Part shown: one piece after another, positions 1 to 64,000 of the stretch
Layout: each line of letters opens with the position of its first letter
Numbering within the stretch: the first letter of the stretch is position 1
Source: Candidatus Roseilinea sp.
GTDB lineage: Bacteria; Chloroflexota; Anaerolineae; J036; Brachytrichaceae
Assembly: GCA_026003755.1 (NCBI GenBank)
Contig: BPHV01000002.1
Span: 310,001 to 374,000, forward strand
Direction: 5' to 3'
Length of the DNA: 64,000 nt
Translations under genes and position numbers: made by a program
The notes under the pieces: generated by a model
Seen by the model: only the letters and a program-made list of their open reading frames with translations
What the model was told of the DNA's origin: nothing
Databases searched by the model: none

Positions 1-329
1 GAAGCGCGCGCCGTCTCGAATGGGTCTTCGCCCCATACCTCGGCGAACATCAGCGATACGATGTCGCGGGCAAACATCATGAGATCGGCGCCGGCGGCGC
101 GCCCTTGCGCCGAATTCAGCGCATAGTTCAGCGCCGCCATGTCGGCGAAGTACACATCGTGGATGAGATAGTAGGGCGGCTCGCCGCGCGGCGCGCCCAG
201 CGCGCGAGAGACCGACGTGCGCGCGACGCCTGGCATGGCGGCGATCAGCGGCACGTGACGGTGCGCAAAGTGATCCTCGAAGGCCGAGACGTCCGCCGGC
301 CGGCGAAAGAAGATGGTGAGCTTGACCAT
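1..329 (-). CDS. EthD-like small protein (C-terminus outside window)
   Basis: The minus-strand frame opens with an ATG at 329 and runs off the window edge, so only the first 109 residues are visible. It begins MVKLTIFFRRPADVSAFEDH and has the pattern of EthD/dimeric alpha-beta barrel proteins: a first beta strand, then a helix with paired His residues (HFAHRHVPL), then a MPGV turn. EthD-type proteins are small and their biochemical role is often unknown. It is the last visible gene of a minus-strand group with the isoaspartyl methyltransferase (47 bp upstream). The function is inferred from the N-terminal pattern only. Confidence 0.6.
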   Translation of the reverse strand, partial: MVKLTIFFRRPADVSAFEDHFAHRHVPLIAAMPGVARTSVSRALGAPRGEPPYYLIHDVYFADMAALNYALNSAQGRAAGADLMMFARDIVSLMFAEVWGEDPFETARA

Positions 330-376
330 GGCTAACGCTTAAGTGTAACCCCGAGCCGGCGCACTGCGACCCATAC

Positions 377-1318
377 TCACCCGCCCGACACCCATCCAAT
401 TACGAAGCGAGTCCAGCGTGTGTCGTGCACAGTCTCCCCTTCTTTCTGCATGTAGTTTGCCTCACGGGGATAGGCGCGCAGTTGCAACCCGTCGAGTGTG
501 GGGCGGCCGAATGCCTGGCGGTTCATCCGTCGCCACCATAACTGCTCGCCGACCCTGGGCATCACTTGCGAGACGGTCGCCAGGATCGCCATTCCCACCG
601 TTGCGCCTGGCTCTGGAGCGGAACGCTGCGCTGGCTGTTCCTGAGCCAGCGCGCCACGCAGGCGAATGAATCCACACGGCTCGAACGAGCGCGCAATCAG
701 ATGGTCACCTGCTGCGTCGAAGGCGATGGAGAACTGTGCGCCGGTGTTGCGGAAATCGAGCGGCAGCACCAGGCGTCCGTCCGGCTGCAGTTGCGCGCGC
801 CAGGCAGGCGCGATGTCCGTCGCGCCAACGGTGAGGATGATGCGATCGTATGGCGCGCCGTCCGGCCAGCCGTCCGCGCCGTCGCCGCAGATCACCTGCA
901 CGCGCCCGGCGCCGTCCGCCGCCAGATTCGCCTGCGCGCCGGCGACCAGGTCTTCGTCTATGTCTATCGTGACGACGCGGCCGCTCTCTCCTACGATGTG
1001 CGCCATCAGCGCCGCGGTGTAGCCGGTGCCCGCACCGATTTCAAGCACGCGCTGGCCAGGCTGCAGCGCGAGCTGCTCAAGCATGACGGCGATCATCGCC
1101 GGCTGGGAGATCGAACTCAGCGGCCGGCCCTTGGCCTGCTTGGTCACGATGGCCCGGTCGGCGTAGGCTGCGCGGAGCGGGATCCTCGGCACGAAGCGAT
1201 GGCGCGGCGTGGCGCGAAAAGCTGCTTCGACGCCGGCATGGCGCACGTATCCATCGCGCACCAACCGGTCCACCATCGCATTGCGCAGGCGAATCGCCTC
1301 CGGGCTGTCTATGCTCAT
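377..1318 (-). CDS. pcm: Protein-L-isoaspartate O-methyltransferase, long form
   Basis: This enzyme methylates L-isoaspartyl residues in damaged proteins, using S-adenosylmethionine, to start their repair. The glycine-rich SAM motif VLEIGAGTGYTAAL lies at residues 91-104. The family segment SSISQPAMIAVMLE, which corresponds to the PCMT substrate loop and following helix, is at 68-81. The acidic post-I motif TIDIDEDLV follows. At 313 residues it is about 100 longer than common bacterial Pcm (about 210). The extra part is C-terminal, after about residue 215, and matches no domain I recognise. It starts 21 bp after the stop of the upstream phosphatase gene, which suggests co-transcription. Confidence 0.85.
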   Translation of the reverse strand: MSIDSPEAIRLRNAMVDRLVRDGYVRHAGVEAAFRATPRHRFVPRIPLRAAYADRAIVTKQAKGRPLSSISQPAMIAVMLEQLALQPGQRVLEIGAGTGYTAALMAHIVGESGRVVTIDIDEDLVAGAQANLAADGAGRVQVICGDGADGWPDGAPYDRIILTVGATDIAPAWRAQLQPDGRLVLPLDFRNTGAQFSIAFDAAGDHLIARSFEPCGFIRLRGALAQEQPAQRSAPEPGATVGMAILATVSQVMPRVGEQLWWRRMNRQAFGRPTLDGLQLRAYPREANYMQKEGETVHDTRWTRFVIGWVSGG

Positions 1319-1339
1319 GGCGCAGCGAAGGACGGCAGG

Positions 1340-2605
1340 CTATAGCGCAGCCATCAGCAACGGGATCTCCATCTCCTCGCGCGTCAGGCCGCCGTGATGG
1401 CCATAGTAGCGATTCTCGAATTTCTCGCGCGCGTAGTAGTAGACCGACTCGCCTTTGAAGGGCAATACGACCAGGTTGCCGACGCGCGCCAGGAAGCGCG
1501 TCGAGGGTGACGCGCCGAAGAAACCCTCGGCGATGAGCGTCTCGGTCTTCACGACGATCGCTTTGCCTTGCAGGTGCTCACCGATGACAGCATGAGCTTC
1601 GTCCAGCCGTTCCGGCTTGATGTGCAAGAAGAAGTCGCGCGGCGAGCCGGCCGGCACGAGCGGCTCGCCGCGCCGGTTGGTCGCCAGGTAATCCTGAAAG
1701 CGCGGCACAGTCTGGTTCAGGTATATCGTGGTCTTGGGGCTGATCTCGACCATGCCGTGGTCGGCGGTGATGATGAGCAGCACGTCCGTGCTGCGCAGCC
1801 CGTTGAGGAACACGCGCTCCATCGCGACACAAAACTGGTCGAGTTCGGCCTCGACCTGCTCCGAGGTTGGGCCGTATTCATGGCCGATGCCATCTATCGC
1901 GCCGTAGTACATCAGGAAGTAGGCCGGCCCGTGGCGCTCGGCGATGGCGCGGCGCAGGTTCACCAGCGCCTCGGGCAACGTCTTGTAAGTCAGCGATTGA
2001 GCGTTCTCCCTAAGCGCGCGCGTCGGCGCGGCGTCGGCGAACTCGCGCGGATGGAGCAAGGATGACCGCACGCCTGCGCGCTCCAAACGCAGGTAGAGCG
2101 TTTCGGAGGGGAAAACGCCGGACGGCTGCAGGCCGGCGTTCACCAGCGTGTCGCGCGCCTTCTCGCCCGCAAACGAGAACATCAGCGGGGCAATCATGCC
2201 ATCCAGCTCGGGGTGATATTGGAACCATTCATAAACGCCGCTCTGCGCAGGCGGCAGGCCGGTGTGGATGCACGTCACATGCGCTGTCGTCGTTGAGGGG
2301 AACAGCGCGGTGAGCTTGGAGACAGCGCCGCGGCGGACGAAGTGCTGCAACAGCGGATACTGCTCGGCGATGCGCTCGAAGTAGCGCCAGCCGAAGCCAT
2401 CCACGAAGAACAAGACGACCGTATCGTAGCGGCGCGGCAGATCGCCGAAGACATCGTCCGGCAAGCCCGGCGCGCCCTCGCCGGTCAGCGCGTAATAGAT
2501 TGTCGCCGGGAGATTGGCGAAACAGTATGAACCGTAGAGCGGCCGGATGAAGGCGTCGCGCCAGCCGGCCGCATTCACAGCTTGAATGGAAGCTTCGTTC
2601 AGCAT
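1340..2605 (-). CDS. Alkaline phosphatase superfamily / nucleotide pyrophosphatase-phosphodiesterase
   Basis: This is a metal-dependent phosphodiesterase or phosphatase of the type I phosphodiesterase/NPP branch. Visible superfamily features, in order: the first metal aspartate in VVLFFVDGFGWRYF, the nucleophile Thr segment LFPSTTTAHVT, a YYGAIDGIGHEYGP segment, ITADHGMVEI, and a final GHHGGLTREEM histidine motif. The ATG at 2605 (MLNEASIQ) is chosen because the open frame upstream, to a TTG at 2722, encodes sequence with no family character. No signal peptide is visible, so it is probably cytoplasmic. The substrate cannot be told from sequence. It leads the minus-strand group with pcm. Confidence 0.8.
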   Translation of the reverse strand: MLNEASIQAVNAAGWRDAFIRPLYGSYCFANLPATIYYALTGEGAPGLPDDVFGDLPRRYDTVVLFFVDGFGWRYFERIAEQYPLLQHFVRRGAVSKLTALFPSTTTAHVTCIHTGLPPAQSGVYEWFQYHPELDGMIAPLMFSFAGEKARDTLVNAGLQPSGVFPSETLYLRLERAGVRSSLLHPREFADAAPTRALRENAQSLTYKTLPEALVNLRRAIAERHGPAYFLMYYGAIDGIGHEYGPTSEQVEAELDQFCVAMERVFLNGLRSTDVLLIITADHGMVEISPKTTIYLNQTVPRFQDYLATNRRGEPLVPAGSPRDFFLHIKPERLDEAHAVIGEHLQGKAIVVKTETLIAEGFFGASPSTRFLARVGNLVVLPFKGESVYYYAREKFENRYYGHHGGLTREEMEIPLLMAAL

Positions 2606-2861
2606 GGCGCGATTATCGCCGTTTACGCCCGACGCCTCTGCCGAATCGCATAAACGCATTAAAATACGCGCGCCCATGAGACTGATCGCCTGCACCCGCC
2701 ACGATACGGTTGCTAGCGACAAGCAAATCGTTTCGTCCCGCTCGCCTTAAACTCGCTTAGCCGCTCAGACGTCGCGCGCCGGGGCAACGTGCGCCGCTGC
2801 TTCATTTCGTTCGCCCCAATCCACAGTTCACGATTCGAGAGTTGTTGAGAGAAGAACAACC

Positions 2862-5561
<2,700 letters not shown>

Positions 5562-5576
5562 ACGCGCAACCGACAT

Positions 5577-5609
5577 GAACCGCCGCGCTTCTCACGGGCG
5601 CGGCGGTTC
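5577..5609. terminator. Bidirectional hairpin between convergent acnA and murE
   Basis: A perfect 12-bp stem, GAACCGCCGCGC at 5577-5588 and GCGCGGCGGTTC at 5598-5609, encloses a 9-base loop and lies 15 bases after the acnA stop. GTTTG follows on the plus strand. The T-run is short, so intrinsic termination is likely but not certain. The right arm encodes the last residues of MurE, whose stop codon lies in the loop. Confidence 0.6.
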
Positions 5610-7145
5610 GTTTGCCGCCGGCGCAAGCTCGCCCAGCGCCAGCCGCTCCCCACGGATCGCGCGCCGCATGGCCTCGCGGTCGTCCCAGGCATACTCGGTT
5701 GTGCCGAAGCACAGCGATTGCTCGTGACCCTTGCCGCACGCCACGACCACATCGCCGGGGACAGCCAGCGCGCACGCTTGGCGAATCGCCTCGCCACGGT
5801 CCGGCTCATGCCTGATGACGGCGCGCGCCGGCTGAGCCGCCCGCGCGCCGCGGTCCATCTCGGCGAAGATGGCATCCAGCGATTCGCCGCGCGGATCCTC
5901 CGCGGTAAAGATGGCCACGTCGGCCAGCTCGGCGGCTACTTTGCCCATCAAGAAGCGCTTCTGCACATCGCGCTCGCCGGCGCAGCCGAAGACGACGATC
6001 AGCCGCCCCGGCCCAATGCGGCGCAGGGTGAGCAGGGCCTGCTCCAGCGCGTTCGGCGTATGCGCGAAGTCCACCACGGCCAGATAGGGTTGGCCTTCGT
6101 CTATGCGTTCCATGCGGCCGGGGATGCCGCGCAGGGCTGCCACGCCGAGCTGGATCGCCTCGGGTGACACGCCGAGCGCCAAAGCTGCGCCGGCAGCGGC
6201 CAGGGCGTTCGAGATGTTGTAATCGCCGATCAGGTGCGTCCTCAGCGGCAACGCGAGCGGCCGATCGCCATGCCGAAAGGCGTAAGCTTCGATGCCCCCC
6301 GCAGCGTGATCGGCGCGCGGCGCGTAGAGCCACCAGCCGCCGTAGTTGCCATTGGGCTGGATCTCGCGCGAATAGAAGATGCGTTGCCGAGCCGGCAACT
6401 TCACCAGATAGTTAAACGAGTAATCGTCGTCGACGTTCAGCACGTGAACCGGCGCCATCTCGAACAAGCGCGCCTTGGCGGCGCGGTAGGCTTCACGTGA
6501 ACCGTGTAGGTCGAGGTGATCGTGTGTGATGTTGGTGATCACGGCCACGTCGAAGTCCACGCCGTCCACGCGGTGATGCGCCAGGCTGTGCGAGGTCACT
6601 TCGAGGACGCAGTGCGTGGTGCCGGCGTCGCGCATCTGCGCCAGCAACGCCTGCACTTCATCGGCATCGGGCGTGGTGGTGTGCAGGCCGGTGTCCAGCG
6701 CCCGGTCGCCGACCCAGGCGTTGACCGTGCTGATCATGCCGGTTTCGTGACCCGCGGCGCGCAGGATGCTGAAGATCAAATTGGTCGTCGTGGTCTTACC
6801 ATCTGTGCCGGTGACGCCGACAACCGTCATCCGACGCGACGGGAAGCCATGCCACGCTGCGCAGAGTAGGGCGAAGGCGCGCCGACCGTTGGGGACGAGA
6901 ATTGAGAATTGAGAGTTGAGAGTTGAGAAACTCTCTTGTTCGTGCACGACCGCCGATGCGCCACGTTCGATGGCTTGCGGGATGAACGCGTGACCATCGG
7001 CTGCGACGCCTTTATAGGCGACGAAGAGATTGCCGGGCTGCACACGCCGTGAATCGTCGGTGACACCGGTGATCCAGATGTCCTGCGCGCCGGGCGGCGC
7101 AGACAAGCCGGCGCGTTCGAGCAAAGCGAGGAGCGACTGGGCCAT
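5592..7145 (-). CDS. murE: UDP-MurNAc-tripeptide synthetase (MurE)
   Basis: MurE adds the third residue, a diamino acid, to UDP-MurNAc-L-Ala-D-Glu in peptidoglycan synthesis. The ATP-binding loop is VGVTGTDGKTTTT (109-121). Other Mur-ligase features are EVTSHSLAHHRVDG, ITHDHLDLHG (206-215), GDYNISNALAA, and the C-terminal VVFGCAGERDVQKR. The length of 517 is normal. Two oddities stand out. The meso-DAP recognition motif DNPR is replaced by EDPR (416-419). Residues about 72-82 (STLNSQFSILV) are encoded by a tandem DNA heptamer that interrupts the usual sequence before the central domain. It lies 82 bp downstream of the LLM gene and may be read through from it. Confidence 0.93.
   Translation of the reverse strand: MAQSLLALLERAGLSAPPGAQDIWITGVTDDSRRVQPGNLFVAYKGVAADGHAFIPQAIERGASAVVHEQESFSTLNSQFSILVPNGRRAFALLCAAWHGFPSRRMTVVGVTGTDGKTTTTNLIFSILRAAGHETGMISTVNAWVGDRALDTGLHTTTPDADEVQALLAQMRDAGTTHCVLEVTSHSLAHHRVDGVDFDVAVITNITHDHLDLHGSREAYRAAKARLFEMAPVHVLNVDDDYSFNYLVKLPARQRIFYSREIQPNGNYGGWWLYAPRADHAAGGIEAYAFRHGDRPLALPLRTHLIGDYNISNALAAAGAALALGVSPEAIQLGVAALRGIPGRMERIDEGQPYLAVVDFAHTPNALEQALLTLRRIGPGRLIVVFGCAGERDVQKRFLMGKVAAELADVAIFTAEDPRGESLDAIFAEMDRGARAAQPARAVIRHEPDRGEAIRQACALAVPGDVVVACGKGHEQSLCFGTTEYAWDDREAMRRAIRGERLALGELAPAANEPPRP
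6897..6931. repeat. Tandem heptamer repeat inside murE
   Basis: Five consecutive heptamers on the plus strand read GAGAATT, GAGAATT, GAGAGTT, GAGAGTT and GAGAAAC. The last repeat runs into CTCTCTTG, so GAGAGTT (6918-6924) can pair with AACTCTC (6929-6935). The repeat stays in the murE frame on the minus strand and encodes a short Ser/Thr/Asn/Gln-rich insert. Its base use (AT-rich, G/A strand bias) differs sharply from the surrounding GC-rich gene. Confidence 0.8.
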
Positions 7146-7227
7146 AGCTCACCAATGCTACCAAGCGGATAAGTGGAGCGGCGGCCCGGGGATACGGCCC
7201 ACCCCGTCGGTTGATGCGTCTGATCAA

Positions 7228-8280
7228 TCAGAATTTGGCAAACGCATCCACCACCGGTTTGATGTCATCCATCAGCGGATACAGGATCGGACAGGTGACG
7301 CCGGCGGCGACGTATTCGCGCACCTTGGCCACGCATTCATCGCTTGTGCCCACCGCCATGAGCATGCGCGGCACATCGTCGGGGATGACCTTGGCTGCAG
7401 CGATGTACTCGGCCTCGGTCGCCGGCCAGCTCATCACGCTTTGCACCTTGGCGATCAGGTCCTCGGGCACGCCGCTGGCCTTCATGATGTGCGGTTCAGT
7501 GGCGAGGTAATACGCCACCAGCTTTTTGGCCTCAAAGTAGGCCGCTTTGGGATCATCATCGCTGAGCGAGCACACCAGCAGCTCCGGCCGGTCAATCTGG
7601 TCAATCGTCTTGCCGGCCTTGGCTGCGCCCTTTGCCACTAACGCGACCGCCTTTTTGATGTAGTCCACGCTGACCACATAGTTCAGCACCACGCCGTCGC
7701 AGATCTCGCCTGTGAGTTCGAGCATCTTGTCGCCGGTTGCGCCGATATAGATCGGGATGTCGCGCGGGCGCGCGTCGCCGAACACCACATCGAGCTTGAC
7801 GCGGTCGAGCTTGACGAACTCGCCCTGGTATGTCACCTCTTCCATGGTGAAGAGTTGGCGGATGGCTTCGACATATTCGCGCATGGCCTGCAGGGGGCGC
7901 TCACGCTTCACACCGACGCGGCCGGCGATGGGTTCCCACCAGGCGCCGAGGCCCAACATGACGCGGCTCGGCGCATCGGGGTCGCCGCTCACTTGCTTGC
8001 CCAGCTCCCACATCGTGCTCCAGCTCGCGGCGATGACGGCCGGGTTGCGCGTCCAGATGGGCAGCACGCCGCTGCCCACGCGCAGCTTCTTGGTGCGCGT
8101 CAGGAATGCGCTCATCATCACGATGCAGTCGCGGGCCAGGCGCGTATCCGCCTGCCAGATCTCGCTGAAGCCGTTGGCTTCGGCGTACTCGGCCATCTCC
8201 AGCTCGTAAGCGAGCGGATGCTTGTCCTGCATGTACAGGGCAAAGCGGGGTGGCTTGAGGGTGGGTGTAGGTGTTGTCAT
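7228..8280 (-). CDS. LLM-class flavin/F420-dependent oxidoreductase
   Basis: Luciferase-like monooxygenase family TIM barrel of normal length (350 residues). Family features: [16 protein letters not shown] near the N-terminus, [19 protein letters not shown] (the non-prolyl cis-peptide region), [11 protein letters not shown], and [28 protein letters not shown]. The pattern is closest to F420-dependent methylene-tetrahydromethanopterin-reductase-like members, though FMN use cannot be excluded. It is the last gene of the nucleobase importer/deaminase operon, 46 bp after the deaminase stop. Its substrate is unknown. A role in pyrimidine breakdown is suggested by position only; the pyrimidine oxygenase RutA also belongs to the LLM superfamily. 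Confidence 0.85.
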
Positions 8281-8326
8281 GATCCAAGACGTTTGTGGCG
8301 TGAACGCACGCGATGCGCGCTGCTTG

Positions 8327-8764
8327 CTACTCCCCGATGTCCTCGTTCCACAGTTCGGGTTTTGTGGCGATGAATTCTTCCATCAAGCGGATGCAGGTGG
8401 GGTCGTCGAGGATGATTAACTCTACGCCGCGGCTACGCAGATAGTCTTCCGGGCCGCGAAAGGTTTTGTTCTCGCCGATGACGATCTTCGGGATTTTGTA
8501 GAGCAGCGCCGTGCCGCTGCACATGTCGCACGGCGAGAGGGTGGTGTAGAGCACCGCGCGCCGATAATCGCTGGCCCTCAGCCGGCCGGCGTTCTCCAGG
8601 CAATCCATCTCGGCGTGCAAGATAGCGCTGCCCTTCTGCACCCGACGGTTGTGTCCCCGGCCGACGATCCGGCCATCAATAACCAACACCGAGCCGATGG
8701 GAATGCCGCCTTCGGCCAACCCTTGACGGGCTTCTTCGATCGCAGCTTGCATGAATTCGTCCAC
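8327..8764 (-). CDS. Cytosine deaminase, yeast FCY1-like
   Basis: Zinc deaminase of the CDA fold, predicted to convert cytosine to uracil. The zinc site is H50-A-E52 (LHAEMD) plus C79 and C82 (SPCDMC). The 29-residue spacing from His to the first Cys equals that of yeast cytosine deaminase. Further stretches recall FCY1 as I remember it: [37 protein letters not shown], and the C-terminal end WNEDIGE. The GTG at 8764 is preferred because GGGAGG lies just upstream; an ATG follows at 8752. It sits 27 bp after the last permease gene of a nucleoside-type ABC importer, which fits a salvage role. Guanine or tRNA adenosine deaminase activity is less likely given the FCY1-type C-terminus. Confidence 0.85.
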
Positions 8765-8791
8765 GTCAGCCTCCCGATAAAGATGTCTTGT

Positions 8792-9736
8792 TTACTCGCG
8801 GCGATACGGCTTAAGGTATGCGCCGGGGTAGGGCGCATTCCGGCCCGCGATCGCCAGCGCGGCGATGGTCACGAGATACGGCAACGCCAGGAGCAACTCG
8901 TAGGGCAATTGCACCCCTTGAGCTTGCAGGCGCAATTGTAGGGCGAAGACCCCGCCGAACAGCAACGCGCCCAACACCGCGCGCAGCGGGTCCCAGCGCG
9001 CAAAGATCACCAGCGCGATGCACACCCAGCCGCGCCCGGCGACGATGCCCGGCGTGAACGCGCCGAGCTGCGCCAGCGATAAGAATGCCCCGCCGACGGC
9101 CATGAGCGCGCTGCCGACGGTTACGGCGATGGTGCGCATGCGAAAAACGGAAATGCCAGCAGCATCGGCGGCCTCCGGGTTTTCGCCCACCGCGCGCAGG
9201 CGCAATCCAAACCGCGTGCGATACAACACCCAGGCGGCCGCCGGCGCCACCACCAGGAATGCCAGGTAGGTCAGCCAATGCTGGTTGAGGATTGGGCCGA
9301 GCATCGGCGCGCCCGGCAGCGGGTCCAGCGGGGCAAACGGCGCGATGCGCGGCAGCACGGCGCGTTCGCCAAACACCCAGCGAAAACCGAACAGCGCCAG
9401 GCCGGTGCACAGCAGCGTGACCCCTAGGCCGGACACGTGCTGGTTGAGGCCCAGGTGCACTGTGAGCAGCGCCATCAATAAACCCATTAGCGCGCCGGCG
9501 ACGATAGCCGCCAGCAGTCCCACCCACAGAGCGGCGGCCCAGCCGGCGCTTTCGGCCTGCGCAGCCGCAGCGAAGCCGACGAACGCGCCGAGGAACATGA
9601 TGCCCTCGATGCCCAGATTGAGCACCCCGCTGCGCTCGCTGTAGAGCGCGCCGAGGGTGGCATACAGCAGCGGCGTGGCCACGCGCAAGGTGGCGGCGAT
9701 CAAGCCGACCCAGAACGCTATCAGCCCGGCGTCCAT
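8792..9736 (-). CDS. BMP-type ABC transporter permease (second subunit)
   Basis: Integral membrane subunit of a nucleoside/nucleobase importer, of the branched-chain permease fold found with BMP lipoproteins. The sequence shows eight or more hydrophobic segments and the family stretches YSERSGVLNLGIEGIMFLGAF, GLGVTLLCTGLALFGFRW and LRAVGENPEAADAAGISV. The last is the cytoplasmic coupling loop that docks to the ATPase. The ATG at 9736 is 1 base beyond the stop of the preceding permease, so the two are translationally coupled. A longer frame from a TTG at 9880 overlaps that permease and has no family sequence. Length 314 is typical. Confidence 0.9.
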   Translation of the reverse strand: MDAGLIAFWVGLIAATLRVATPLLYATLGALYSERSGVLNLGIEGIMFLGAFVGFAAAAQAESAGWAAALWVGLLAAIVAGALMGLLMALLTVHLGLNQHVSGLGVTLLCTGLALFGFRWVFGERAVLPRIAPFAPLDPLPGAPMLGPILNQHWLTYLAFLVVAPAAAWVLYRTRFGLRLRAVGENPEAADAAGISVFRMRTIAVTVGSALMAVGGAFLSLAQLGAFTPGIVAGRGWVCIALVIFARWDPLRAVLGALLFGGVFALQLRLQAQGVQLPYELLLALPYLVTIAALAIAGRNAPYPGAYLKPYRRE

Positions 9737-9737
9737 C

Positions 9738-10796
9738 TCACCCTCTCCGCTCCCAGCGCAGGCGATAGTTTTGCAGCAGCAGCACCGCCAGAGTGACCAG
9801 CAGCAACGTCGCCTGGATGATCTCGCCGAGGTACACCGGCACCCCCAAGGCGCGGCTGACCGTCTGGCTGCCGGTGTCAATCAGGCCGATGAACAGCGCT
9901 GCCAGCACCACGCCTGGCGCGCTCAAGTTGCCCAGCATGGCCACCAGGATGCCGGTGTAGCCGTGGCCGCCGGCGATGGCCTCGATCAAGCGGTAGTGGA
10001 TGCCGGCCACCTCCACCATACCGGCCAGGCCGGCGATGCCACCGCTGACCAGCGCCGAGATGAGCAGCATACGCTCGACGGGAATGCCGGCGAAGCGCGC
10101 AGCCTTTGGCTGCAGACCAACCGCGCGCACGCGTAGCCCGAAGACCGTTCGCCGCAGCAACACGCCCACGACGAACGCAGTGGCGAGTGCGATAAGGAAG
10201 CCCAGGTGCAGGCGCGTGCGCGGCGCCAGCTTGGGCAGGATGGCGGTCGAAGCGATTTCCGGCGATTGCGGCCATTGCGAAATCGGGTCGCGCCAAGGCC
10301 CATTTAACAAGGCGCTGACCAGCAGCAGCGCCACCGTGTTCAGCAGCAACGTCGTCACCACCTCATCGGTATGGAGCCGGGTCTTCATCACCGCCGGGAT
10401 GAGCGCCCAGGCCATCCCCGCAGCGAATCCGCTCAGCGCCATGAGCGGCAACGCTACCCAAGGCGGGACCCCGTGCATATTCAGGCCGACTGCGGTTGCC
10501 GCCGTTGCGCCGACTAAAAACTGCCCTTCCGCGCCGATGTTCCAAAAGCCGCCGTAGAAGGCAACCATCACGGCCATGCCGGTGAGCAATAGCGGCGTGG
10601 CCTTCACCAAAACCTCTAAGGCGCTCACCCGGCTGGAGAGCGGCTCAATTAAGAAGTGGTAATACGCGCGCAGAGGGTTAGCGCCTGCCAGCAACACAAG
10701 CGCGCTGGTGAGGACAAAGGTAATCACCACCGCCAGCAGCGGCAGCAGCGGTGGCAGCCACACCGGCGCCGGCCGTCGCTCAATTTTGAGCGCCAT
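9738..10796 (-). CDS. BMP-type ABC transporter permease (first subunit)
   Basis: Paralogous partner of the following permease in the nucleoside-type importer. It has an N-terminal membrane anchor, FVLTSALVLLAGANPLRAYY, then ATPLLLTGMAVMVAFYGGFWNIGAEGQFLVG, the hallmark of the YufP/NupP-like permease, and a coupling loop VRAVGLQPKAARFAGIPVERM. Its length of 352 is normal. Its start overlaps the end of the ATP-binding gene by 17 bp and its stop almost touches the next permease start, indicating one transcript. Which nucleoside or base is carried cannot be told from sequence; the cytosine deaminase next door hints at pyrimidine bases. Confidence 0.9.
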   Translation of the reverse strand: MALKIERRPAPVWLPPLLPLLAVVITFVLTSALVLLAGANPLRAYYHFLIEPLSSRVSALEVLVKATPLLLTGMAVMVAFYGGFWNIGAEGQFLVGATAATAVGLNMHGVPPWVALPLMALSGFAAGMAWALIPAVMKTRLHTDEVVTTLLLNTVALLLVSALLNGPWRDPISQWPQSPEIASTAILPKLAPRTRLHLGFLIALATAFVVGVLLRRTVFGLRVRAVGLQPKAARFAGIPVERMLLISALVSGGIAGLAGMVEVAGIHYRLIEAIAGGHGYTGILVAMLGNLSAPGVVLAALFIGLIDTGSQTVSRALGVPVYLGEIIQATLLLVTLAVLLLQNYRLRWERRG

Positions 10797-12312
10797 GCTC
10801 TGGCCCTCCCGCTTCGTGTGGCATGCCGACCATGAGCAAGCCGAGGCGCTCCGGCGTGGCCGTCTCCGCCGGCATCACGCCCACGATCCGTCCGCCGTAG
10901 ATCACGGCGATGCGGTCGGCGAGTTTCAGCAGCTCATCCAGGTCCTCAGAGATCAGCAAGATCGCTGCGCCGCGTTGCCGCTGGTCGAGCAATTTGCCAT
11001 GAATGTACTCCGTAGCGCGGAGGTCCAGGCCGCGCGTGGGCTGCGAGACCACGATCACGCGCGGTTGGCGCTCTAGCACGCGTGCCAGGATCACCTTCTG
11101 CATGTTGCCGCCGGACAGGGTGCGGATGCGATCCTCGGGGCGGGCTTTGATTTGATATTCCGTGATGAGTTGCTCGGCGTGGCGGCGCAGGCGCGCCCGA
11201 TCCAGAAATCCATGCCGGCCGAATTCATGGAGATGTTCGAGCGCCATGTTCTCAGCCACGGTCAAATCGCCGACGACGCTGGCGTGACGATCTTCGGGGA
11301 TGCGCCCGACGCCGGCCTGCATCATGCGCGCCGGGCCGGCGCGGGTCACGTCGGCGCCGTCCACCAGGATGCGGCCTCGGCGACAGGCGCGGGTGCCCTC
11401 GATCAGCTCTGCAAGTTCGGTTTGGCCATTGCCGGCCACGCCGGCCAGCCCCACAATCTCCCCGGCATTGACCTGCAAGGAGATGCCGCGCAGCATCGGC
11501 GCGCCTTTGTCGTCGTCCGCCCACACGTCGTCCAGGATCAACATCGGACGGTCGGCGGCCAGTTGACGCGGCTTGCTCACGCTCGTGATCGTCTGGCCAA
11601 CGATCATGCGGGCCAGTTCGGCGGGGGAGGTCTGGGCAGCCGGCATGCTGCCCACGACACAACCGCTGCGCATCACCGTCACGCGGTCCGCAATGCGGGT
11701 CACTTCGCTCAGCTTATGGCTGATGAAGACGACCGAAACCCCTTCAGCTTTGAGGCGCATCAAGGTCTGGAAGAGCTGCTCGACTTCTTGTGGGATGAGC
11801 ACCGCCGTCGGCTCGTCGAGGATCAACACGCGGGCCTGCCGATACAAGGCTTTCAGGATCTCCACGCGCTGGCGCTGGCCGACGGACAGCGTGCGTACCG
11901 GTGCGCGTGGGTTGATCGTCAGGCCAAAGTGTTGCGCCGCAGCAGTCACCCGAGCCTCAGCCGACTTTAGGTCCAGCCGCAGGCGTCCTTCCTGGCCGAG
12001 GATGACATTTTCGGTCACGCTCAGCGGCGCCGCCAGCGCGAAGTGCTGAGTCACCATGCCAATCCCCAGGGCAATGGCATCGCGCGGGGAGCGAATCAGC
12101 ACGGGGCGGCCATCCACGGCGATCGAACCGGCGTCGGCGCGATAGAGGCCGTACAGAATGCGCATCAACGTGCTCTTGCCGGCCCCATTTTCGCCCAGCA
12201 AAGCGTGAATTTCGCCCGTCTGCAAGTCGAAGTCCACGCCCTGGTTCGCCAGCACTGCGCCAAAGCGCTTGTGGATGCCGCGCATGCTGACGATTGGCGT
12301 TTGCTGCATCAT
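10780..12312 (-). CDS. BMP-type ABC transporter ATP-binding protein (two NBDs)
   Basis: Energises the nucleoside-type importer. It has two fused ATP-binding domains, as usual for this family (510 residues). The first carries Walker A GENGAGKST (40-48), signature LSVGQRQRVEI and Walker B VLILDEPTA. The second has a degenerate Walker A (GVAGNGQTE), signature LSGGNMQKV, and Walker B ending VVSQPT instead of DEPT. That asymmetry is common in YufO/XylG-type proteins, where one site hydrolyses ATP. Two ATGs in tandem open the frame (12312 and 12309) without a clear ribosome site. It lies 115 bp after the lipoprotein gene, separated by a stable hairpin. Confidence 0.92.
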   Translation of the reverse strand: MMQQTPIVSMRGIHKRFGAVLANQGVDFDLQTGEIHALLGENGAGKSTLMRILYGLYRADAGSIAVDGRPVLIRSPRDAIALGIGMVTQHFALAAPLSVTENVILGQEGRLRLDLKSAEARVTAAAQHFGLTINPRAPVRTLSVGQRQRVEILKALYRQARVLILDEPTAVLIPQEVEQLFQTLMRLKAEGVSVVFISHKLSEVTRIADRVTVMRSGCVVGSMPAAQTSPAELARMIVGQTITSVSKPRQLAADRPMLILDDVWADDDKGAPMLRGISLQVNAGEIVGLAGVAGNGQTELAELIEGTRACRRGRILVDGADVTRAGPARMMQAGVGRIPEDRHASVVGDLTVAENMALEHLHEFGRHGFLDRARLRRHAEQLITEYQIKARPEDRIRTLSGGNMQKVILARVLERQPRVIVVSQPTRGLDLRATEYIHGKLLDQRQRGAAILLISEDLDELLKLADRIAVIYGGRIVGVMPAETATPERLGLLMVGMPHEAGGPEHGAQN

Positions 12313-12364
12313 GGAAAGGGGGTTGATGCGTGCCTGGCGGCGCCAGGAATGGCGTCCTCATATA

Positions 12365-12407
12365 CGCAGCGGGGCCAGCCACCTCTCCCGTTGACCGCCC
12401 CGCTGCG
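12365..12407. other. Intra-operon hairpin between lipoprotein and ATPase genes
   Basis: An 11-bp perfect stem, CGCAGCGGGGC at 12365-12375 and GCCCCGCTGCG at 12397-12407, with a 21-base loop. It lies just downstream of the BMP lipoprotein stop on the minus strand. There is no T-run, so it is more likely an mRNA-stabilising or attenuating element that lets the binding protein be made in excess over the membrane complex, as in other ABC operons. That role is inferred. Confidence 0.5.
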
Positions 12408-12427
12408 TCGCTCAAACTCGCCGAGTG

Positions 12428-13492
12428 CTACCGTTTCGCCGAAGCAGGCGGTTGGGCTTCGTTGATGTCCACGCGGAACAGTCCGCTCTTGATGGCTTCT
12501 TCCTTGGCCCGGACCTTCTCGATCAAATCTTGCGGGATGCCGCCTTTGACGTTGGTGTTGATGGGGGCCAGGCTGGCGCCGCCCTTCGCCACCATGCTGA
12601 AGTCCTTGAGGTCGAGCGCGGTGTAGGCGCCGGCACGCACCTGGGCGATGACGTAGTTCACCGTGGGCTCCATGTGCCACACCGGGCCGCTCACGACGTA
12701 GTCCGGAGCCAGCGACGATTGGTCGCTCATGCTGCCGAAGACGTACAGCCCCTTCTCGGCGGCGGCTTCGATCACGCCGAAACGTTCGGCGAAAAGCACG
12801 TCGGCGCCGGCCTCGATCTGGGCCAGCGCGGCCTCCTTGGCGGCAGCGGGGTCGAACCAGCTATTGATGAAGGTCGTCTTCACCTCAGCGTTCGGGTTTA
12901 CCTCCCAGACGCCGGCGGTGAAGGCGTTGACGATGCGGTTGACTTCGGGCACGGGGTAGCCGCCGACGACGCCGACGATGTTGCTCTTGGTCAACCCCCC
13001 GGCCAACATGCCGCTGAGGTAAGCCGGCTCATGGATCCAGTTGTCGAAGACGGAGAAATTGGGCTCCGCTGGGCCGCCGCCGGAGCCGAAGACGAAGGCC
13101 ACTTCAGGATAGTCCTTAGCGACGCGGCGCACCGCTTCTTCGTTGCCAAAGGCATCGCCGAAGATGATGTCCGGCTTGTTCTTCTCAGCCACTTCGCGCA
13201 GCACGCGCTCCATGTCGCCCGTATAGCCAATGTCGTCGGTGTAGGTGTATTCGATTTCACCGCCTTCCTTGGCCTTGAGCAGCGCAGTATGGATGACACC
13301 CACCCAGGGTTCTTCGACGGCTGTCGCGTAAGCGCCAAAGACGTTCAGCTTGCGCTTTTCGGCAGACGTGGCTGCCGGGAGCTGAGGTTGCGGCTGTTGC
13401 TGCACGGCTGGGGGCGCGGGCATCGCGCATGCTGAAAGCGCGCCCAGCCATAGGGTGACGAGTGCGAGACGAGTGATAATGGATTTCTTCAT
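12428..13492 (-). CDS. BMP family lipoprotein, ABC importer substrate-binding protein
   Basis: Extracytoplasmic receptor of the nucleoside-type importer, related to Med/BmpA/PnrA. A lipoprotein signal is clear: MKKS start, hydrophobic core, lipobox LSAC with the lipidated Cys at residue 22, then a Pro/Gln-rich linker. The mature part shows BMP features: NVFGAYATAVEEPWVGVIH, YTDDIGYTGDMERVLRE, PDIIFGDAFG, NIVGVVGGYPVPEVNRIVNAF and a binding-site-type GADVLFAERFG. The ATG at 13492 is chosen because AAAGAGG precedes it; an in-frame TTG at 13513 is possible but weaker. It is the first gene of the minus-strand importer operon. BMP proteins mostly bind purine nucleosides, but the ligand here is unproven. 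Confidence 0.92.
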   Translation of the reverse strand: MKKSIITRLALVTLWLGALSACAMPAPPAVQQQPQPQLPAATSAEKRKLNVFGAYATAVEEPWVGVIHTALLKAKEGGEIEYTYTDDIGYTGDMERVLREVAEKNKPDIIFGDAFGNEEAVRRVAKDYPEVAFVFGSGGGPAEPNFSVFDNWIHEPAYLSGMLAGGLTKSNIVGVVGGYPVPEVNRIVNAFTAGVWEVNPNAEVKTTFINSWFDPAAAKEAALAQIEAGADVLFAERFGVIEAAAEKGLYVFGSMSDQSSLAPDYVVSGPVWHMEPTVNYVIAQVRAGAYTALDLKDFSMVAKGGASLAPINTNVKGGIPQDLIEKVRAKEEAIKSGLFRVDINEAQPPASAKR

Positions 13493-13556
13493 ACGTTTGC
13501 GCCTCTTTGTCAAGCGTCGCTGAGGACTTCAGGATTTGCCTCGCGGCAGGCGCGGA

Positions 13557-13787
13557 TTATAGCCAAGCGCCCGAAGTTTGCATGAAGAAGCGAGCCGTAC
13601 CGCAGATGAAACGCAACAGGCCGACGCCGCCGCGCCGCATATACACAATCTGGCCGAACATCCATCCCTCGGGACCGCTGATGACACGACGCCGCGCATC
13701 GTCGCGCAGGCGAGCGGTCACCTGCGCGGCCTGGCCGGGGGACAACACGGCGAGGAGCAGCTCGAATGGGGGCAGGGGCCGGCGCAC
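13557..13787 (-). CDS. Hypothetical small protein, doubtful
   Basis: A 76-codon frame from a GTG at 13787, lying between the BMP lipoprotein gene and the potA promoter. The translation looks more protein-like than most shadow frames: FELLLAVLSPGQAAQVTARL, then GPEGWMFGQIVYMRRGG, and a hydrophobic end. I recognise no family. The frame stays open upstream through the antisense of potA, so its start is not constrained and there is no clear ribosome site. It could be a real small gene, a remnant, or chance in GC-rich DNA. Confidence 0.25.
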   Translation of the reverse strand: MRRPLPPFELLLAVLSPGQAAQVTARLRDDARRRVISGPEGWMFGQIVYMRRGGVGLLRFICGTARFFMQTSGAWL

Positions 13788-13823
13788 CCGCCGCGTTCGC
13801 CCCGCCGCTTTCGCGCTCTTTCG

Positions 13824-13829
13824 TATAAT
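13824..13829 (+). promoter_or_regulatory. -10 element of the potABCD promoter
   Basis: A perfect TATAAT lies in otherwise GC-rich DNA, 76 bases before the potA start. No convincing -35 hexamer stands 16-18 bases upstream, so the promoter may rely on an activator or on upstream DNA. Confidence 0.5.
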
Positions 13830-13904
13830 TTCTGCGCTCTTCCCTGAACGCACGAGCTGTTTCAGCGAGAGTGAGAAGGTGGATGATTTGCGGAGGCAAG
13901 CGCG

Positions 13905-14993
13905 TTGGCCGACTATGCAGTTGAGATGCGGGACGTGAGCAAAGTGTTTGGCGACGTCGTCGCCGTAGATCACGTCTCGATGGGCATTCGCCAGAAAGAA
14001 TTCTTCGCGATGCTGGGGCCATCGGGCTGCGGCAAGACCACTTCGCTGCGTATGATTGCCGGCTTCGAGCGCCCGACGAGCGGGGAGATCTACATAGACG
14101 GCAAGGCGATGGGCAACACCCCGCCCTTCCAACGCAACGTCAACACCGTCTTCCAGTCCTACGCGCTCTTCCCCCACATGACCGTGGAGCAAAACGTCGG
14201 CTTTGGGCTAGAGATGAAGGGCCTGAGCCGAAGTGAAATCGCGCGAAGGGTCGGCGAGGCGTTGGAGCTCGTGCGACTGCCGCAGATGGCCAAGCGATAT
14301 CCCCGCCAGATGTCCGGCGGACAGCAGCAGCGCGTAGCGCTGGCGCGCGCACTGGTGAACCGCCCCGACGTGCTGCTGCTCGACGAACCCTTGGGCGCGC
14401 TCGACGCCAAGCTGCGCAAGGAGATGCAGATCGAGCTGAAGACGCTTCAGCGCGAGGTGGGGATTACCTTCATCTTCGTCACGCATGATCAGGAAGAGGC
14501 GCTGACCATGAGCGACCGGATCGCCGTGTTCTCCAAGGGCAAAGTGCTGCAAATCGGCACGCCGCTCGAAATTTACGAGCGCCCCACCACGCGCTTCGTC
14601 GCCGACTTCATCGGCGAGACCAACTTCCTGGAAGGCCGGGTGCAGGAAGTCAACGGCGAATTCGCCAGCGTCATCGCGGATGGCGGGTGGCGGTTCGTTG
14701 GGCGCGCGATGGATGGGGTGCGCCCAGGCGTCCGAGCCGTCGTCTCGGTTCGGCCGGAGAAGGTGCAACTGGTCGAACAGCCGGACGACAGCCCCAATTG
14801 CTACGAAGTCCGAGTGCACTCCATCGCCTACGTCGGCTCGGACACGCGCGTCATCGTGTCGCTCGGCACAAACCATTTGGACGTGTGGGAGCAGAACACC
14901 GTGAGCACACTCGATCCGAACTACTTCTTCAAACCCGGCGAAACAGCCTGGCTGACCTTTAAGCCGGAGAACGCGCTCGTCTTAGCCCAATAG
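13905..14993 (+). CDS. potA: Spermidine/putrescine ABC transporter ATP-binding protein
   Basis: ATPase of the polyamine importer. Motifs: Walker A GPSGCGKTT, Q-loop FQSYALFPHMTVEQN, signature MSGGQQQRVALARAL, Walker B VLLLDEPLGALD, and H-loop FVTHDQEEAL. A C-terminal TOBE/OB region follows (about 240-362), beginning near FIGETNFLEGRV. The start is a TTG at 13905: GGAGG at 13892-13896 has ideal spacing to it and the encoded MADYAVEM fits the family N-terminus. The first ATG (13926) would cut into the first beta strand. It heads a four-gene plus-strand operon and potB follows after 24 bp. Confidence 0.93.
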   Translation: MADYAVEMRDVSKVFGDVVAVDHVSMGIRQKEFFAMLGPSGCGKTTSLRMIAGFERPTSGEIYIDGKAMGNTPPFQRNVNTVFQSYALFPHMTVEQNVGFGLEMKGLSRSEIARRVGEALELVRLPQMAKRYPRQMSGGQQQRVALARALVNRPDVLLLDEPLGALDAKLRKEMQIELKTLQREVGITFIFVTHDQEEALTMSDRIAVFSKGKVLQIGTPLEIYERPTTRFVADFIGETNFLEGRVQEVNGEFASVIADGGWRFVGRAMDGVRPGVRAVVSVRPEKVQLVEQPDDSPNCYEVRVHSIAYVGSDTRVIVSLGTNHLDVWEQNTVSTLDPNYFFKPGETAWLTFKPENALVLAQ

Positions 14994-15017
14994 CGCAGAG
15001 CGCGCTGTCCACCCCCT

Positions 15018-15938
15018 ATGATGCAAGCCTTTCGTGAACGCCGTTCCCTGCGCATCGCCGGTTTGATGGGCCCGGGCGCGTTTTGGCTGATCGTCTTCTT
15101 CCTCATCCCGTTGCTGATCATGACGGTGATCAGCTTCATGTCGCGCGATCAGTTCGGCTTCCCCGCGCCGCCGTTTACGTTGCAGAACTACGGGGACGTC
15201 GTCAAGGACATTCGCTTCAACCCGTCAATTTCATTCGCCGGCGGGTTGAACATACGCCTGTTCGACGGCCTATACCTGGAACTATTCTGGCGCTCGATCT
15301 GGCTTGCGCTCATCAGCACAATCATCACCTTGCTGATCGCGTTTCCGGTGGCGCTGTTCATGTCACGGCTCCCCCGACGCTACCGCAACCTAACGCTCTT
15401 CCTGGTGATGATTCCTTTCTGGACCAATTTCCTCGTGCGCACGTATGCGCTGCAGTTCATGTTGCGTGGGAACGGGCCCATCAACACCCTGCTGCGCACG
15501 TTGGGCCTGGAGCCGATTGACCTGCTCTTCACGCCGACGGCTGTGATGATCGGCCTGGTCTATGGCAATCTGCCGTTCATGATCCTGCCGCTCTACACCT
15601 CGTTGGAGAAGTTCGACTGGACGATGATCGAAGCAGCGAACGACCTCGGCGCGAACGCGCTGCAGGCCTTCCGGCGCGTCATGTTGCCGCTGATCTCCCC
15701 CGGCCTGGTCGCCGGCTCGATCCTGACGTTTGTCCCGGCCGTCGGCTCCTACATCACGGTTGAGCTGATGGGCGGCGGACGCACTAACATGATCGGCTAT
15801 ACGATCGCGCAACAATTCAGCGCGAGCGTGAACTGGCCATTCGGCTCGGCGCTGGCGCTGCTGATGATGGTCATCGTGACCATCGCGGCCGTGTTGTACT
15901 TCCGCAGCGGGCGCGGCGAACAGCGCGCCGTCTTGTAA
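15018..15938 (+). CDS. potB: Spermidine/putrescine ABC transporter permease PotB
   Basis: One of two membrane subunits of the polyamine importer. It has about six membrane segments (first at about 17-38, PGAFWLIVFFLIPLLIMTVI) and the coupling motif EAANDLGANALQAFRRVMLPLISPGLVAG, typical of type I importers. The periplasmic loop YALQFMLRGNGPINTLLRTLGL is PotB-like. Its length of 306 is normal. It lies between potA and potC in the conserved order A-B-C-D, which supports the assignment over other spermidine/iron-type permeases. Confidence 0.92.
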   Translation: MMQAFRERRSLRIAGLMGPGAFWLIVFFLIPLLIMTVISFMSRDQFGFPAPPFTLQNYGDVVKDIRFNPSISFAGGLNIRLFDGLYLELFWRSIWLALISTIITLLIAFPVALFMSRLPRRYRNLTLFLVMIPFWTNFLVRTYALQFMLRGNGPINTLLRTLGLEPIDLLFTPTAVMIGLVYGNLPFMILPLYTSLEKFDWTMIEAANDLGANALQAFRRVMLPLISPGLVAGSILTFVPAVGSYITVELMGGGRTNMIGYTIAQQFSASVNWPFGSALALLMMVIVTIAAVLYFRSGRGEQRAVL

Positions 15939-15954
15939 GCGTGAGGGAGGAGCT

Positions 15955-16809
15955 GTGACGTCCGACTCCACCATCATCCTGCTTGGCGAGCGCGGCGAGA
16001 TCAAACCGAAGCCGCGCGGCCAAACCCGTCGCTTCAGCGCGAGTCGCTTTGCGCTGGTGACCATCACCCTATTCACATTCGCTTTTCTCTATGTGCCGAT
16101 CGTCGTCTTGATCGTCTTCTCGTTCAACAGCGCGCGCACCGGCGCAACCTGGCAGAGCTTCAGCTTGCAGTGGTATGAGCGCGTGTTCAGCAATAACCGC
16201 ATCTTAGAGGCTGCCCTAAACAGCCTGATCGTAGCGGCGAGCGCCACCCTTGGCGCCGTGGTGATCGGCACGTTGATGGCGATGGCGATGGAGCGCTACC
16301 GCTTCCGCGGCCAGAGCGCATGGGACGGTTTGCTGTATCTGCCGGTGATCGTGCCGGAGATCGTGATGGGCATCTCGCTGCTCATCTTCTTCGCCGCCGT
16401 CAACGTCAGCCGCGGCCTCCTCACCCTGATCATCTCCCACATCGCCTTTTGCATGCCGTTCGTCTACCTAACCATGCGCGCGCGCCTGGCCGACTTCGAC
16501 CGCTCGGTGGAAGAGGCGGCGCAAGACCTCGGCGCCAACGAATGGGTGACCTTCCGCCGGGTCACCTTGCCCCTGCTCATGCCAGGCATCATCAGCAGCG
16601 CCCTGTTGGCGTTTACGCTGTCGTTGGATGACTTCGTGATTTCGTTCTTCGTCACCGGCGTCGGATCGCAGACGCTGCCGGTCTACATCTGGGGCCAGAT
16701 CCGCAGAGGGATCACGCCGGAGATCAACGCCATCTCCGCGCTGATGTTGGTGCTCTCCATCGTCCTCGTGATTGCCACACAGCTCATCCAGCGTCGCCAA
16801 CGGGCATGA
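15955..16809 (+). CDS. potC: Spermidine/putrescine ABC transporter permease PotC
   Basis: Second membrane subunit of the polyamine importer, with six predicted helices. Family stretches: FLYVPIVVLIVFSFNSAR, LYLPVIVPEIVMGISLLIFF and the coupling motif EEAAQDLGANEWVTFRRVTLP, then FTLSLDDFVISFFVTGVGSQTLPVYIW, which is strongly PotC-like. The start is a GTG at 15955 preceded by GGGAGGAG. It begins 16 bp after potB. Length 284 is normal. Confidence 0.93.
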   Translation: MTSDSTIILLGERGEIKPKPRGQTRRFSASRFALVTITLFTFAFLYVPIVVLIVFSFNSARTGATWQSFSLQWYERVFSNNRILEAALNSLIVAASATLGAVVIGTLMAMAMERYRFRGQSAWDGLLYLPVIVPEIVMGISLLIFFAAVNVSRGLLTLIISHIAFCMPFVYLTMRARLADFDRSVEEAAQDLGANEWVTFRRVTLPLLMPGIISSALLAFTLSLDDFVISFFVTGVGSQTLPVYIWGQIRRGITPEINAISALMLVLSIVLVIATQLIQRRQRA

Positions 16810-16913
16810 GCGCCTCGCGCTGCGAGGATAGTGGATAATAGCTGCCGCTGGGCTACTGGGCCGGTGATCATGACGACACCAGCCATACAAACCGAAAGGA
16901 GACTGAGGGAACC

Positions 16914-18059
16914 ATGAACCGACGAACCTTTTTGCGACTGGGTCTGGGGTTGAGTGGCGCAACGGCGCTCATGGCTGCCTGCGGCGGCGCGACCGCGCCG
17001 GCGCCGACCACTGCGCCCGCAGCCAATGAGCCCGCGCCACAGCCTGGCAGCGCAGACGCGGGCAAACTAGCCAAGGAGATAAGCTGGTACACCTGGGGCG
17101 GATACGTCGCCGACAGCGTCATTGACAAGTTCAAACAAGAGTTCGGCGTCACGGTCAAAATCGACACCTATGGCTCTAACGAAGAGATGGAGGCCAAATT
17201 CAAAGCGGGCGGCAATCCTGGCTATGACCTGATCACGCCGTCTGACTACATGGTGTCGAAGCTGATCGCCGCCGGCCTACTGGAGAAGTTGAACTTCGGC
17301 AACATCCCCAACTTCCAATACATAGACGCCGGGCACAAGAACTTATACTTCGATCCGACCAACGAGTACTCCGTGGCCTATAACTGGGGGTGCACCGGCT
17401 TCGCCTACAACAAGACGAAAGTGCCCGAGCCGATCACCAACTGGAAGCAGGTGATGAACTGGCCGGACGCGCTGAAGGGCAAGCTGGGCATGCTTGATGA
17501 CGTGCGCGAGCTGCTGGCGATCGGCCTGCGGGTGCTCGGTTACAGCGGCAACGCATCGGACCCGAAAGAGATCAACGCGGCGCGCGATGCGCTCATCGAG
17601 CTGAAGCGGCGCGCCAACTACACGCTGACCGACAGCCCGAACGCCGCCACGAACCTCGTCGCCGGCGACACCTTCGCCGCGCAAATCTACACCAACGATG
17701 CTGTTACCGCGCGCAGCGAGAATCCCGATCTGGTCTATGTCATCCCAGGCGACGTGAGCACGGTATGGCAAGATAACCTGTGTGTGCCGAAGGGCGCGCC
17801 GAGCCAGTACACCGCAGAAGTGTTCATCAACTTCCTGTGCCGGACCGACATCGCCGCCGAGAACGCCAACGAGGTCGGCCTGGCGACGCCGAGCGCCGAG
17901 GCGCTGCGTCAGGGGTTGATCGCCAAGGAGCTGGTCGAGGATAAAGCGGTATATCCCGACGTCGCCGCCATGGGCGATGCATTGGAGTTCCTGCGCAAGG
18001 GTAATCCAGAAGTGGACGAGCTCTACCAGCGCGCGTTCGACGAGATCAAAGCGGCCTAA
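16914..18059 (+). CDS. potD: Spermidine/putrescine-binding lipoprotein PotD
   Basis: Extracellular receptor of the polyamine importer. The N-terminus MNRRTFLRLGLG carries a twin-arginine motif (RRTFL) and a lipobox LMAAC with Cys at residue 23, so it looks like a Tat-exported lipoprotein. The mature part has PotD signatures: ISWYTWGGYVADSVIDKFKQEFGVTVKIDTYGS (split here by domain), YDLITPSDYMVSKL, YSVAYNWGCTGFAYNK, and VIPGDVSTVWQDNLCVPKGA. AAAGGAG precedes the ATG. It closes the potABCD operon; a short GGGCGC/GCGCCC hairpin at 18064-18085 follows and may end transcription. Confidence 0.93.
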   Translation: MNRRTFLRLGLGLSGATALMAACGGATAPAPTTAPAANEPAPQPGSADAGKLAKEISWYTWGGYVADSVIDKFKQEFGVTVKIDTYGSNEEMEAKFKAGGNPGYDLITPSDYMVSKLIAAGLLEKLNFGNIPNFQYIDAGHKNLYFDPTNEYSVAYNWGCTGFAYNKTKVPEPITNWKQVMNWPDALKGKLGMLDDVRELLAIGLRVLGYSGNASDPKEINAARDALIELKRRANYTLTDSPNAATNLVAGDTFAAQIYTNDAVTARSENPDLVYVIPGDVSTVWQDNLCVPKGAPSQYTAEVFINFLCRTDIAAENANEVGLATPSAEALRQGLIAKELVEDKAVYPDVAAMGDALEFLRKGNPEVDELYQRAFDEIKAA

Positions 18060-18178
18060 CCCAGGGCGCTGCCACCGCTGCGCCCGGCAACTATCGCGGC
18101 GAGGCGCGCGATGCGGGGCAGCGTGCGTTGCCGACTGCTGTCTTCCTTCACACTCGCCTTGTGCCGAGGGGTATCGTC

Positions 18179-19177
18179 ATGCAATACTCGCGCCCATCGG
18201 ATTCCCTCGCCAGATCGGTGCAACCTTTCGCAGAGTGGATGATTGACTGGGTCTTCCTCTCCAGCGTCGTGGTTGCGCCGCTAGCTGCCTTCGCTGCGAT
18301 CTACCACAGCTTTGCCGGCGCGGTGGCGCAGGCGATTGCCTGCGCCACCGCCGCCGCAGCAGCAGCCTGGGGCGCTTATGCGCGTTTTGTCGCGCCTTGG
18401 CAACTACGGGTCAAGCACTTGAAGATCGCCCCTCGGCGCGAGCCGGCATCCGAAGGAGCGACCACTGCCGCGAGCCGTCCGCCGCTCAAAGTCGTCTTCT
18501 TCTCTGACCTCCACCTGGGCCGATTCAAGCGCCAAGACTGGGCGCAGCGCATCGTCGAAGCAGTCAACGCGCAATCGCCCGACCTCGTCCTCATCGGCGG
18601 CGATTTCGTCGGCAAGACCGAATGCTGTGATATTGCTGACTTGCTCGCGCCGCTGCGCCGTTTGCAGGCGACGCACGGGGTGTATGCCGTGCTGGGCAAC
18701 CACGACTACGGCATTCCGGGCCCGGACCACTCCGATGAGTTGATTCAACTCCTTCCGCAGTTGAACATCCGGCTGTTGCGCAACGAGTGCGTGGCCGTCG
18801 GCGACGATGTGTTGCTGGTCGGCGTGGATGAGTTGTGGGCCGGCCGCGATGACCTGCGCGGCGCGCTGGCATCCTACCGTCGCGCACCGAACGCGCGCGT
18901 GATCGTGCTGGGCCACAATCCCGACTTGATGCTGAAGCTCGATGGGCATCGCGCTCACCCGCTGCTGCAGGATGCATTCTTCATCTTCGGGCACACGCAT
19001 CAAGGGCAGATTTATATCCCCCTATTGCCAGGCCTGGCCATCCCGGTCCAGTCCAAGTTCTACCGCGGCCTGTATCACACCCCCCATGGCATGGCGTATG
19101 TATCTGCCGGCTGCGGGGAGAACACCACACCCACCCGGCTCAACACTTGGCCCGAAATTGTGGTGTTCGACGTGTGA
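18179..19177 (+). CDS. Membrane-anchored metallophosphoesterase
   Basis: Calcineurin-like phosphoesterase with two N-terminal membrane segments (about 23-42 and 46-70) followed by the catalytic domain. Metal-ligand motifs in order: FFSDLHLG (D110, H112), IGGDFVG, LGNHDYG, VLGHNPD and FGHTHQGQ. This layout resembles YkuE/YaeI-type membrane phosphoesterases; YaeI-like proteins have been reported to act on UDP-2,3-diacylglucosamine or related lipids, but the substrate here is unknown. The ATG at 18179 (MQYSRPSD) follows GAGGGG. A TTG at 18128 would add 17 residues of weak character. It is convergent with the PA14 gene, 13 bp apart. Confidence 0.85.
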   Translation: MQYSRPSDSLARSVQPFAEWMIDWVFLSSVVVAPLAAFAAIYHSFAGAVAQAIACATAAAAAAWGAYARFVAPWQLRVKHLKIAPRREPASEGATTAASRPPLKVVFFSDLHLGRFKRQDWAQRIVEAVNAQSPDLVLIGGDFVGKTECCDIADLLAPLRRLQATHGVYAVLGNHDYGIPGPDHSDELIQLLPQLNIRLLRNECVAVGDDVLLVGVDELWAGRDDLRGALASYRRAPNARVIVLGHNPDLMLKLDGHRAHPLLQDAFFIFGHTHQGQIYIPLLPGLAIPVQSKFYRGLYHTPHGMAYVSAGCGENTTPTRLNTWPEIVVFDV

Positions 19178-19190
19178 AGCCGACGACGGC

Positions 19191-21113
19191 TCAAGGCGAC
19201 TCAGTCACGATCAGCAGGGTAGGGGTAACGGTGGGGGAAGGGGATGGCGAAGGCGTCAAGGTCGGCGTGGGCGGCGCCGGTGTTGGCGTGTCGGTGGGCG
19301 GCGCCGGCGTTGGCGTAGGGGTGATGGTGGGGGAAGGGGATGGCGAGGGCGTCAAGGTCGGTGTCGGCGTCGCCGTGGGCGGCGGCGGAACGAGCGCCCA
19401 GACCAGCTCAAGTTTGCCCGGGCCGGTGTAGTTCACATATTGCACTTGCAGGAAATGCCGGCCGGCGTTCAACACCCGTGTGCCCACCAGCACTTTCGGG
19501 CCGGCGGTGAAATCATCTATGCCGGTTACGATCGCCCCATCAACCAGCAACCGCGCCCCGTCGTCCACCGTCGCCGTGAACACATACGTCCCGGCCACCG
19601 GGAAATCTACCGAGCGGCGCCAATCGGCCGAGAAGTTGAGCGGGTTGATCTGCGGCGGCGGCCAGCTCGGCATAAACGTCGTATTTAAGAATCCAGGCGG
19701 GTTCGGCGGCGCGGGCGGGTCGTCGCGTTTGATGATGACCGGCCCTGTCAAGTTGGGAGAGTTGTAGTAGCGGCCCTCCCAGCCGGCGTAGTTGACCCTC
19801 CAGTTCAAAGCGACGCGCGCTGAAGCGCCCGATTTATAGTACTCGACGCGCAGGCTGTGCAGCCCGGCCGTCAGACTCACGTCGGTCGTGACCGTGCGCA
19901 GGCCGGCGCTGAACCACTGGTTGATGATCAACACGTCGTCCACAAAGACGCGCGCGCCGCCATCCACGCTGAGCGTGAACTGGTAGTTGTCCGTAGTCGG
20001 AAAGTTGGCGTCGCTGGTGAAGATGGCCGACCAGTTGCTGCGCGGGACGCCCGCATTGGGCGCAGCCGTGCCCCAGTTTACGTTCAGGGGCGGGCCGGGC
20101 AAATTCTGGTCGAACAGCACCGGTGGGATGAGGTCTGGGTTGCCGAAATACTGGCTATACCATGCGCCTGCAAGGTTAGGGTTCGGCGTCGCCGTCGGCC
20201 CAATGAGCGTTGGTCCAGGCGGCGGCGTGCACGTCGCGGGCAGAGTTGGGATGGGCAACGGCCCGTTGAACGCATTGTTATCCTCGTTGCTTTCGAGGAC
20301 CATGTTGGTCGGGTCAACAATGACCAGGTTCGAGCCGGTGGTGAAGCCGGGGAACCACCGCGAGTCTGTCTGGCCAGGCGCCAGTCCATTCGGCACCAGT
20401 TGTTGCTGGTTGTTCGCTTGCACGAGGAACGGGCCGGTAGGGGCGCCGCCGGCGTTCTGCACGACAGCGCGAATGCCCAGTTGGGGCGAGACATAGGCAC
20501 AACTCGCGCCGGTCTCCAGCTCGATGGCTACGCTCACGACGACCAGATCCGGCCGTGGACCGGCCGGGCTGGGCGTCGGCGTCGGCGCTTCGGGCGGCAG
20601 CCGGGTGGGTATCAGGTCACCGCTGATGGTGACCGGCGTGAATGGCGTGAACCCGCTGGCTGCGCCTCGTGCAATGAGGTAATACTGCCCAGTTGCTGTG
20701 GGCGCGGTCAGATCATTTCGTTCAAAGGCGCCATCGGGGCCGGCGATTGCATCGCCTAATCGCTGGAATTCGCCAAACGGCGCCGTCGGCGAAGTGGATA
20801 GGAAGATCTCAACGGCTTCGTTGGCCTGGAAGCCGCCTCCGCGCACACCAAAGAGCGCGCCAGGGGTGAGCGGGCCACTCGCCGCGACGCGCGCGCGACT
20901 GCCCGGCGACGTTTGCGCGGCATCGCCTTCCACGGCGCGACGAGACAAGAGCCAGAACGCCGCTATGCAAGACAGGATCAGCAGCACGATGGTGAGGACG
21001 CCCGCCCAGACATAGCGCGACGGCGACTCCGTTTCGACGTCCGTCGCCCCTTGCGGAGGAACCGCCGATGCGAATGCCGAGGCCGATGACGCCTGGTCGC
21101 GCTCTACGCTCAT
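19191..21113 (-). CDS. Surface protein with CARDB and two PA14 domains, Thr-Pro tail
   Basis: A 640-residue type II membrane protein. One membrane helix (about 35-57) follows a short cytoplasmic part. Then come an IPT-like beta region (about 70-175), a CARDB-type domain (about 185-290, DLVVVSVAIELE to LESNEDNNAF), and two PA14 domains (about 320-445 and 450-590, each with a DDGARLLVDG-like or DGGARVFVDD core). The end is a tail of TPTP repeats. PA14 domains usually bind carbohydrate, so a role in cell-surface polymer binding is inferred. The ATG at 21113 is preferred over a TTG at 21233, which lies in the neighbouring methyltransferase. A good promoter and palindrome lie upstream. Confidence 0.8.
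   Translation of the reverse strand: MSVERDQASSASAFASAVPPQGATDVETESPSRYVWAGVLTIVLLILSCIAAFWLLSRRAVEGDAAQTSPGSRARVAASGPLTPGALFGVRGGGFQANEAVEIFLSTSPTAPFGEFQRLGDAIAGPDGAFERNDLTAPTATGQYYLIARGAASGFTPFTPVTISGDLIPTRLPPEAPTPTPSPAGPRPDLVVVSVAIELETGASCAYVSPQLGIRAVVQNAGGAPTGPFLVQANNQQQLVPNGLAPGQTDSRWFPGFTTGSNLVIVDPTNMVLESNEDNNAFNGPLPIPTLPATCTPPPGPTLIGPTATPNPNLAGAWYSQYFGNPDLIPPVLFDQNLPGPPLNVNWGTAAPNAGVPRSNWSAIFTSDANFPTTDNYQFTLSVDGGARVFVDDVLIINQWFSAGLRTVTTDVSLTAGLHSLRVEYYKSGASARVALNWRVNYAGWEGRYYNSPNLTGPVIIKRDDPPAPPNPPGFLNTTFMPSWPPPQINPLNFSADWRRSVDFPVAGTYVFTATVDDGARLLVDGAIVTGIDDFTAGPKVLVGTRVLNAGRHFLQVQYVNYTGPGKLELVWALVPPPPTATPTPTLTPSPSPSPTITPTPTPAPPTDTPTPAPPTPTLTPSPSPSPTVTPTLLIVTESP
19231..19362. repeat. 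Direct repeat in the Thr-Pro tail coding DNA
   Basis: Two nearly identical stretches of about 36 bases begin at 19231 and 19327, offset by 96 bases, inside the region coding for the Thr-Pro tail. Between them a shorter GGCGGCGCCGG(C/T)GTTGGCGT unit is also doubled. Such repeats can change tail length by slippage or recombination. Confidence 0.7.
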
Positions 21114-21129
21114 GTCGCTTCGTTGAGAT

Positions 21130-21158
21130 ATTATAGGCGTGGCACCCGTAATTGCGAA
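21130..21158 (-). promoter_or_regulatory. Promoter of the PA14/CARDB gene
   Basis: On the minus strand TTCGCA (21153-21158) and TATAAT (21130-21135) stand 17 bases apart, the ideal spacing, and 17 bases before the ATG at 21113. This is the best -35/-10 pair I found in the window. Confidence 0.6.
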
Positions 21159-21166
21159 TTTCGCAA
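21152..21166. promoter_or_regulatory. Palindrome TTGCGAATTTCGCAA between divergent genes
   Basis: A perfect 7-bp inverted repeat with a single-base centre. It overlaps the -35 hexamer of the PA14 gene and lies 13 bases before the methyltransferase start, so a bound protein could affect both genes. The regulator is unknown. Confidence 0.4.
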
Positions 21167-21179
21167 ACTCCGCTGACCG

Positions 21180-21968
21180 ATGAAGTGCACCAGCCCATAC
21201 GATGCCCTTGCGCACGTTTATGACCTGCAGCACCGTGGCCTACTGGATGATGTGCCGATGTACTTGCGACTGGCGCGCGAGGCCGCACCTGGCGCATCAA
21301 TCCTGGAGATCGGCTGCGGCAGTGGCCGAGTCATGATCCCGTTGGTCGAAGCCGGCTTTCGCGTCGTGGGTGTGGACGAGTCCGTCGAGATGCTACGCAT
21401 CGCCGAGCAGCGATTGCGCGCGAACCGGCGCATCTCTGCCAAGCGCTGGTCACTGGTTCATGCCGATGCGCGCGCGCTCAGTTTAGCGGAGTCGGGGTTC
21501 AACATGGCCATCATCGCGCTCAACACCTTTCTGCACAACCTCACCCGCGACGACCAACTCGCTACGCTGCGCGCCGCGCGCCGACACCTGTCGAGCGGCG
21601 GGCTGCTGGTGGTGGATTTGCCGCCTAATGACGAGCTGGCCTATCAACCCGACGACGGCGCCTTCCAGCTCGAGGCCACGCTGGTAGATCCTCACGCCGG
21701 GACCGAGATTCACAAGTTCGTCGCCAGCCGCATCTTCTGGGCGATACAGGAACAAGAGCTGGTGTATCGCATCGAAGAACGCCGCGCCGGCGATGCGGTT
21801 TCCACCGAACAGCTCGTCACCTTTCGCCTGCGCCACGTCTTCAAACATGAAATGGAGTTGCTCCTGCTCCAGAGCGGGTTTGCCGAACCGGCCTGGTATG
21901 GCCACTACGACCTATCGCCCTACGGCGAGGGCAGCCCGCGCATGATTGCCGCGGCGCGCGCGATCTAG
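21180..21968 (+). CDS. Class I SAM-dependent methyltransferase
   Basis: Methyltransferase with a full Rossmann core: motif I ILEIGCGSGRVMIPL (about 40-54), motif II acidic residue in VVGVDESVEML, and motif III LLVVDLPPNDELAY. The substrate is not evident. It resembles the Methyltransf_25/11-type enzymes of about 260 residues. The ATG at 21180 has no obvious ribosome site and lies only 66 bp from the divergent PA14 gene. It is followed by a sensor kinase 43 bp downstream on the same strand; a functional link is not evident. Confidence 0.85.
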   Translation: MKCTSPYDALAHVYDLQHRGLLDDVPMYLRLAREAAPGASILEIGCGSGRVMIPLVEAGFRVVGVDESVEMLRIAEQRLRANRRISAKRWSLVHADARALSLAESGFNMAIIALNTFLHNLTRDDQLATLRAARRHLSSGGLLVVDLPPNDELAYQPDDGAFQLEATLVDPHAGTEIHKFVASRIFWAIQEQELVYRIEERRAGDAVSTEQLVTFRLRHVFKHEMELLLLQSGFAEPAWYGHYDLSPYGEGSPRMIAAARAI

Positions 21969-22011
21969 CGGCTCAGTCGCTTCTCAGCAAGTTGCACTAT
22001 TATTCCCACCG

Positions 22012-23484
22012 ATGCCCATCCGCACGCGGCTCACCATTTGGTACACAGCCGTCCTCGCGATCATCCTCTTCATCTTTGGCATCGGCGTGTATATCTACGT
22101 CACCTGGCAGATGATCCAGCAGGTAGACTCGCGACTCAGCCAGGCAGCCAACATCGCGCTCCAGCTCGCCCTGAGCCGGCGGCCGGAGGTTGAGAAGCGC
22201 GCCGGCCAAACGGTGTTGACCTTGCCCGGCCTCGATGCGTTACGCGCCTCCGAGACATACGTGCAGCTCATCGGCCCGCGCGGACAGATCATCGGCATCT
22301 CGCCCAACATCGCCGATCCATTCCTGACGAACCACCTCGACCCGGACGCGTTCAAGGAAGTGACGCAGATGTCTGCCGACCAGCGTGCCAGCTTATTCAC
22401 CGAGGCGCAATACCGCGGGTTGCCGCCGATTCGCGTCTTGACTCAAGCCTTGGTGGGACACAACGGGGAGGTGGTGGGATATCTTCAGGTCGCTACGTCG
22501 CTAGAAAGTATCAAGGCAGCGCAGAATAGCCTGTTGATCGCGCTTCTTTCGTTAGGGGGGGTGGGTGTCCTGTTCTCGGCCGTGATCGGTGTGTTGCTGG
22601 CGCGGCGCGCGCTGCAGCCGGTGGACGCGCTGACGAAGACGGTCATGGCGATCTACCGCGCCGAGAACCTCGACCGGCGGGTGGCCGTGCCAAAGACCAA
22701 TGACGAGGTGAGCCGCCTGTCGCAGGCGTTTAACGAGATGCTTGACCGGCTCTCCAAGCTCTTCCATGCCCAACAACGCCTGATCGCCGACGTGTCGCAC
22801 GAGATGCGCACCCCGCTCACCGTCATTCGCGGCAACGTGGACTTGCTGCGGGCGATGGGCTGCGCCGACGAGGAATCGCTGGATGCGCTCACCCGCGAGA
22901 GCGACCGCATGACGCGCCTGGTTGGTGACCTGTTGCTGCTCTCACAAGCCGATGCCGGCGTGTTGCCGATGCATATTCACAACATCAGCCTGAACCAGGT
23001 CATCTCGGATGTGGAGCGCAGCGGGCAGGTGTTGAGCGCCGGCCGCGTCAACGTATCGGCGCACGTCGAACCCAACCTCGTCATCCAGGCCGATGCCGAC
23101 CGCTTGAAGCAGGTGCTGTTGAACCTGGTGGACAACGCCATCAAGCACACGCCCGAGGGCGGCCAGGTGCGCATCGAAGCCGTGCGCAGTTACAACAACT
23201 ACGTACGCATCTCCGTCAGCGATACCGGCGTCGGCATCCCCGAGAAAGACTTGCCATACGTGTTTGAGCGCTTCTACCGCGTGGACAAGTCACGCTCGCG
23301 AGCCAACGGCGGCTCCGGACTTGGCCTCTCGATCGCTCACTCGATTGTGCAGGCGCACAACGGCCGAATTGTCGTGAGCAGTAAACCCGGCGCCGGCACA
23401 ACGTTCGACGTCTATCTCCCCATGCAGCATCAGTTACCCGCGACTGGGGAGAACGGTTCGCGTAACAGCATTAGCCCTGCTTGA
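22012..23484 (+). CDS. Sensor histidine kinase (HAMP, HisKA, HATPase)
   Basis: Two-component sensor of 490 residues. An N-terminal membrane helix (about 8-32), an extracytoplasmic sensor part (33-170), a second helix (about 173-197), HAMP (about 198-250), and HisKA with phospho-acceptor H263 in ADVSHEMRTPLTVIRGN. The ATPase part has N box NLVDNAIKHTPEGG, G1 DTGVGIPE, and G2 GGSGLGLSIAHS. The ATG at 22012 (MPIRTRLT) removes an upstream stretch that overlaps the methyltransferase. No response regulator is adjacent, so the partner is elsewhere. The last 14 bp overlap the convergent MalY gene. Confidence 0.93.
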   Translation: MPIRTRLTIWYTAVLAIILFIFGIGVYIYVTWQMIQQVDSRLSQAANIALQLALSRRPEVEKRAGQTVLTLPGLDALRASETYVQLIGPRGQIIGISPNIADPFLTNHLDPDAFKEVTQMSADQRASLFTEAQYRGLPPIRVLTQALVGHNGEVVGYLQVATSLESIKAAQNSLLIALLSLGGVGVLFSAVIGVLLARRALQPVDALTKTVMAIYRAENLDRRVAVPKTNDEVSRLSQAFNEMLDRLSKLFHAQQRLIADVSHEMRTPLTVIRGNVDLLRAMGCADEESLDALTRESDRMTRLVGDLLLLSQADAGVLPMHIHNISLNQVISDVERSGQVLSAGRVNVSAHVEPNLVIQADADRLKQVLLNLVDNAIKHTPEGGQVRIEAVRSYNNYVRISVSDTGVGIPEKDLPYVFERFYRVDKSRSRANGGSGLGLSIAHSIVQAHNGRIVVSSKPGAGTTFDVYLPMQHQLPATGENGSRNSISPA

Positions 23485-24685
23485 GCGCCGCGCGCATGCG
23501 ATCCAGCGCCTCGATCATCTGTGCGCGCGGACATCCGAAGTTGAAGCGCAGAAACCCTTCGCCGCCTGGGCCAAACACAGCGCCGTCGCTCAACGCCACG
23601 CGTGCGCGCTCCAGGAAGAACGTGTAGGGGCTCCCGGGTATGCCGGCCTCGCGAAAATCCAGCCAGATCAGATAGGTGGCCTCCGGCAAGGTCGCGCGCA
23701 CTTCGGGCATCTTTTCGGCAAGGTAATCGAGCAGGGCATCGCGGTTGGCCGACAAGTATCGCTTGAGCGCCGTGAGCCAGTCATCGCATCGCGTATAGGC
23801 CGCCTGAGCCGCTGCCAAACCCATCGCGTTCAAGGGCGGCAACACCCCGTTATTAGCGGCGACAAAGCGCCGGCGCAACCTTTCGTTTTGAATGATTGCA
23901 AAGCCGAAGCCCAGCCCCGGCAAGTTAAACGTCTTGCTCGGCGCCATCAAGGTGATGCACCGCTGGGCGATCTCCGGCGAGAGGCTGGCCATCGGCGTGT
24001 GCGGCACGTCATCCAGCGTGAGGTCGCTCCAGATTTCGTCGGAGCAGATCAGCACGTCGTGTGATAGGCAGATTTCGGCCAGGCGCTGAAGTTCATCGCG
24101 CGTCCACGCGCGTCCAACCGGGTTATGGGGGTGGCAGTGGATGAACAGCGACGTCCGCGCGCCAATCGCGCGCGCGAACGCTTCGTCGTCCACCTCGACA
24201 TGCACCCGTTGTCCCTCCACACGGTACTGCAAAGCCACCGGGGTGAGCGTCATGCCGTGGTTCGCCGGCGCGGAAAGGAAGGGGAAGTAGACCGGTGTCA
24301 GGACGACGGTCGTGTCACCCACGCGCCCAAAGGCCCGGCAGACCAGGTTCAGGCCGCTGACCAGGCCGGGCAGAAAGACGATCGCTTCGGGTTGGACGCG
24401 CCAGCCATAGCGCCGCTCCAACCAAGCGCAGATGGCCTGAGTCAGGCTATCCGGCGGGAATTCGTACCCGAACACGCCTTCGCTCACTCGTTCGGCCAAC
24501 GCCTGGCGCACCGGCTCGGGCGAGCGGAAGTCCATATCGGCCACCCACATCGGGATGACATCGTTCGGGTAGTATGTCCACTTTACACACCCTGGCCGGC
24601 GGCGGTCAACGACCTGGTCGAAGTCAAATGAGGGTGATGGCGCAGCGCCTTGTGAGGGGAATGAACGTTGGCTCGTCGGATTCAC
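23471..24685 (-). CDS. MalY/PatB-type PLP aminotransferase (cystathionine beta-lyase)
   Basis: Fold-type I PLP enzyme. The family start RRRPGCVKWTYYPNDVIPMWVADMDF is seen in pieces at about 28-53, with the PatB motif WVADMDF. Other features: IHCHPHNPVGRAW, LICSDEIWSDLTLD and the PLP-binding Lys in MAPSKTFNLPGLG. PatB/MalY enzymes cleave cystathionine or cysteine S-conjugates; simple aminotransfer is also possible. The frame opens with a GTG at 24685; the usual conserved region begins about 25 residues later and no ATG lies between. Length 404 is normal. A trans-sulfuration enzyme remnant at 40237-40437 is unrelated in fold subfamily. Confidence 0.88.
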   Translation of the reverse strand: MNPTSQRSFPSQGAAPSPSFDFDQVVDRRRPGCVKWTYYPNDVIPMWVADMDFRSPEPVRQALAERVSEGVFGYEFPPDSLTQAICAWLERRYGWRVQPEAIVFLPGLVSGLNLVCRAFGRVGDTTVVLTPVYFPFLSAPANHGMTLTPVALQYRVEGQRVHVEVDDEAFARAIGARTSLFIHCHPHNPVGRAWTRDELQRLAEICLSHDVLICSDEIWSDLTLDDVPHTPMASLSPEIAQRCITLMAPSKTFNLPGLGFGFAIIQNERLRRRFVAANNGVLPPLNAMGLAAAQAAYTRCDDWLTALKRYLSANRDALLDYLAEKMPEVRATLPEATYLIWLDFREAGIPGSPYTFFLERARVALSDGAVFGPGGEGFLRFNFGCPRAQMIEALDRMRAALKQG

Positions 24686-24716
24686 AGCCCAGGATTGTCA
24701 GCGCGGAAAGGACGGC

Positions 24717-24738
24717 GAGGCGACTTGGCCGTCGCCTC
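24717..24738 (-). terminator. Possible terminator of the HU gene
   Basis: A perfect 8-bp stem, GAGGCGAC at 24717-24724 and GTCGCCTC at 24731-24738, with a 6-base loop, 37 bases after the HU stop on the minus strand. The bases that follow (GCCGTCCTTTCC) have only a short T-run. Confidence 0.35.
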
Positions 24739-24774
24739 ACGCATTCAAAGTATTCCTATGTAAGCCTGCGGAGA

Positions 24775-25095
24775 TCAGACGGCCTCTTTCAGCGGCTTGA
24801 GCACACGCGCCCGAACGACATTTCGCTCGGGTTTAGCGGCGATGATGATCTTCTCGCCGGTGAACGGGCTGACCCCCTCGCGTGCGCTCGTCGCCGGCTT
24901 GTGCGACACGGTGAACTTGACGATCCCCGGCAGACTGAAGACCTGCGGACCGCTCGGACTCAGTTCACGATGGATGACGTCGCTCAGCGCAGCGAGGACT
25001 TTATTGATGTCCGCCTTGCTCAGGCCGGTGTTCTCTGCGAGCGTTGCAGCCAGTTGCGATTTGCTCATCGCCTTCTTAGTGTTCGTGGTTGCCAT
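24775..25095 (-). CDS. hup: HU-family DNA-binding protein
   Basis: Small basic nucleoid protein of 106 residues. HU features: MSKSQLAATLAENTGLSKAD near the start, VLAALSDVIHRELSPSG, FSLPGIVKFTVSHKPATSAREGVSPFTGE (the beta arm that wraps DNA, here without the common RNP tip), and a lysine/valine-rich end. GGAGAG stands 6 bases before the ATG. The N-terminal extension of about 9 residues (MATTNTKKA) relative to HU is usual in some phyla. The arm sequence is closer to the diverged HU-like (Hup-2/HimA-like) group than to canonical HU. Confidence 0.92.
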   Translation of the reverse strand: MATTNTKKAMSKSQLAATLAENTGLSKADINKVLAALSDVIHRELSPSGPQVFSLPGIVKFTVSHKPATSAREGVSPFTGEKIIIAAKPERNVVRARVLKPLKEAV

Positions 25096-25118
25096 GATTC
25101 TCTCCTTGGACTAGCCTT

Positions 25119-25124
25119 AATATA
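25119..25124 (-). promoter_or_regulatory. -10 element of the HU gene
   Basis: TATATT on the minus strand, 23 bases before the HU start codon, in an AT-rich patch. A TTGCGC lies 19 bases further upstream as a weak -35 candidate. Confidence 0.4.
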
Positions 25125-25188
25125 ACTCATCTCAGTCGAAGACGCGCAAGCGGAAGCACGACAAGATGACGTCAGCCGGTGGATAATC

Positions 25189-26517
25189 ATGGCCTCTTTG
25201 CTCGGTGACCTGAACTTGCTCGCCATCGCGCTGGCCGGCGCAGTGGTCGGATGCGGCCTGGCGCTGCTGCCCGGCCTGCATGTGTTCAATGTGGCCGGTC
25301 TGGCGCTGTTGCTCTCGACGCGCGGCGTCATTGGCCTGGCCGATCAAGCCCTGGCGATGTTCCTGCTGGGCGCATTGGTGGGTTGGGCGGTGGTCAACAT
25401 CATCCCGGCCGTGTTCCTCTTTGCGCCGGACGACGCGAACGTGGTTGCCATACTGCCGACGACCCGCTACTTGATGTGCGGGCGCGGCGCCGAAGCCGCG
25501 TTGCTCGTCGGGGCAGGAAGCCTATGTGCCTTGCTCGGGTTGGCGTTGCTATCGCCAATGCTGGACGAGGTCTTGCGCCCGTTGCGCGCGATCGTTCAGC
25601 CGCACACCGGATGGATGCTGGTAGCAATCATCGCCTTTTTGCTGTTAGGCGAGTGGCCGCGCGCCAACGATCTGGCGCCGCCGGTGCGACGCTTGCTATC
25701 GGCGTGGGCTTACCTCGGCGCCGGCCTGCTCACCTTCACTTTGAGCGGACTGCTGGGGTTCGTCTTGCTCTATCGCAGCCCGATCGCCGTCGAATCGGCG
25801 TTCGTCAACTTGATGCCGGCGTTCATCGGCCTATTCGCCGTCCCCGGCCTGCTGCAGATCCTCTTGTTCGGCGCGAAACCACCGCCCCAGACGGCTACCC
25901 TGCCGGCCGAGCTTGAACCCCGGCTGCTGCTGCGCGGCTCGTTGACCGGATTGAGCGGCGGCTTGTTCGCCAGTGTGCTACCGGTCATCAGCGGGGGCAT
26001 CGGCGGTCTGTTGGCCGGGCATGCGACCGCGCAGTGGAACGAACGGCTGTTCATGATCTCGCTCGGCGCTTCGAAGGTCGCCTACTACGTCGGCAGCTTT
26101 CTGTTGCTCTTCGTGCCTGGGCTGACGCTGACGCGCGGCGGCATGGCGTGGATGCTGAGCAGCGTCTATGTGCCGTATGGTTGGCGCAGCTACTGGCTCG
26201 CCGTCGCGGGGATGGCGCTGGCCGGTGCAGCGGCCTTCATTGTGCTGATCGGGCTGACGCGCGCGACGGCAAAGCTGATCAACCATCTAAATGTCAAGTG
26301 GATCGCCGGCGCGTCGCTGATCATCGCAGTTGCGATCACGCTCGCGTTCACCGGCCGGAGCGGATTCGTGATAATGTTGGTGGCGACGACCGTTGGCTTG
26401 ATCCCGGTCATCGTCGGCGGCCGGCGGCTGAATTGCCTCGGCGTGCTGCTGATGCCGGTTACCCTGAACATGATCGGCGTCGGCCCGGTCGTGGCGCAAT
26501 GGTTAGGACTGCTTTGA
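25189..26517 (+). CDS. TctA-like integral membrane protein (DUF112/COG1784 type)
   Basis: A 442-residue protein with about ten to twelve hydrophobic helices. Two half-similar stretches mark the TctA superfamily: GLALLPGLHVFNVAGLALLL near the N-terminus and a second GGIGGLLAGHATAQWNERLFMISLGASK around 265-292. The second halves of TctA proteins carry PG..G.GA-type motifs at these places. It is shorter than bacterial TctA (about 500) and recalls the archaeal single-component members. No TctB or TctC gene is near, so it may act alone or be a general transporter. The substrate is unknown. A small unknown gene follows after 10 bp. Confidence 0.65.
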   Translation: MASLLGDLNLLAIALAGAVVGCGLALLPGLHVFNVAGLALLLSTRGVIGLADQALAMFLLGALVGWAVVNIIPAVFLFAPDDANVVAILPTTRYLMCGRGAEAALLVGAGSLCALLGLALLSPMLDEVLRPLRAIVQPHTGWMLVAIIAFLLLGEWPRANDLAPPVRRLLSAWAYLGAGLLTFTLSGLLGFVLLYRSPIAVESAFVNLMPAFIGLFAVPGLLQILLFGAKPPPQTATLPAELEPRLLLRGSLTGLSGGLFASVLPVISGGIGGLLAGHATAQWNERLFMISLGASKVAYYVGSFLLLFVPGLTLTRGGMAWMLSSVYVPYGWRSYWLAVAGMALAGAAAFIVLIGLTRATAKLINHLNVKWIAGASLIIAVAITLAFTGRSGFVIMLVATTVGLIPVIVGGRRLNCLGVLLMPVTLNMIGVGPVVAQWLGLL

Positions 26518-26527
26518 TTGGGAATCG

Positions 26528-26962
26528 GTGAGCTCTATGACGAAGGCGCTGTTCGAGGGCCTGGTGCTCGACGAAGCGGGTAACGCGCTGCCGGTCGCCT
26601 ACGTCGGCCAAGACCCGACCTACGTGCTGGTCGAGGACGGCTTCAAGTATCACGTAGACGCGCGCAAGGTGGACGAGCAGGTGTTGAGCATGTTTCGCGA
26701 GCATGTGCAGCAGAACGAGGCATTAGTCAGCGAAGGGGTGCTGCGCATGCTGGGCAAAGACGACTTGTTCACCAAGGTCGCGGTGGATCGGCAGATTCGC
26801 AATCTGGATCAACACTTCGCCCAGTTGTTCGAGGTGGGCATCCCAGAACAAGCGCGCCAATACCTCGGCATGCTCGGCTTCGGCATCGTCATCAACCGGC
26901 ACGGCGAAGTGGTGGACTTGAAGATGCCGAGCGTGCCGCTTGACGAAGCGGGCCTCTCGTGA
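26528..26962 (+). CDS. Conserved-looking hypothetical protein
   Basis: A soluble protein of about 144 residues, acidic and helical in the second half, with no membrane segment or known motif. It begins GTG-AGC-TCT-ATG, so translation may start at 26528 or at the ATG at 26537. The N-terminal part (LVLDEAGNALPVAYVGQDPTY) looks like a small beta domain, and GIVINRHGEVVDLKMP ends it. It is 10 bp behind the TctA-like gene, so the two are probably co-transcribed. I do not recognise a family. Confidence 0.7.
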   Translation: MSSMTKALFEGLVLDEAGNALPVAYVGQDPTYVLVEDGFKYHVDARKVDEQVLSMFREHVQQNEALVSEGVLRMLGKDDLFTKVAVDRQIRNLDQHFAQLFEVGIPEQARQYLGMLGFGIVINRHGEVVDLKMPSVPLDEAGLS

Positions 26963-27022
26963 CTCGTGAGGTTGGGTTAGATCGCTCTTCCGACGCGCGG
27001 CAGTGCACCCGATAGCCGCGCA

Positions 27023-27042
27023 GCGCAGGCTTCAGCTTGCGC
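27023..27042. repeat. Imperfect palindrome between convergent genes
   Basis: GCGCAGGC (27023-27030) and GCTTGCGC (27035-27042) flank TTCA, with one mismatch in the 8-bp stem. It lies between the hypothetical gene and the pyruvate-kinase-like gene, which converge. It may be a dispersed intergenic repeat or a weak terminator. Confidence 0.3.
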
Positions 27043-27079
27043 CTACTCTCCTCTGCTACGGGACGCGGCAGCGCCGTGC

Positions 27080-28912
27080 TCAAAGGTGCGAGATGGACAG
27101 CCGGCGCAGCCGCGCGCGCTTCTTGGATTGATGCGCCTCCATGCGCTCCAGCACGCCGTTGAGGAAGCGCACGGCCTCGACGATGTACGGCCCTTTGTTC
27201 AGCATCACGCACTCCGCCCGGCCGCTCATCACCGCATCCGACACCTCGGCCCGCGACGGCGCGCCGAACTTGGCCATGCTCTCCAGCACCTGGGTCGCCC
27301 AGATCACCGGCACGTGCGCCGCCTCGCACAGCCAAAGGATTTCCTCCTGCACTTCGGCCAACCGCTCGAAGCCGACCTCGACCGCCAGGTCGCCGCGCGC
27401 CACCATCACGCCGACCGGCGGCAGTTGCATGCCGGCCAGCAACAAATGCGGCAGGTTCTCGAATGCGGCGCGCGTCTCGATCTTCAGGATCACGCCCACG
27501 TCGCGCACTTTCAGGCGATTCATCTCCTCGCGGAGCGCCCAGACATCCTCCGGAGTGCGCACGAACGACAGGCCGATCATGTCCACGCGCGACGCCATGA
27601 CGGCGAGGTCATCCAGGTCCTTCGGGGTGAGCGAAGGGATACTCAGCTTGACGCCGGGCAGGTTGATGCCTTTCTCCGCGCCGAGTTTCGCGCCGGCAGC
27701 CGGATTCGTGTGGGTGATCTCCACCAGCATGCGCGCGCCGCCGTTCTCCAACACGCGCCCGCAGATTTTGCCGTCGTCGAACCAAATGTGTTCCCCCGGC
27801 TTGATGGCTGCAAACGACTCCCCCAACATACACGAGATCTGCGCCGGACGCACGACCTCGCCCTGCGGGTTCAACACGGCCGGGCTGCCCGGCACATTGT
27901 CGTTAGTCACAATGAGCTTGTCGCCAGGGCGAATCAGAATTGGCTCGACCACTGCCGGAAGTTCGCCGATGCGCCCTTCGGCGACAAAGACCTTCTTGCG
28001 CAGCAGGCGCACGGCCATGCCGGTCTCAAGGTAAACCGTCTTGTCGCATTCGGCCAGCAACGACGCGCCGTTTTTAGCGACGACCTTCAACTCGCGCGAT
28101 TTGCCGCGCGTATCGGTCAGCGCAATCACGTCGCCGCGGCGCGCCTGGGGGAGCAGGTCGCCGCTCAGGGGCACGGTAGGTGCGTCTCCCCAAGATGCGG
28201 CCGCCTCTCCTTCCGGCGTGAACCACGCGCGCGCCGGCCTCAAGACGCAGCCTCTCAGGTCACGCTCCGGCCTGAGTTTGATCACCCGGGCGGCGGTGGC
28301 CAGCGGCCCCGTGCGCAGCTTCGGCCCGGCCAGATCGGCGTACACTTTGCACGTCCGGCCCAGCTCGCGCTCGGCGCGACGCAGATTCTCGATCATCTCT
28401 AGCCAGGTCTCGGCGTCATCGTGCGCGCAGTTGATGCGCATCACGTCCATGCCGGAGGCGAGCAGGTGACGGACCAGATCTGGGTTGCCGGCTGCCTCGG
28501 TGGGCATAGTCACCATGATGCGCACAGCGCGTTTGCTGGACCCAGGACCGAACAAGCGGTGCGTGTGCTCCTGGAGCAGCGTGCGGCCCAGTTTGAAATC
28601 CACCGCCGTAACCGGCTCGAGTTGAGGCTCCCGACCGACGAGACGATGCAGCGCGATCAACACGGCATCCAGCGTATGCAGGGTGTGCGCCTCAGAACGA
28701 CCGAGCGAGCTGAGGCCGAGTGCGGCGAGCTCGTCTTGTAAGTCGCGCACATCCACCTGGCGCAGCGCGAGGTAATGGAGCAAGTTGCGCGCGCTCTCGC
28801 GATACCCCGGCGCAGCCTGATTCACGGCGTCCTGATATTGCTGCTCGAGTGCCAACGCCCGGCGTCGCAGCTCCATGAGCGGCACGATCAGCCGTTCTGG
28901 CGACGGGTTCAT
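27080..28912 (-). CDS. Atypical pyruvate kinase-like protein
   Basis: A pyruvate kinase homologue of unusual build. The barrel starts only after an N-terminal helical extension of about 130 residues, with RIMVTMPTEA in place of the usual TIGPAS strand. MRINCAHD (158-165) stands where NFSHG is normal, and VYADLAGPKLRTGPL (190-204) matches the substrate region. The inserted beta domain is about 235 residues, over twice normal. LPGVKLSIPSLTPKDLDDL, MIGLSFVRTPEDV, GVILKIETRAAFENL and VMVARGDLAVEVG keep the metal and phosphate-binding pattern. The C-terminal effector domain is missing. It may make pyruvate from PEP without allosteric control, or act on another enolpyruvyl substrate. It is divergent from a Crp-type regulator. 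Confidence 0.8.
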   Translation of the reverse strand: MNPSPERLIVPLMELRRRALALEQQYQDAVNQAAPGYRESARNLLHYLALRQVDVRDLQDELAALGLSSLGRSEAHTLHTLDAVLIALHRLVGREPQLEPVTAVDFKLGRTLLQEHTHRLFGPGSSKRAVRIMVTMPTEAAGNPDLVRHLLASGMDVMRINCAHDDAETWLEMIENLRRAERELGRTCKVYADLAGPKLRTGPLATAARVIKLRPERDLRGCVLRPARAWFTPEGEAAASWGDAPTVPLSGDLLPQARRGDVIALTDTRGKSRELKVVAKNGASLLAECDKTVYLETGMAVRLLRKKVFVAEGRIGELPAVVEPILIRPGDKLIVTNDNVPGSPAVLNPQGEVVRPAQISCMLGESFAAIKPGEHIWFDDGKICGRVLENGGARMLVEITHTNPAAGAKLGAEKGINLPGVKLSIPSLTPKDLDDLAVMASRVDMIGLSFVRTPEDVWALREEMNRLKVRDVGVILKIETRAAFENLPHLLLAGMQLPPVGVMVARGDLAVEVGFERLAEVQEEILWLCEAAHVPVIWATQVLESMAKFGAPSRAEVSDAVMSGRAECVMLNKGPYIVEAVRFLNGVLERMEAHQSKKRARLRRLSISHL

Positions 28913-28983
28913 CTGAGCGGCATTCTAGCCGGCTGTGATAAAAGCGTGTTAAAGCGGGCGACGCTTTACGACCGGGGTGACCC

Positions 28984-29610
28984 ATGCAAGATGGCTACGA
29001 ACGTCAGCGCGTCTTCCAAGGCGCAGATCGCGTGCGATTCGTTCGGATTGATCACCAGCATCGCCCCAGGACCGAGGCCGAGGCGATGTACGTGGTGCTG
29101 AGCGGCCGCGTCAAGATCGTCCGCACGGCGGCGAACGGGCGCGAGCAGGTGCTGCACATCGCCGGCCCCGGCGATCACATCAACCTGGTGCCGATCCTCG
29201 ACGGCGGGCCGAACCCGGCCACCGTACAAGCGCTGACCGACGCTGTGTTGGCTGCGGTGCCCTGCGAGCCGCTGCGTCAGCTCATGATGCGCAAGCCGGA
29301 ATTCACGATGGCGCTGCTGAAGGACCTGGCTCGGCGGCAGCGTCACCTGGTGGCGCTGGTGGATGAGCTGGCGTTGCACTGTGTGCAAGGCCGGCTGGCC
29401 CGCCTGCTGCTTTCTCGCGCCGAGGCTGCCGAACGCGGCGAAGCCGTGCCGCCGCTCACGCAGGCCGAGATGGCCAGCCAGATCGGCACCGTGCGCGAGA
29501 TGGTCAGCCGCACGCTTCGCAACTTCGAGGAACTCGGCCTGATCGCCACCGAGCGCGGCGTCATCATGATCAAAGATCGCGTGGGATTGGAGAAGAAGGC
29601 GGAGGAGTAG
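28984..29610 (+). CDS. Crp/Fnr family transcriptional regulator
   Basis: A 208-residue regulator with an N-terminal cyclic-nucleotide-binding-like beta roll (about 15-115, MYVVLSGRVKIVRTAANGREQVLHIAGPGDHINLV), a dimer helix (about 95-135), and a C-terminal winged helix with the recognition part TQAEMASQIGTVREMVSRTLRNFEELGLI. No cysteine cluster for iron-sulfur binding is seen; the only Cys residues are one in VPCEPL and one in ALHCVQ. The phosphate-binding cassette of CAP is not obvious, so the ligand is unknown. It is divergent from the pyruvate-kinase-like gene, 71 bp apart, and may control it. Confidence 0.9.
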   Translation: MQDGYERQRVFQGADRVRFVRIDHQHRPRTEAEAMYVVLSGRVKIVRTAANGREQVLHIAGPGDHINLVPILDGGPNPATVQALTDAVLAAVPCEPLRQLMMRKPEFTMALLKDLARRQRHLVALVDELALHCVQGRLARLLLSRAEAAERGEAVPPLTQAEMASQIGTVREMVSRTLRNFEELGLIATERGVIMIKDRVGLEKKAEE

Positions 29611-29616
29611 TAACCG

Positions 29617-31083
29617 TCACCCACCGCGTTTGTTTTGGATCGCCCGCTCGTAGGCGCGCACATATTGCTCAGCGCTGCGCTCCCACGAGAAATCCTGCGC
29701 CATTGCGGCGCGGATCATCTTCTGCATGTGCTGCGGCCGGTCATAGTAGGTGCTGACGGCCCAGCCGACGGTGTAGTAGATGGCATGCGCGCTGGGTTCA
29801 TAGAACTTGAAGCCGGTGCCGTCGCCGGTCGCCTCGTCGTATTGTTGCACGGTGTCGTCCAGCCCGCCGGTGGCGCGCACGATCGGCAGCGTGCCGTAAC
29901 GCAGTGAATACATCTGGTTCAGGCCGCACGGCTCGAACAGCGACGGCATGAGGAAGAAGTCCGAGCCGGCTTCGATCCAGTGCGCCAGTTCATCGCTGTA
30001 GCCGATGTAGCTACCGATGCGGCCAGGGTAACGCGCCGGCAGCTCGCCGAAGTAATGCTCCAGCGCCTTCTCACCGCTGCCGAGGATGGCGAATTGGGCG
30101 CGCATGTTGGCCACAATGGCCTCGATGCACTGCGCCAGCAAGTGCAACCCTTTTTGCTCCACCATGCGACTCACTATGCCGATCACCGGCGTATCGGGCG
30201 AGACCGTGAGATCCATCCGGCGTTGCAGCGCGCGCTTGCAGATCGCCTTGCCGCTTCGGTCGTCACATGTGTAGCGCGCCGGAATGAGCGGATCGGTCTC
30301 TGGATTCCACAGCGCGTAGTCGCAGCCGTTCAATATGCCAATGTAGTTCTCGCCTTTGGCGTTGAGATACGGGGCCATGCCGTAGCCTAGCTCCGGCGTG
30401 CGCGTCTCGCGGGCGTAGGTCGGGCTAACGGTGTTGACCATGTCTGCATAGACGATGCCGCCTTTGAGGAAGTTGATCGCGCCGTGATCCTCGAACTTGT
30501 CCGGCGTGAAGTTGCCCCACTGCAAGCCGAGGTAATCCATGTGATACGCCGGATAGCGGCCCTGGTAGGCGATGTTGTGGATGGTGAGCAGGCTGGCCGC
30601 GCTGCCGAGGAGCGGATCGTTCCAGTGCCAGATCTTCAAGTAGGCCGGCGCCAGCGCGGTGTGCCAATCGTGTGCGTGCACTACGTCGGGCTTGAAGCCG
30701 ATGTCCTTGCATAGCTGTAAGCCGGCGCGCGTGAGAAAGCCGAACCGGCGCGGGTTGTCCTGGTAATCATTGAAGTCGGCGTCGTGATACAGCCCCCAGC
30801 GGTCGAAGAACTTCTGGCTCTCGATGAAGTAGACCGGTGCGCCGCCGTTCGACGCCGTGTGCACGGCGCACCACTCCTGGGCGTTGCCCATCCACACGCC
30901 CATCGGCCCGTGGAACCAGCGCAGGCCGTAGCGGTCGCCGTCTATGGACGAATAGCGCGGCATCACGACGACCACTTCGTGACCCATCGCCCGCAAGTAT
31001 CGGGGCAGCGCGCCGACGACATCGGCCAGGCCGCCCGTCTTGGCGTAGGGCGCGCATTCGGCAGCGATAAAGAGGATGTTCAT
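29617..31083 (-). CDS. glgA: Glycogen synthase (ADP-glucose type)
   Basis: Family GT5 enzyme that adds glucose from ADP-glucose to alpha-1,4-glucan. The start MNILFIAAECAPYAKTGGLADVVGALP (in pieces) is the family N-terminus with the KTGGL nucleotide-binding motif. Others are VHAHDWHTALAPAYLK, LTIHNIAYQGRYPA, IGIVSRMVEQKGLHLLAQ, and the C-terminal FLMPSLFEPCGLNQMYSLRYGTLPIVRATGGLDDTVQ (also split). The ATG at 31083 is preferred; a longer frame to 31119 overlaps the VOC gene. Length 488 is typical. It lies 28 bp behind the VOC gene in a minus-strand run headed by the E1 genes, so carbon storage and acetyl-CoA formation may be co-expressed. Confidence 0.95.
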   Translation of the reverse strand: MNILFIAAECAPYAKTGGLADVVGALPRYLRAMGHEVVVVMPRYSSIDGDRYGLRWFHGPMGVWMGNAQEWCAVHTASNGGAPVYFIESQKFFDRWGLYHDADFNDYQDNPRRFGFLTRAGLQLCKDIGFKPDVVHAHDWHTALAPAYLKIWHWNDPLLGSAASLLTIHNIAYQGRYPAYHMDYLGLQWGNFTPDKFEDHGAINFLKGGIVYADMVNTVSPTYARETRTPELGYGMAPYLNAKGENYIGILNGCDYALWNPETDPLIPARYTCDDRSGKAICKRALQRRMDLTVSPDTPVIGIVSRMVEQKGLHLLAQCIEAIVANMRAQFAILGSGEKALEHYFGELPARYPGRIGSYIGYSDELAHWIEAGSDFFLMPSLFEPCGLNQMYSLRYGTLPIVRATGGLDDTVQQYDEATGDGTGFKFYEPSAHAIYYTVGWAVSTYYDRPQHMQKMIRAAMAQDFSWERSAEQYVRAYERAIQNKRGG

Positions 31084-31111
31084 GGCGGGCGCGGATCTAC
31101 AGACCGTCGCG

Positions 31112-31609
31112 TCACCCACCTGAGCTGCGTTCGGCCGCCGATGATGGGGGCGGCTGCAACAGCTCCAGCGTAATGCCGTTGCAGTCCAAGAAGTAGATCG
31201 CGTAGCCGCCCTTATTCACGCCGTGCTCGATGGCCACGGGCTTATCAGCTTTGAAGCGCACCCCGAGCGCCTTCATCCGTTCAAACTCTTTGTGAATGTC
31301 GTCCACGATAAACGCCCAATGGCCGCTGCCGGTGTGATTGGTCGAAAGATCAAGATCATCACGCCCGTGCGGATAAACGTACTCCACTAACTCAATGTGG
31401 TGGTTGGCGCGCTCGGCCAGCGGCTGACCCGGCACGCGCAACTGGGCGACCTTCAAATGTGCGCCCGGGAAAGACACCAGCCTAGCGGTGTATTCGTTGT
31501 GCTGCTCCTGGCCGCGAAAGTATTCCAATCCCAACACTTCGGTGTACCACTTGACCGACTCTTCCAGATTTCTAACGGTGAACGAGACGTGGAAGATCCC
31601 CTGAATCAT
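31112..31609 (-). CDS. VOC family (glyoxalase/bleomycin resistance-like) protein
   Basis: A 165-residue vicinal-oxygen-chelate protein. Two beta-alpha-beta-beta-beta modules are visible: FHVSFTVRNLEESVKWYTEVLGL at the start, with the first metal His, and HWAFIVDDIHKEFERMKALGV in the second. The end YAIYFLDCNGITLELLQP supplies the last Glu. That metal set fits a dioxygenase or isomerase/epimerase. The activity cannot be fixed. It lies 22 bp after the E1 beta gene and 28 bp before glgA. Confidence 0.88.
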   Translation of the reverse strand: MIQGIFHVSFTVRNLEESVKWYTEVLGLEYFRGQEQHNEYTARLVSFPGAHLKVAQLRVPGQPLAERANHHIELVEYVYPHGRDDLDLSTNHTGSGHWAFIVDDIHKEFERMKALGVRFKADKPVAIEHGVNKGGYAIYFLDCNGITLELLQPPPSSAAERSSGG

Positions 31610-31631
31610 GGCTTCAACTGAAAGACACAGC

Positions 31632-32612
31632 TTATCCCTTCATGAGCTTTAACGCGCCGCGCGCGATAGCGTCTGGTTGCGGCAGCACGACGTCCTCAAG
31701 CGTTTTGGCGACGGGGATCGGCACATCCAGGCCGGCCACGCGCATGATCGGCGCGTCAAGTTCGTCGAACGCCGTCTCCATCACACGCATCGCAATCTCT
31801 GCGCCGACGCCGCATGAGGCATGCGATTCGTGCGTGATGAGCAGGCGATGGGTCTTGCGCAGCGATTTGACGATGGTTTCGATGTCCATCGGCACGGTGC
31901 AGCGCAAGTCAATTACCTCGGCAGAAATGCCGTGCTCTTTCTGCAACGTCTCAGCCGCTTCGAGCGCGAACAACAACTGACGCGAATAGCTGACGATGGT
32001 GAGATCGCTGCCCTCGCGCTTCACATCGGCCACGCCAAGCGGGATGGTGTATTCGCCATCCGGCACAGGCCCTTTGGTGTTGTAGAGCAGCTTGTGCTCG
32101 ATGAACATGACCGGGTTCTCATCGCGCAGGGCGCTCTTGAGCAGCCCTTTTGCGTCGGCCGGCGTGGCCGGTAGGACCACCTTAAAGCCGGGGATATGCG
32201 TGAACAGCGCCTCGAAGCTCTGCGAGTGCTGCGCGCCGTTGCCGCGCCCGCCGCCTTGTTGCGCCCGGATCACCATGGGCACCTTCACACGGCCGCCGCT
32301 CATGGCGCGCATCTTGGCTGCCTGGTTCCAGATCGAGTCGGCGGCGACCAGCGCGAAGTCCATGAACATCAGCTCGGGCACCGGGCGCTTGCCGGTCATG
32401 GCCAAGCCGACGCCCATGCCGATGAAGCCGGCCTCGCTGATCGGCGTGTCGCGCACGCGCTCTGGGCCGAACCGGGCCAACAGGCCCTCGGTCACCCGAA
32501 AGACGCCGCCATAGGCGCCGATGTCCTCGCCCATCAAGATGATGTTGGGGTCGCGCTCCATCTCTTCGGTGAGCGCCTCGCGCAATGCTTGCGTGTAAGT
32601 CAACTCTCGCAT
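31632..32612 (-). CDS. pdhB: Pyruvate dehydrogenase-type E1 component, beta subunit
   Basis: Beta chain of a thiamine-diphosphate-dependent 2-oxo-acid dehydrogenase. Features: ILMGEDIGAYGGVFRVTEGL with the TPP-activating Glu, DTPISEAGFIGMGVGLAMTG, EALFTHIPGFKVVLPATPADAKGLLKSA, and the C-terminal SHASCGVGAEIA. The length of 326 is normal. It follows the alpha gene by 87 bp. The set resembles pyruvate or acetoin dehydrogenase E1; branched-chain E1 is less likely. No E2 acyltransferase gene is in the window; a dihydrolipoyl dehydrogenase is at 43301-44743. Confidence 0.92.
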   Translation of the reverse strand: MRELTYTQALREALTEEMERDPNIILMGEDIGAYGGVFRVTEGLLARFGPERVRDTPISEAGFIGMGVGLAMTGKRPVPELMFMDFALVAADSIWNQAAKMRAMSGGRVKVPMVIRAQQGGGRGNGAQHSQSFEALFTHIPGFKVVLPATPADAKGLLKSALRDENPVMFIEHKLLYNTKGPVPDGEYTIPLGVADVKREGSDLTIVSYSRQLLFALEAAETLQKEHGISAEVIDLRCTVPMDIETIVKSLRKTHRLLITHESHASCGVGAEIAMRVMETAFDELDAPIMRVAGLDVPIPVAKTLEDVVLPQPDAIARGALKLMKG

Positions 32613-32699
32613 GACAGGTCCATTTCAACCGAGCGGCGCGCTAAGATCGCGCAGGGGGCTTTCGTTCCTCAGCGTGTTTCGCAGCTCGGCCGTGAAATT

Positions 32700-33659
32700 T
32701 CAGATCCAGAAGTCGGTATAGGCTTCCTCGGGATCAGGATAGGGTGATTCTCTGGCAAACTTGACGGCGTCCGCGATCTGCTGTTGCACGCGCGCGTGCA
32801 TGGCGTCGAATTCGGCGTCGGTCACGCCCTCGGCCTGAGCCAGATGCGCGCGCAGCCGCTTGATCGGGTCGCGTTCGCGCCACTGCGCGACCTCCTCTTT
32901 GGTGCGGTAGCTTTCCGAGTCGCCGATCATGTGGCCGAGCAGCCGATAGGTGCGCGCTTCGATGAAGGTCGGACCTTGGCCGGCGCGGGCCAGCCGGGCC
33001 GCTTCGCGCACGGCGTCATATACGGCGCAAACGTCGTTGCCGTCCACCACGACCGCGCGCATGTTGTAGCCCTTGGCGCGGTCGGCCACCTGCGCAAGCG
33101 GGTTGGACTTGGCCAACGGGGTCATTTCGGCGTAGAAGTTGTTTTCGCACAGCAAGATCAGCGGCAGCTTCCACAACTGCGCCATGTTGAGCGCCTCGTG
33201 GAAGGCGCCCTGATTGATCGCGCCGTCGCCGAAGATGGTGAGCGCCACCCGGCCGTTGCGGTCGAGCTGAGCACTCAGCGCGGCGCCCGCGGCGATCGGC
33301 ACGCCCGCAGCGACGATGGCGTTCTCGCCGAGCAGGCCGATGCTGGGGTCGGTCCAGTGCATCGAGCCGCCTTTGCCCTTGCTAACGCCGGTCCTGCGGC
33401 CAAGCATCTCCGCCATCGCCGCGTTCACGTCAATGCCTTTGGCGATGCATGCGCCGTGGCCGCGATACGTGCAGGTCATGTAATCCTCTGGGTTGAGGGC
33501 AAAACACGCACCGACGGCCGTTGCCTCCTGGCCGACGCACGGATGAAACGAGCCGCGGATTTCCTTTTCCATGTAGAGCTGGACGCAGGCCTCCTCGAAG
33601 GCGCGAATCAGGGCCATGCGCTCATACATCGAGAGCAAGAGGTCTTTGGGAAGAGCCAT
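32700..33659 (-). CDS. pdhA: Pyruvate dehydrogenase-type E1 component, alpha subunit
   Basis: Alpha chain of the E1 component. The TPP-binding motif starts at GDGAINQGAFHEALNMAQLWKLPLILLCENN (shown in pieces: GDGAINQGAFHEAL, then LCENNFYAEMT). The phosphorylation-loop region and YRLLGHMIGDSESYRTKEEVAQW are typical; the GHGACIAKG stretch early on is also characteristic. Length 319 is normal. The ATG at 33659 begins MALPKDLLLSMYERMALIRAFEE. It heads a run E1 alpha, E1 beta, VOC, glgA on the minus strand. A TACAAT lies 33 bases upstream. Confidence 0.93.
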   Translation of the reverse strand: MALPKDLLLSMYERMALIRAFEEACVQLYMEKEIRGSFHPCVGQEATAVGACFALNPEDYMTCTYRGHGACIAKGIDVNAAMAEMLGRRTGVSKGKGGSMHWTDPSIGLLGENAIVAAGVPIAAGAALSAQLDRNGRVALTIFGDGAINQGAFHEALNMAQLWKLPLILLCENNFYAEMTPLAKSNPLAQVADRAKGYNMRAVVVDGNDVCAVYDAVREAARLARAGQGPTFIEARTYRLLGHMIGDSESYRTKEEVAQWRERDPIKRLRAHLAQAEGVTDAEFDAMHARVQQQIADAVKFARESPYPDPEEAYTDFWI

Positions 33660-33691
33660 AGGCAGGATGTCTGGGTTGGATGATGGGCAAG

Positions 33692-33697
33692 ATTGTA
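33692..33697 (-). promoter_or_regulatory. -10 element of the E1/glgA operon
   Basis: TACAAT on the minus strand, 33 bases before the E1 alpha start. The -35 region is weak. Confidence 0.4.
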
Positions 33698-33764
33698 TGC
33701 CGAAACGCGTAAATGTGCATTCGGCGAGAGGCGCCGAGCGCGCGGGCCACGACGAATCGGCGGC

Positions 33765-34427
33765 TCAAGCACGACGGCGCTTGGGTGGTGGCGTTGCATC
33801 CGGAAGGCCAGCCGCATACACCTCGGCGATGGCCAGTTGTACAGCGTTGAGCAGCGCGTTGATGCGTTTGACCAGCTTCGAGCTATCACCGGGGCGCACG
33901 GGCGCGGTTTCTGAGAGTTCGAGCGTCGCCTCCAGCAGTTTATCGCGGAAGAACAGCGCGGCCTGCAGCGCGTCTTTGAGCGACGCGCCGGCCGTCTTGC
34001 TCAGCTCGCCGTAGTCCTTGCCCAACGCGCGCGCTTCTTCCAGCAGATGGGCGCCGTCATCAGCAGAGACATACTGCAGCGTCAGGCCCATGAGCCGGCG
34101 GCCGAGGGCCCGATGCCGCTCGCGCATCGGCTCGTCCAACGCGGCCAACCAGCCGGCGGCGCTGCGCTCGGGCAGCTCCTGGCGCGCGCGCGTCATCGCC
34201 CGGTCGGCCCATGCTTCGGCCAGCGACACCTCGCGCCGGGCCACGCGATGCGACTCGGCAAAGCGTTGAATGTCCGACTGTGCAAAACGGCGATGGCCGC
34301 CGGGCGTGAGCATGTAAGGGATTTCGCCACTGTCGGCCCAGCGGCGCAACGTGGCCGGATGTATGTTCAAGTAGGCCGCCGCCTCTTTGATGGACAGCCA
34401 ACTTTCGCTTGCCATTGATCGTGACAT
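33765..34427 (-). CDS. MerR/excisionase-type regulator with RsbRD-like C-terminus
   Basis: A 220-residue DNA-binding protein. Residues about 9-58 form an excisionase/MerR-type winged helix: SIKEAAAYLNIHPATLRRW, then GEIPYMLTPGGHRRF. The rest is helical, and its end (ASLKDALQAALFFRDKLLEA to AIAEVYAAG) resembles the RsbRD N-terminal domain of stressosome and sensor proteins. So it may be a one-component regulator with a sensory tail; the ligand is unknown. A palindrome, TGTGTAAATCTACACA, lies 30 bases upstream and may be its own operator. It is followed by the E1 alpha gene 105 bp downstream on the same strand, which it might regulate. Confidence 0.8.
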   Translation of the reverse strand: MSRSMASESWLSIKEAAAYLNIHPATLRRWADSGEIPYMLTPGGHRRFAQSDIQRFAESHRVARREVSLAEAWADRAMTRARQELPERSAAGWLAALDEPMRERHRALGRRLMGLTLQYVSADDGAHLLEEARALGKDYGELSKTAGASLKDALQAALFFRDKLLEATLELSETAPVRPGDSSKLVKRINALLNAVQLAIAEVYAAGLPDATPPPKRRRA

Positions 34428-34791
34428 TTGAACTCGCTTAAAGGTGACAGAAATCCTGTGTAAATCTACACAAATTCCTGCCTGGCGTCCCGACGACTAC
34501 TTTCCTGCTCATCACCGTGGGCGGCTACGCCCGCAGCTCGGAGCGATTGTACGTCTGGTTGCTGACGCGACCCTGATTGAAGAAACCACAGGTGGAGACG
34601 GCGTTCCGATTCAAGGAGCGCAGCACACTCCTGCTGCGAATCAAGCGGATTGCCCAAGCCGTCGCCTGGTCCTCGTTCATCCTCCCATGTTCAGCGGGGC
34701 CGGCCTCTTTGCACAACGCTTCACCCTGGCGCTTGCGACCACGTGCTCCGTAGTGATGGGGATCATCAAGACCGACGATGAGCATGTGCCG
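34428..34791. other. Region upstream of the MerR-like gene without a real gene
   Basis: About 360 bases hold the palindrome at 34457-34472 but no convincing gene. A plus-strand frame that opens at 34444 has unremarkable composition until about 34792. Confidence 0.5.
34457..34472. promoter_or_regulatory. Operator-like palindrome TGTGTAAATCTACACA
   Basis: A perfect 6-bp inverted repeat (TGTGTA and TACACA) around a 4-base centre, 30-45 bases upstream of the MerR/excisionase-like start. The position suits autoregulation. Confidence 0.5.
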
Positions 34792-34989
34792 ATGCGCGCA
34801 TGGCGCTTCATCCCCTCCGACATTGCGCGACAGTTGGGGTTCGGCGCATTGGCCGGCGCGCTGGGGGGGTTGATTTGGGGCATCGGCGGGCGGGCGGTCA
34901 TGCGCGTTGTGGCGAATCTCGCCGAGCAACCACCGCAGTTCGATTTGCGACGCCTCAAGCACCTAGCCTGCCAGGCGCCGATCGTTTAA
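34792..34989 (+). pseudogene. N-terminal remnant of a membrane protein
   Basis: From an ATG at 34792 the frame reads MRAWRFIPSDIARQLGFGAL, then a Gly-rich membrane segment AGALGGLIWGIGGRAVMRVV and EQPPQFDL. This resembles the start of Chloroflexota-type membrane proteins with a GG-R-(A/L)MR motif, where a longer chain would follow. Here the frame changes to basic, unrelated sequence (RRLKHLACQAPIV) and stops after 66 codons. A truncation is likely. The family identification is from memory. Confidence 0.4.
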
Positions 34990-35122
34990 CATTGCTAACC
35001 AGCAAGCCGTGACCAACTCCGATGAGCGCGACGCGCATCGCGCCATCCCCTGACCCACCTGCGATTGAGCGCGTCACACGCGGCACAGCGGCTTGATAAG
35101 CAAATGACCTGGAGGAAGGAAC

Positions 35123-35971
<849 letters not shown>

Positions 35972-36536
35972 GACCGCAGGGAGGCAGGGGCCGACCAATC
36001 GGCTGGGCGCCCCGCAGAGTCGGCCCCATTGCTCGCGCGGCCGTTGGCCAAATCCCACTGCGCACGCCTTCGCGGGCCGCCATGCCGATGGAATCTGCCA
36101 CCGAGAACAGGTTGAGCTCGGTGACTGCAATCGGCACCTGCCGGCCACTGGAATACGCATCGGACGCACTGCGCAAGCCACTGGGCCAGTGCGTCTGTGG
36201 TCGGCTGGTCTGAAGCGGCCTAGCCGTGCGCAACGACAGGCCGGCCCAGGCTTGTGTGCAACCTACCGCGATTGACTTCGTCCCGCTGCGCACCGGCGAT
36301 GTGTTGGCAAAGTTGGCGTTTGTGTTCCACGACTAGTCGCTCTACCCAGCGGTCAGCGCGTCGTCGTAAACCGTCACGTCAAGCTGCGCCGCTGCCCGCG
36401 TCACCGATCTGTGACTGGGGGGAATAACGACATGACGCCCAGTGCGGCCGCTACGATGATGACCAAAGGATGACGGTTCAAGAGCACAGCGCTTCTCTCC
36501 CCGCGTGGGCCCTCCCTGAGATCATCGGCGTTGAGA
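35972..36536. other. Intergenic stretch with possible gene fragments
   Basis: About 565 bases hold no intact gene. A minus-strand frame around 36070-36170 reads GRQVPIAVTELNLFSVADS, which recalls the VTE-type catalytic region of some glycoside hydrolases. A plus-strand frame ends at 36336 with PTAIDFVPLRTGDVLAKLAF, like a true C-terminus. Both lie in broken frames, so they look like decayed gene pieces. I could not assign either with confidence. Confidence 0.35.
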
Positions 36537-37118
36537 TTACGCTGGACGTATCTGCCACAACGTGCTCCCCGGTGATGGACAACTGCGCCACAGACCGCGA
36601 CGTTGCCGCCTGGCTTCACGTTCTGCTGCCTTGAGGCGATCTTGGTATTTGACGTCGGGCGGGAAGGAGCGCGCCAGGGCGTAGCCATCGCGGATGAGGA
36701 CCTCGTTCACCATTTCGCCGCTGGGAAGATAAACATAGCGCAGTAGCCGACCATACCGATCGGTGTCGTTGACATCACGCTCCAGCCGAACGACCTTCCC
36801 CTCGACCAGGGATTGGTTATGGTGCGCCGCTTGCTTACCGTAGCACTCCTGGCGCGAGGTGCTCTCCGGCGCATCCACGCCGATGTAACGCACGCGATAT
36901 TCTTGGCCGTTGATCTCAACGACAATCGTGTCGCCGTCCACCGCGCGCTTCACCACCGCGCCCGCCTCGCCAGAGTCCATCAGGAGCACAGCGGCGATCT
37001 GCTTAAGTAAGGCATCAAGGCTGACCCGCCCTTGCGTAGCAAACTGAAGTGCAACGCTCAGCAGCAACGCTACCCCTATCGCGGCCAGGGCAGTGCGTCG
37101 TCGTTTCGAGATATTCAT
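36537..37118 (-). CDS. Membrane-anchored thermonuclease (SNase-like)
   Basis: A 193-residue protein with an N-terminal signal or anchor (about 8-27) and an SNase domain (about 53-175). The catalytic pattern of staphylococcal nuclease is present: AVDGDTIVVEINGQEYRVRYIGVDAPE provides the Asp, first Arg and Glu (split into VDGDTIVV and VRYIGVDAPE), and DRYGRLLRYVYL carries the second Arg. It should cut DNA or RNA outside the membrane with calcium. The Cys in RQECYGK is typical of bacterial secreted members. The gene is flanked by intergenic DNA of unusual content on both sides and is divergent from the GT39-like gene. Confidence 0.88.
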   Translation of the reverse strand: MNISKRRRTALAAIGVALLLSVALQFATQGRVSLDALLKQIAAVLLMDSGEAGAVVKRAVDGDTIVVEINGQEYRVRYIGVDAPESTSRQECYGKQAAHHNQSLVEGKVVRLERDVNDTDRYGRLLRYVYLPSGEMVNEVLIRDGYALARSFPPDVKYQDRLKAAEREARRQRRGLWRSCPSPGSTLWQIRPA

Positions 37119-37419
37119 GAGCGCCTGCGCGGAAAGAACTCAGCGCGGATGCGCATTGTATCAGCTAAGCGCGGCGAGGGACAAAGTCCACCGCCGTGCG
37201 CAGATGCGCCTTTTTGTCGAGTGCACCCATGTCTTACGCATGACTTGCGCATGAGATAATTTCGTCATGCGATTTCTCGCCGACACCGTCCAGCCAGGCC
37301 GCAATGCGCCGGCGCCTCGTCGTTGGCTGTGGTGCGCACAGCGACGCTTGGCCTGTTCCTGCGCCTCCACCTCGTTGCGCGCGCGCTGTTGAGGCGAGCC
37401 ATATCGTGCCCCACGGAGC
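37119..37419. other. Intergenic region with promoter and CGCATGA repeats
   Basis: About 300 bases between the nuclease and GT39-like genes hold no gene that I accept. Promoter-like elements and short repeats lie at 37233-37271. Confidence 0.5.
37233..37271 (+). promoter_or_regulatory. Tandem CTTRCGCATGA repeat with -10 and inverted copy
   Basis: CTTACGCATGA (37233-37243) and CTTGCGCATGA (37244-37254) stand in direct tandem. GATAAT follows at 37255-37260 and an inverted copy, TCATGCG, at 37265-37271. So three copies of the CGCATGA core frame a -10-like hexamer ahead of the GT39-like gene. This looks like a regulated promoter, though the start codon is 160 bases away. Confidence 0.4.
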
Positions 37420-40224
37420 ATGCGATCCCGGCACCTTCGGACATGTCAAATTGGCCTGCTTGCGCTGTGCGCGGTTGGCTTTGCGCTCAGATTGATCGAG
37501 CTGGACGCGCGCAGCCTGTGGCTCGACGAGGGGTTTAGCTTGCTGCGCATCTGGTCGAGCTGGTCAGACATCTTTGCCAACCGGCTTCCCCGTCAGACCA
37601 TCCCCGCAATTGACTTACACCCGCCGCTCTACTTCGCGCTGGCCAAGGCATGGGGCGAGTTGGCCGGCCACACGGTGTTCGCGTGGCGGAGCTTTTCAGC
37701 GTTTTGTTCTACGCTGATCATCCCCGCCACCGCGGTCCTGACGCAACGGTTGGTCAGACGGCGCAGCGCTGCCTTTCTGGCGGCGTTGCTGGCCATGCTC
37801 GCGCCGACATACCTGTGGCAAGCTGCCGAGGTGCGCATGTATGCGCTTACCACCCTCTTGGGCGCATTAAGCAGCTACGCCGCCCTGCGCGTCCTCAGCC
37901 ATCGCTTCGCCTCGATCCGTTGGCTCATCGGTTGGTCGGCGCTATGCATAGGCAGCTTCCTCACCCATTACAGCTTGCTCCTTCCTCTCACCCTTCAGTT
38001 GGCATCCCTCAGCCGCCGCATCCTAGCGTGCGTGCGCCTGCGCCGTGGCCATCAGCGATTCCTGCTGTCAACGATGGCGTTGATCGGCCTGATGCTGATC
38101 GCAATCCTGGGACGCCCCATGCTTGATTTCATCACCGGCTACAGCGGCAGGGCCCTGTCGTCCACTGAGCAGCCCGTCCCCTTACTCGAAGTTGGTCGGG
38201 AGTTCATCGCCGACAGTGTGAACGCTTTGACCTTTGGCCTAAACGCCGCCGATCCCACCGGCGGCTCATTGCTTTGGGTCACCGTCGCATTGATCCTTTT
38301 CGGCTGGCTGACAACGCTCCGACAGCGGCGACGCCACACCTATCTCTGGATCATCCTCGCGGTAGCGCCCTTGCTCGGCTGGGTCATTGCAAGCTCACGC
38401 CTTGAAAACCGTCCCTCCTTTCGCTACGTGGTGTATACCTTCCCGTTGTTCCATGCTGCGATCGCCAGCGCCGTCAGCAGGGGGTTCGCCGCGTCGCCCC
38501 GTTCAAAGGCGCTCGTCAGCTTCCCTTTGCTCGTCCTTGCGTTGGCTCCTCCTGCTTTCGGCGCGTGGATGACCTATGTGCGCAAGGACGGGTGGCAGGA
38601 TGACTGGCGCGGCCTGGCGACATTTCTGCGCCAGAACCTACGCCGCGATGATGGCGTCCTGCTCAGCCTTCACGCCAGCGAAGCCAACCTGAGCTACTAC
38701 CTAGGGCAGCCGATGGATTTCTTCGAGACCGCTGGCCAATGGCGAGACACTTCGGCCGATACGGCCGGCGACCTTCTGGCGCAGCGATACGGGCGGCTAT
38801 GGGTTGTGCTGTCCGGCCACTTGGAAGATTATTGGAACCGCTTCGTGGTGCAGATTGCAGAACAAAGCTTCACCTACCGGCAAGAAGTCGCCTTTCCCGC
38901 GCGCACCACATCGCTGCGCGTGCGCCTCTATGATCGATCTGCGTGGCTGGATCAGTTGCCCCCCGAGGCACACGTTGCCGCAACCTCAGACGGCGCGCTG
39001 GCCGGCCTGTCGCTCATGGCACCGGATTTGCGCTACGAACGCCCAGCCCTCGGGCTGATCGCTTACTGGCGACAGTCACAGCGCGCTCCGGCCTATCTCT
39101 CCGTGCGCTTGAGTCACGACAACGCGGTGTGGTACGACTTTCGCATCGAGACGCTGCTCGGGGGGCCGGCTGCACAGCCGGGGGCGCCTTTGTCCTATCA
39201 CATTTATCTGCCCCTGGTCCAGAATGAGGAGCTATCAAAGCAGCGTCCCGCTCCCCTATCGGCCATACGCTACACCCTGCCGTTGTGGCCCGGGCTTCCC
39301 CCCCTCCCGTATGTGCTGACCCTCACCCTCACCGACGCTCAAGGCGATGTGCTCCAGCAGGAAACGTGGACGTTAGACGTGACGGAGGTCGAACGCTGGG
39401 TTCGCTGGCCGCGCCTTGCCGCAGCCTCGCTGTGGGAATCCCCGGCGCTCAGCCTGCTGCAGGCAGAATATCCCTCCTCCCTGAGCGAGGGCGAGGACAT
39501 GCCCGTTGTGCTCACCTGGTCAGCACGGCAACCGCTTGCCGACGGCTGGCGCGTTCGCCTGGCGTTGTCCGGCAGCGGCGAAGTGCAGGTCGAGCGTCCG
39601 CTGGCCGCCCATCCTTGGCCACCGGCGCAATGGCCCCTGGGCGAAGCGGTGCGCGATCAATACCTCGTGCCCTCCGCCTCGCTGAGCGAAGGCCGTTACT
39701 GGTTGACGCTTCATCTGGAGCGCGAGGGGCAAGCCGCCCAGCGCCATACTTTGGGTCGGGTCACTATCGTCCCAGCATCCCCCATCGAGGTAACGCCAAA
39801 CTACGCCATCCCCGTGACGGCCACGCGCGTTGGGCCGCTCGCGCTGGAGGGCTACAGCATCACCGAGGTGCAGCCGGAGGCAGGCGTGCTGGTGGTTGAA
39901 ACGTTCTGGCGTGTGGAGGCGCGTCCACAAGAGGATGGCCGTCTGTTCGTACATCTTTTCGACGCCGCCGGCAACTTCATCGGCCAGGACGATGGACCGC
40001 CGTTCAACGGCGCCCGTCGCACACAATCGTTGCGCCCCGGCCAATGGGTGCGCCAAGTGCACACCATCCGCACCGGCGCTGCGCTGCAACCGGGCGTCTA
40101 CCACTTGCGCGCCGGCATATACACGGCCGCTACGCTCCGCCGTTGGCCGGTGACGCAGAACGGCGTTCCTGCGCCGGACGACTTAGCCGTCCTCTCCGAC
40201 TACGTCCTCCCCGCATCGCCATGA
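37420..40224 (+). CDS. GT39-like membrane glycosyltransferase with large outer domain
   Basis: A 934-residue protein. The first about 390 residues hold ten or more helices of the GT-C fold with the GT39/ArnT-like catalytic signature LDARSLWLDEGFSLL (acidic DE near helix 1) and DLHPPLYFALAKAWGELAGH. These enzymes transfer a sugar from a polyprenyl-phosphate carrier to proteins or lipids outside the membrane. Residues about 410-934 form a large outer part of beta-rich repeats; two copies of a LFVHLFDAAGNFIGQDDG-like segment type are likely. The ATG at 37420 is the only start that keeps helix 1. The same outer-domain type ends the gene cut by the window edge at 64000. Confidence 0.8.
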   Translation: MRSRHLRTCQIGLLALCAVGFALRLIELDARSLWLDEGFSLLRIWSSWSDIFANRLPRQTIPAIDLHPPLYFALAKAWGELAGHTVFAWRSFSAFCSTLIIPATAVLTQRLVRRRSAAFLAALLAMLAPTYLWQAAEVRMYALTTLLGALSSYAALRVLSHRFASIRWLIGWSALCIGSFLTHYSLLLPLTLQLASLSRRILACVRLRRGHQRFLLSTMALIGLMLIAILGRPMLDFITGYSGRALSSTEQPVPLLEVGREFIADSVNALTFGLNAADPTGGSLLWVTVALILFGWLTTLRQRRRHTYLWIILAVAPLLGWVIASSRLENRPSFRYVVYTFPLFHAAIASAVSRGFAASPRSKALVSFPLLVLALAPPAFGAWMTYVRKDGWQDDWRGLATFLRQNLRRDDGVLLSLHASEANLSYYLGQPMDFFETAGQWRDTSADTAGDLLAQRYGRLWVVLSGHLEDYWNRFVVQIAEQSFTYRQEVAFPARTTSLRVRLYDRSAWLDQLPPEAHVAATSDGALAGLSLMAPDLRYERPALGLIAYWRQSQRAPAYLSVRLSHDNAVWYDFRIETLLGGPAAQPGAPLSYHIYLPLVQNEELSKQRPAPLSAIRYTLPLWPGLPPLPYVLTLTLTDAQGDVLQQETWTLDVTEVERWVRWPRLAAASLWESPALSLLQAEYPSSLSEGEDMPVVLTWSARQPLADGWRVRLALSGSGEVQVERPLAAHPWPPAQWPLGEAVRDQYLVPSASLSEGRYWLTLHLEREGQAAQRHTLGRVTIVPASPIEVTPNYAIPVTATRVGPLALEGYSITEVQPEAGVLVVETFWRVEARPQEDGRLFVHLFDAAGNFIGQDDGPPFNGARRTQSLRPGQWVRQVHTIRTGAALQPGVYHLRAGIYTAATLRRWPVTQNGVPAPDDLAVLSDYVLPASP

Positions 40225-40236
40225 GCCCCCTGCTTC

Positions 40237-40437
40237 ATGAACCGGCTGAAGCTGATCTTGCCTGCGACCAGCCTGGGCGACATCTACTTGTCGATCACAT
40301 ACCCCCCGATTTCATCGCATCGCGAACCGAACGAGGCCCAGCGCGCCGAGCATGGCATCAGCGATGGCCTACTGCGGTTGTCGGTCGGCATCGAGGACCC
40401 TCAGGATATCCTGACCGACCTCGAGGGCGCGCTGTAG
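40237..40437 (+). pseudogene. C-terminal fragment of a trans-sulfuration PLP enzyme
   Basis: The 66-codon frame reads LKLILPATSLGDIYLSITYP, then SSHREPNEAQRAEHGISDGL and LRLSVGIEDPQDILTDLEGAL. This is the last sixth of cystathionine gamma-synthase/methionine gamma-lyase family proteins, with the family's LRLSVGIED end. The other 300 or so residues, including the PLP Lys, are absent; upstream is the intact GT39-like gene, which ends 12 bases earlier. The fragment has an ATG but no ribosome site, so I treat it as a remnant left by deletion. Confidence 0.75.
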
Positions 40438-40500
40438 CTTGGCACAAGGGCAACGGATAACCCCAACGCGGTGCTTCATCACGACTGGCGACCACATCGC

Positions 40501-40536
40501 AAAAACAAGCCAGGCTTCTTGGGGAAGAAGCCTGGC
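40501..40536 (-). terminator. Rho-independent terminator of the AapJ-like gene
   Basis: A perfect 12-bp stem, GCCAGGCTTCTT at 40509-40520 and AAGAAGCCTGGC at 40525-40536, with a 4-base loop. On the minus strand it is followed by TTGTTTTT (40501-40508). It lies 34 bases after the AapJ-like stop. A smaller hairpin GCGGAC-GA-GTCCGC at 40552-40565 precedes it. Confidence 0.85.
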
Positions 40537-40569
40537 ACCCGATGTGTGGTTGCGGACGAGTCCGCGGGA

Positions 40570-41754
40570 CTATCGGAACGGCGGCGCGTAGAGCAATCCG
40601 CCCTGCGTGTATAGATTGTTGATGCCGCGCGGGATAGCCGTCTTGGTATTCGGGCCAAGGTTGCGATCGTAGATCTCGCCGTAGTTGCCGACGGCCTTGA
40701 TCACGTTCACGGCCCAGTCCTTGCTCAGGCCCAGCTTGGCGCCCAAGTCCACCTTCTCATCCGCGCCGAGCAAACGCCGTACTTCGGGGCGGGTATCGTT
40801 CGCCGCTACGCCGTCCACGTTCTCAGAGGTGATGCCAAATTCCTCGGCGGCGAAGGTGGCGAACACCGTCCACTGCACGATGTCGAACCACTGGTCGTCG
40901 CCGTGGCGTACCATCGGGCCCAACGGCTCCTTGGACAGCGTCACGTCCAGGATGACATGGTCGTCGGGGTTGGGCAACACTGAGCGGCGAGACACCAGGC
41001 CGGACTTGTCGGTAGTCACCGCGTCGCAGCGCCCTTCGGCATAGGCGCCGAACGTGCCGTTGGCATCCTCGAACACGGCTGGCGTGTATTGCAAATTGCG
41101 CGCCGCCATCTGATCGGCCAGGTTCAACTCGGTGGTGGTGCCCTTCTGCACGCAGATCGTCGCGCCGTCTAGCTCTTCCAACTTGGTGATGTTGGAAGCC
41201 TTCGGCACCATGATGCCTTGGCCGTCGTAAAAGGTGGTGGCGACGAAGTTCGCACCGTTGTCGGTGTCGCGGGTCAGCGTCCAAGTGGTGTTGCGGATGA
41301 GCACGTCAATTTCGCCGCTCTGCAGCGCAGCGAAGCGTTGCTCAGCCGTCAGCGGGCGGTACTCAACCTTATTCACGTCGTTGAAAATGGCCGCAGCCAG
41401 GGCTTTGCAGTAGTCAATGTCGAAGCCGCTGAATGCGCCGGCGGAATCCACGAAGCCGAAGCCCGGGACTTGGCTATTGACGCCGCAGATCAACTTACCG
41501 CGCGCTTTGATCGCCTTGAGCGTCTCGCCGAAGCCCGAAGGCGCCGCAGGCGCAGCGGGGGCGGGTGTGGGAGCAGCCACAGCGGTATCTGCAGGCGCGG
41601 CGGTCACCTCGACAACGCGAGTCACCTCGACGATGCGCGTGACCTCGACCGGCGCTGCCGGAGCAGCGGGGGCCGCCGCCGGAGGAGCGGCGCACGCTGC
41701 AAGCGCCACTGGAACTGCCATGAGCAAGCCGAGCATCTTTCGTGAGCGTATCAT
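40570..41754 (-). CDS. General L-amino acid ABC transporter binding lipoprotein (AapJ-like)
   Basis: A 394-residue receptor for polar amino acids. A lipoprotein signal ends in LAAC, Cys at residue 21. A Pro/Ala/Thr-rich linker follows, with several V-E-V-T-R repeats. The mature part shows AapJ-type features: GVNSQVPGFGFVDSAGAFSGFDIDYCKALAAAIF (parts GVNSQVPGFGF and GFDIDYCKALAAAIF), RFAALQSGEIDVLIRNTTWTLTRD, CVQKGTTTELN, and GNYGEIYDRNLG. The ATG at 41754 follows GGGAGG. An upstream in-frame start at 41880 would add a basic leader without signal. No permease or ATPase lies nearby, so its partners are elsewhere. A strong terminator follows it. Confidence 0.9.
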   Translation of the reverse strand: MIRSRKMLGLLMAVPVALAACAAPPAAAPAAPAAPVEVTRIVEVTRVVEVTAAPADTAVAAPTPAPAAPAAPSGFGETLKAIKARGKLICGVNSQVPGFGFVDSAGAFSGFDIDYCKALAAAIFNDVNKVEYRPLTAEQRFAALQSGEIDVLIRNTTWTLTRDTDNGANFVATTFYDGQGIMVPKASNITKLEELDGATICVQKGTTTELNLADQMAARNLQYTPAVFEDANGTFGAYAEGRCDAVTTDKSGLVSRRSVLPNPDDHVILDVTLSKEPLGPMVRHGDDQWFDIVQWTVFATFAAEEFGITSENVDGVAANDTRPEVRRLLGADEKVDLGAKLGLSKDWAVNVIKAVGNYGEIYDRNLGPNTKTAIPRGINNLYTQGGLLYAPPFR

Positions 41755-41981
41755 TTGCTTTTCCTCCCTTTTCTCCTTCGATTTCGAATAATTCTGACTC
41801 GACTGAACGGACAGCTCTACGGGGAACTGCGCCGCGGGCGAATTATATGGAAGGCTGGGCAGGCGCGCATGCACACACACTCGCTCACATCGCGGAGCGA
41901 TTACGCCAAACCACCGATATCCGCTCCTCTCAGCGTACCAGGAAATACGTTAAATGTCCGCCCCCAGCGGCAACAGTTCTT

Positions 41982-43253
41982 CTAGGCTTTGGATTGCAGC
42001 GCCTTGCGCTCCAACCGCGCAATCCGTCGAGCAATCACCTTGTGCAGCGCGGGCTGTGAGCTGGCGCCTAGCGCCCGTCGCGCGTAGGTCAGCGCGCGAT
42101 CGAGGTCGCCCATGCGCCACTCGTAGTGCTTGGCGACCTCGATCAAGGCTTCGACATCGCCCGCCTCCGCCAAACGCTGCCAGAGCGCCAATGCTTCCTC
42201 CGGATGCCCGCGACGCTTCAAGAATCGCGCGGCGCGCCGAAGAGACTGGCGTGGGGGGACGGCGTTCGAGGATCGCGCAGAGGGGATTGGAGAGCGAAGA
42301 TCGCGCCAACGCCCGGCCTCTAATCCTTCAACCGCAGCGAGATAGCTGCGCTCGGCGGCATCGTAGTCGCCCGCGCACTCATAGAATCGCGCTGCGTTGA
42401 AGTGCTCCGCCACATCCTGCGGCTGCGTGAGCGCGTCGGCCAGGCAGGCGAGCAGCGTGACCATGGAGAGGATGTCATTTGCGTTGTGATACATCACACG
42501 CTGCATGTCCTCGTTCGGTTCGCCCCCGCCGGCAGCCAGATATTCGCGATACAGAAGCGGGATGACCGCGCCGGGTATATCGCGCTGCCCGCGCCGCACA
42601 CCCAACCGGTGAAACTCAAGCGAGCCGAGGCTGCACGAGCCCAGGTTGCCGCGCCAGGCGCGACGCGCCGACAACAGCAGGTCGAAGTGATGCTTGTCGG
42701 CAAAAGGGGACGCCAGGCGCGACAAGACAAAGCGCGACTCGAGCAGCGGCACGTCAAAGGCCCGCCCGTTGAACGTGATAATGGGCTGACGGTCATGCGC
42801 GCGCCGGCTCACCTCGCTCAACATCGCGATTTCCTCGGCCGGATCGCGCAAGAAGAATTGCTCGATGACGAAACGCTCGCCTTCGAAGTATCCCAGGCCG
42901 ACCAGAAAGGCGAACGTGCCAACCCCGCTGTTCAGACCCGTTGTCTCGGTGTCGAGGAACATCGCCCGGCGCAGGTCTATCTCGGTGATGGTGCGCCCTG
43001 CGATGAGCCGGGCGAGCAGTTCGGGTGAATGGCGCAGCACGGCATCCAAAGCGCGATCACCATGACGATGCGCCAGCGGGTACGCCGACCGGCTCACGTA
43101 GGCGGGTCCGCATGGCGTGCTCATCAGCTCGAGTTGAGCGCGCGATGGCGCGCCGTCGCACTGCGGTTGTAGCGCCGGCCGCGCTGGCTTGAGAGGTGCA
43201 GCGTGTTTGTGCACGCCCAGCCGCCGCAATCGCTCGCGCAGATCGAGGTTCAT
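41982..43253 (-). CDS. RNase H-like 3'-5' exonuclease (YprB-like) with TPR-like end
   Basis: A 423-residue protein. The exonuclease fold (about 80-260) shows FLDTETTGLNSGVGTFAFLVGLGYF with the two acidic DxE metal ligands, ITFNGRAFDVPLLESRF, and YHNANDILSMVTL, the last Asp of a DEDD-type set. This resembles YprB/RNase_H_2 nucleases of unknown role. The last 130 residues are helical and TPR-like (ALTYARRALGASSQPALHK). The ATG at 43253 (MNLDLRERL) is chosen over a frame to 43403 because that would overlap lpd. It is divergent from lpd, 47 bp apart. Confidence 0.82.
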   Translation of the reverse strand: MNLDLRERLRRLGVHKHAAPLKPARPALQPQCDGAPSRAQLELMSTPCGPAYVSRSAYPLAHRHGDRALDAVLRHSPELLARLIAGRTITEIDLRRAMFLDTETTGLNSGVGTFAFLVGLGYFEGERFVIEQFFLRDPAEEIAMLSEVSRRAHDRQPIITFNGRAFDVPLLESRFVLSRLASPFADKHHFDLLLSARRAWRGNLGSCSLGSLEFHRLGVRRGQRDIPGAVIPLLYREYLAAGGGEPNEDMQRVMYHNANDILSMVTLLACLADALTQPQDVAEHFNAARFYECAGDYDAAERSYLAAVEGLEAGRWRDLRSPIPSARSSNAVPPRQSLRRAARFLKRRGHPEEALALWQRLAEAGDVEALIEVAKHYEWRMGDLDRALTYARRALGASSQPALHKVIARRIARLERKALQSKA

Positions 43254-43262
43254 GTCGCCCCA

Positions 43263-43293
43263 TTGTACGGGGAACGCCACAGGGTGGGATAAT
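43263..43293 (+). promoter_or_regulatory. Promoter of lpd, probably giving a leaderless mRNA
   Basis: TTGTAC (43263-43268) and GATAAT (43288-43293) stand 19 bases apart, and the ATG of lpd begins 7 bases after the -10. No ribosome site fits between, so transcription likely begins at or next to the start codon. Confidence 0.45.
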
Positions 43294-43300
43294 CGCGCAT

Positions 43301-44743
43301 ATGACAACGGTTTCTGTTGCGTCTTCCAATGGCGCCCCGATGTTCGATGTCGCGGTGCTCGGCGCAGGCCCCGGCGGATACGTCGCCGCCATTCGCGCCG
43401 CACAACTGGGATTGAAGGTCGCCCTGATCGAGCGCGATCAACTGGGCGGCATCTGCTTGAACTGGGGATGCATCCCCACCAAAGTGTTGTTGCGCAACGC
43501 CGAGATCGTCGAGCTGGTCAAGGACGGCGAGGCCTATGGCATCAGCTACGACAACTTGCGCGTGGACTACGCGAGGGCATACAAGCGCAGCCGCGAGGTA
43601 AGCAACCGTCTGGTGAAGGGCGTCGAGTTCCTCATGAAGAAGAACGACATCAAGGTGTTCATCGGCGATGGGACGCTCGTCGCCCCGAACGCGATCCTCG
43701 TCGAGCATCGCAGCGAAGAGCGCACGATCACGGCTCACCACCTAATCATCGCAACCGGCGCAAAGCCGCTGACGCTGCCTTTCCTCAAGCCGGACGGCAC
43801 GCGGGTGTTTACCTACCGGCAGCTCCTGGAAGTGCAGCGCGCGCCGAAGAGCATGGTTGTGATTGGCTCCGGCGCGATCGGCATGGAGTTCGCCTACATC
43901 TTCCACGCCTACGGTTCGGAGGTGACCGTGCTGGAAGCGCTGCCGCGCATCATGCCGCTGGAAGACGAGGAGGTCAGCGCCGAGATCGCGCGGGCCTTCA
44001 ACCGCAGGGGCATCAAAACGATTGCCGGCGCGAAAGTGACCGACGCTAAGGTGGGCGCAGAGGGCGTCGAGGTGTTCTTCGAGACCGATAAGGGCCAGCA
44101 GTCCATCAAGTCGGAGTGGGTGCTGGTCGCCGTGAGTGTGACGCCAAACACCGCAGGCATTGGGCTGGATAAAGTCGGCGTGAAGATGAATCCGGCCGGC
44201 TACATCGAGGCGGACGACCACATGGCGACGAACGTGCCGAGCATTTACGCGATCGGCGACGTGACCGGCAAATTGCGGCTGGCGCACGTGGCCCAGGCGC
44301 AGGGCGTGGTGGCGGCGGAGTCCATCGCCGCCAAGATGGGCAAATACCACGGCCACATCCCCAAGCTCGACTACGATGCCATGCCGCGCTGCACCTACAC
44401 CATCCCACAAGTGGCAAGCATGGGCCTCTCGGAAGCGCAGGCCAAGGAGAAAGGCTATGAGGTCAAGGTCAGCAAGTTCCCGCTGCGCGCCAACGGCAAA
44501 TCCCTGGCGCTGAACAACACCGAGGGCTTCGTCAAGATCGTAGCCGATGCGAAGTATGGCGAGATCCTCGGCGTGCACTGCATCGGGCCGGATGTGACCG
44601 AGCTGCTGCCGGAGTTCGTATTGGCCAAGAACGCCGAGCTGACGCCGGAGGAGATCGCCCGCGCCGTGCATGCGCATCCGACGTTGAGCGAATCGTTGAT
44701 GGAAGCCGCCGAGGGCATCGGCGGATTGCCGATCCACGTTTGA
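43301..44743 (+). CDS. lpdA: Dihydrolipoyl dehydrogenase (E3)
   Basis: Flavoprotein that reoxidises dihydrolipoamide of 2-oxo-acid dehydrogenases with NAD. FAD motif DVAVLGAGPGGYVAAIRAAQLG (16-37, shown as LGAGPGGYVAAIR), the redox disulfide C52-LNWG-C57, the NAD motif VVIGSGAIGMEFAYIF, and the ending HAHPTLSESLMEAAEG with the catalytic His-Glu. 480 residues is normal. The ATG at 43301 is chosen; an in-frame ATG at 43340 also leaves the FAD motif intact. It pairs functionally with the E1 genes at 31.6-33.7 kb, but is not linked to them. Confidence 0.95.
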   Translation: MTTVSVASSNGAPMFDVAVLGAGPGGYVAAIRAAQLGLKVALIERDQLGGICLNWGCIPTKVLLRNAEIVELVKDGEAYGISYDNLRVDYARAYKRSREVSNRLVKGVEFLMKKNDIKVFIGDGTLVAPNAILVEHRSEERTITAHHLIIATGAKPLTLPFLKPDGTRVFTYRQLLEVQRAPKSMVVIGSGAIGMEFAYIFHAYGSEVTVLEALPRIMPLEDEEVSAEIARAFNRRGIKTIAGAKVTDAKVGAEGVEVFFETDKGQQSIKSEWVLVAVSVTPNTAGIGLDKVGVKMNPAGYIEADDHMATNVPSIYAIGDVTGKLRLAHVAQAQGVVAAESIAAKMGKYHGHIPKLDYDAMPRCTYTIPQVASMGLSEAQAKEKGYEVKVSKFPLRANGKSLALNNTEGFVKIVADAKYGEILGVHCIGPDVTELLPEFVLAKNAELTPEEIARAVHAHPTLSESLMEAAEGIGGLPIHV

Positions 44744-44842
44744 GCAATGGGCGATGGGCTTTGAGCTTTTGGGCGTCCAGCGTTGATCTCATCGGGGAGT
44801 CTCAGGTCTACAGCTCATCGCTCGCCGCTCACATCGCTCCGG

Positions 44843-47143
44843 ATGAGAAGAAACGCTCTGATCACCCTACTCGTGCTCTTCGCCATGCTGTTCGCTGCAG
44901 TGGGCAGCATCGTCGCGGCGGAGTGGATGCCGGGGGTGGGTGTCGTCGCCTGGGCGGCCGCGCTGGGCCTGCTGGCCGGGGCAGCGCTGGCTTACAGCAG
45001 CTTCCCCACTTGGACGGCGCATCTGACCAGTCTGATCTATGGGCTGTTTACGCTGGGCGTGATCGGCGGAACGCATCCCAGCATCGCCGGGGAGGCGGAC
45101 CACTGGCGCGCGCGCACCGCGCTGCTCGCCCAGAAAATCGTCGCCTGGATCGGGGAGGCGTTGAACAACGGCGCCAGCAGTGAGCCGGTGATCTTCATCC
45201 TGCTGCTGAGTGGGCTATTCTGGGCGCTGGGTTACACGGCTGCCTGGTACTCCTTCCGCTATCCGCGCATCTGGCACGTGATCCTGCCGACCGGCGTTGC
45301 GATGTTCCTCAACGACTACTCCTATGCCGGCCAGAACCCGATGGCGCCGTTCCTGCTGATCTACCTGCTGTGCGCCGTGACGCTGCTGGCGCTCTCGCAC
45401 CTGGCGGAGCGCGAGGCCGGCTGGTCACAAAGCCACGTGCGCTTCTCGCCCGCGTTGGGGCGATGGTTCGTCGTTGGCGGCCTGGCCATGGCCACACTGG
45501 CCGGCCTGTTCGGTTGGCGACTCAGCGAAGCGACCACCTCGGCGGCCGGTCGCAACTTCCTCGAACAGCTCCACTCGCCTTACCAAGAGCTGCTCGCGCG
45601 TTGGAATCGCCTGTTCGCCAACCTGAACAACAACATTTCGCGCGAGGTGGACAGCTACGCCTCATCCGTCACGCTCAGCGGCCCGCGCGACCTCACTGCC
45701 GAGCCGATCATGGATGTGATGGCGCCACCGGCGCGTTATTACTGGCGCGCCGCCAGCTACGACCACTACGACGGATTGACCTGGCGGAACACCATCGCGA
45801 CCGCAACCAACGCTCAGCCGTTCGATGTCAACATCCCGCTGGCCAGCTACGCCGCGCGCATGCCAACGCAGGCCGACTTCGTCCTCTATCGCGGCACCGA
45901 CAGCATCTATGCGCCGTCGCAGCCGTTGCGCGCCAGCGTCGGCGCACAGGCCATCTTCGAGCGGGTGGGCAACACCACCGTGGACCTGGTTCAGCTCAAA
46001 TTGCCCGTGCCCTTGCTAGACGGGAATCGCTACACGGCCTTGGGCTCGGTGAGCATTGCGAACGTCGCGCAGTTGCGCGCGGCGCCGCCGGATTACCCGG
46101 CCTGGACCGCGCGCTACCTACAGTTGCCATCGCAAGTGCCCGCGCGCGTCTTCGACTTGGCGCGCAACATCACGGCGCGCGCGCCGACGGCGTTCGACAA
46201 AGCGGCTACCATCGAACGCTGGCTGCGGGATAACATCACCTACGACGAGCAGTTGCCCGCGCCGCCGCCGAGCATCGAGGCCAGCGACTACGTCCTCTTC
46301 GAAGTTCGGCGCGCCTACTGCAACTATTACGCGACGGCGATGGCGGTCATGCTGCGCTCGCTCGGCATCCCTGCCCGTGTAGCCGTCGGCTACGCTCAGG
46401 GCGACATGGCGCTCGACCCCAACATCCCCGATCGCGCAGTCTACCGCGTCCAGGGCGACGACAGCCACATGTGGGTGGAGGTGTTCTTCACAGGCTACGG
46501 CTGGGTGGAGTTTGAGCCAACCGCCGGCCAGCCGCCGATCGAGCGCTTCGAGCCGCAGGCCGAAGCGACGCCGACCCCCGCGCCCACATTGCCGCCATCT
46601 ACACCCACGCCCCAGCCCCAGGCGACGGAAGCGACGCAAGCCGCCACGCCTACGCCGGAGCCGCAGCCTTATGCGCCGGCCGATCCACCACGCACGACGC
46701 CCCCCGAAGCCGACGGCCTATCCGAGATGCTTCACCGGCTGCGCAACAGCGGGTTGCCTTACCTGCTGCTGATTCCGCTCCTGATCGCCGTGGGATTCGG
46801 CGTGTTGCATTATCTCGAAAGCGCGGGGGTGGGCCGGCTGCCGGCGGTCGAGCGGGCGTATGCCCTCATCACGCGCTATGCCGGCTGGCTCGGCGTCGGC
46901 AGGCAGCGCCAGCTCACGCCCTACGAGCAAGCTGCGGCGCTGGCGCAATACGCGCCGCAAGCAGAATCCGCCGTACAACAGATCACCGATCTGTATGTGC
47001 GCAAGCGCTTCGCACCGCCGAAGGAAGCTCACCGTCGGGACGATGCTGTAGCAGCGCTATCGGCCTGGTCCAAAGCGCGCAGCGCCCTGCGCCGGGCGTT
47101 ATTGCGGGTCAGGTTGAGCGGGAAATGGCGCGGGGCGCCGTAG
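44843..47143 (+). CDS. TgpA-like membrane transglutaminase
   Basis: A 766-residue protein: about six N-terminal helices (residues 1-230), an outer domain (to about 450), a transglutaminase core, a Thr-Pro/Ala linker, one more helix, and a C-terminal cytoplasmic DUF4129-like end. The core shows RRAYCNYYATAMAVMLRSLGIPARVAVGYAQG (catalytic C493), DDSHMWVEVFF (H542), and GWVEFEPT. The third triad residue, normally Asp, is Glu (E558). TgpA-type proteins crosslink or hydrolyse extracytoplasmic proteins. The ATG at 44843 begins MRRNALITLLVLFAMLF; a TTG at 44783 would precede it. It lies 99 bp behind lpd. Confidence 0.85.
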   Translation: MRRNALITLLVLFAMLFAAVGSIVAAEWMPGVGVVAWAAALGLLAGAALAYSSFPTWTAHLTSLIYGLFTLGVIGGTHPSIAGEADHWRARTALLAQKIVAWIGEALNNGASSEPVIFILLLSGLFWALGYTAAWYSFRYPRIWHVILPTGVAMFLNDYSYAGQNPMAPFLLIYLLCAVTLLALSHLAEREAGWSQSHVRFSPALGRWFVVGGLAMATLAGLFGWRLSEATTSAAGRNFLEQLHSPYQELLARWNRLFANLNNNISREVDSYASSVTLSGPRDLTAEPIMDVMAPPARYYWRAASYDHYDGLTWRNTIATATNAQPFDVNIPLASYAARMPTQADFVLYRGTDSIYAPSQPLRASVGAQAIFERVGNTTVDLVQLKLPVPLLDGNRYTALGSVSIANVAQLRAAPPDYPAWTARYLQLPSQVPARVFDLARNITARAPTAFDKAATIERWLRDNITYDEQLPAPPPSIEASDYVLFEVRRAYCNYYATAMAVMLRSLGIPARVAVGYAQGDMALDPNIPDRAVYRVQGDDSHMWVEVFFTGYGWVEFEPTAGQPPIERFEPQAEATPTPAPTLPPSTPTPQPQATEATQAATPTPEPQPYAPADPPRTTPPEADGLSEMLHRLRNSGLPYLLLIPLLIAVGFGVLHYLESAGVGRLPAVERAYALITRYAGWLGVGRQRQLTPYEQAAALAQYAPQAESAVQQITDLYVRKRFAPPKEAHRRDDAVAALSAWSKARSALRRALLRVRLSGKWRGAP

Positions 47144-47147
47144 CGTC

Positions 47148-48437
47148 TCACGCCCAGTGGATCACCCGACCCTCTCGGCGCGCATCCTCCGCCGCAAAGG
47201 CAAGCAGGTGGCTTTCCAGCGACACGCGGGCAGTCGTTTGATGTCTGGTGCGCTCGCCGTTCAGCGCTTTGACGAAGTCGCGCATGAGCCCGAAATCGCC
47301 TCCGCCGTGACCGCTGTCATCGCCGGCTGGGTGGATCACTTCTTCGCTCAGGCTGCCGTGATCGACGATGCAGAGCGTAAACGGCCGTCCTTCGCTGAAG
47401 TCGCCGTAGAGCGTCGCGCGCGTGCCGTCCCAGCGCATCGTCCGGCCTTCGCGGTCGCTGTGGCCGTGCATAGTGAAGGTGCAGGTCGCGCCGCCCTCGA
47501 ATTCCAGATTGAGCGTTTGGTGGTCCACCACATCGTTGTCGCAGTGATACACGCACCGGCCGTAGGGGCTGGTCTTTAGCTTTTCCCAGCGCTCCTCCGG
47601 CAGGGTATTGAACATGTCGGCGGCGGTGAGCATGAAGCCGTGCGCCTCGAACCGTTCCAGCGCCGAGCGCCGATGAATGTCGGCCCCGTACAGGCGGGGC
47701 GCATACCAGGGGCAGGTGGCTTCGATCGGGCAGCCATCGGTGCAACGCTCGGGGATCGGCTCCGGCGAAAGCTCGGCCGCGCGCTCGGCGCGGTAGTGCA
47801 ACAGCGAGCCGAACGACGACAGCCGCCTGACGCGCTGCCCCATGACCCAGATGAGGATGTCCAGATCGTGGCAGCATTTGGCGAGGATCATCGGCGCAGA
47901 GCGCGCTGTGTTGCGCCAGTTGCCGCGCACAAAGCTGTGGCTCATGTGCCAGTAGCTCACGTTCTCGCGGTGATCTATGGTGACAATGCGACCCAAGCGG
48001 CCACTATTCACGATGTCGTAGAGCGCCGTGAAGAAAGGGGTATAGCGCAGCACATGGCAAATCTGCAACACGCGCCCCAGGCGTTCGGCAGCTTCCACCA
48101 GCGCAACGCATTCTTCGCGGGTGGGCGCGATGGGCTTCTCCAACAGCACGTCGTAGCCGGCGCGCAATAGCGCCAGCGTACTGGCATGATGCATGCGGTC
48201 CTGCGTGCAGTTCACCGCCGCGCGCGCCAACTGCGGCCGCGCAACCACATCCTCCCATGAGGCGAACTGCCGCTCGGCCGGAATACCGTGATACGACGCG
48301 AAACGCGCGCGCCGTTCGGCGTCTGGCTCGGCCACAGCGATGAACCGAATTTCGTCCGGGTGTTGCAGGGCATAGGGCCCATACGACCAGGTTGCGCGGT
48401 TGCCCGCGCCGATCATGATGGCTTCGATAGATGACAT
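47148..48437 (-). CDS. Gfo/Idh/MocA family oxidoreductase
   Basis: A 429-residue NAD(P)-dependent sugar dehydrogenase-type protein. The Rossmann part starts SSIEAIMIGAGNRATWSYG, with FIAVAEPDAERRARFA and YDVLLEKPIAPTREECVALVEAA (the EKP motif, residue Lys, about 95-100). The C-terminal domain has QICHVLRYTPFFTALYD and WRNTARSAPMILAKCCHDLDILIWVMG, with the conserved His-Asp pair. A Cys-rich stretch (PERCTDGCPIEATCPWYAP) is unusual and may bind metal. It is longer than most members (about 350). It is convergent with the TgpA-like gene, 4 bp apart. The substrate is not known. Confidence 0.9.
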   Translation of the reverse strand: MSSIEAIMIGAGNRATWSYGPYALQHPDEIRFIAVAEPDAERRARFASYHGIPAERQFASWEDVVARPQLARAAVNCTQDRMHHASTLALLRAGYDVLLEKPIAPTREECVALVEAAERLGRVLQICHVLRYTPFFTALYDIVNSGRLGRIVTIDHRENVSYWHMSHSFVRGNWRNTARSAPMILAKCCHDLDILIWVMGQRVRRLSSFGSLLHYRAERAAELSPEPIPERCTDGCPIEATCPWYAPRLYGADIHRRSALERFEAHGFMLTAADMFNTLPEERWEKLKTSPYGRCVYHCDNDVVDHQTLNLEFEGGATCTFTMHGHSDREGRTMRWDGTRATLYGDFSEGRPFTLCIVDHGSLSEEVIHPAGDDSGHGGGDFGLMRDFVKALNGERTRHQTTARVSLESHLLAFAAEDARREGRVIHWA

Positions 48438-48581
48438 GTCTTGCTTCCTCGACGCTGACTGAGATGAGCTCGGCCTTAAAGGCGCGCCATCGCGGCTTTT
48501 GCGAGCTGTTCGAGCAAGCCGTGCTCACCCAGCAAAGTTTATAGTCCAGGAAGAAATTGCCGCCTGAGTAAACAGCTCGAC

Positions 48582-48587
48582 TATACT
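48582..48587 (+). promoter_or_regulatory. -10 element of the LCP gene
   Basis: TATACT, 93 bases before the chosen ATG of the LCP gene; a TTGCCG lies 19 bases upstream as a -35. Confidence 0.4.
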
Positions 48588-48680
48588 CCCCGTGAAGGTT
48601 TCCTCGCTTGTTTGGGCATGCAGCGCTTCAGGCAGGGCGAGATGGCTTTCTAAATTTCGGTCGCAGGCGTGCGTGAAGCC

Positions 48681-50222
48681 ATGGGAAGGAACGTTGTGCG
48701 CATATTCGAATCACTGCTCGTCGTGCTTGTGCTCGTCTCTGTAGGTTTGGGGGTCACCTGGACGGGCCATTTCCAGACCACCACTGCGTCGGAAGCGCCG
48801 CAGTTGCCGAGCCGGCAATCGGCGATGCGCTCCGGCGACGCTTTCTTTGCGCCGACGCTCGCGCCCGAAACGGTGCTGCCGGGCGCCGACCTTGCGCCGG
48901 TCGTCGGCGCGACGCCTTTCCCGACCATGCCGGAGGTCACCTCGACGCCCGGCCGCATTAACGCGCCCGAGATCGCCACGCCTGTGGCCGTGAACTTGCA
49001 GGTGGACGAGCGTGCGCTTAGCGCTGAGGACGCCCCGCTGTTGCCACAGGCGCCGGGCACAGTCAACATTTTGCTGCTCGGCAGCGATGCTTCGGCCGAT
49101 AGCCACTATGCGCGCACCGACACCATCGTCGTCGCCAGCATTGACCCGCGCCATCCTTCGGTCAGCCTGCTCTCGTTCCCGCGCGACCTTCAAGTGCGTA
49201 TGCCAGACGGCGTGCAGGATCGCATCAACACGGTCATGCAGCGCGGCTACCTCAGCAACTATCCCGGCGGCGGGCCGGCCTATCTCGCCCTGGTCCTGCG
49301 CAAGAACTTCGGCATCCAGATCAACCACTTCGTGCGCGTGGATTTCGCCGGGCTGATCAAAGCCGTGGATGTGCTGGGCGGCATAGAGGTCCTGGTCGAG
49401 TGCGAGCTGCACGACACCTTCCCCGACAAAGACTCGCCGCTCGGCAAAGCCGATCTTGACCTCTATCCGGGCAAGGTGACCTTGAACGGCAAGCAGGCGC
49501 TATGGTATGCCCGCTCGCGTTGGAGCACCACCGATTTCGACCGCGCGCGACGCCAGCAAAAGGTGCTGCGCGCGCTGTTCCGCAAGGCGCGCGATAGCAA
49601 TCTGCTACAGAACGCGCTCGGGCTCTACAGCGAGCTTCGCAACAGCATCGAGACCGACCTCGGCCCATCCGACCTTGTTCCTTTGGTAGACATCGCTCGG
49701 CGGCTCAGCAACGACGACATCAAGAGTCGCGTGATCACCTGGCCCATCGTGCGCTCCTATCAGCGCGCGGATGGCGCCGCGGTGTTGATTCCAACCGACA
49801 AGACCATCCCGTTCATCGCCGAGGCGTTGGCGCCGCCGGCCGGCAATCAGGCGCAAATCCGACCTGCGGTGGAGATCTACAACGGCTCTTCGCGGCCGGA
49901 CATGGAGCTGGTGGCCGCAGAACGGCTGGCATGGGAAGGCTTTCAAGTGGTTGCCCTGGGACAGGTTGAGGGGGATCGCTTCCCGCAGACACAGATTGTG
50001 GATTACAGCACGACGCGCAAGGGGTCGCCGATTGCCCGGCTGCAAGACATCTTCCGCGTGCAGCCGCGCAACGTGATCGGCCAGCCGGATCCTAGCAGCC
50101 CATCGGCAGCGCGCGTCATCCTGGGCGAGGATTACGACTCCTGTCCGAACACGGCCGACATCGCCGGCGACGTGAAGCTAGAAGCGACCGGCGAACAAAT
50201 TCGCGTGACGCCTGCGCCGTGA
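48681..50222 (+). CDS. LytR-CpsA-Psr (LCP) family cell-wall ligase
   Basis: A membrane-anchored protein of about 513 residues that joins polyprenyl-linked polymers to peptidoglycan, as known for the family. An N-terminal helix (about 8-28) precedes an LCP domain (about 125-340): VNILLLGSD, RTDTIVVASIDPRHPSVSLLSFPRDLQV, INTVMQRGY, VDFAGLIKAVDVLGGIEVLVE, GKQALWYARSRWSTTDFDRARRQQKVLRAL. A LytR_C domain follows (about 385-480, RPAVEIYNGSSRPDMELVAAERLAWEGF in part). Start choice is open: GTG 48669, ATG 48681, or GTG 48696, the last having GGAAGG at good spacing. The family's arginines for polymer phosphate are present. Confidence 0.9.
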   Translation: MGRNVVRIFESLLVVLVLVSVGLGVTWTGHFQTTTASEAPQLPSRQSAMRSGDAFFAPTLAPETVLPGADLAPVVGATPFPTMPEVTSTPGRINAPEIATPVAVNLQVDERALSAEDAPLLPQAPGTVNILLLGSDASADSHYARTDTIVVASIDPRHPSVSLLSFPRDLQVRMPDGVQDRINTVMQRGYLSNYPGGGPAYLALVLRKNFGIQINHFVRVDFAGLIKAVDVLGGIEVLVECELHDTFPDKDSPLGKADLDLYPGKVTLNGKQALWYARSRWSTTDFDRARRQQKVLRALFRKARDSNLLQNALGLYSELRNSIETDLGPSDLVPLVDIARRLSNDDIKSRVITWPIVRSYQRADGAAVLIPTDKTIPFIAEALAPPAGNQAQIRPAVEIYNGSSRPDMELVAAERLAWEGFQVVALGQVEGDRFPQTQIVDYSTTRKGSPIARLQDIFRVQPRNVIGQPDPSSPSAARVILGEDYDSCPNTADIAGDVKLEATGEQIRVTPAP

Positions 50223-50243
50223 GCATCGCGCGGCGCGCGCCGA

Positions 50244-50747
50244 TCAGGGCATCGGCGTGACGGTCGGCTGCGAATTCGGCGTAGGAGAATCCGTTGGCAG
50301 AGGGATGAGCGTCGGTATAGGCGTGTCTGTAGGCAGAGGGGTATCGGTCGGCGGCGCAAGCGTGGGCGTGGGCGTGGCCGTGGGAGTGTGAGTCGGCGTA
50401 GCGGTGGGCGTTTCAGTCGGCGTGGCGGTGGGCGTTTCGGTCGGCAGCGGCGTGTGAGTTGGTGTAGGCAAGACGCGCGTCGGCGACGGCAAACTGATCG
50501 GCGTGATCGTTGGCGGGGCGAACGGGGTGGGCAAGTCGGCCAACGTGGGCGTGGCCGGGCGCGTCTCGGCAAGCGGCCGAGCCGGCGATGCAGTTGGCGC
50601 GGCGAGCAAATCCTGATCCGGCCGCTGCAGAATGACCAGCGCGGCAAAGCCAAGCAAATAGCACGGGATGGTCAGGAGAATCATGCCGATGAGCACACTG
50701 TAAGCAACGCGATTTCGGCGCGGCGCGTTGTCGGGGACATCCTGCAT
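50244..50747 (-). CDS. Small membrane protein with Thr-Pro-rich tail
   Basis: About 167 residues. A short basic N-terminus (PRRNRVAYS), one membrane helix (VLIGMILLTIPCYLLGFAALVIL), then about 115 residues of Thr, Pro, Ala and Ser, with repeated T-P-T and E-T-P-T-A-T units. It would sit with its tail outside. No domain is present, so the role is unknown; such tails may span the cell wall. A GTG at 50756 is an alternative start. TACAAT at 50757-50762 on the same strand is 9 bases before the ATG, which would give a leaderless message. It is convergent with the LCP gene and divergent from ileS. Confidence 0.7.
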   Translation of the reverse strand: MQDVPDNAPRRNRVAYSVLIGMILLTIPCYLLGFAALVILQRPDQDLLAAPTASPARPLAETRPATPTLADLPTPFAPPTITPISLPSPTRVLPTPTHTPLPTETPTATPTETPTATPTHTPTATPTPTLAPPTDTPLPTDTPIPTLIPLPTDSPTPNSQPTVTPMP

Positions 50748-50797
50748 GCCGTTCACATTGTAGTATCATCGCGCGATGACGTTATTGTAGATTGACG

Positions 50798-53700
50798 ATG
50801 TTTCAACCAGTTGCGACCCAGACTGACTTCCCGGCTCAAGAACGCGACGTGCTCGCGTTTTGGGCGCGCACCCGGGCCTTCGACCGCCTGCGCGAGTTGC
50901 GCGCCGACGCCGACAAACGCTTCTCGTTCATAGACGGCCCGATCACCGCCAACAACCCCATGGGCGTGCATCACGCGTGGGGCCGCACCTACAAGGACTT
51001 GTGGCAGCGCTACTTTGCCATGAAGGGCTACAACCAGCGCTGGCAAAATGGCTTCGACTGCCAAGGGCTGTGGGTCGAGGTCAACGTCGAGAAAGACATG
51101 GGCTTCAAGTCGAAGCGGGACATTGAGGCTTTCGGCATGGAGCGCTTCATCGGCCTGTGCAAGCAGCGCGTGCTGAACAGCGCTGCCATGCAGACCGAGC
51201 AATCCATCCGGCTAGGCTACTGGATGGACTGGAACGACCCGGAAGAGCTGCGCTGGCTCGCCCAGAAGATCGTCGAAGACCCACAACAAGTCATCACCCT
51301 CGAGCGCAACGGACAACCGATCACCGGCACCGTCGAGCAAATCGTCGGCCGTCTTGGCCTGCCGGAATTGGGCGGCTCGTACTTCACCTTCAGCGACGAG
51401 AACAACTATCAGATTTGGAGCTTCCTGAAGAAGTGCCACGAAAGGGGCTGGATTTATCGCGGCGAAGATGTGATCCCTTGGTGCCCACGTTGTGCGACCG
51501 GCATCAGCCAGCACGAGATTGACACCGAAGGCTACAGGGATCGCGAGGATCCCGCCATGACCGTGCGCATGAAGCTCAAGTCGTTCGACGTAAACCAGGC
51601 GACCTGGGTTAGCCCGCAGGCGCGCGCCAAGTTCGACCACGCGTCGGGCAAGTTCCTTCTGGCCTGGACCACAACGCCCTGGACGCTGCCGGCCAACATC
51701 ATGGCCTCGGTCGGCCCCAAGCTGACCTACGCCATCGTCCGGCAATTGCACAAAGACGGCGAACTGGCCGTGTACTTCCTCAGCAAGAAGACGCTGCACA
51801 TCCTGCGCGGCGAATACGAGGTGCTGGGGGAGATTCAGGGCGAACACATGGCCGGCTGGACATACGAAGGGCTATTCGATGATTTGCCGGCGTTCGTTGA
51901 CGCGCACAAGCGCTGGCAGGATAAGCACGACGGCCGCCCCTTCGCGCACGTCGTCATCACCTGGGACGGCGTGGGCGAGGACGAAGGCACCGGCATCGTG
52001 CACAATGCGCCCGGCGCCGGCCCGGAGGACTACCAACTCGGCAAGCAGCACAGTATGCCGAAGATCGCCCCGCTGAACGAGGACGGCCGCTTCGTGGACG
52101 GCTTCGGCGAACTGACCGGCAAGCACGCCCACGATGTGCCCGACCTGATCGAAGCGCTGCTCAAGGCCAAAGGCTACTTCTATCGGCGCGACAAGTACGT
52201 GCACCGCTACGCCCACTGTTGGCGCTGCGGCACGCCGCTGGTCTATCGCATGGTAGACGAGTGGTACATCAGCATGGACGAGCTGCGCCACGAAATGATG
52301 GCCGTGTCGGAGCAGATTCGTTGGATTCCCTCGTTCGGCAAAGAGCGCGAACTGGACTGGTTGCGCAACATGCACGACTGGATGATCAGCAAGAAGCGCT
52401 ACTGGGGGCTCGCGCTGCCGATCTGGGAATACCCCGACGGCACATTTGAGGTCATCGGCAGCTATGAAGAGCTGAAGGCCCGCGCCGTCGAGGGCTGGGA
52501 GCAATTCGACGGCCACACACCGCATCGGCCGCACATTGACAAGGTCAAGATCAAGCACCCCGTCACCGGTCTCATCGGCACACGTGTGCCCGACGTGGGA
52601 AATCCGTGGCTGGACGCCGGCATCGTCGCCTACTCCACCCTGCGCTATCGCACCGACCGAGCGTACTGGCAGCGATGGTTCCCGGCCGACTTCATCACCG
52701 AGAGCTTCCCCGGTCAGTTCCGCAACTGGTTCTACTCGTTGATCGCGATGAGCACTGTGCTGGAAGGGCGCATGCCCACGCGCACCATCCTCGGCTACGC
52801 GACGTTGCTCGACGAAAAGGGCGAGCCAATGCACAAGAGCAAAGGCAATGCCATCGAGTTCAACGAGGCTGCGGATAAGGCCGGCGCCGACGTGATGCGT
52901 TGGCTGTATGCGCGCCAGCGCTACGACGACAACCTGCTGTTCGGCTACAACGCGCTCAACGAGGTCCGTCGCCAAGTCATCATCCCGCTGTGGAACGTCT
53001 ACGCTTTCTTCGTCACCTACGCCAACGCCGACGGATGGTCGCCCAAGTCGCCGGAGGCGCAGGAACAGCCGACGACGCCCAGCGCCCTGGATCAGTGGGT
53101 GCTGGCTCGGTTGGCCGAGACGACGAACGTGGTCAACGCCGCGCTCGACGCCTACGACGCACGGCCGGCAGTCCTGGCCATCGAGAAGTTTGTTGACGAT
53201 CTATCGAACTGGTACGTCCGGCGCTCGCGCGAGCGCTTCTGGGGCAGCCAAATGACGGCCGACAAAGAAGCCGCCTACGCCACGCTCTACGAGGTGCTCA
53301 CGACGCTCGCTCGGCTTATCGCCCCTATCGTCCCCTTCATTAGCGAAGCAATCTGGCAGAACCTGCGGAACGCAGATTTCCGCATCCAGAACCCGGAGGA
53401 CAACCGCCGACTACGCGATTCACAACGCGCGTTCTCCGTGCATCACCAGCCCTATCCACAGCCGCGCGAGTTGACGGAAGAAGAACGCACTCTACTGCGC
53501 CAAGTAGCGCTGGCCCGCACGGTGGTCGCGCTTGGCCACAGCACCCGCGCCCAATCAAAGGTGAAGTTGCGCCAGCCGCTGCGCAAGGCGATGATCGTCG
53601 CCGACGACGAAGTGCGCCGGGCGATCCTTGCCCACTACGACGTGATTGCCGATGAGCTGAACGTCAAGGCGCTCGAGTTTGTCGAGCGCGAAGTCGAACT

Positions 53701-54229
53701 GGTCAGCTACCGCGTGTTGCCAGACCTGAAGAAACTGGGCAAAAAGCTGGGGGCCGACTTGCTGAAGGTGCGCGCGGGGCTGAGCCAGCTCGATCCATCG
53801 TCGGTTGTCGCTGCGGTCCAGGCCGGCCAACCCGTCGCTGTGAATGGCGTCTCACTCCAGCCGGATGAGATCATCGTGCAAGCCATCCCACGCGAGGGGT
53901 TGATCGTCGCCGGCGAGAACGGCATCGTCGTCGGCCTCGATACCACGCTTGACGAGGCGTTGATCGCCGAAGGGTTGGCGCGCGAGGTGGTGCGCCGCGT
54001 CAACGACTTGCGCAAGGCAGCCGGGCTGAACGTCTCCGACCGCATCCATCTGGCCTACAACGCCAGCGACCGCCTACGCCGCGCGATCGCCCACTTCGCC
54101 GATTACATCGCCGGCGAAACGCTGAGCGTCGCGCTGAGCGAGGGGCAACTGGCAGACGGCATCAGCGCAAGCGATGCCTTCGACGGCGAACAGCTCACGA
54201 TCTCGATCAAAAAGGCGTCCGATGTGTGA
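50798..54229 (+). CDS. ileS: Isoleucyl-tRNA synthetase with variant signatures
   Basis: Charges tRNA-Ile with isoleucine. 1143 residues; class I core with editing domain and anticodon domain. The HIGH region is replaced by NPMGVHHAWG (53-62), and the KMSKS loop by PMHKSKGN, M678 to N684. Zinc-type cysteines occur in WCPRCATGISQHE and HCWRCGTPLVYR. WTTTPWTLPANIMASVG is the editing-domain start. The frame opens with TTG at 50792; the ATG at 50798 is preferred. Both signature changes align with the core and the rest is intact, so I think this is a real IleRS of a divergent clade. The next genes, a KAP/LspA-like fusion and lspA, follow closely; ileS-lspA is a common neighbourhood. Confidence 0.93.
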   Translation: MFQPVATQTDFPAQERDVLAFWARTRAFDRLRELRADADKRFSFIDGPITANNPMGVHHAWGRTYKDLWQRYFAMKGYNQRWQNGFDCQGLWVEVNVEKDMGFKSKRDIEAFGMERFIGLCKQRVLNSAAMQTEQSIRLGYWMDWNDPEELRWLAQKIVEDPQQVITLERNGQPITGTVEQIVGRLGLPELGGSYFTFSDENNYQIWSFLKKCHERGWIYRGEDVIPWCPRCATGISQHEIDTEGYRDREDPAMTVRMKLKSFDVNQATWVSPQARAKFDHASGKFLLAWTTTPWTLPANIMASVGPKLTYAIVRQLHKDGELAVYFLSKKTLHILRGEYEVLGEIQGEHMAGWTYEGLFDDLPAFVDAHKRWQDKHDGRPFAHVVITWDGVGEDEGTGIVHNAPGAGPEDYQLGKQHSMPKIAPLNEDGRFVDGFGELTGKHAHDVPDLIEALLKAKGYFYRRDKYVHRYAHCWRCGTPLVYRMVDEWYISMDELRHEMMAVSEQIRWIPSFGKERELDWLRNMHDWMISKKRYWGLALPIWEYPDGTFEVIGSYEELKARAVEGWEQFDGHTPHRPHIDKVKIKHPVTGLIGTRVPDVGNPWLDAGIVAYSTLRYRTDRAYWQRWFPADFITESFPGQFRNWFYSLIAMSTVLEGRMPTRTILGYATLLDEKGEPMHKSKGNAIEFNEAADKAGADVMRWLYARQRYDDNLLFGYNALNEVRRQVIIPLWNVYAFFVTYANADGWSPKSPEAQEQPTTPSALDQWVLARLAETTNVVNAALDAYDARPAVLAIEKFVDDLSNWYVRRSRERFWGSQMTADKEAAYATLYEVLTTLARLIAPIVPFISEAIWQNLRNADFRIQNPEDNRRLRDSQRAFSVHHQPYPQPRELTEEERTLLRQVALARTVVALGHSTRAQSKVKLRQPLRKAMIVADDEVRRAILAHYDVIADELNVKALEFVEREVELVSYRVLPDLKKLGKKLGADLLKVRAGLSQLDPSSVVAAVQAGQPVAVNGVSLQPDEIIVQAIPREGLIVAGENGIVVGLDTTLDEALIAEGLAREVVRRVNDLRKAAGLNVSDRIHLAYNASDRLRRAIAHFADYIAGETLSVALSEGQLADGISASDAFDGEQLTISIKKASDV

Positions 54230-54274
54230 ATCAGCTAGCACGTCCAAGATGCCCGGCGCTTCAAACGGAGACAC

Positions 54275-56053
54275 ATGATTCAAGACACGTTACAACGACC
54301 TCCAGGGCAGATGTCGCCGGCCATCGCCACACTGCCCGGCATCGAACTGAGCGTCGGGCAACACCAGGCGCTCGACGACGTGTTGGCCGCGCTGGACCGG
54401 CCGGGGATGCGCCGCGCGATTGGCCTATTCGGCCCCCGCGGCAGCGGCAAAACCACGCTGCTGAGCGCCCTGTGCAGGGGTGGCGCATCCGCCCGGCGCA
54501 CGCCTCAGCATCGCAAGGTCGTATGCGCGCTGATCAACGCCGCCAATCTGCCGACCGACCTGGCCCCCTGGCAACGCCTGATCTTTGGCGTGCTCGACAA
54601 GTTGGCGCAACAGCCTGGCGCGCCCGCGACCGTCCAGGAACTCCGCGCCGAACTGGAAGAGGTGGTGCAACACGAGGCGAACGACGACGCAAGCGCCACG
54701 CTCGCCGCCGCTGCATTTGCCCACCATATGCGCGCTGCCTTTGCCGGCATGATCCACAGCGCCATCACGCTCTCGAACGCGACGTTCGTCGTGGCCATTG
54801 ATCACCTCGACAAAGCGACGCCGGAAAGCATCGCCCAACTCCTGGAGGCCTCGAAATACTTCCTCAACGCCCAGCATTGTGCCACCTTGATCTGCGCCGA
54901 CCAATCTGAGCTTATCCAAAAGCTCGGCGATGCGGCGATGTTGCGCGCCTGGCTCACCGACCAAGTCGAATTGCGCGCGAGCGCGCATCCCACGCATCGC
55001 GAAGCAGCCATCCTCCCCCCAACCCAGCCAGCGCGGACGCCGCCTCGCCCGATCGCTTCAGACATCCCGCCGCTTTGCGTTCAACTCTTCACCGACATCC
55101 TGGGGAGCGACCGCTATGCGATCGAGCGCGCCGGCGAACACTGGCGCGCAGCCATGCGCGCGCTGGCCAAGCGCAACGCCGCGGGCTACCACACCGACGT
55201 ATCCGGCGCGATGATCGCCAAGTTGTGCGCGCTGCGCGTGCTTTCACCGGCACTGTTCGATGCCATCCGCCTGGATGCGCCGGCGCTGACCACGCTCGAA
55301 CGGCGCGCGCGCCTACAGGATTCGGCCCGCAGCTACCCCGACGAATGGACCGAGGCGCTGGAGCGCGACCCGCGCCTGGCCCGGCTATTCGCCGCTGCGC
55401 CGAGCTTCATCGGCGTTGACGCGCGCCACCTGGCAACTGCGCTGCGTCTGGTGCATACCGGCGACGAAGCGACGGTTCGGCAAACAAAACCACTCACAGC
55501 CCAACCGGTAGGAGGCGGCGTTAAGCTCGTCGCGCTGAACCGGCCTCGTCCGCATGGACGGCCCGCAGCTCCAGCATCGTCTGCGCCGATCTGGACGCCG
55601 ATTACGGTGGCGGCCGGCGTGTTCATCATGGATCGCTTGATCAAGCTGGCCGTCCAATCCGTCGAGGGGCTCCGCAGCGGCGCGTCGGTGCCGGGTGGGC
55701 TGATCGGGCTACAGCCCCCCCCGGAAGCCAACCTGGTGGAGATCGGTTTAACTATCGGCGTCACGCTGGTCGGCCTAGCGTTGTGCATCCTGATCGCGGC
55801 CTTCGCGGGCCGGCGCATTGACGGCAGGCGCGCCAAAGCCTACGGGCTGATCGCCGGCGGGCTGACCACCAATCTGTTCGACCGCGCCACGTATGGCGCA
55901 GCGATGAACTACCTGCACATCGCCAACTTGCCGGTGTTTAACCTGGCCCACCTCGCGCTGTTGGTCGGCGCAGCGATGCTGGCCGTCGCCATCCTGACCC
56001 ACCCGTCCCATGCCGTGCGTAGTCACCACGCAGGCGATCTCGACCATGAGTGA
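54275..56053 (+). CDS. KAP-type P-loop NTPase fused to an LspA-like membrane domain
   Basis: A 592-residue fusion. The N-terminal part (about 30-400) is a KAP/AAA-type NTPase: Walker A GPRGSGKT (53-60), Walker B FVVAIDHLDK (171-180, D176 and D179), a sensor-like TLICADQSEL (204-213). Residues about 438-575 are four likely helices with the signal peptidase II pattern: MDRLIK (452-457), NLFDRATYG (533-541) and FNLAHLALLVG (555-565). In LspA the two catalytic Asps lie in NxxDR and FNxAD. Here the first (D536) is kept but the second is His559, and the NxGAAF motif is absent. So the protease domain is probably inactive. Its stop overlaps the intact lspA by 8 bp. Confidence 0.75.
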   Translation: MIQDTLQRPPGQMSPAIATLPGIELSVGQHQALDDVLAALDRPGMRRAIGLFGPRGSGKTTLLSALCRGGASARRTPQHRKVVCALINAANLPTDLAPWQRLIFGVLDKLAQQPGAPATVQELRAELEEVVQHEANDDASATLAAAAFAHHMRAAFAGMIHSAITLSNATFVVAIDHLDKATPESIAQLLEASKYFLNAQHCATLICADQSELIQKLGDAAMLRAWLTDQVELRASAHPTHREAAILPPTQPARTPPRPIASDIPPLCVQLFTDILGSDRYAIERAGEHWRAAMRALAKRNAAGYHTDVSGAMIAKLCALRVLSPALFDAIRLDAPALTTLERRARLQDSARSYPDEWTEALERDPRLARLFAAAPSFIGVDARHLATALRLVHTGDEATVRQTKPLTAQPVGGGVKLVALNRPRPHGRPAAPASSAPIWTPITVAAGVFIMDRLIKLAVQSVEGLRSGASVPGGLIGLQPPPEANLVEIGLTIGVTLVGLALCILIAAFAGRRIDGRRAKAYGLIAGGLTTNLFDRATYGAAMNYLHIANLPVFNLAHLALLVGAAMLAVAILTHPSHAVRSHHAGDLDHE

Positions 56054-56591
56054 GGAAGCGCGCGTCGCCGAATCCAACCCACCGGCGGAAAGCCCGGGCC
56101 GACCAGTGGCGGCCCTCTTCTTCCAGCGCTACGGTTTGCTATTGCTGGTGACGGGCATCGCCCTGGCTGCGGACATCATCACCAAACGCATCGTCGAGGC
56201 GCAGATTCCGCTCTACACGTCCATCCCGGTCATTGGCCCCTATCTGAGCTGGACGCACACTCAGAACACAGGCGCGGCGTTCAGCCTGTTCCAAAACGGC
56301 GGCGCGTTCTTCATCGCCGTCGCACTGATCGTGTCAGCAGTGATCCTGTATTACGCGCCTCGGCTTCCGGCCGGCGATTGGCTCTCGCGGGTCGCGCTGG
56401 GTCTACAGCTCGGCGGCGCCGTAGGCAACTTGCTCGATCGCCTGCGCCAGGGCTACGTCACCGACTTCATCCACTTCCAGATCCCCGAAATCGGCTTCGA
56501 CTGGCCGGTGTTCAACATCGCCGACAGCGCCATCGTCGTGGGCGTGATTGTGTTGATTGCGGCCAGCTTCCTGCGCGGCAACAAAGCGTAA
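56046..56591 (+). CDS. lspA: Lipoprotein signal peptidase (signal peptidase II)
   Basis: Cleaves lipid-modified signal peptides. 181 residues with four membrane helices. Motifs: D43 in AADIITKR, N74 in HTQNTGAAFSLF, NLLDR with catalytic D131, and FNIAD with catalytic D160. The N-terminal about 25 residues before helix 1 are acidic and Pro-rich, longer than usual. The ATG at 56046 lies inside the end of the KAP/LspA-like gene, suggesting coupled translation; a longer frame to 56010 would overlap further. The lipoproteins in this window (BMP, PotD, AapJ-like) are likely substrates. Confidence 0.95.
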   Translation: MSEEARVAESNPPAESPGRPVAALFFQRYGLLLLVTGIALAADIITKRIVEAQIPLYTSIPVIGPYLSWTHTQNTGAAFSLFQNGGAFFIAVALIVSAVILYYAPRLPAGDWLSRVALGLQLGGAVGNLLDRLRQGYVTDFIHFQIPEIGFDWPVFNIADSAIVVGVIVLIAASFLRGNKA

Positions 56592-56597
56592 CCCGCT

Positions 56598-57296
56598 ATG
56601 GCGCGCGAACGCTCCGCCAACGACGCAACATCCATCCCGCCGACGGACGCGCGACGCGCCGTGCTGTGGGACATGGACGGCGTGCTGGTGGACTCGGCCG
56701 ACTACCACTATGCAGCCTGGCGCGAAGCGCTGGCGCGCGAGCGCTATGACCTCAGCTACGAAGCGTTCCGCGCCACCTTCGGCCAACGCAACGACACCAT
56801 CCTGCGCGGCATCTTTGGGCCAGACCTGGCCGATGCAGAAGTGAACCGCATCGCGGACGCGAAGGAAGCGCTCTATCGCCAACTCGTGCGCGAGCGCGGC
56901 ATCGCGCCGTTGCCCGGCGTCCTGCGCTGGTTGCAGGCACTGCGCACCGCCGGCTGGCGGCAAGCGGTCGCCTCGGCTGCGCCGCGCGCCAATATAGACG
57001 CTATCCTTGCCGCCGTGGGCATCGGGCATTACTTCGACGCGATCACCTCGGGCGAAGACGTGACCTCGGGCAAACCCGATCCGCAGGTCTACCTCATCTC
57101 GGCGCAACGCGTCGGCGCCCCGCCAGCGCGTTGCGTGGTGGTGGAGGATGCGCCGGCAGGATTGGAAGGCGCACGCCGCGCCGGCATGCGCTGCATCGGC
57201 GTCACATCCACCCACGATCGCCTGGACGCCGACGTAGTCGTCGCGTCGTTGTCCGAGCTGGATGACGACGCGTTCGACCGGCTGATCCTGCGCTAA
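56598..57296 (+). CDS. HAD-superfamily hydrolase (beta-phosphoglucomutase-like)
   Basis: A 232-residue HAD phosphatase or phosphomutase. Motif I is LWDMDGVLVDSADYHYAAW (parts LWDMDGVLVDS), with nucleophile D and acid/base D two apart. Motif II is VASAAPRANID. Motif III/IV is GKPDPQVYLISAQRVGAPPARCVVVEDAPAGLEGARRAGMRCIGV (parts GKPDPQVYL and VVVEDAPAGLEGA). A four-helix cap lies between motif I and II, as in beta-phosphoglucomutase and phosphonatase. It begins 6 bp after lspA, the last gene of the ileS group. It converges on scpA, 7 bp apart. Confidence 0.88.
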   Translation: MARERSANDATSIPPTDARRAVLWDMDGVLVDSADYHYAAWREALARERYDLSYEAFRATFGQRNDTILRGIFGPDLADAEVNRIADAKEALYRQLVRERGIAPLPGVLRWLQALRTAGWRQAVASAAPRANIDAILAAVGIGHYFDAITSGEDVTSGKPDPQVYLISAQRVGAPPARCVVVEDAPAGLEGARRAGMRCIGVTSTHDRLDADVVVASLSELDDDAFDRLILR

Positions 57297-57303
57297 ACAG
57301 CGG

Positions 57304-58149
57304 TCATCCGTCGAACTCAACTTCTTCCCCGGCCGTAGGACGCTCATCGGCGGGCGGCCGCTCTTCCTCGGGGAAATGCTCGATGATGATCTCGCCGAAC
57401 AACGTCTCCTGGTAACACCGCACGACGTGGCGCTTGAGCAGCTCCAGCAACGCCAGCAACGTCACCACGATCTCAACCCGCGTGTGCACGCCCTCCAGCA
57501 TGTCGGTGAAGGCCACCCGCCGGTGGGTGTTCACGGCGGACAGGATGCGGTCCATACAGTCGTTCACAGTGAACGGCAGCCGAGCGATCACCTCGTCGGC
57601 GACCGGCGGCGGCAGCCAACGATTCACGACGCGCTGCATTGCGCCGGCCAGCGCCTCCAGCGTGACGTTATCCAGGGGCAGTTTCTTCGATGGCGGGCGG
57701 GGAATGGGCGGCGGCTGCACCGGATAGGCGCGCAACTGCTGCTGCTCGCGCGCCCTCAGCATCCTCGCGGCGTGCTTGTAGAGCTGGTAAGCCTGCAGTT
57801 GGTTCACCAGGTCATCGGTCTCCTCCTGCGCTTCGAGCGCGACGACAACCTGCGGCAACAACGCGCGACTCTTGATCACGATGAGGCGGGCGGCGACCGA
57901 GAGGAAGTGTGCAATGGTGCGCGGGTCGCGCCGAGGCATGCCGGCCATGTAGGCGATGAACTGATCGGTCACCATAGCCAGCGAGACCGCGGTGATCTCC
58001 AACTGGCGCTCTTCGATCAGCCGCAGGAGCACATCGAGTGGGCCTTCATAGACCGGCAGGTGGATCGAGAATGGCGGATTGCCAGCCGGCCCTGCCGCGC
58101 CCCGAACGACCTCGCCGCCGGTGAAGCTTGTATGCTGCATCTCGGTCAT
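57304..58149 (-). CDS. scpA: Segregation and condensation protein ScpA
   Basis: Kleisin subunit of the SMC-ScpAB condensin. The N-terminal domain FSIHLPVYEGPLDVLLRLIEERQLEITAVSLAMVTDQFIAYM (parts HLPVYEGPLDVLLRLIEE and ITAVSLAMVTDQFIAY) is diagnostic, with AARLIVIKSRALLP. The C-terminal winged helix FTDMLEGVHTRVEIVVTLLALLELLKRHVV (parts FTDMLEGV and VVTLLALLELLKR) ends it. Length 281 is normal. It starts 14 bp after the GT-C-like gene on the same strand. ScpB and SMC genes are not in the window. Confidence 0.94.
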   Translation of the reverse strand: MTEMQHTSFTGGEVVRGAAGPAGNPPFSIHLPVYEGPLDVLLRLIEERQLEITAVSLAMVTDQFIAYMAGMPRRDPRTIAHFLSVAARLIVIKSRALLPQVVVALEAQEETDDLVNQLQAYQLYKHAARMLRAREQQQLRAYPVQPPPIPRPPSKKLPLDNVTLEALAGAMQRVVNRWLPPPVADEVIARLPFTVNDCMDRILSAVNTHRRVAFTDMLEGVHTRVEIVVTLLALLELLKRHVVRCYQETLFGEIIIEHFPEEERPPADERPTAGEEVEFDG

Positions 58150-58162
58150 CGCCCATTTCTCC

Positions 58163-60019
58163 TCACTGCGGATCTCCGTCAGTGCGTTGTTCCGCAGGCA
58201 ACAGCACCCAGTAATCGAAGCCGTTCATCCTGAAGTGGCGCGCCCAGTAGTAGTTGCGGAAGATCGCCTCCTTGACCTCATCGGGATAGAACAAGGCGCG
58301 GAAGACCACCGCGCCGAACGCGCGCTGCTCGATCATAGCGATCATGCGCGAGGTGTCGAGCATTCCGTTCTTGGATAGGTTGAGCAACTGCGTCGGGTTG
58401 GTCACTACGTCCTTGCCGGCCAGCAGCGTGAGCATCGCCTCCTCGCTCCACACCGGCCCCGGCACGCTGCGGATCATCTCCACCATCGCCCAGCCGTTGG
58501 CGGCATCCGCAGGGTCGAGTAAATGGCCGAGTTGCGTGAAACCGGCAGAATCATAGTAGGGATAGGGCGGATACGACGACGTATCGGCGACGCCGATCAA
58601 CCGCGCGATCGCGCCGAAGATTCGCCCGCTCGTCGGCAAATGCACGTTGAGCGCGGCTTGGAGGAAGAAGATCAGGGCGGCGAGCGCCGTGGCGAGCGCC
58701 GGCAGATAGGGCGCGCGGCGCTCAGCCCCCGACGCATCGTTCGTCGCAGCCGATGTTGGGCGCGCTGCATCGCGCGCGCCCTGCGCCTCATCCCCCAGGC
58801 GGCGCGCCAAGCGATGCGTGATGCGCACAAGCAAACCGGCCGCGCATACACACGAGGCTGCGATAGCGGCGATCAAGTAAGCCGGCCCGGCGCCCCACTT
58901 GCCGGTCAACATGCCCATCGCACTGCCGGCGACAAAGTAGAGCGACCAGATTGTGATCGGCCCGAACGAACGGGCGCGCGCTGCTCGCGCGACATCCCAC
59001 GCGACGTAGAGCGCGCTGCAAACGATCAAGACGCCCTGGAGCCGGAACCACTGGCCGTAGGTTTGCCAAGTGACGGCGATGTCATACGCATTCACGTTGG
59101 CCAGCACCACGTTCAACCAGAACTGGCCGTTTGTCGCCGCATTCATCGCCAGCACCAGCGCGCCGGTGACCAGCGCGCTGGCGGCAAGCGCCAGCGCAAA
59201 CCACTTTGGCCGCCGGATCAGCAAATACGTGAAACCGGCAACCAGCGCGTCCACCGCTTGCAACTTGGTCAAGCCCGCGGTCAGGAGCAGGACGACGCCT
59301 AGCGCGCTGTATCTCGCCCGCGCAGCCTCCGGCGACGCGCGGCGCGGGTCCAGGCCGATGTCCAGGCAACTGATCCCGGCGAAGGCAAACATCACCATCG
59401 GCACGTGTGCGCGCGCCAGCGGCCCGATCTGGTAGACGTAGTTCGCCGCAAAGAACGCCAGCGCGGCCAGCATGGGGACAAAGAGGCGCAGGAGAGCAGG
59501 GAGCGGAGGTCGGAGATTGGAGAGTGGAGATTGGGGCTCTCTGCGCAATCTCCACTCTGCAATCTCTAATCTCTCCGATCGCCACCGCCGGCGCGCCGCG
59601 AGAAAGATCAGCGCGCCGATGACCAGTGATGCGGCAAAGGCGAGGGCGCGCCCCACCCACAGGTGCGGCCCGAACAACGCCACCAGCGGCGCGAGCACCA
59701 GCCGATAGACCGGCGGGTAATTCGAGGCATAGAAGGGGAACTCCGCGTTGTCCAGGTAGATGCCCTCCCCGCGCGCCAGGCGGATGGCGTCGTAGAGTTC
59801 AAAGCCTTCACCCTGGTCGTAATCGAACGGGAAGGCAAATAGCGCGCGGGCGTAGACCAAGTAAATGACGAAATAGCCGGCAAAGATGGCGATCGTCAGC
59901 CCCAATGCGACGACGGAGAGCGACGAAAGCGCAGCGCCGAAGCGTAAGTGCCGCAGCGCGCGCGGGGAAGCAGCCGGCGGCGTGAGTTCTTCAACCACGA
60001 TGCTGGCCGAATTTACCAC
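58163..60019 (-). CDS. GT-C-like multi-pass membrane glycosyltransferase candidate
   Basis: A 618-residue protein with about ten to twelve helices. The N-terminal outer loop FDYDQGEGFELYDAIRLARGEGIYLD and YASNYPPVYRLVLAPL recall the acidic and PP motifs of GT39-like enzymes, so a polyprenyl-sugar-dependent transferase is likely. The C-terminal part is extracellular, ending near RHFRMNGFDYWVLLPAEQ. The frame opens with a GTG at 60019. Residues about 150-170 (SERLEIAEWRLRREPQSPL and SNLRP) are encoded by a hairpin-forming repeat described separately. It precedes scpA in the same transcript. The acceptor is unknown. Confidence 0.7.
   Translation of the reverse strand: MVNSASIVVEELTPPAASPRALRHLRFGAALSSLSVVALGLTIAIFAGYFVIYLVYARALFAFPFDYDQGEGFELYDAIRLARGEGIYLDNAEFPFYASNYPPVYRLVLAPLVALFGPHLWVGRALAFAASLVIGALIFLAARRRWRSERLEIAEWRLRREPQSPLSNLRPPLPALLRLFVPMLAALAFFAANYVYQIGPLARAHVPMVMFAFAGISCLDIGLDPRRASPEAARARYSALGVVLLLTAGLTKLQAVDALVAGFTYLLIRRPKWFALALAASALVTGALVLAMNAATNGQFWLNVVLANVNAYDIAVTWQTYGQWFRLQGVLIVCSALYVAWDVARAARARSFGPITIWSLYFVAGSAMGMLTGKWGAGPAYLIAAIAASCVCAAGLLVRITHRLARRLGDEAQGARDAARPTSAATNDASGAERRAPYLPALATALAALIFFLQAALNVHLPTSGRIFGAIARLIGVADTSSYPPYPYYDSAGFTQLGHLLDPADAANGWAMVEMIRSVPGPVWSEEAMLTLLAGKDVVTNPTQLLNLSKNGMLDTSRMIAMIEQRAFGAVVFRALFYPDEVKEAIFRNYYWARHFRMNGFDYWVLLPAEQRTDGDPQ
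59513..59566. repeat. Hairpin-forming heptamer repeat inside the GT-C-like gene
   Basis: Left arm 59513-59533 and right arm 59546-59566 are 21-base inverted repeats with one mismatch, around a 12-base loop. Each arm is built of heptamers (GAGATTG, GAGAGTG, GAGATTG on the left). The element stays in frame. Its composition is unlike the surrounding GC-rich DNA and recalls the murE heptamers at 6897. Confidence 0.8.
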
Positions 60020-60266
60020 GCGCGCATCGTCACCTCAACGCGCGAGCGCCCCCTCACCCGCCGGCCTTCCCAGTCACCGCGGTGAAACGCAGCGCGCTGC
60101 TCGAAACTAATGCGCCCATGGGAGCGCACGCTGGCGCATGGGCCGGCTGGATGCGCCGTTGCCCCTGTCCGACCCGCTCGTCCTCCGGTTCGCCGGCAAA
60201 TCGCAACGGGCGTGCTGAGGCTAACCGACGTCCCGCCAACGCCGCGGGGCGATCCGGCAGTGTGTC

Positions 60267-62693
60267 TTACTCATAGGCCAGCACCTCGCGCACGGTAAGC
60301 CGCGAGGCGCGCCATGCCGGCAGAAAGCTAGACGCTGCAGCTACGGCCAGCACCGCAACGAACCAGACGCCCACGCCCTCCAGCGAATAGGCAAAATCCA
60401 GCGTCCGGCGTAGGAAGGCCATGCCCACCGCGTCGCACAGCAGCTTGCTGATCGGCAGCGCCAACAAAGCGCCTAGCGCCCAGCTCAGCGCGCCGATGAC
60501 CACGCCTTCGCCGATAATGATGCGCCGGATAGCGCCGTCGCTCGCGCCAATGGCGCGCATCACGCCGATCTCGCGGGTGCGCTCCAGCACGTTGATGCTC
60601 ATCGTGCCGGCCAGCCCCAGCCCACCCACGGCAGCCAGCAACGCCGCCATGATCAGCAGGAAGACGATCAGGATGTCGAACTGGAAGGTGATTTGCTCGC
60701 GTCGTTCACTCAGCGTCTCGGTGGTATCCACCGGCATATCAACGGCGCGAAAGTGCGCCTCAATTGCCCGGGCGACCGCCGATTGCGCGGCTGCGTCATG
60801 CTCGGTGGTGACCACGACCACGTTGCGCACTTGCCGGCCGATGGTGAGCGCGTTGCGATAGCCAGTCAGGTTCATATACAAGGCGCGTGGGTTACGAATC
60901 TGGCCGGTGAGGGTGCTCTGCGTCACGCCGACCACCTGCACCGGCACGCGGCGCGCGCCGAACTTGAGGGTAATCATGTCGCCGATGCGGATGTCCGGTT
61001 CGTCGACCAGCGTGTCTGCGTTGATCACGACGGCGTTGGTATCGTCGGGCGACAGCCAGCGCCCCTGAATCATCACCGGCCGAATCAGCCGGCTGTCGGC
61101 GGGCGGCGCGATCACGCTGATGCTGCGGCTTTCGCTGCCGTCCTCACGTATGCGCCGCGCGCTGCCGGTGCCCCACGCTTCGGCGTAGGCTACGCCGGAC
61201 ACCTGGCGCATCTGGCTCAACACCTTGTCCTCGCCGTGGAAGCGACGCAGATTCACCTCGATGTCATATTGCCAGTAGCGCAACGAGGTGGCCAGCGTGC
61301 GATTGAGCGAGTCGCGCACGGTGAATACCGAGACGAAGATAGCGCTAGCCAGGGTGAGCGTGCCCAGCGTCAGCGCCAGCCGGCTCTTGCGCCGAAAGGT
61401 GTTGCGGATCGAGAGCAGGAACGGGCGCGATAGCCAGCGCTCGATGAAGATGAAGCTGGCCAGCCGCTGCTTCAGCGCATCTATGCGCGGCTGAGGGCGG
61501 CCGGGCGCGTCGTCGCCGATGCCGGTGGAGGTGATCGCTTCGCGCACGGTCATCCGCACGCCGGCGAGGATGGGCACCAGCGAGGCCAGCAGCGGCAGCG
61601 CCAAGCCGACTGCGATTTGGGTCAGCACCACAGGCAGCGGCGGGATGACTGTCAGCACATCGAAGTTCAGCAGGTTGGCGACGAAGCTCACCAGCCCGAC
61701 TGCGCCCAAGACGCCCAGCGGCACGGCGACGACGAGGGAGACCCACCCAAACGCCGCGACGTTGGTGAGATACATGCCGACGAGTTGCAGCGTGCGCGCA
61801 CCGATGGACTTCATGATGCCGATCTGTTTGATCTGCTGCGCGAGGATCGCGGTGGTCGTATTGATGACCAGGAAGGCGCTGAGGAAGAGCGCCAGCGCGC
61901 CGAGCGCAACCAGGATGAGAGAGAGGGATTGAATCTGGTCGTGCGCGTAGTGTTGGCCGGGCGTCTGCGGGATGTTCGCGCTGAAGAAAATGCGCCCGCT
62001 ATCTTCCACCCGCTTCTTGATTGCGTCGGCGACGCGCTGGATGTGCGCGCGGTCGGTCGGGTTCGCGGCTACGCGCACGCGAATCTCGGTATAGGCGCGC
62101 GGAAAGCCCAGCCACTCCAGCGTGTCCGGCGTGATGTAGGCGCTGCCGAAGTTGGCGAACGTCACCGGCGGCGCGTTCACATCAAACACCGTGCCGGCGA
62201 TACGAATCTCGCGGGTCTTCCCATCGGGCAGCTCCACGGTCAGCGTATCGCCGATCTGCTTGTGGAACAACCGCAGCGCGCTGCGCTCCAGCAGCATCTC
62301 GCGACGCGGCGGCGTGCGCGGGCCTTGCTCGTGCCGAAAGCGATCCAGCCGGATGTCGTCGAAGTCCCAGTGCGTGTACAGGATCAGGTTGCTGCGCGAC
62401 TCGCCTAGCCGCACGCGCAAGACGTAAACCGCGCGCCCTTGCGCATCGGCCACCTCCGGCATGCGCGCAATGGAGCGCACGAATTGTTCATCCAGGCCCG
62501 AGGCCGCGATGCTCATGCTGGCTTCGTTCGTGGCGGCGTACTGCGCCTGCAAGTCGCGGGCTAGGATCGTCCGCGCGCCGATAACTGCGCCGACCGCAAA
62601 TACGCCAACGGCGATGGACAAGATGACGAGCAGCGTGCGCGTCTTATTCAGCCAAAGGTCGCGCATCACCTTGCGCCAGCGAGGGGCGAACAT
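60267..62693 (-). CDS. FtsX/MacB-like ABC transporter permease, large
   Basis: An 808-residue permease with duplicated FtsX-like halves. Each half has one helix, a large outer domain of about 200 residues, then three helices. N-terminal ILSIAVGVFAVGAVIGARTIL and a mid-protein ALFLSAFLVINTTTAILAQQIKQIGIMKSIGA are typical, as is the C-terminal LGLAGTMSINVLERTREIGVMRAIGA. These proteins work with a MacB/LolD-like ATPase. None is adjacent: the next gene upstream on the strand is the hydroxypyruvate-isomerase-like gene, so the ATPase is elsewhere. Substrate could be lipoprotein, lipid or antibiotic peptide. Confidence 0.9.
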   Translation of the reverse strand: MFAPRWRKVMRDLWLNKTRTLLVILSIAVGVFAVGAVIGARTILARDLQAQYAATNEASMSIAASGLDEQFVRSIARMPEVADAQGRAVYVLRVRLGESRSNLILYTHWDFDDIRLDRFRHEQGPRTPPRREMLLERSALRLFHKQIGDTLTVELPDGKTREIRIAGTVFDVNAPPVTFANFGSAYITPDTLEWLGFPRAYTEIRVRVAANPTDRAHIQRVADAIKKRVEDSGRIFFSANIPQTPGQHYAHDQIQSLSLILVALGALALFLSAFLVINTTTAILAQQIKQIGIMKSIGARTLQLVGMYLTNVAAFGWVSLVVAVPLGVLGAVGLVSFVANLLNFDVLTVIPPLPVVLTQIAVGLALPLLASLVPILAGVRMTVREAITSTGIGDDAPGRPQPRIDALKQRLASFIFIERWLSRPFLLSIRNTFRRKSRLALTLGTLTLASAIFVSVFTVRDSLNRTLATSLRYWQYDIEVNLRRFHGEDKVLSQMRQVSGVAYAEAWGTGSARRIREDGSESRSISVIAPPADSRLIRPVMIQGRWLSPDDTNAVVINADTLVDEPDIRIGDMITLKFGARRVPVQVVGVTQSTLTGQIRNPRALYMNLTGYRNALTIGRQVRNVVVVTTEHDAAAQSAVARAIEAHFRAVDMPVDTTETLSERREQITFQFDILIVFLLIMAALLAAVGGLGLAGTMSINVLERTREIGVMRAIGASDGAIRRIIIGEGVVIGALSWALGALLALPISKLLCDAVGMAFLRRTLDFAYSLEGVGVWFVAVLAVAAASSFLPAWRASRLTVREVLAYE

Positions 62694-62782
62694 CGGCGCG
62701 GATTATCCCAGCGTTGCTGAAAGATGGATGAGCGCTCGCCGGCCGCCCCCGTCGAGCATCGTTGCGGCGGCGCGCTGCGGCC

Positions 62783-63601
62783 TCACCCGAAGAGCGCGCG
62801 CACCACAGCCAACGCCTCGGCTTCACTCGTCGAGGGGTAAAACTCCAGGCCGATCTTGCCGTCGAAGCCAAGCCGGCGCAGCTCGCGCGCGATGCTGGCG
62901 AAGTTGATCTCGCCGGTGCCCGGCTCCTGACGCGTGGGCACATCACCAATGTGCACGCTGTCGTACAGCCCCCAGTAGTCACGCAGCCCCTGGATCAAGT
63001 TGCCGGCGCTGCGTTGCTGGTGGTAGCAATCGAACGCCAGGCGGAGTTGCGGATGGGCGATGCGCCGCACCACATCGGCGGCCAGCTCGTGCGTGCTCAC
63101 CGTAATGCCGCCGTGCAGGTGATACGTGTTCAGCGCCTCGAACCACACCACGATGGGGGTCTTCTCGACCAGTTCCATCACCCGCGCCGCGCCCTCCAGC
63201 AGGTTGGCGTATTTCTGCTGAGGGGTGTAGTCGCGCGCGGGCGGCTTCACCCTTCCCTGGATGTGCGGCAGCCGGGCGTCGGACGCCGGGTTGATCTGCT
63301 CGCTGAACATGAACAGGTGCTGCACGCCCCAGCGCTGTGCGCGCTCCAACGACTCGGCCCAGGCGTCCAGGCACAGCGGCAGGTCATGCGCATCGGTGAG
63401 CGAACCGCCGGCTTCGTCGAAAGTGGAGTTGATCACGCAGCCGTGCGCGCGACAGGCTGCGGCCAACTCATCCATCAGCGCGCCTTTGCTGCGCCAGGCC
63501 CACACGTCGAGGTGACGGATGCCCAGCGCGGCGAACCGCGCTGCGCGCTCGGGCAGCGGGGAGTCGAGGAACCAGAAGTCGGCGTAGCCGGTGTAGAGCA
63601 C
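62783..63601 (-). CDS. Hydroxypyruvate isomerase-like TIM-barrel protein
   Basis: A 272-residue sugar phosphate isomerase/epimerase (Xylose isomerase-like TIM barrel). The Hyi-type pattern is visible: FEALNTYHLHGGI, LAFDCYHQQRSAGNLIQGLRDYW, VHIGDVPTRQEPGTGEINF, and KIGLEFYPSTSEA with the closing Glu. These supply metal-binding Glu, Asp, His and Glu. It likely interconverts hydroxypyruvate and tartronate semialdehyde or a related sugar acid, but other sugars are possible. The frame opens at a GTG (63601); no ribosome site is clear. It lies alone between the FtsX gene and an unfinished gene. Confidence 0.85.
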   Translation of the reverse strand: MLYTGYADFWFLDSPLPERAARFAALGIRHLDVWAWRSKGALMDELAAACRAHGCVINSTFDEAGGSLTDAHDLPLCLDAWAESLERAQRWGVQHLFMFSEQINPASDARLPHIQGRVKPPARDYTPQQKYANLLEGAARVMELVEKTPIVVWFEALNTYHLHGGITVSTHELAADVVRRIAHPQLRLAFDCYHQQRSAGNLIQGLRDYWGLYDSVHIGDVPTRQEPGTGEINFASIARELRRLGFDGKIGLEFYPSTSEAEALAVVRALFG

Positions 63602-63663
63602 GGCGATGGGACGACAGCAAGTTTAGGGCGCGGCAAACAGAGGACAAACCCGCGCTTGATCTA

Positions 63664-64000
63664 TCACGAACAGCGTCTCAGCGCGATCTCTCCAATCCTC
63701 ACCCCGCCGTCCGGTGTGCGCGTCGGCGATTCATCCACCGGTAGGCGCGCGCCTGTGTGCGGGTCGTACAGGCCGACGACGACGGCATATGTGCCGGGCA
63801 CGATCTCGGCCGGGATGGTGATCGCGTGACCGTCGGGGATCACTTCGCCGGGCGACCAGACCGATGTCGGGTAGCTGCCGTTGCGCGGTTGGCCATCGTG
63901 CTGCGCGATGACGTCGCCGACGGCGTCACGCAGGTGGACGAAGGCGCTGTAGTCCGTCGTGAGCGCCTGGCCGCCGCGCCAGTAGATCGTGACGGTTGCC
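63664..64000 (-). CDS. C-terminal part of a protein with an outer beta domain (N-terminus outside window)
   Basis: The minus-strand frame enters at the window edge and ends with TGA at 63664-63666. It reads ATVTIYWRGGQALTTDYSAF, VHLRDAVGDVIAQHDGQP, then YAVVVGLYDPHTGARLPVDE and ends IALRRCS. The pattern resembles the last beta domain of the GT39-like protein at 37420-40224 (LFVHLFDAAGNFIGQDDG, YHLRAGIYTAATL). So this is probably the C-terminus of another membrane glycosyltransferase of that kind. The first part is not visible. Confidence 0.6.
   Translation of the reverse strand, partial: ATVTIYWRGGQALTTDYSAFVHLRDAVGDVIAQHDGQPRNGSYPTSVWSPGEVIPDGHAITIPAEIVPGTYAVVVGLYDPHTGARLPVDESPTRTPDGGVRIGEIALRRCS

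Follow-up and report, generated by a model that had tools for sequence, protein, structure and literature searches.

The ileS–lspA locus

In the genome of Candidatus Roseilinea sp. (Chloroflexota), a gene lies between ileS and lspA whose product resembles signal peptidase II (LspA) in its membrane domain. LspA is usually viewed as a single, stand-alone enzyme, and the step of lipoprotein maturation at which it acts is the target of globomycin and myxovirescin. The neighbourhood of ileS and lspA is itself common in bacteria. An earlier note, made from the letters of the window alone (the window being the whole stretch of 64,000 nucleotides that was analysed), described the intervening gene as a KAP-type ATPase fused to a probably inactive LspA domain.

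The fusion gene (54275–56053, + strand), as defined by its open reading frame and by Pfam, encodes a protein of 592 residues in which a KAP/AAA-like P-loop domain is followed by a pseudo-LspA membrane domain. The motif GGAG, read directly 4 nt before the ATG, is a probable ribosome-binding site (54267–54270, +). The gene order ileS–fusion–lspA was described correctly: ileS, the upstream neighbour (50792–54229, +), ends at 54229, and a complete lspA starts at 56046. This lspA (56046–56591, +; ATG at 56046) encodes a canonical signal peptidase II of 181 residues with all motifs intact. The overlap of 8 bp that had been reported between the 3′ end of the fusion gene and the start of lspA is exact (ATGAGTGA; 56046–56053, +); it measures 8 bp in seven of the nine genus members, the window's counted, and 4 bp in the other two.

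Along the protein, Walker A (GPRGSGKT, residues 53–60; 54431–54454, +) is intact in the window, and the Walker B region (FVVAIDHLDK, residues 171–180; 54785–54814, +) falls inside the KAP_NTPase match; both motifs lie exactly where they had been placed. A middle helical region, delimited from the family alignment, spans residues about 265–402 (55067–55480, +), and the LspA-like membrane domain, delimited by Pfam Peptidase_A8 and the family profile, spans residues 440–575 (55592–55999, +).

The genome that contains the window comprises 3.34 Mb in five contigs. On the other side of ileS, and divergent from it, a gene at 50244–50756 (−) encodes a Pro/Thr-rich protein of 170 residues that is probably membrane-anchored; this gene is kept beside ileS in much of family f1, the family of the window's genome.

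Identity of the C-terminal domain

By sequence, the C-terminal part of the fusion protein is assigned as an LspA homologue over the whole membrane domain. Residues 447–574 match Pfam Peptidase_A8 at 39 bits (cut-off 25), and 22 of 25 fusion relatives match the same family at E<0.01. Using phmmer, the window's domain alone retrieved Pseudomonas aeruginosa LspA (5dir) at E 2.5e-4. When a profile of the 25 relatives was compared with the PDB, LspA was the top match (6ryo, E 1.6e-14, positions 443–589), followed by the further LspA matches 9emz and 5dir (the latter at E 1.2e-13), and no non-LspA match fell below E 0.04. The NCBIfam lspA equivalog TIGR00077 gives the fusion 33.9 bits, below the curated cut-off of 73.95; the neighbouring lspA scores 122.8 bits with TIGR00077 and 132 bits with Pfam.

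Structure models add weak support, since their pLDDT is low. A full-length AlphaFold2 model built from a four-sequence alignment reached a pLDDT of 43.9, the middle helical region being the sole confidently modelled part. A model of the C-terminal domain, for which lspA rows had been added to the input alignment, reached 51.5; its top five hits in the PDB are LspA structures without exception, with TM 0.53–0.57, prob 1.00 and E 0.014–0.05, and because LspA rows were in its input this agreement is not independent of the sequence comparison.

Catalytic site and retained pocket

In Staphylococcus aureus LspA the catalytic dyad consists of D118 and D136, and the variants D118N and D136N each have 0% activity; the same study lists 14 conserved LspA residues (Olatunji et al. 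2020, PMC6952399). Residues were counted here in 25 fusions and compared with 41 canonical LspA sequences, all 41 of which have Asp at both dyad positions. The fusions carry Asn at the D118-equivalent position in 21 of 25 cases, with His, Asp, Thr and Ala in one each, and at the D136-equivalent position His is found in 25/25 and Asp in 0/25. In the window, the dyad positions are N545, which replaces the first catalytic Asp (55907–55909, +; by alignment to 5dir), and H559, which replaces the second (55949–55951, +), so that both catalytic Asps of the LspA domain are gone.

The earlier note had placed His559 in the second catalytic position, and the 25 relatives bear this out. It had also taken D536 for the first catalytic Asp; this is wrong, and D536 was rejected as a catalytic residue because alignment to solved LspA puts it at D109 of the NxxDR motif, a conserved Asp outside the dyad. 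The proposed loss of catalysis therefore stands, but through replacement of both Asps and not of just one. Given that both catalytic residues are lost, the fusion is predicted to be unable to cleave prolipoproteins, and the protein is almost certainly a fusion of a dead LspA with a P-loop domain.

Much of the remaining site has been kept. The equivalents of D21 and K25 (S. aureus numbering), D453 and K457 (55631–55645, +), are present in 25/25 and 24/25 fusions, respectively. Within the NxxDR motif, N533 is kept in 16/25, D536 (D109) in 25/25 and R537 (R110) in 20/25, D536-R537 lying at 55880–55885 (+); similarly, the N133-equivalent is kept in 21/25. Mean conservation over 11 aligned LspA-signature positions is 0.83, compared with 0.50 for the domain (permutation p about 1e-5). 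The ten invariant columns of the 25-sequence alignment are M1, W99, F148, Y195, F196, D453, L503, D536, H559 and G565. The NxGAAF loop is missing, as had been claimed: N52 is retained in 1/25 and G54 in 2/25 relatives. Since N52 and G54 have been lost, ordinary prolipoproteins are perhaps not bound in the manner of LspA. A dead LspA copy with a fixed Asp-to-His replacement and a mostly intact polar pocket would represent a natural separation of binding from cutting.

The P-loop domain

The NTPase part of the fusion matches KAP_NTPase at 35.8 bits (cut-off 20), with only residues 158–217 aligned, and AAA_16 at 41 bits (cut-off 32.6) over residues 27–189. KAP_NTPase is matched at E<0.01 by 22 of 25 relatives, and the fusion is the sole KAP match in the window's genome. 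KAP NTPases are typically membrane-bound, and in typical KAP proteins the P-loop domain is interrupted by transmembrane helices. In the fusion protein, strongly hydrophobic stretches occur after residue 440 only, no 19-residue span ahead of this residue having a mean hydropathy over 1.5. As its P-loop domain thus has no hydrophobic segment, the protein is named KAP-like here and not a typical KAP member. The curated model of QatA, the ATPase of the Qat anti-phage system, gives the fusion 26.8 bits, below its cut-off of 600, and PADLOC returned weak matches only, the best of them being QatA.

Walker A is intact in 17/27 family sequences and degenerate in 10/27, the degenerate forms occurring in genera g4, g5 and g7 and in two of the three g3 genomes, which corresponds to four changes on the tree. 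Walker B residues D176 and D179 are nearly invariant across the relatives. Conservation of the Walker residues is 0.77, compared with 0.54 for the domain (p 0.005), a weaker contrast than that for the LspA signature. In genera g2 and g5, the middle helical region is either absent or cannot be aligned.

Because Walker A has degenerated repeatedly, ATP hydrolysis is not a general mechanism in the family and any ATP-driven step is optional. The idea that the NTPase gates or recruits lipoprotein precursors at the expense of ATP is correspondingly weakened, and ATP-driven gating was rejected as a mechanism for the family as a whole. Sorting or sensing of such precursors, which the note also put forward, is a candidate role.

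Distribution and genomic context

It had been suggested that Chloroflexota genomes be searched for the same fusion beside lspA, and it is indeed found there in most genera of family f1. A profile search of 298 genomes of the class recovered the full fusion in 21/21 genomes of family f1 and in 0/277 others. Among 400 phylum-wide genomes, which partly overlap the class sample, the fusion occurs only in the seven family f1 members drawn. Genomes outside the family were matched through their own lspA or NTPase proteins, and the five NTPase matches examined there are all KAP proteins with SUMF-type C-termini.

Within family f1, 27 of 28 genomes (the window's counted) have a match to the fusion, two of these matches being cut by contig ends; the genome with no match, G025, is only 78% complete. 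Full-protein identity is 65–90% in seven of the eight other genus members and 29–44% in the remaining family sequences. Conservation of the full protein through both genus and family argues that the fusion is not a product of chance.

The fusion had ileS upstream in each family genome for which the context was inspected. The order ileS–fusion–lspA is found in genera g1 and g3–g8; in genus g2 the pair ileS–fusion is kept, with lspA located elsewhere. In five class genomes outside family f1 that have an ORF between ileS and lspA (L028, L053, L061, L062 and L063), this ORF is a TraR/DksA-like zinc-finger gene; in family f1, the fusion occupies the same gap. In two further class genomes outside family f1, ileS and lspA abut. 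As the ileS–lspA neighbourhood is common, adjacency of the fusion to lspA is by itself a weak sign of shared function.

Viral contigs, and plasmid and phage records, yielded no relatives of the fusion, and a mobile gene is therefore unlikely. The window's genome encodes two Lgt and one canonical LspA; as a lipoprotein pathway of the usual kind is thus present, the fusion does not stand in for LspA.

In G016, the fusion follows ileS and the sole stand-alone lspA found is on another contig (L111 3361–3885, −); at 85.8 bits it is very divergent, and no other lspA in the tree has so long a branch. It looks as though this copy had taken over from the usual lspA. G026 has a second lspA with intact motifs (L075 1429–1926, +), which adjoins DsbA-like and CcdA-like redox genes.

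Evolution and selection

The fused LspA domains group in a single clade (support 100/99), apart from the lspA of the family (100/100). A tree that forces the fused domain and the family's lspA together is 20.6 log-likelihood units worse, with a p-AU of 0.067. The fused domain may derive from the neighbouring lspA, a placement that is not rejected at this p-AU in a tree with long branches.

Within the genus, dN/dS for the whole fusion gene is 0.21–0.38 (about 0.3). By domain, the NTPase part has the lowest values (0.12–0.24) and the LspA-like part ranges over 0.25–0.68; in near relatives, the whole fusion gene has a dN/dS of 0.28–0.31, lspA of 0.11–0.25 and ileS of about 0.1. The fusion gene is thus faster-evolving than lspA and ileS, yet it is under clear purifying constraint. 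Its retention by selection across the family points to a probable non-cutting role in the membrane.

Unfused, divergent second LspA-like proteins were observed in other Anaerolineae at L065 1121–2065 (+), L066 1271–2023 (+) and L067 1383–2384 (−). Most LspA motifs are missing from them, but the first catalytic position, at a minimum, is still an Asp (e.g. LDYLHIPGLPVADLAD).

Proposed function and alternative explanations

It is tentatively proposed, at somewhat less than an even chance, that the fusion serves lipoprotein maturation as an adaptor or regulator that does not cleave, and that it is expressed in step with LspA. More tentatively still, it may represent a new type of regulator: an Asn/His pseudo-LspA with a cytoplasmic P-loop domain attached would have lipoprotein precursors, signal peptides or LspA itself as its ligands and would govern how lipoproteins mature across a Chloroflexota family. 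In such a mechanism, the dead LspA domain would keep its membrane pocket as a binding site that does not cut, candidate ligands being LspA, a prolipoprotein signal peptide or a lipid. The cytoplasmic P-loop domain would couple an event in this pocket to a partner or oligomer, and ATP binding would tune the coupling in lineages with an intact P-loop, the window's among them, and be dispensable elsewhere. The proposal supposes that a retained pocket would mean retained binding, and that co-expression with LspA would reflect a role in lipoprotein maturation. Since Walker A and the middle region are lost in some genera, the common denominator is therefore a membrane domain with a modified polar pocket together with a P-loop fold, ATP binding being dispensable. 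Counting against an adaptor are the loss of N52 and G54 from the substrate-binding region and the position of lspA in genus g2, where it is not adjacent to the fusion.

The main rival explanation is that the LspA-like domain is a mere membrane anchor for a KAP-type NTPase acting elsewhere, for example in signalling or a stress response, and that its position beside lspA is a relic of the fusion's origin. Such an anchor would suit this protein, in which no strongly hydrophobic segment precedes residue 440, KAP NTPases being typically membrane-bound, and it agrees both with genus g2, which retains the fusion with no adjacent lspA, and with the NTPase domain having the lowest dN/dS. However, D453, K457, D536 and H559 are invariant or nearly so although identity across the domain is only about 30–45%, and such conservation is needless for an anchor; moreover, Walker A itself degenerates in 10/27 sequences. 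The anchor explanation is given a somewhat lower chance than the adaptor.

A lesser rival holds that the N/H pair and the nearby D, K and D residues form a new catalytic or ligand site, for a metal or a lipid, which would make the protein an enzyme or sensor. This is improbable: the His is fixed in 25/25 and the Asn present in 21/25, with no sign of drift, but four members have another residue (H, D, T or A) at the Asn position, and neither the PDB profile nor NCBIfam revealed a relative with other known chemistry.

That the fusion has remained a second, lipoprotein-cleaving LspA is hardly credible, despite the homology and the several signature residues kept, as both catalytic Asps are replaced, a single D-to-N change of either abolishes the activity of S. 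aureus LspA (PMC6952399), and NxG is lost. A functionless, decaying duplicate or an assembly artefact, to which the faster evolution relative to lspA and the fact that some genera lack Walker A or the middle region might be attributed, is just as implausible, as the frame is open in independent genomes (among them G007, a single contig), dN/dS is <1 in every domain and invariant residues are shared across genera.

Comparison with known systems

A literature search on LspA or KAP, in which few subscription journals were covered, found no inactive LspA and no such fusion described, in keeping with the earlier note, which named no such fusion. Similarly, an LspA lineage with a fixed His and usually Asn in place of the dyad was not found in the literature searched. 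Both domain families are known; their combination and the Asn/His LspA lineage seem new as far as found, and such a protein may well already have an automatically generated database entry. Should LspA or its clients prove to be ligands of the fusion, lipoprotein maturation would have an additional layer of control.

Like LspA (PF01252; 5dir, 6ryo, 6ryp), the fusion shows homology across the entire membrane domain and keeps the equivalents of D21, K25 and D109, and mostly those of R110, F132, N133 and A135. Unlike LspA, it has N and H in place of the dyad, lacks the N52/G54 loop and carries an N-terminal P-loop domain. The divergent LspA-like paralogues L065–L067 resemble the fusion in being divergent second copies in the same class, but they are unfused, retain at minimum the Asp of the first catalytic position and form a clade of their own.

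With the KAP NTPases (PF07693), the fusion shares the Walker B region and the helix that follows. It differs from them in having IDHLDK and not VDDLDR as Walker B, in the absence of a hydrophobic segment from its P-loop domain, in the dead LspA at its end and in the loss of Walker A in several genera. Among the NTPase-only matches in the class are the KAP-SUMF proteins of several other Anaerolineae (L099–L103), in which a KAP P-loop domain is joined to a SUMF/formylglycine-type C-terminus. As regards QatA, another protein of the KAP family, the context of the fusion after ileS is fixed family-wide, and it has no matches in phage and plasmid collections.

The iRhoms are inactive relatives of rhomboid proteases. 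Fold and organisms are unrelated to those considered here, and the fusion is without a known client; the comparison is one of working principle only, in that an intramembrane protease fold is kept, the catalytic residues are lost, a cytoplasmic extension is present and clients are possibly bound. Given such binding of LspA or its clients, the fusion would be a bacterial counterpart of the inactive rhomboids.

Follow-up and report, generated by a model that had tools for sequence, protein, structure and literature searches.

A hairpin inside a membrane protein gene of Candidatus Roseilinea sp. as one copy of a dispersed convergent heptamer-repeat family

The hairpin and its host gene

The hairpin at positions 59506-59573 of the window (the whole stretch of DNA analysed, 64 kb, corresponding to G000:C2:310001-374000) is one copy of a dispersed family of convergent heptamer repeats in the 3.34-Mb genome of Candidatus Roseilinea sp. 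(G000, the study genome). As the original prediction stated, a near-perfect 21-bp hairpin lies there within a membrane protein gene: the arms at 59513-59533 and 59546-59566 mismatch at 1 of 21 positions around a 12-nt loop, and the repeat finder extended them to 28 nt each (59506-59533 and 59546-59573) with 86% complementarity. This structure (59513-59566) is the sole 21-nt inverted repeat in the 64-kb window when up to 2 mismatches and a loop of up to 40 nt are allowed. The GA-rich arm (59506-59533) is composed of the units GAGGTCG, GAGATTG, GAGAGTG and GAGATTG read on the + strand, and the CT-rich arm (59546-59573) of GAGATTA, GAGATTG, CAGAGTG and GAGATTG read on the − strand. The loop between them, GGGCTCTCTGCG (59534-59545), is identical in G007, a more distant congener, where it reads CGCAGAGAGCCC in the gene sense. 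Tandem GAGANTK pairs with at most one mismatch gave 8 matches in the window versus a shuffle mean of 0.51.

The host gene (58163-60019, − strand) is an open reading frame for a multi-pass membrane protein of 618 amino acids, in which the element is in frame at residues ~149-171 and reads as ERLEIAEWRLRREPQSPLSNLRP. The peptide is a polar loop sequence (EIGDWRL / QSPISNL), in agreement with the proposal that these elements code for polar loops, and the residues belong to a variable loop with hydrophobic segments on either side. Searches of Pfam, NCBIfam and PDB returned no match for the 618-aa protein, and PMT_2 was matched weakly by 1 of 12 aligned members.

The repeat previously noticed in murE proved to be real as well. 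This sister element (6897-6935, + strand) consists of the GAGANTT units GAGAATT, GAGAATT, GAGAGTT and GAGAGTT, the spacer GAGA and the inverted unit AACTCTC, and it lies within an open reading frame assigned to Mur ligase by Pfam. The GAGATTG type at 59506-59573 and the GAGAATT type of murE are sister unit types, and there is no sign that they are copies of one element. In convergent order the GAGAATT type gave 10, 4 and 1 matches in G001, G007 and G014 (three of five genomes), some of these matches being nested within one element, and in divergent order it gave none in any of the five. A recurrent inner core, GAGAAA...TTTCTC, is found in G001 and G007 with differing loops, and one hairpin of this type (G001:C75:14921) is identical to another at G007:C1:486668.

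Distribution, polarity and coding copies of the family

The genome scan revealed other copies, and with them the dispersed repeat family that had been predicted. In the study genome the two-unit pattern is matched 58 times on one strand and 94 times on the other, versus 21 and 13 in the control, and the hairpin pattern GAGATT-(1 to 31 nt)-AATCTC has 28 matches versus 0. The same pattern, which has the GA-rich arm first, was matched 81 times in G001, 28 in G002, 75 in G007 and 74 in G014. It is present at least once in 36 of 41 genomes, with several low counts close to those of the controls. Among the matches listed for public stretches carrying the GAGATTG unit, 61 of the 80 that are named belong to Chloroflexota, and the hairpin is present in 26 of these 61 and in none of the other 19.

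The polarity of the family can be read directly from the sequence. The reverse, CT-first order was matched only 1, 1, 2, 0 and 5 times in G000, G001, G002, G007 and G014, and the places listed are unlike heptamer arrays. Moreover, adjacent array pairs in 113 public stretches are convergent in 54 cases, parallel in 9 and divergent in 1, a convergent preference that is gone beyond ~150 bp. Many copies of the family are one-armed, in either orientation. An apparent phase preference at the inner ends of the arrays was attributed to the strict definition of a unit and discounted as artefactual.

Individual copies were compared at 38 loci of the study genome, drawn from the first-listed portion of its 152 two-unit matches, so that the genome contains further elements beyond these loci. 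Three weak matches (L056, L066 and L082) were removed, and L093, which is the hairpin at 59506-59573 itself, was handled separately, leaving 34 loci. In a separate comparison of 38 loops of at least 8 nt, no two were identical, and between the study genome and the G002 orthologues the loop is usually retained where arm lengths differ.

Of the 35 elements examined, 14 are classed as coding on the basis of open frames and a third-position bias of substitutions (13 of the 34 loci plus L093). The other 21 are not classed as genic, although some of them may be, such as L067, where the surrounding der-like gene shows apparent frame errors. It had been suggested that the family either tolerates or targets genes; the coding copies speak for tolerance, and targeting is not supported, given the share of elements not classed as genic. 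The hosts named by Pfam include MutS, Mur ligase, adenylosuccinate lyase and glutamate synthase, in addition to FtsW/RodA-type, semialdehyde dehydrogenase, FAD/Fe-S oxidase and PMT_2-type proteins. Where an element differs in length from its G002 counterpart, the difference is divisible by 3 in all 9 genic cases and in 6 of 17 others (L061 had no anchors for this comparison), and these frame-keeping changes independently support the translation of the genic elements. Since 7 and 3 have no common factor, every frame of a GAGATTG array runs through one 21-nt cycle; none of the six frames contains a stop codon, which allows the arrays to be accommodated in frame within genes.

Some loci deserve separate mention. 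At L089 (G000:C5:122700-123900) a hairpin is in frame in mutS, in the MutS III region, with a length difference of 6 nt from G002. At L067 (G000:C1:746500-747800) the element is near the GTTRD motif of the der-like GTPase gene, and several apparent one-base indels around it break the frame, suggesting consensus errors in the assembly. By eye, the elements of L070 and L085 adjoin sequence resembling tRNA gene ends.

Origin of the arrays and transfer between congeners

Taken as a whole, the explanation that we consider reasonably probable is that of non-autonomous convergent heptamer arrays that are tolerated as in-frame spacers, change by slippage and are transferred in short tracts between congeners. 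Under this explanation GRGATTG units would point inward at a short, locus-specific loop. For the birth of an array at a new place, the most likely route is judged to start from a small palindromic seed that points inward, each arm then growing by slippage independently of the other. After birth, copies would gain or lose heptamers, and we infer slippage from these changes; within genes only frame-keeping changes have been seen. There the arrays would read as a polar spacer, probably neutral, and no function is ascribed to them beyond that of a tolerated spacer. Finally, copies may occasionally pass between congeneric species in very short tracts of homologous recombination. A point against this explanation is the lack of any clean empty site whose insertion boundary could be recognised.

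It is rather unlikely that the arrays descend instead from a mobile palindrome of the REP or MITE kind, which a transposase (Y1 of the RAYT type, or another) would have moved and slippage would have lengthened afterwards. The fixed polarity would fit descent from a single polarised palindrome, the GAGAATT type often shares its inner GAGAAA...TTTCTC core, and 16 of 25 genomes have Y1_Tnp matches, whose count rises with the hairpin count in the nine members of the genus (rho 0.71, p 0.03). However, over all 25 genomes this correlation vanishes (rho 0.04), and the stretches around 8 inspected Y1_Tnp loci contain one heptamer array in 2 cases and two arrays in none. GTAG/CGTC tags are no commoner at 73 hairpins than at random positions, and 6-bp direct repeats at the edges were found at 0 of the 73 (random, 5). 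A RAYT as the mover was considered less likely, given the missing tag and direct repeats and the lack of an overall correlation. The lack of recurring loops together with that of edge duplications speaks against recent copy-paste.

It is improbable that the arrays are scars of break repair, in which heptamers would be added by some activity to 3' ends at a chromosome break before these are joined around filler, with the geometry of a telomere fusion. Strict inward polarity, independent arms, unrelated fillers and one-armed arrays in both orientations would all be expected of such scars, heptamers replace other sequence at some sites, and telomerase-like repeat synthesis does exist in bacteria, as the excerpted report on DRT10 indicates (PMC12632851). 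Nevertheless, Ku is absent from 25 of 25 genomes, and the reverse transcriptase model RVT_1 (PF00078) has no match in G000, G002 or G007, the last a single contig with 75 hairpin matches, a result that covers the reverse transcriptases within that model. A telomerase-like reverse transcriptase as source and end joining by Ku were rejected on these absences. Furthermore, import from a lineage resembling G007 accounts better for several of the replacement sites. The wider form of this idea, interstitial telomere-like repeats in which a 7-nt repeat is appended to 3' DNA ends at breaks and joined, leaving a scar family in Chloroflexota and, with a related unit, in Xanthomonas, is very improbable.

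Selection of the stem as a DNA or RNA hairpin, be it a terminator, an mRNA stabiliser or a protein-binding site, is extremely improbable. The mRNA-sense strand of the hairpin at 59506-59573 does have a strong predicted fold (−42.1 kcal/mol, z = −7.9, with none of 200 shuffles as good), and one change with respect to G007 is shared there by its two arms (GAGAGTG / CACTCTC). This is an exception: mirrored variant units are identical in 6 of 113 cases in the public stretches, 2 of 54 in the study genome and 1 of 44 in G002, which is the shuffle level in all three sets. As the variant units of the two arms are not mirrored, stem pairing gives no general sign of selection, and selection as a general rule was rejected. 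Besides, many copies are one-armed, many are intragenic, and the hairpin has no match in Rfam. At L072 (G000:C1:1410400-1412000) the central segment of the element (593-653) is inverted between the study genome and G002. The arms can thus interact in single intramolecular events, and pairing is not what shapes the family.

Returning to slippage-grown, occasionally transferred arrays, the site at 59506-59573 bears on transfer. Outside the element region the study genome is 96.4% identical to G002, 91.2% to G003, 90.2% to G006 and 81.3% to G007, and in the tree it groups with G002. The heptamer pair is absent at this site from G002, G003 and G006, the three closest congeners, as well as from G004 and G005; thus, the comparison of orthologues did yield element-free alleles among close relatives. 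An element is present there in G007, where the 12-nt loop is identical, and in G001, where the element is longer. At residues 151-160 the identity of the study genome is 47% to G002 and 93% to G007, and in the flanking windows it is 90-100% to G002. This mosaic, visible in the aligned sequences, suggests a short imported tract. Because the loops of G002, G003 and G006 are alike, one short import would be likelier than two independent losses. The copy may therefore have entered the lineage of the study genome from a G007-like donor after its split from G002, a direction that we infer.

Ten of the 34 elements were compared with G007, G001 and G004. Four of them (L065, L074, L077 and L079) agree with G007 at nearly every base, and the full element is absent there from G002 and G006, and from G003 where the locus was found. 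L063 shares a longer version with G007, and L060, L061, L067, L068 and L092 show no such sharing. L065 has an exact run of 173 bp shared between the study genome and G007, and L074 has one of 158 bp; the former locus has the only run of at least four G007-type sites in 18.6 kb, centred on the element. Heptamers are absent from 7 of 11 G007-like islands in ~80 kb, and for a possible enrichment of elements in imported tracts the binomial P for 5/34 ranges from 0.0005 to 0.14, varying with the assumed background rate. The element may be a passenger, and transfer may be a general property of the study genome. A further segment of ~1.2 kb (L354:8025-9224) contains many G007-type alleles and no heptamers, which could reflect general short-tract recombination or chimerism.

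That the G007-like patches, or the element itself, are artefacts of assembly or binning is scarcely plausible: several element patches are identical to G007, and consensus error or chimerism, of which the apparent one-base indels in the der-like gene could be a sign, could make some exact patches, but the family is present in many genomes, the element at 59506-59573 differs from that of G007 at several bases, and the ends of the L065 patch share only ~11-14 bp with both G002 and G007, which is short for a k-mer chimera.

Comparison with known repeats

The convergent architecture in a unit that for the most part has no GGG tracts, together with the unmirrored arms, implies that neither quadruplexes nor stem pairing are needed as a cause, and the polarity itself then needs explaining. 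The family is of interest because it naturally documents in-frame insertions of peptides in conserved genes, and because it can mark very short tracts of recombination between species. In the literature searched on such repeats no description of a GAGATTG family in Chloroflexota was found, which is no proof of absence.

Dispersed heptamer arrays are known from cyanobacteria as STRR heptamers. The Nostoc GGGGA(C/T)T repeats are likewise dispersed; according to the excerpt of PMC4692102 only a few of them are paired, whereas convergent pairs are common in the family described here. In the same phylum, Chloroflexus aurantiacus has 22 (GATAGRA)n satellites (PMC6749651). These are GA-rich heptamers too, but the unit differs, and the excerpt of that paper does not mention a convergent architecture.

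Regarding palindromic elements, those of Rickettsia form families of ~150 bp with conserved peptides and, in the excerpted account, are found in frame in unrelated genes (PMC10969869). The present elements are similarly in frame inside unrelated genes; however, only the heptamer is common to the copies, and the loops differ from locus to locus. REP elements with GTAG/CGTC tags are dispersed palindromes, some of them intragenic, and Chloroflexi are included among their carriers in the excerpt of PMC3733652. Unlike REP, the present family has neither tag enrichment nor a consistent transposase partner, and unlike MITE it has neither edge repeats (0 of 73 at 6 bp) nor shared internal sequence (no identical pair among 38 loops).

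The closest known kind is that of the convergent GGGANTN heptamer repeats of Xanthomonas, and the family described here is a Chloroflexota variant of it. As far as the excerpt of Rehm et al. 2015 (PMC4692102) goes, the Xanthomonas repeats, GGGAATC / (GGGANTN)n, form 70 and 75 close convergent pairs in two genomes, are mainly intergenic (89-93%, with 7-11% intragenic) and are discussed in terms of G-quadruplexes. Both families have a G-rich 7-nt unit with nearly the same consensus, dispersed and heterogeneous units and close convergent pairs. On the other hand, the unit here is mostly GAGATTG, with GG only and rarely GGG, so that an interpretation through G-quadruplexes, as given for the Xanthomonas repeats, does not extend to it. 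Moreover, 14 of 35 examined elements are coding here, in contrast to the intragenic share given for Xanthomonas, and the phylum is different. What seems unusual in the present family is that it lies so often inside genes and, for the copy at 59506-59573, that it may have reached its gene from a related species.
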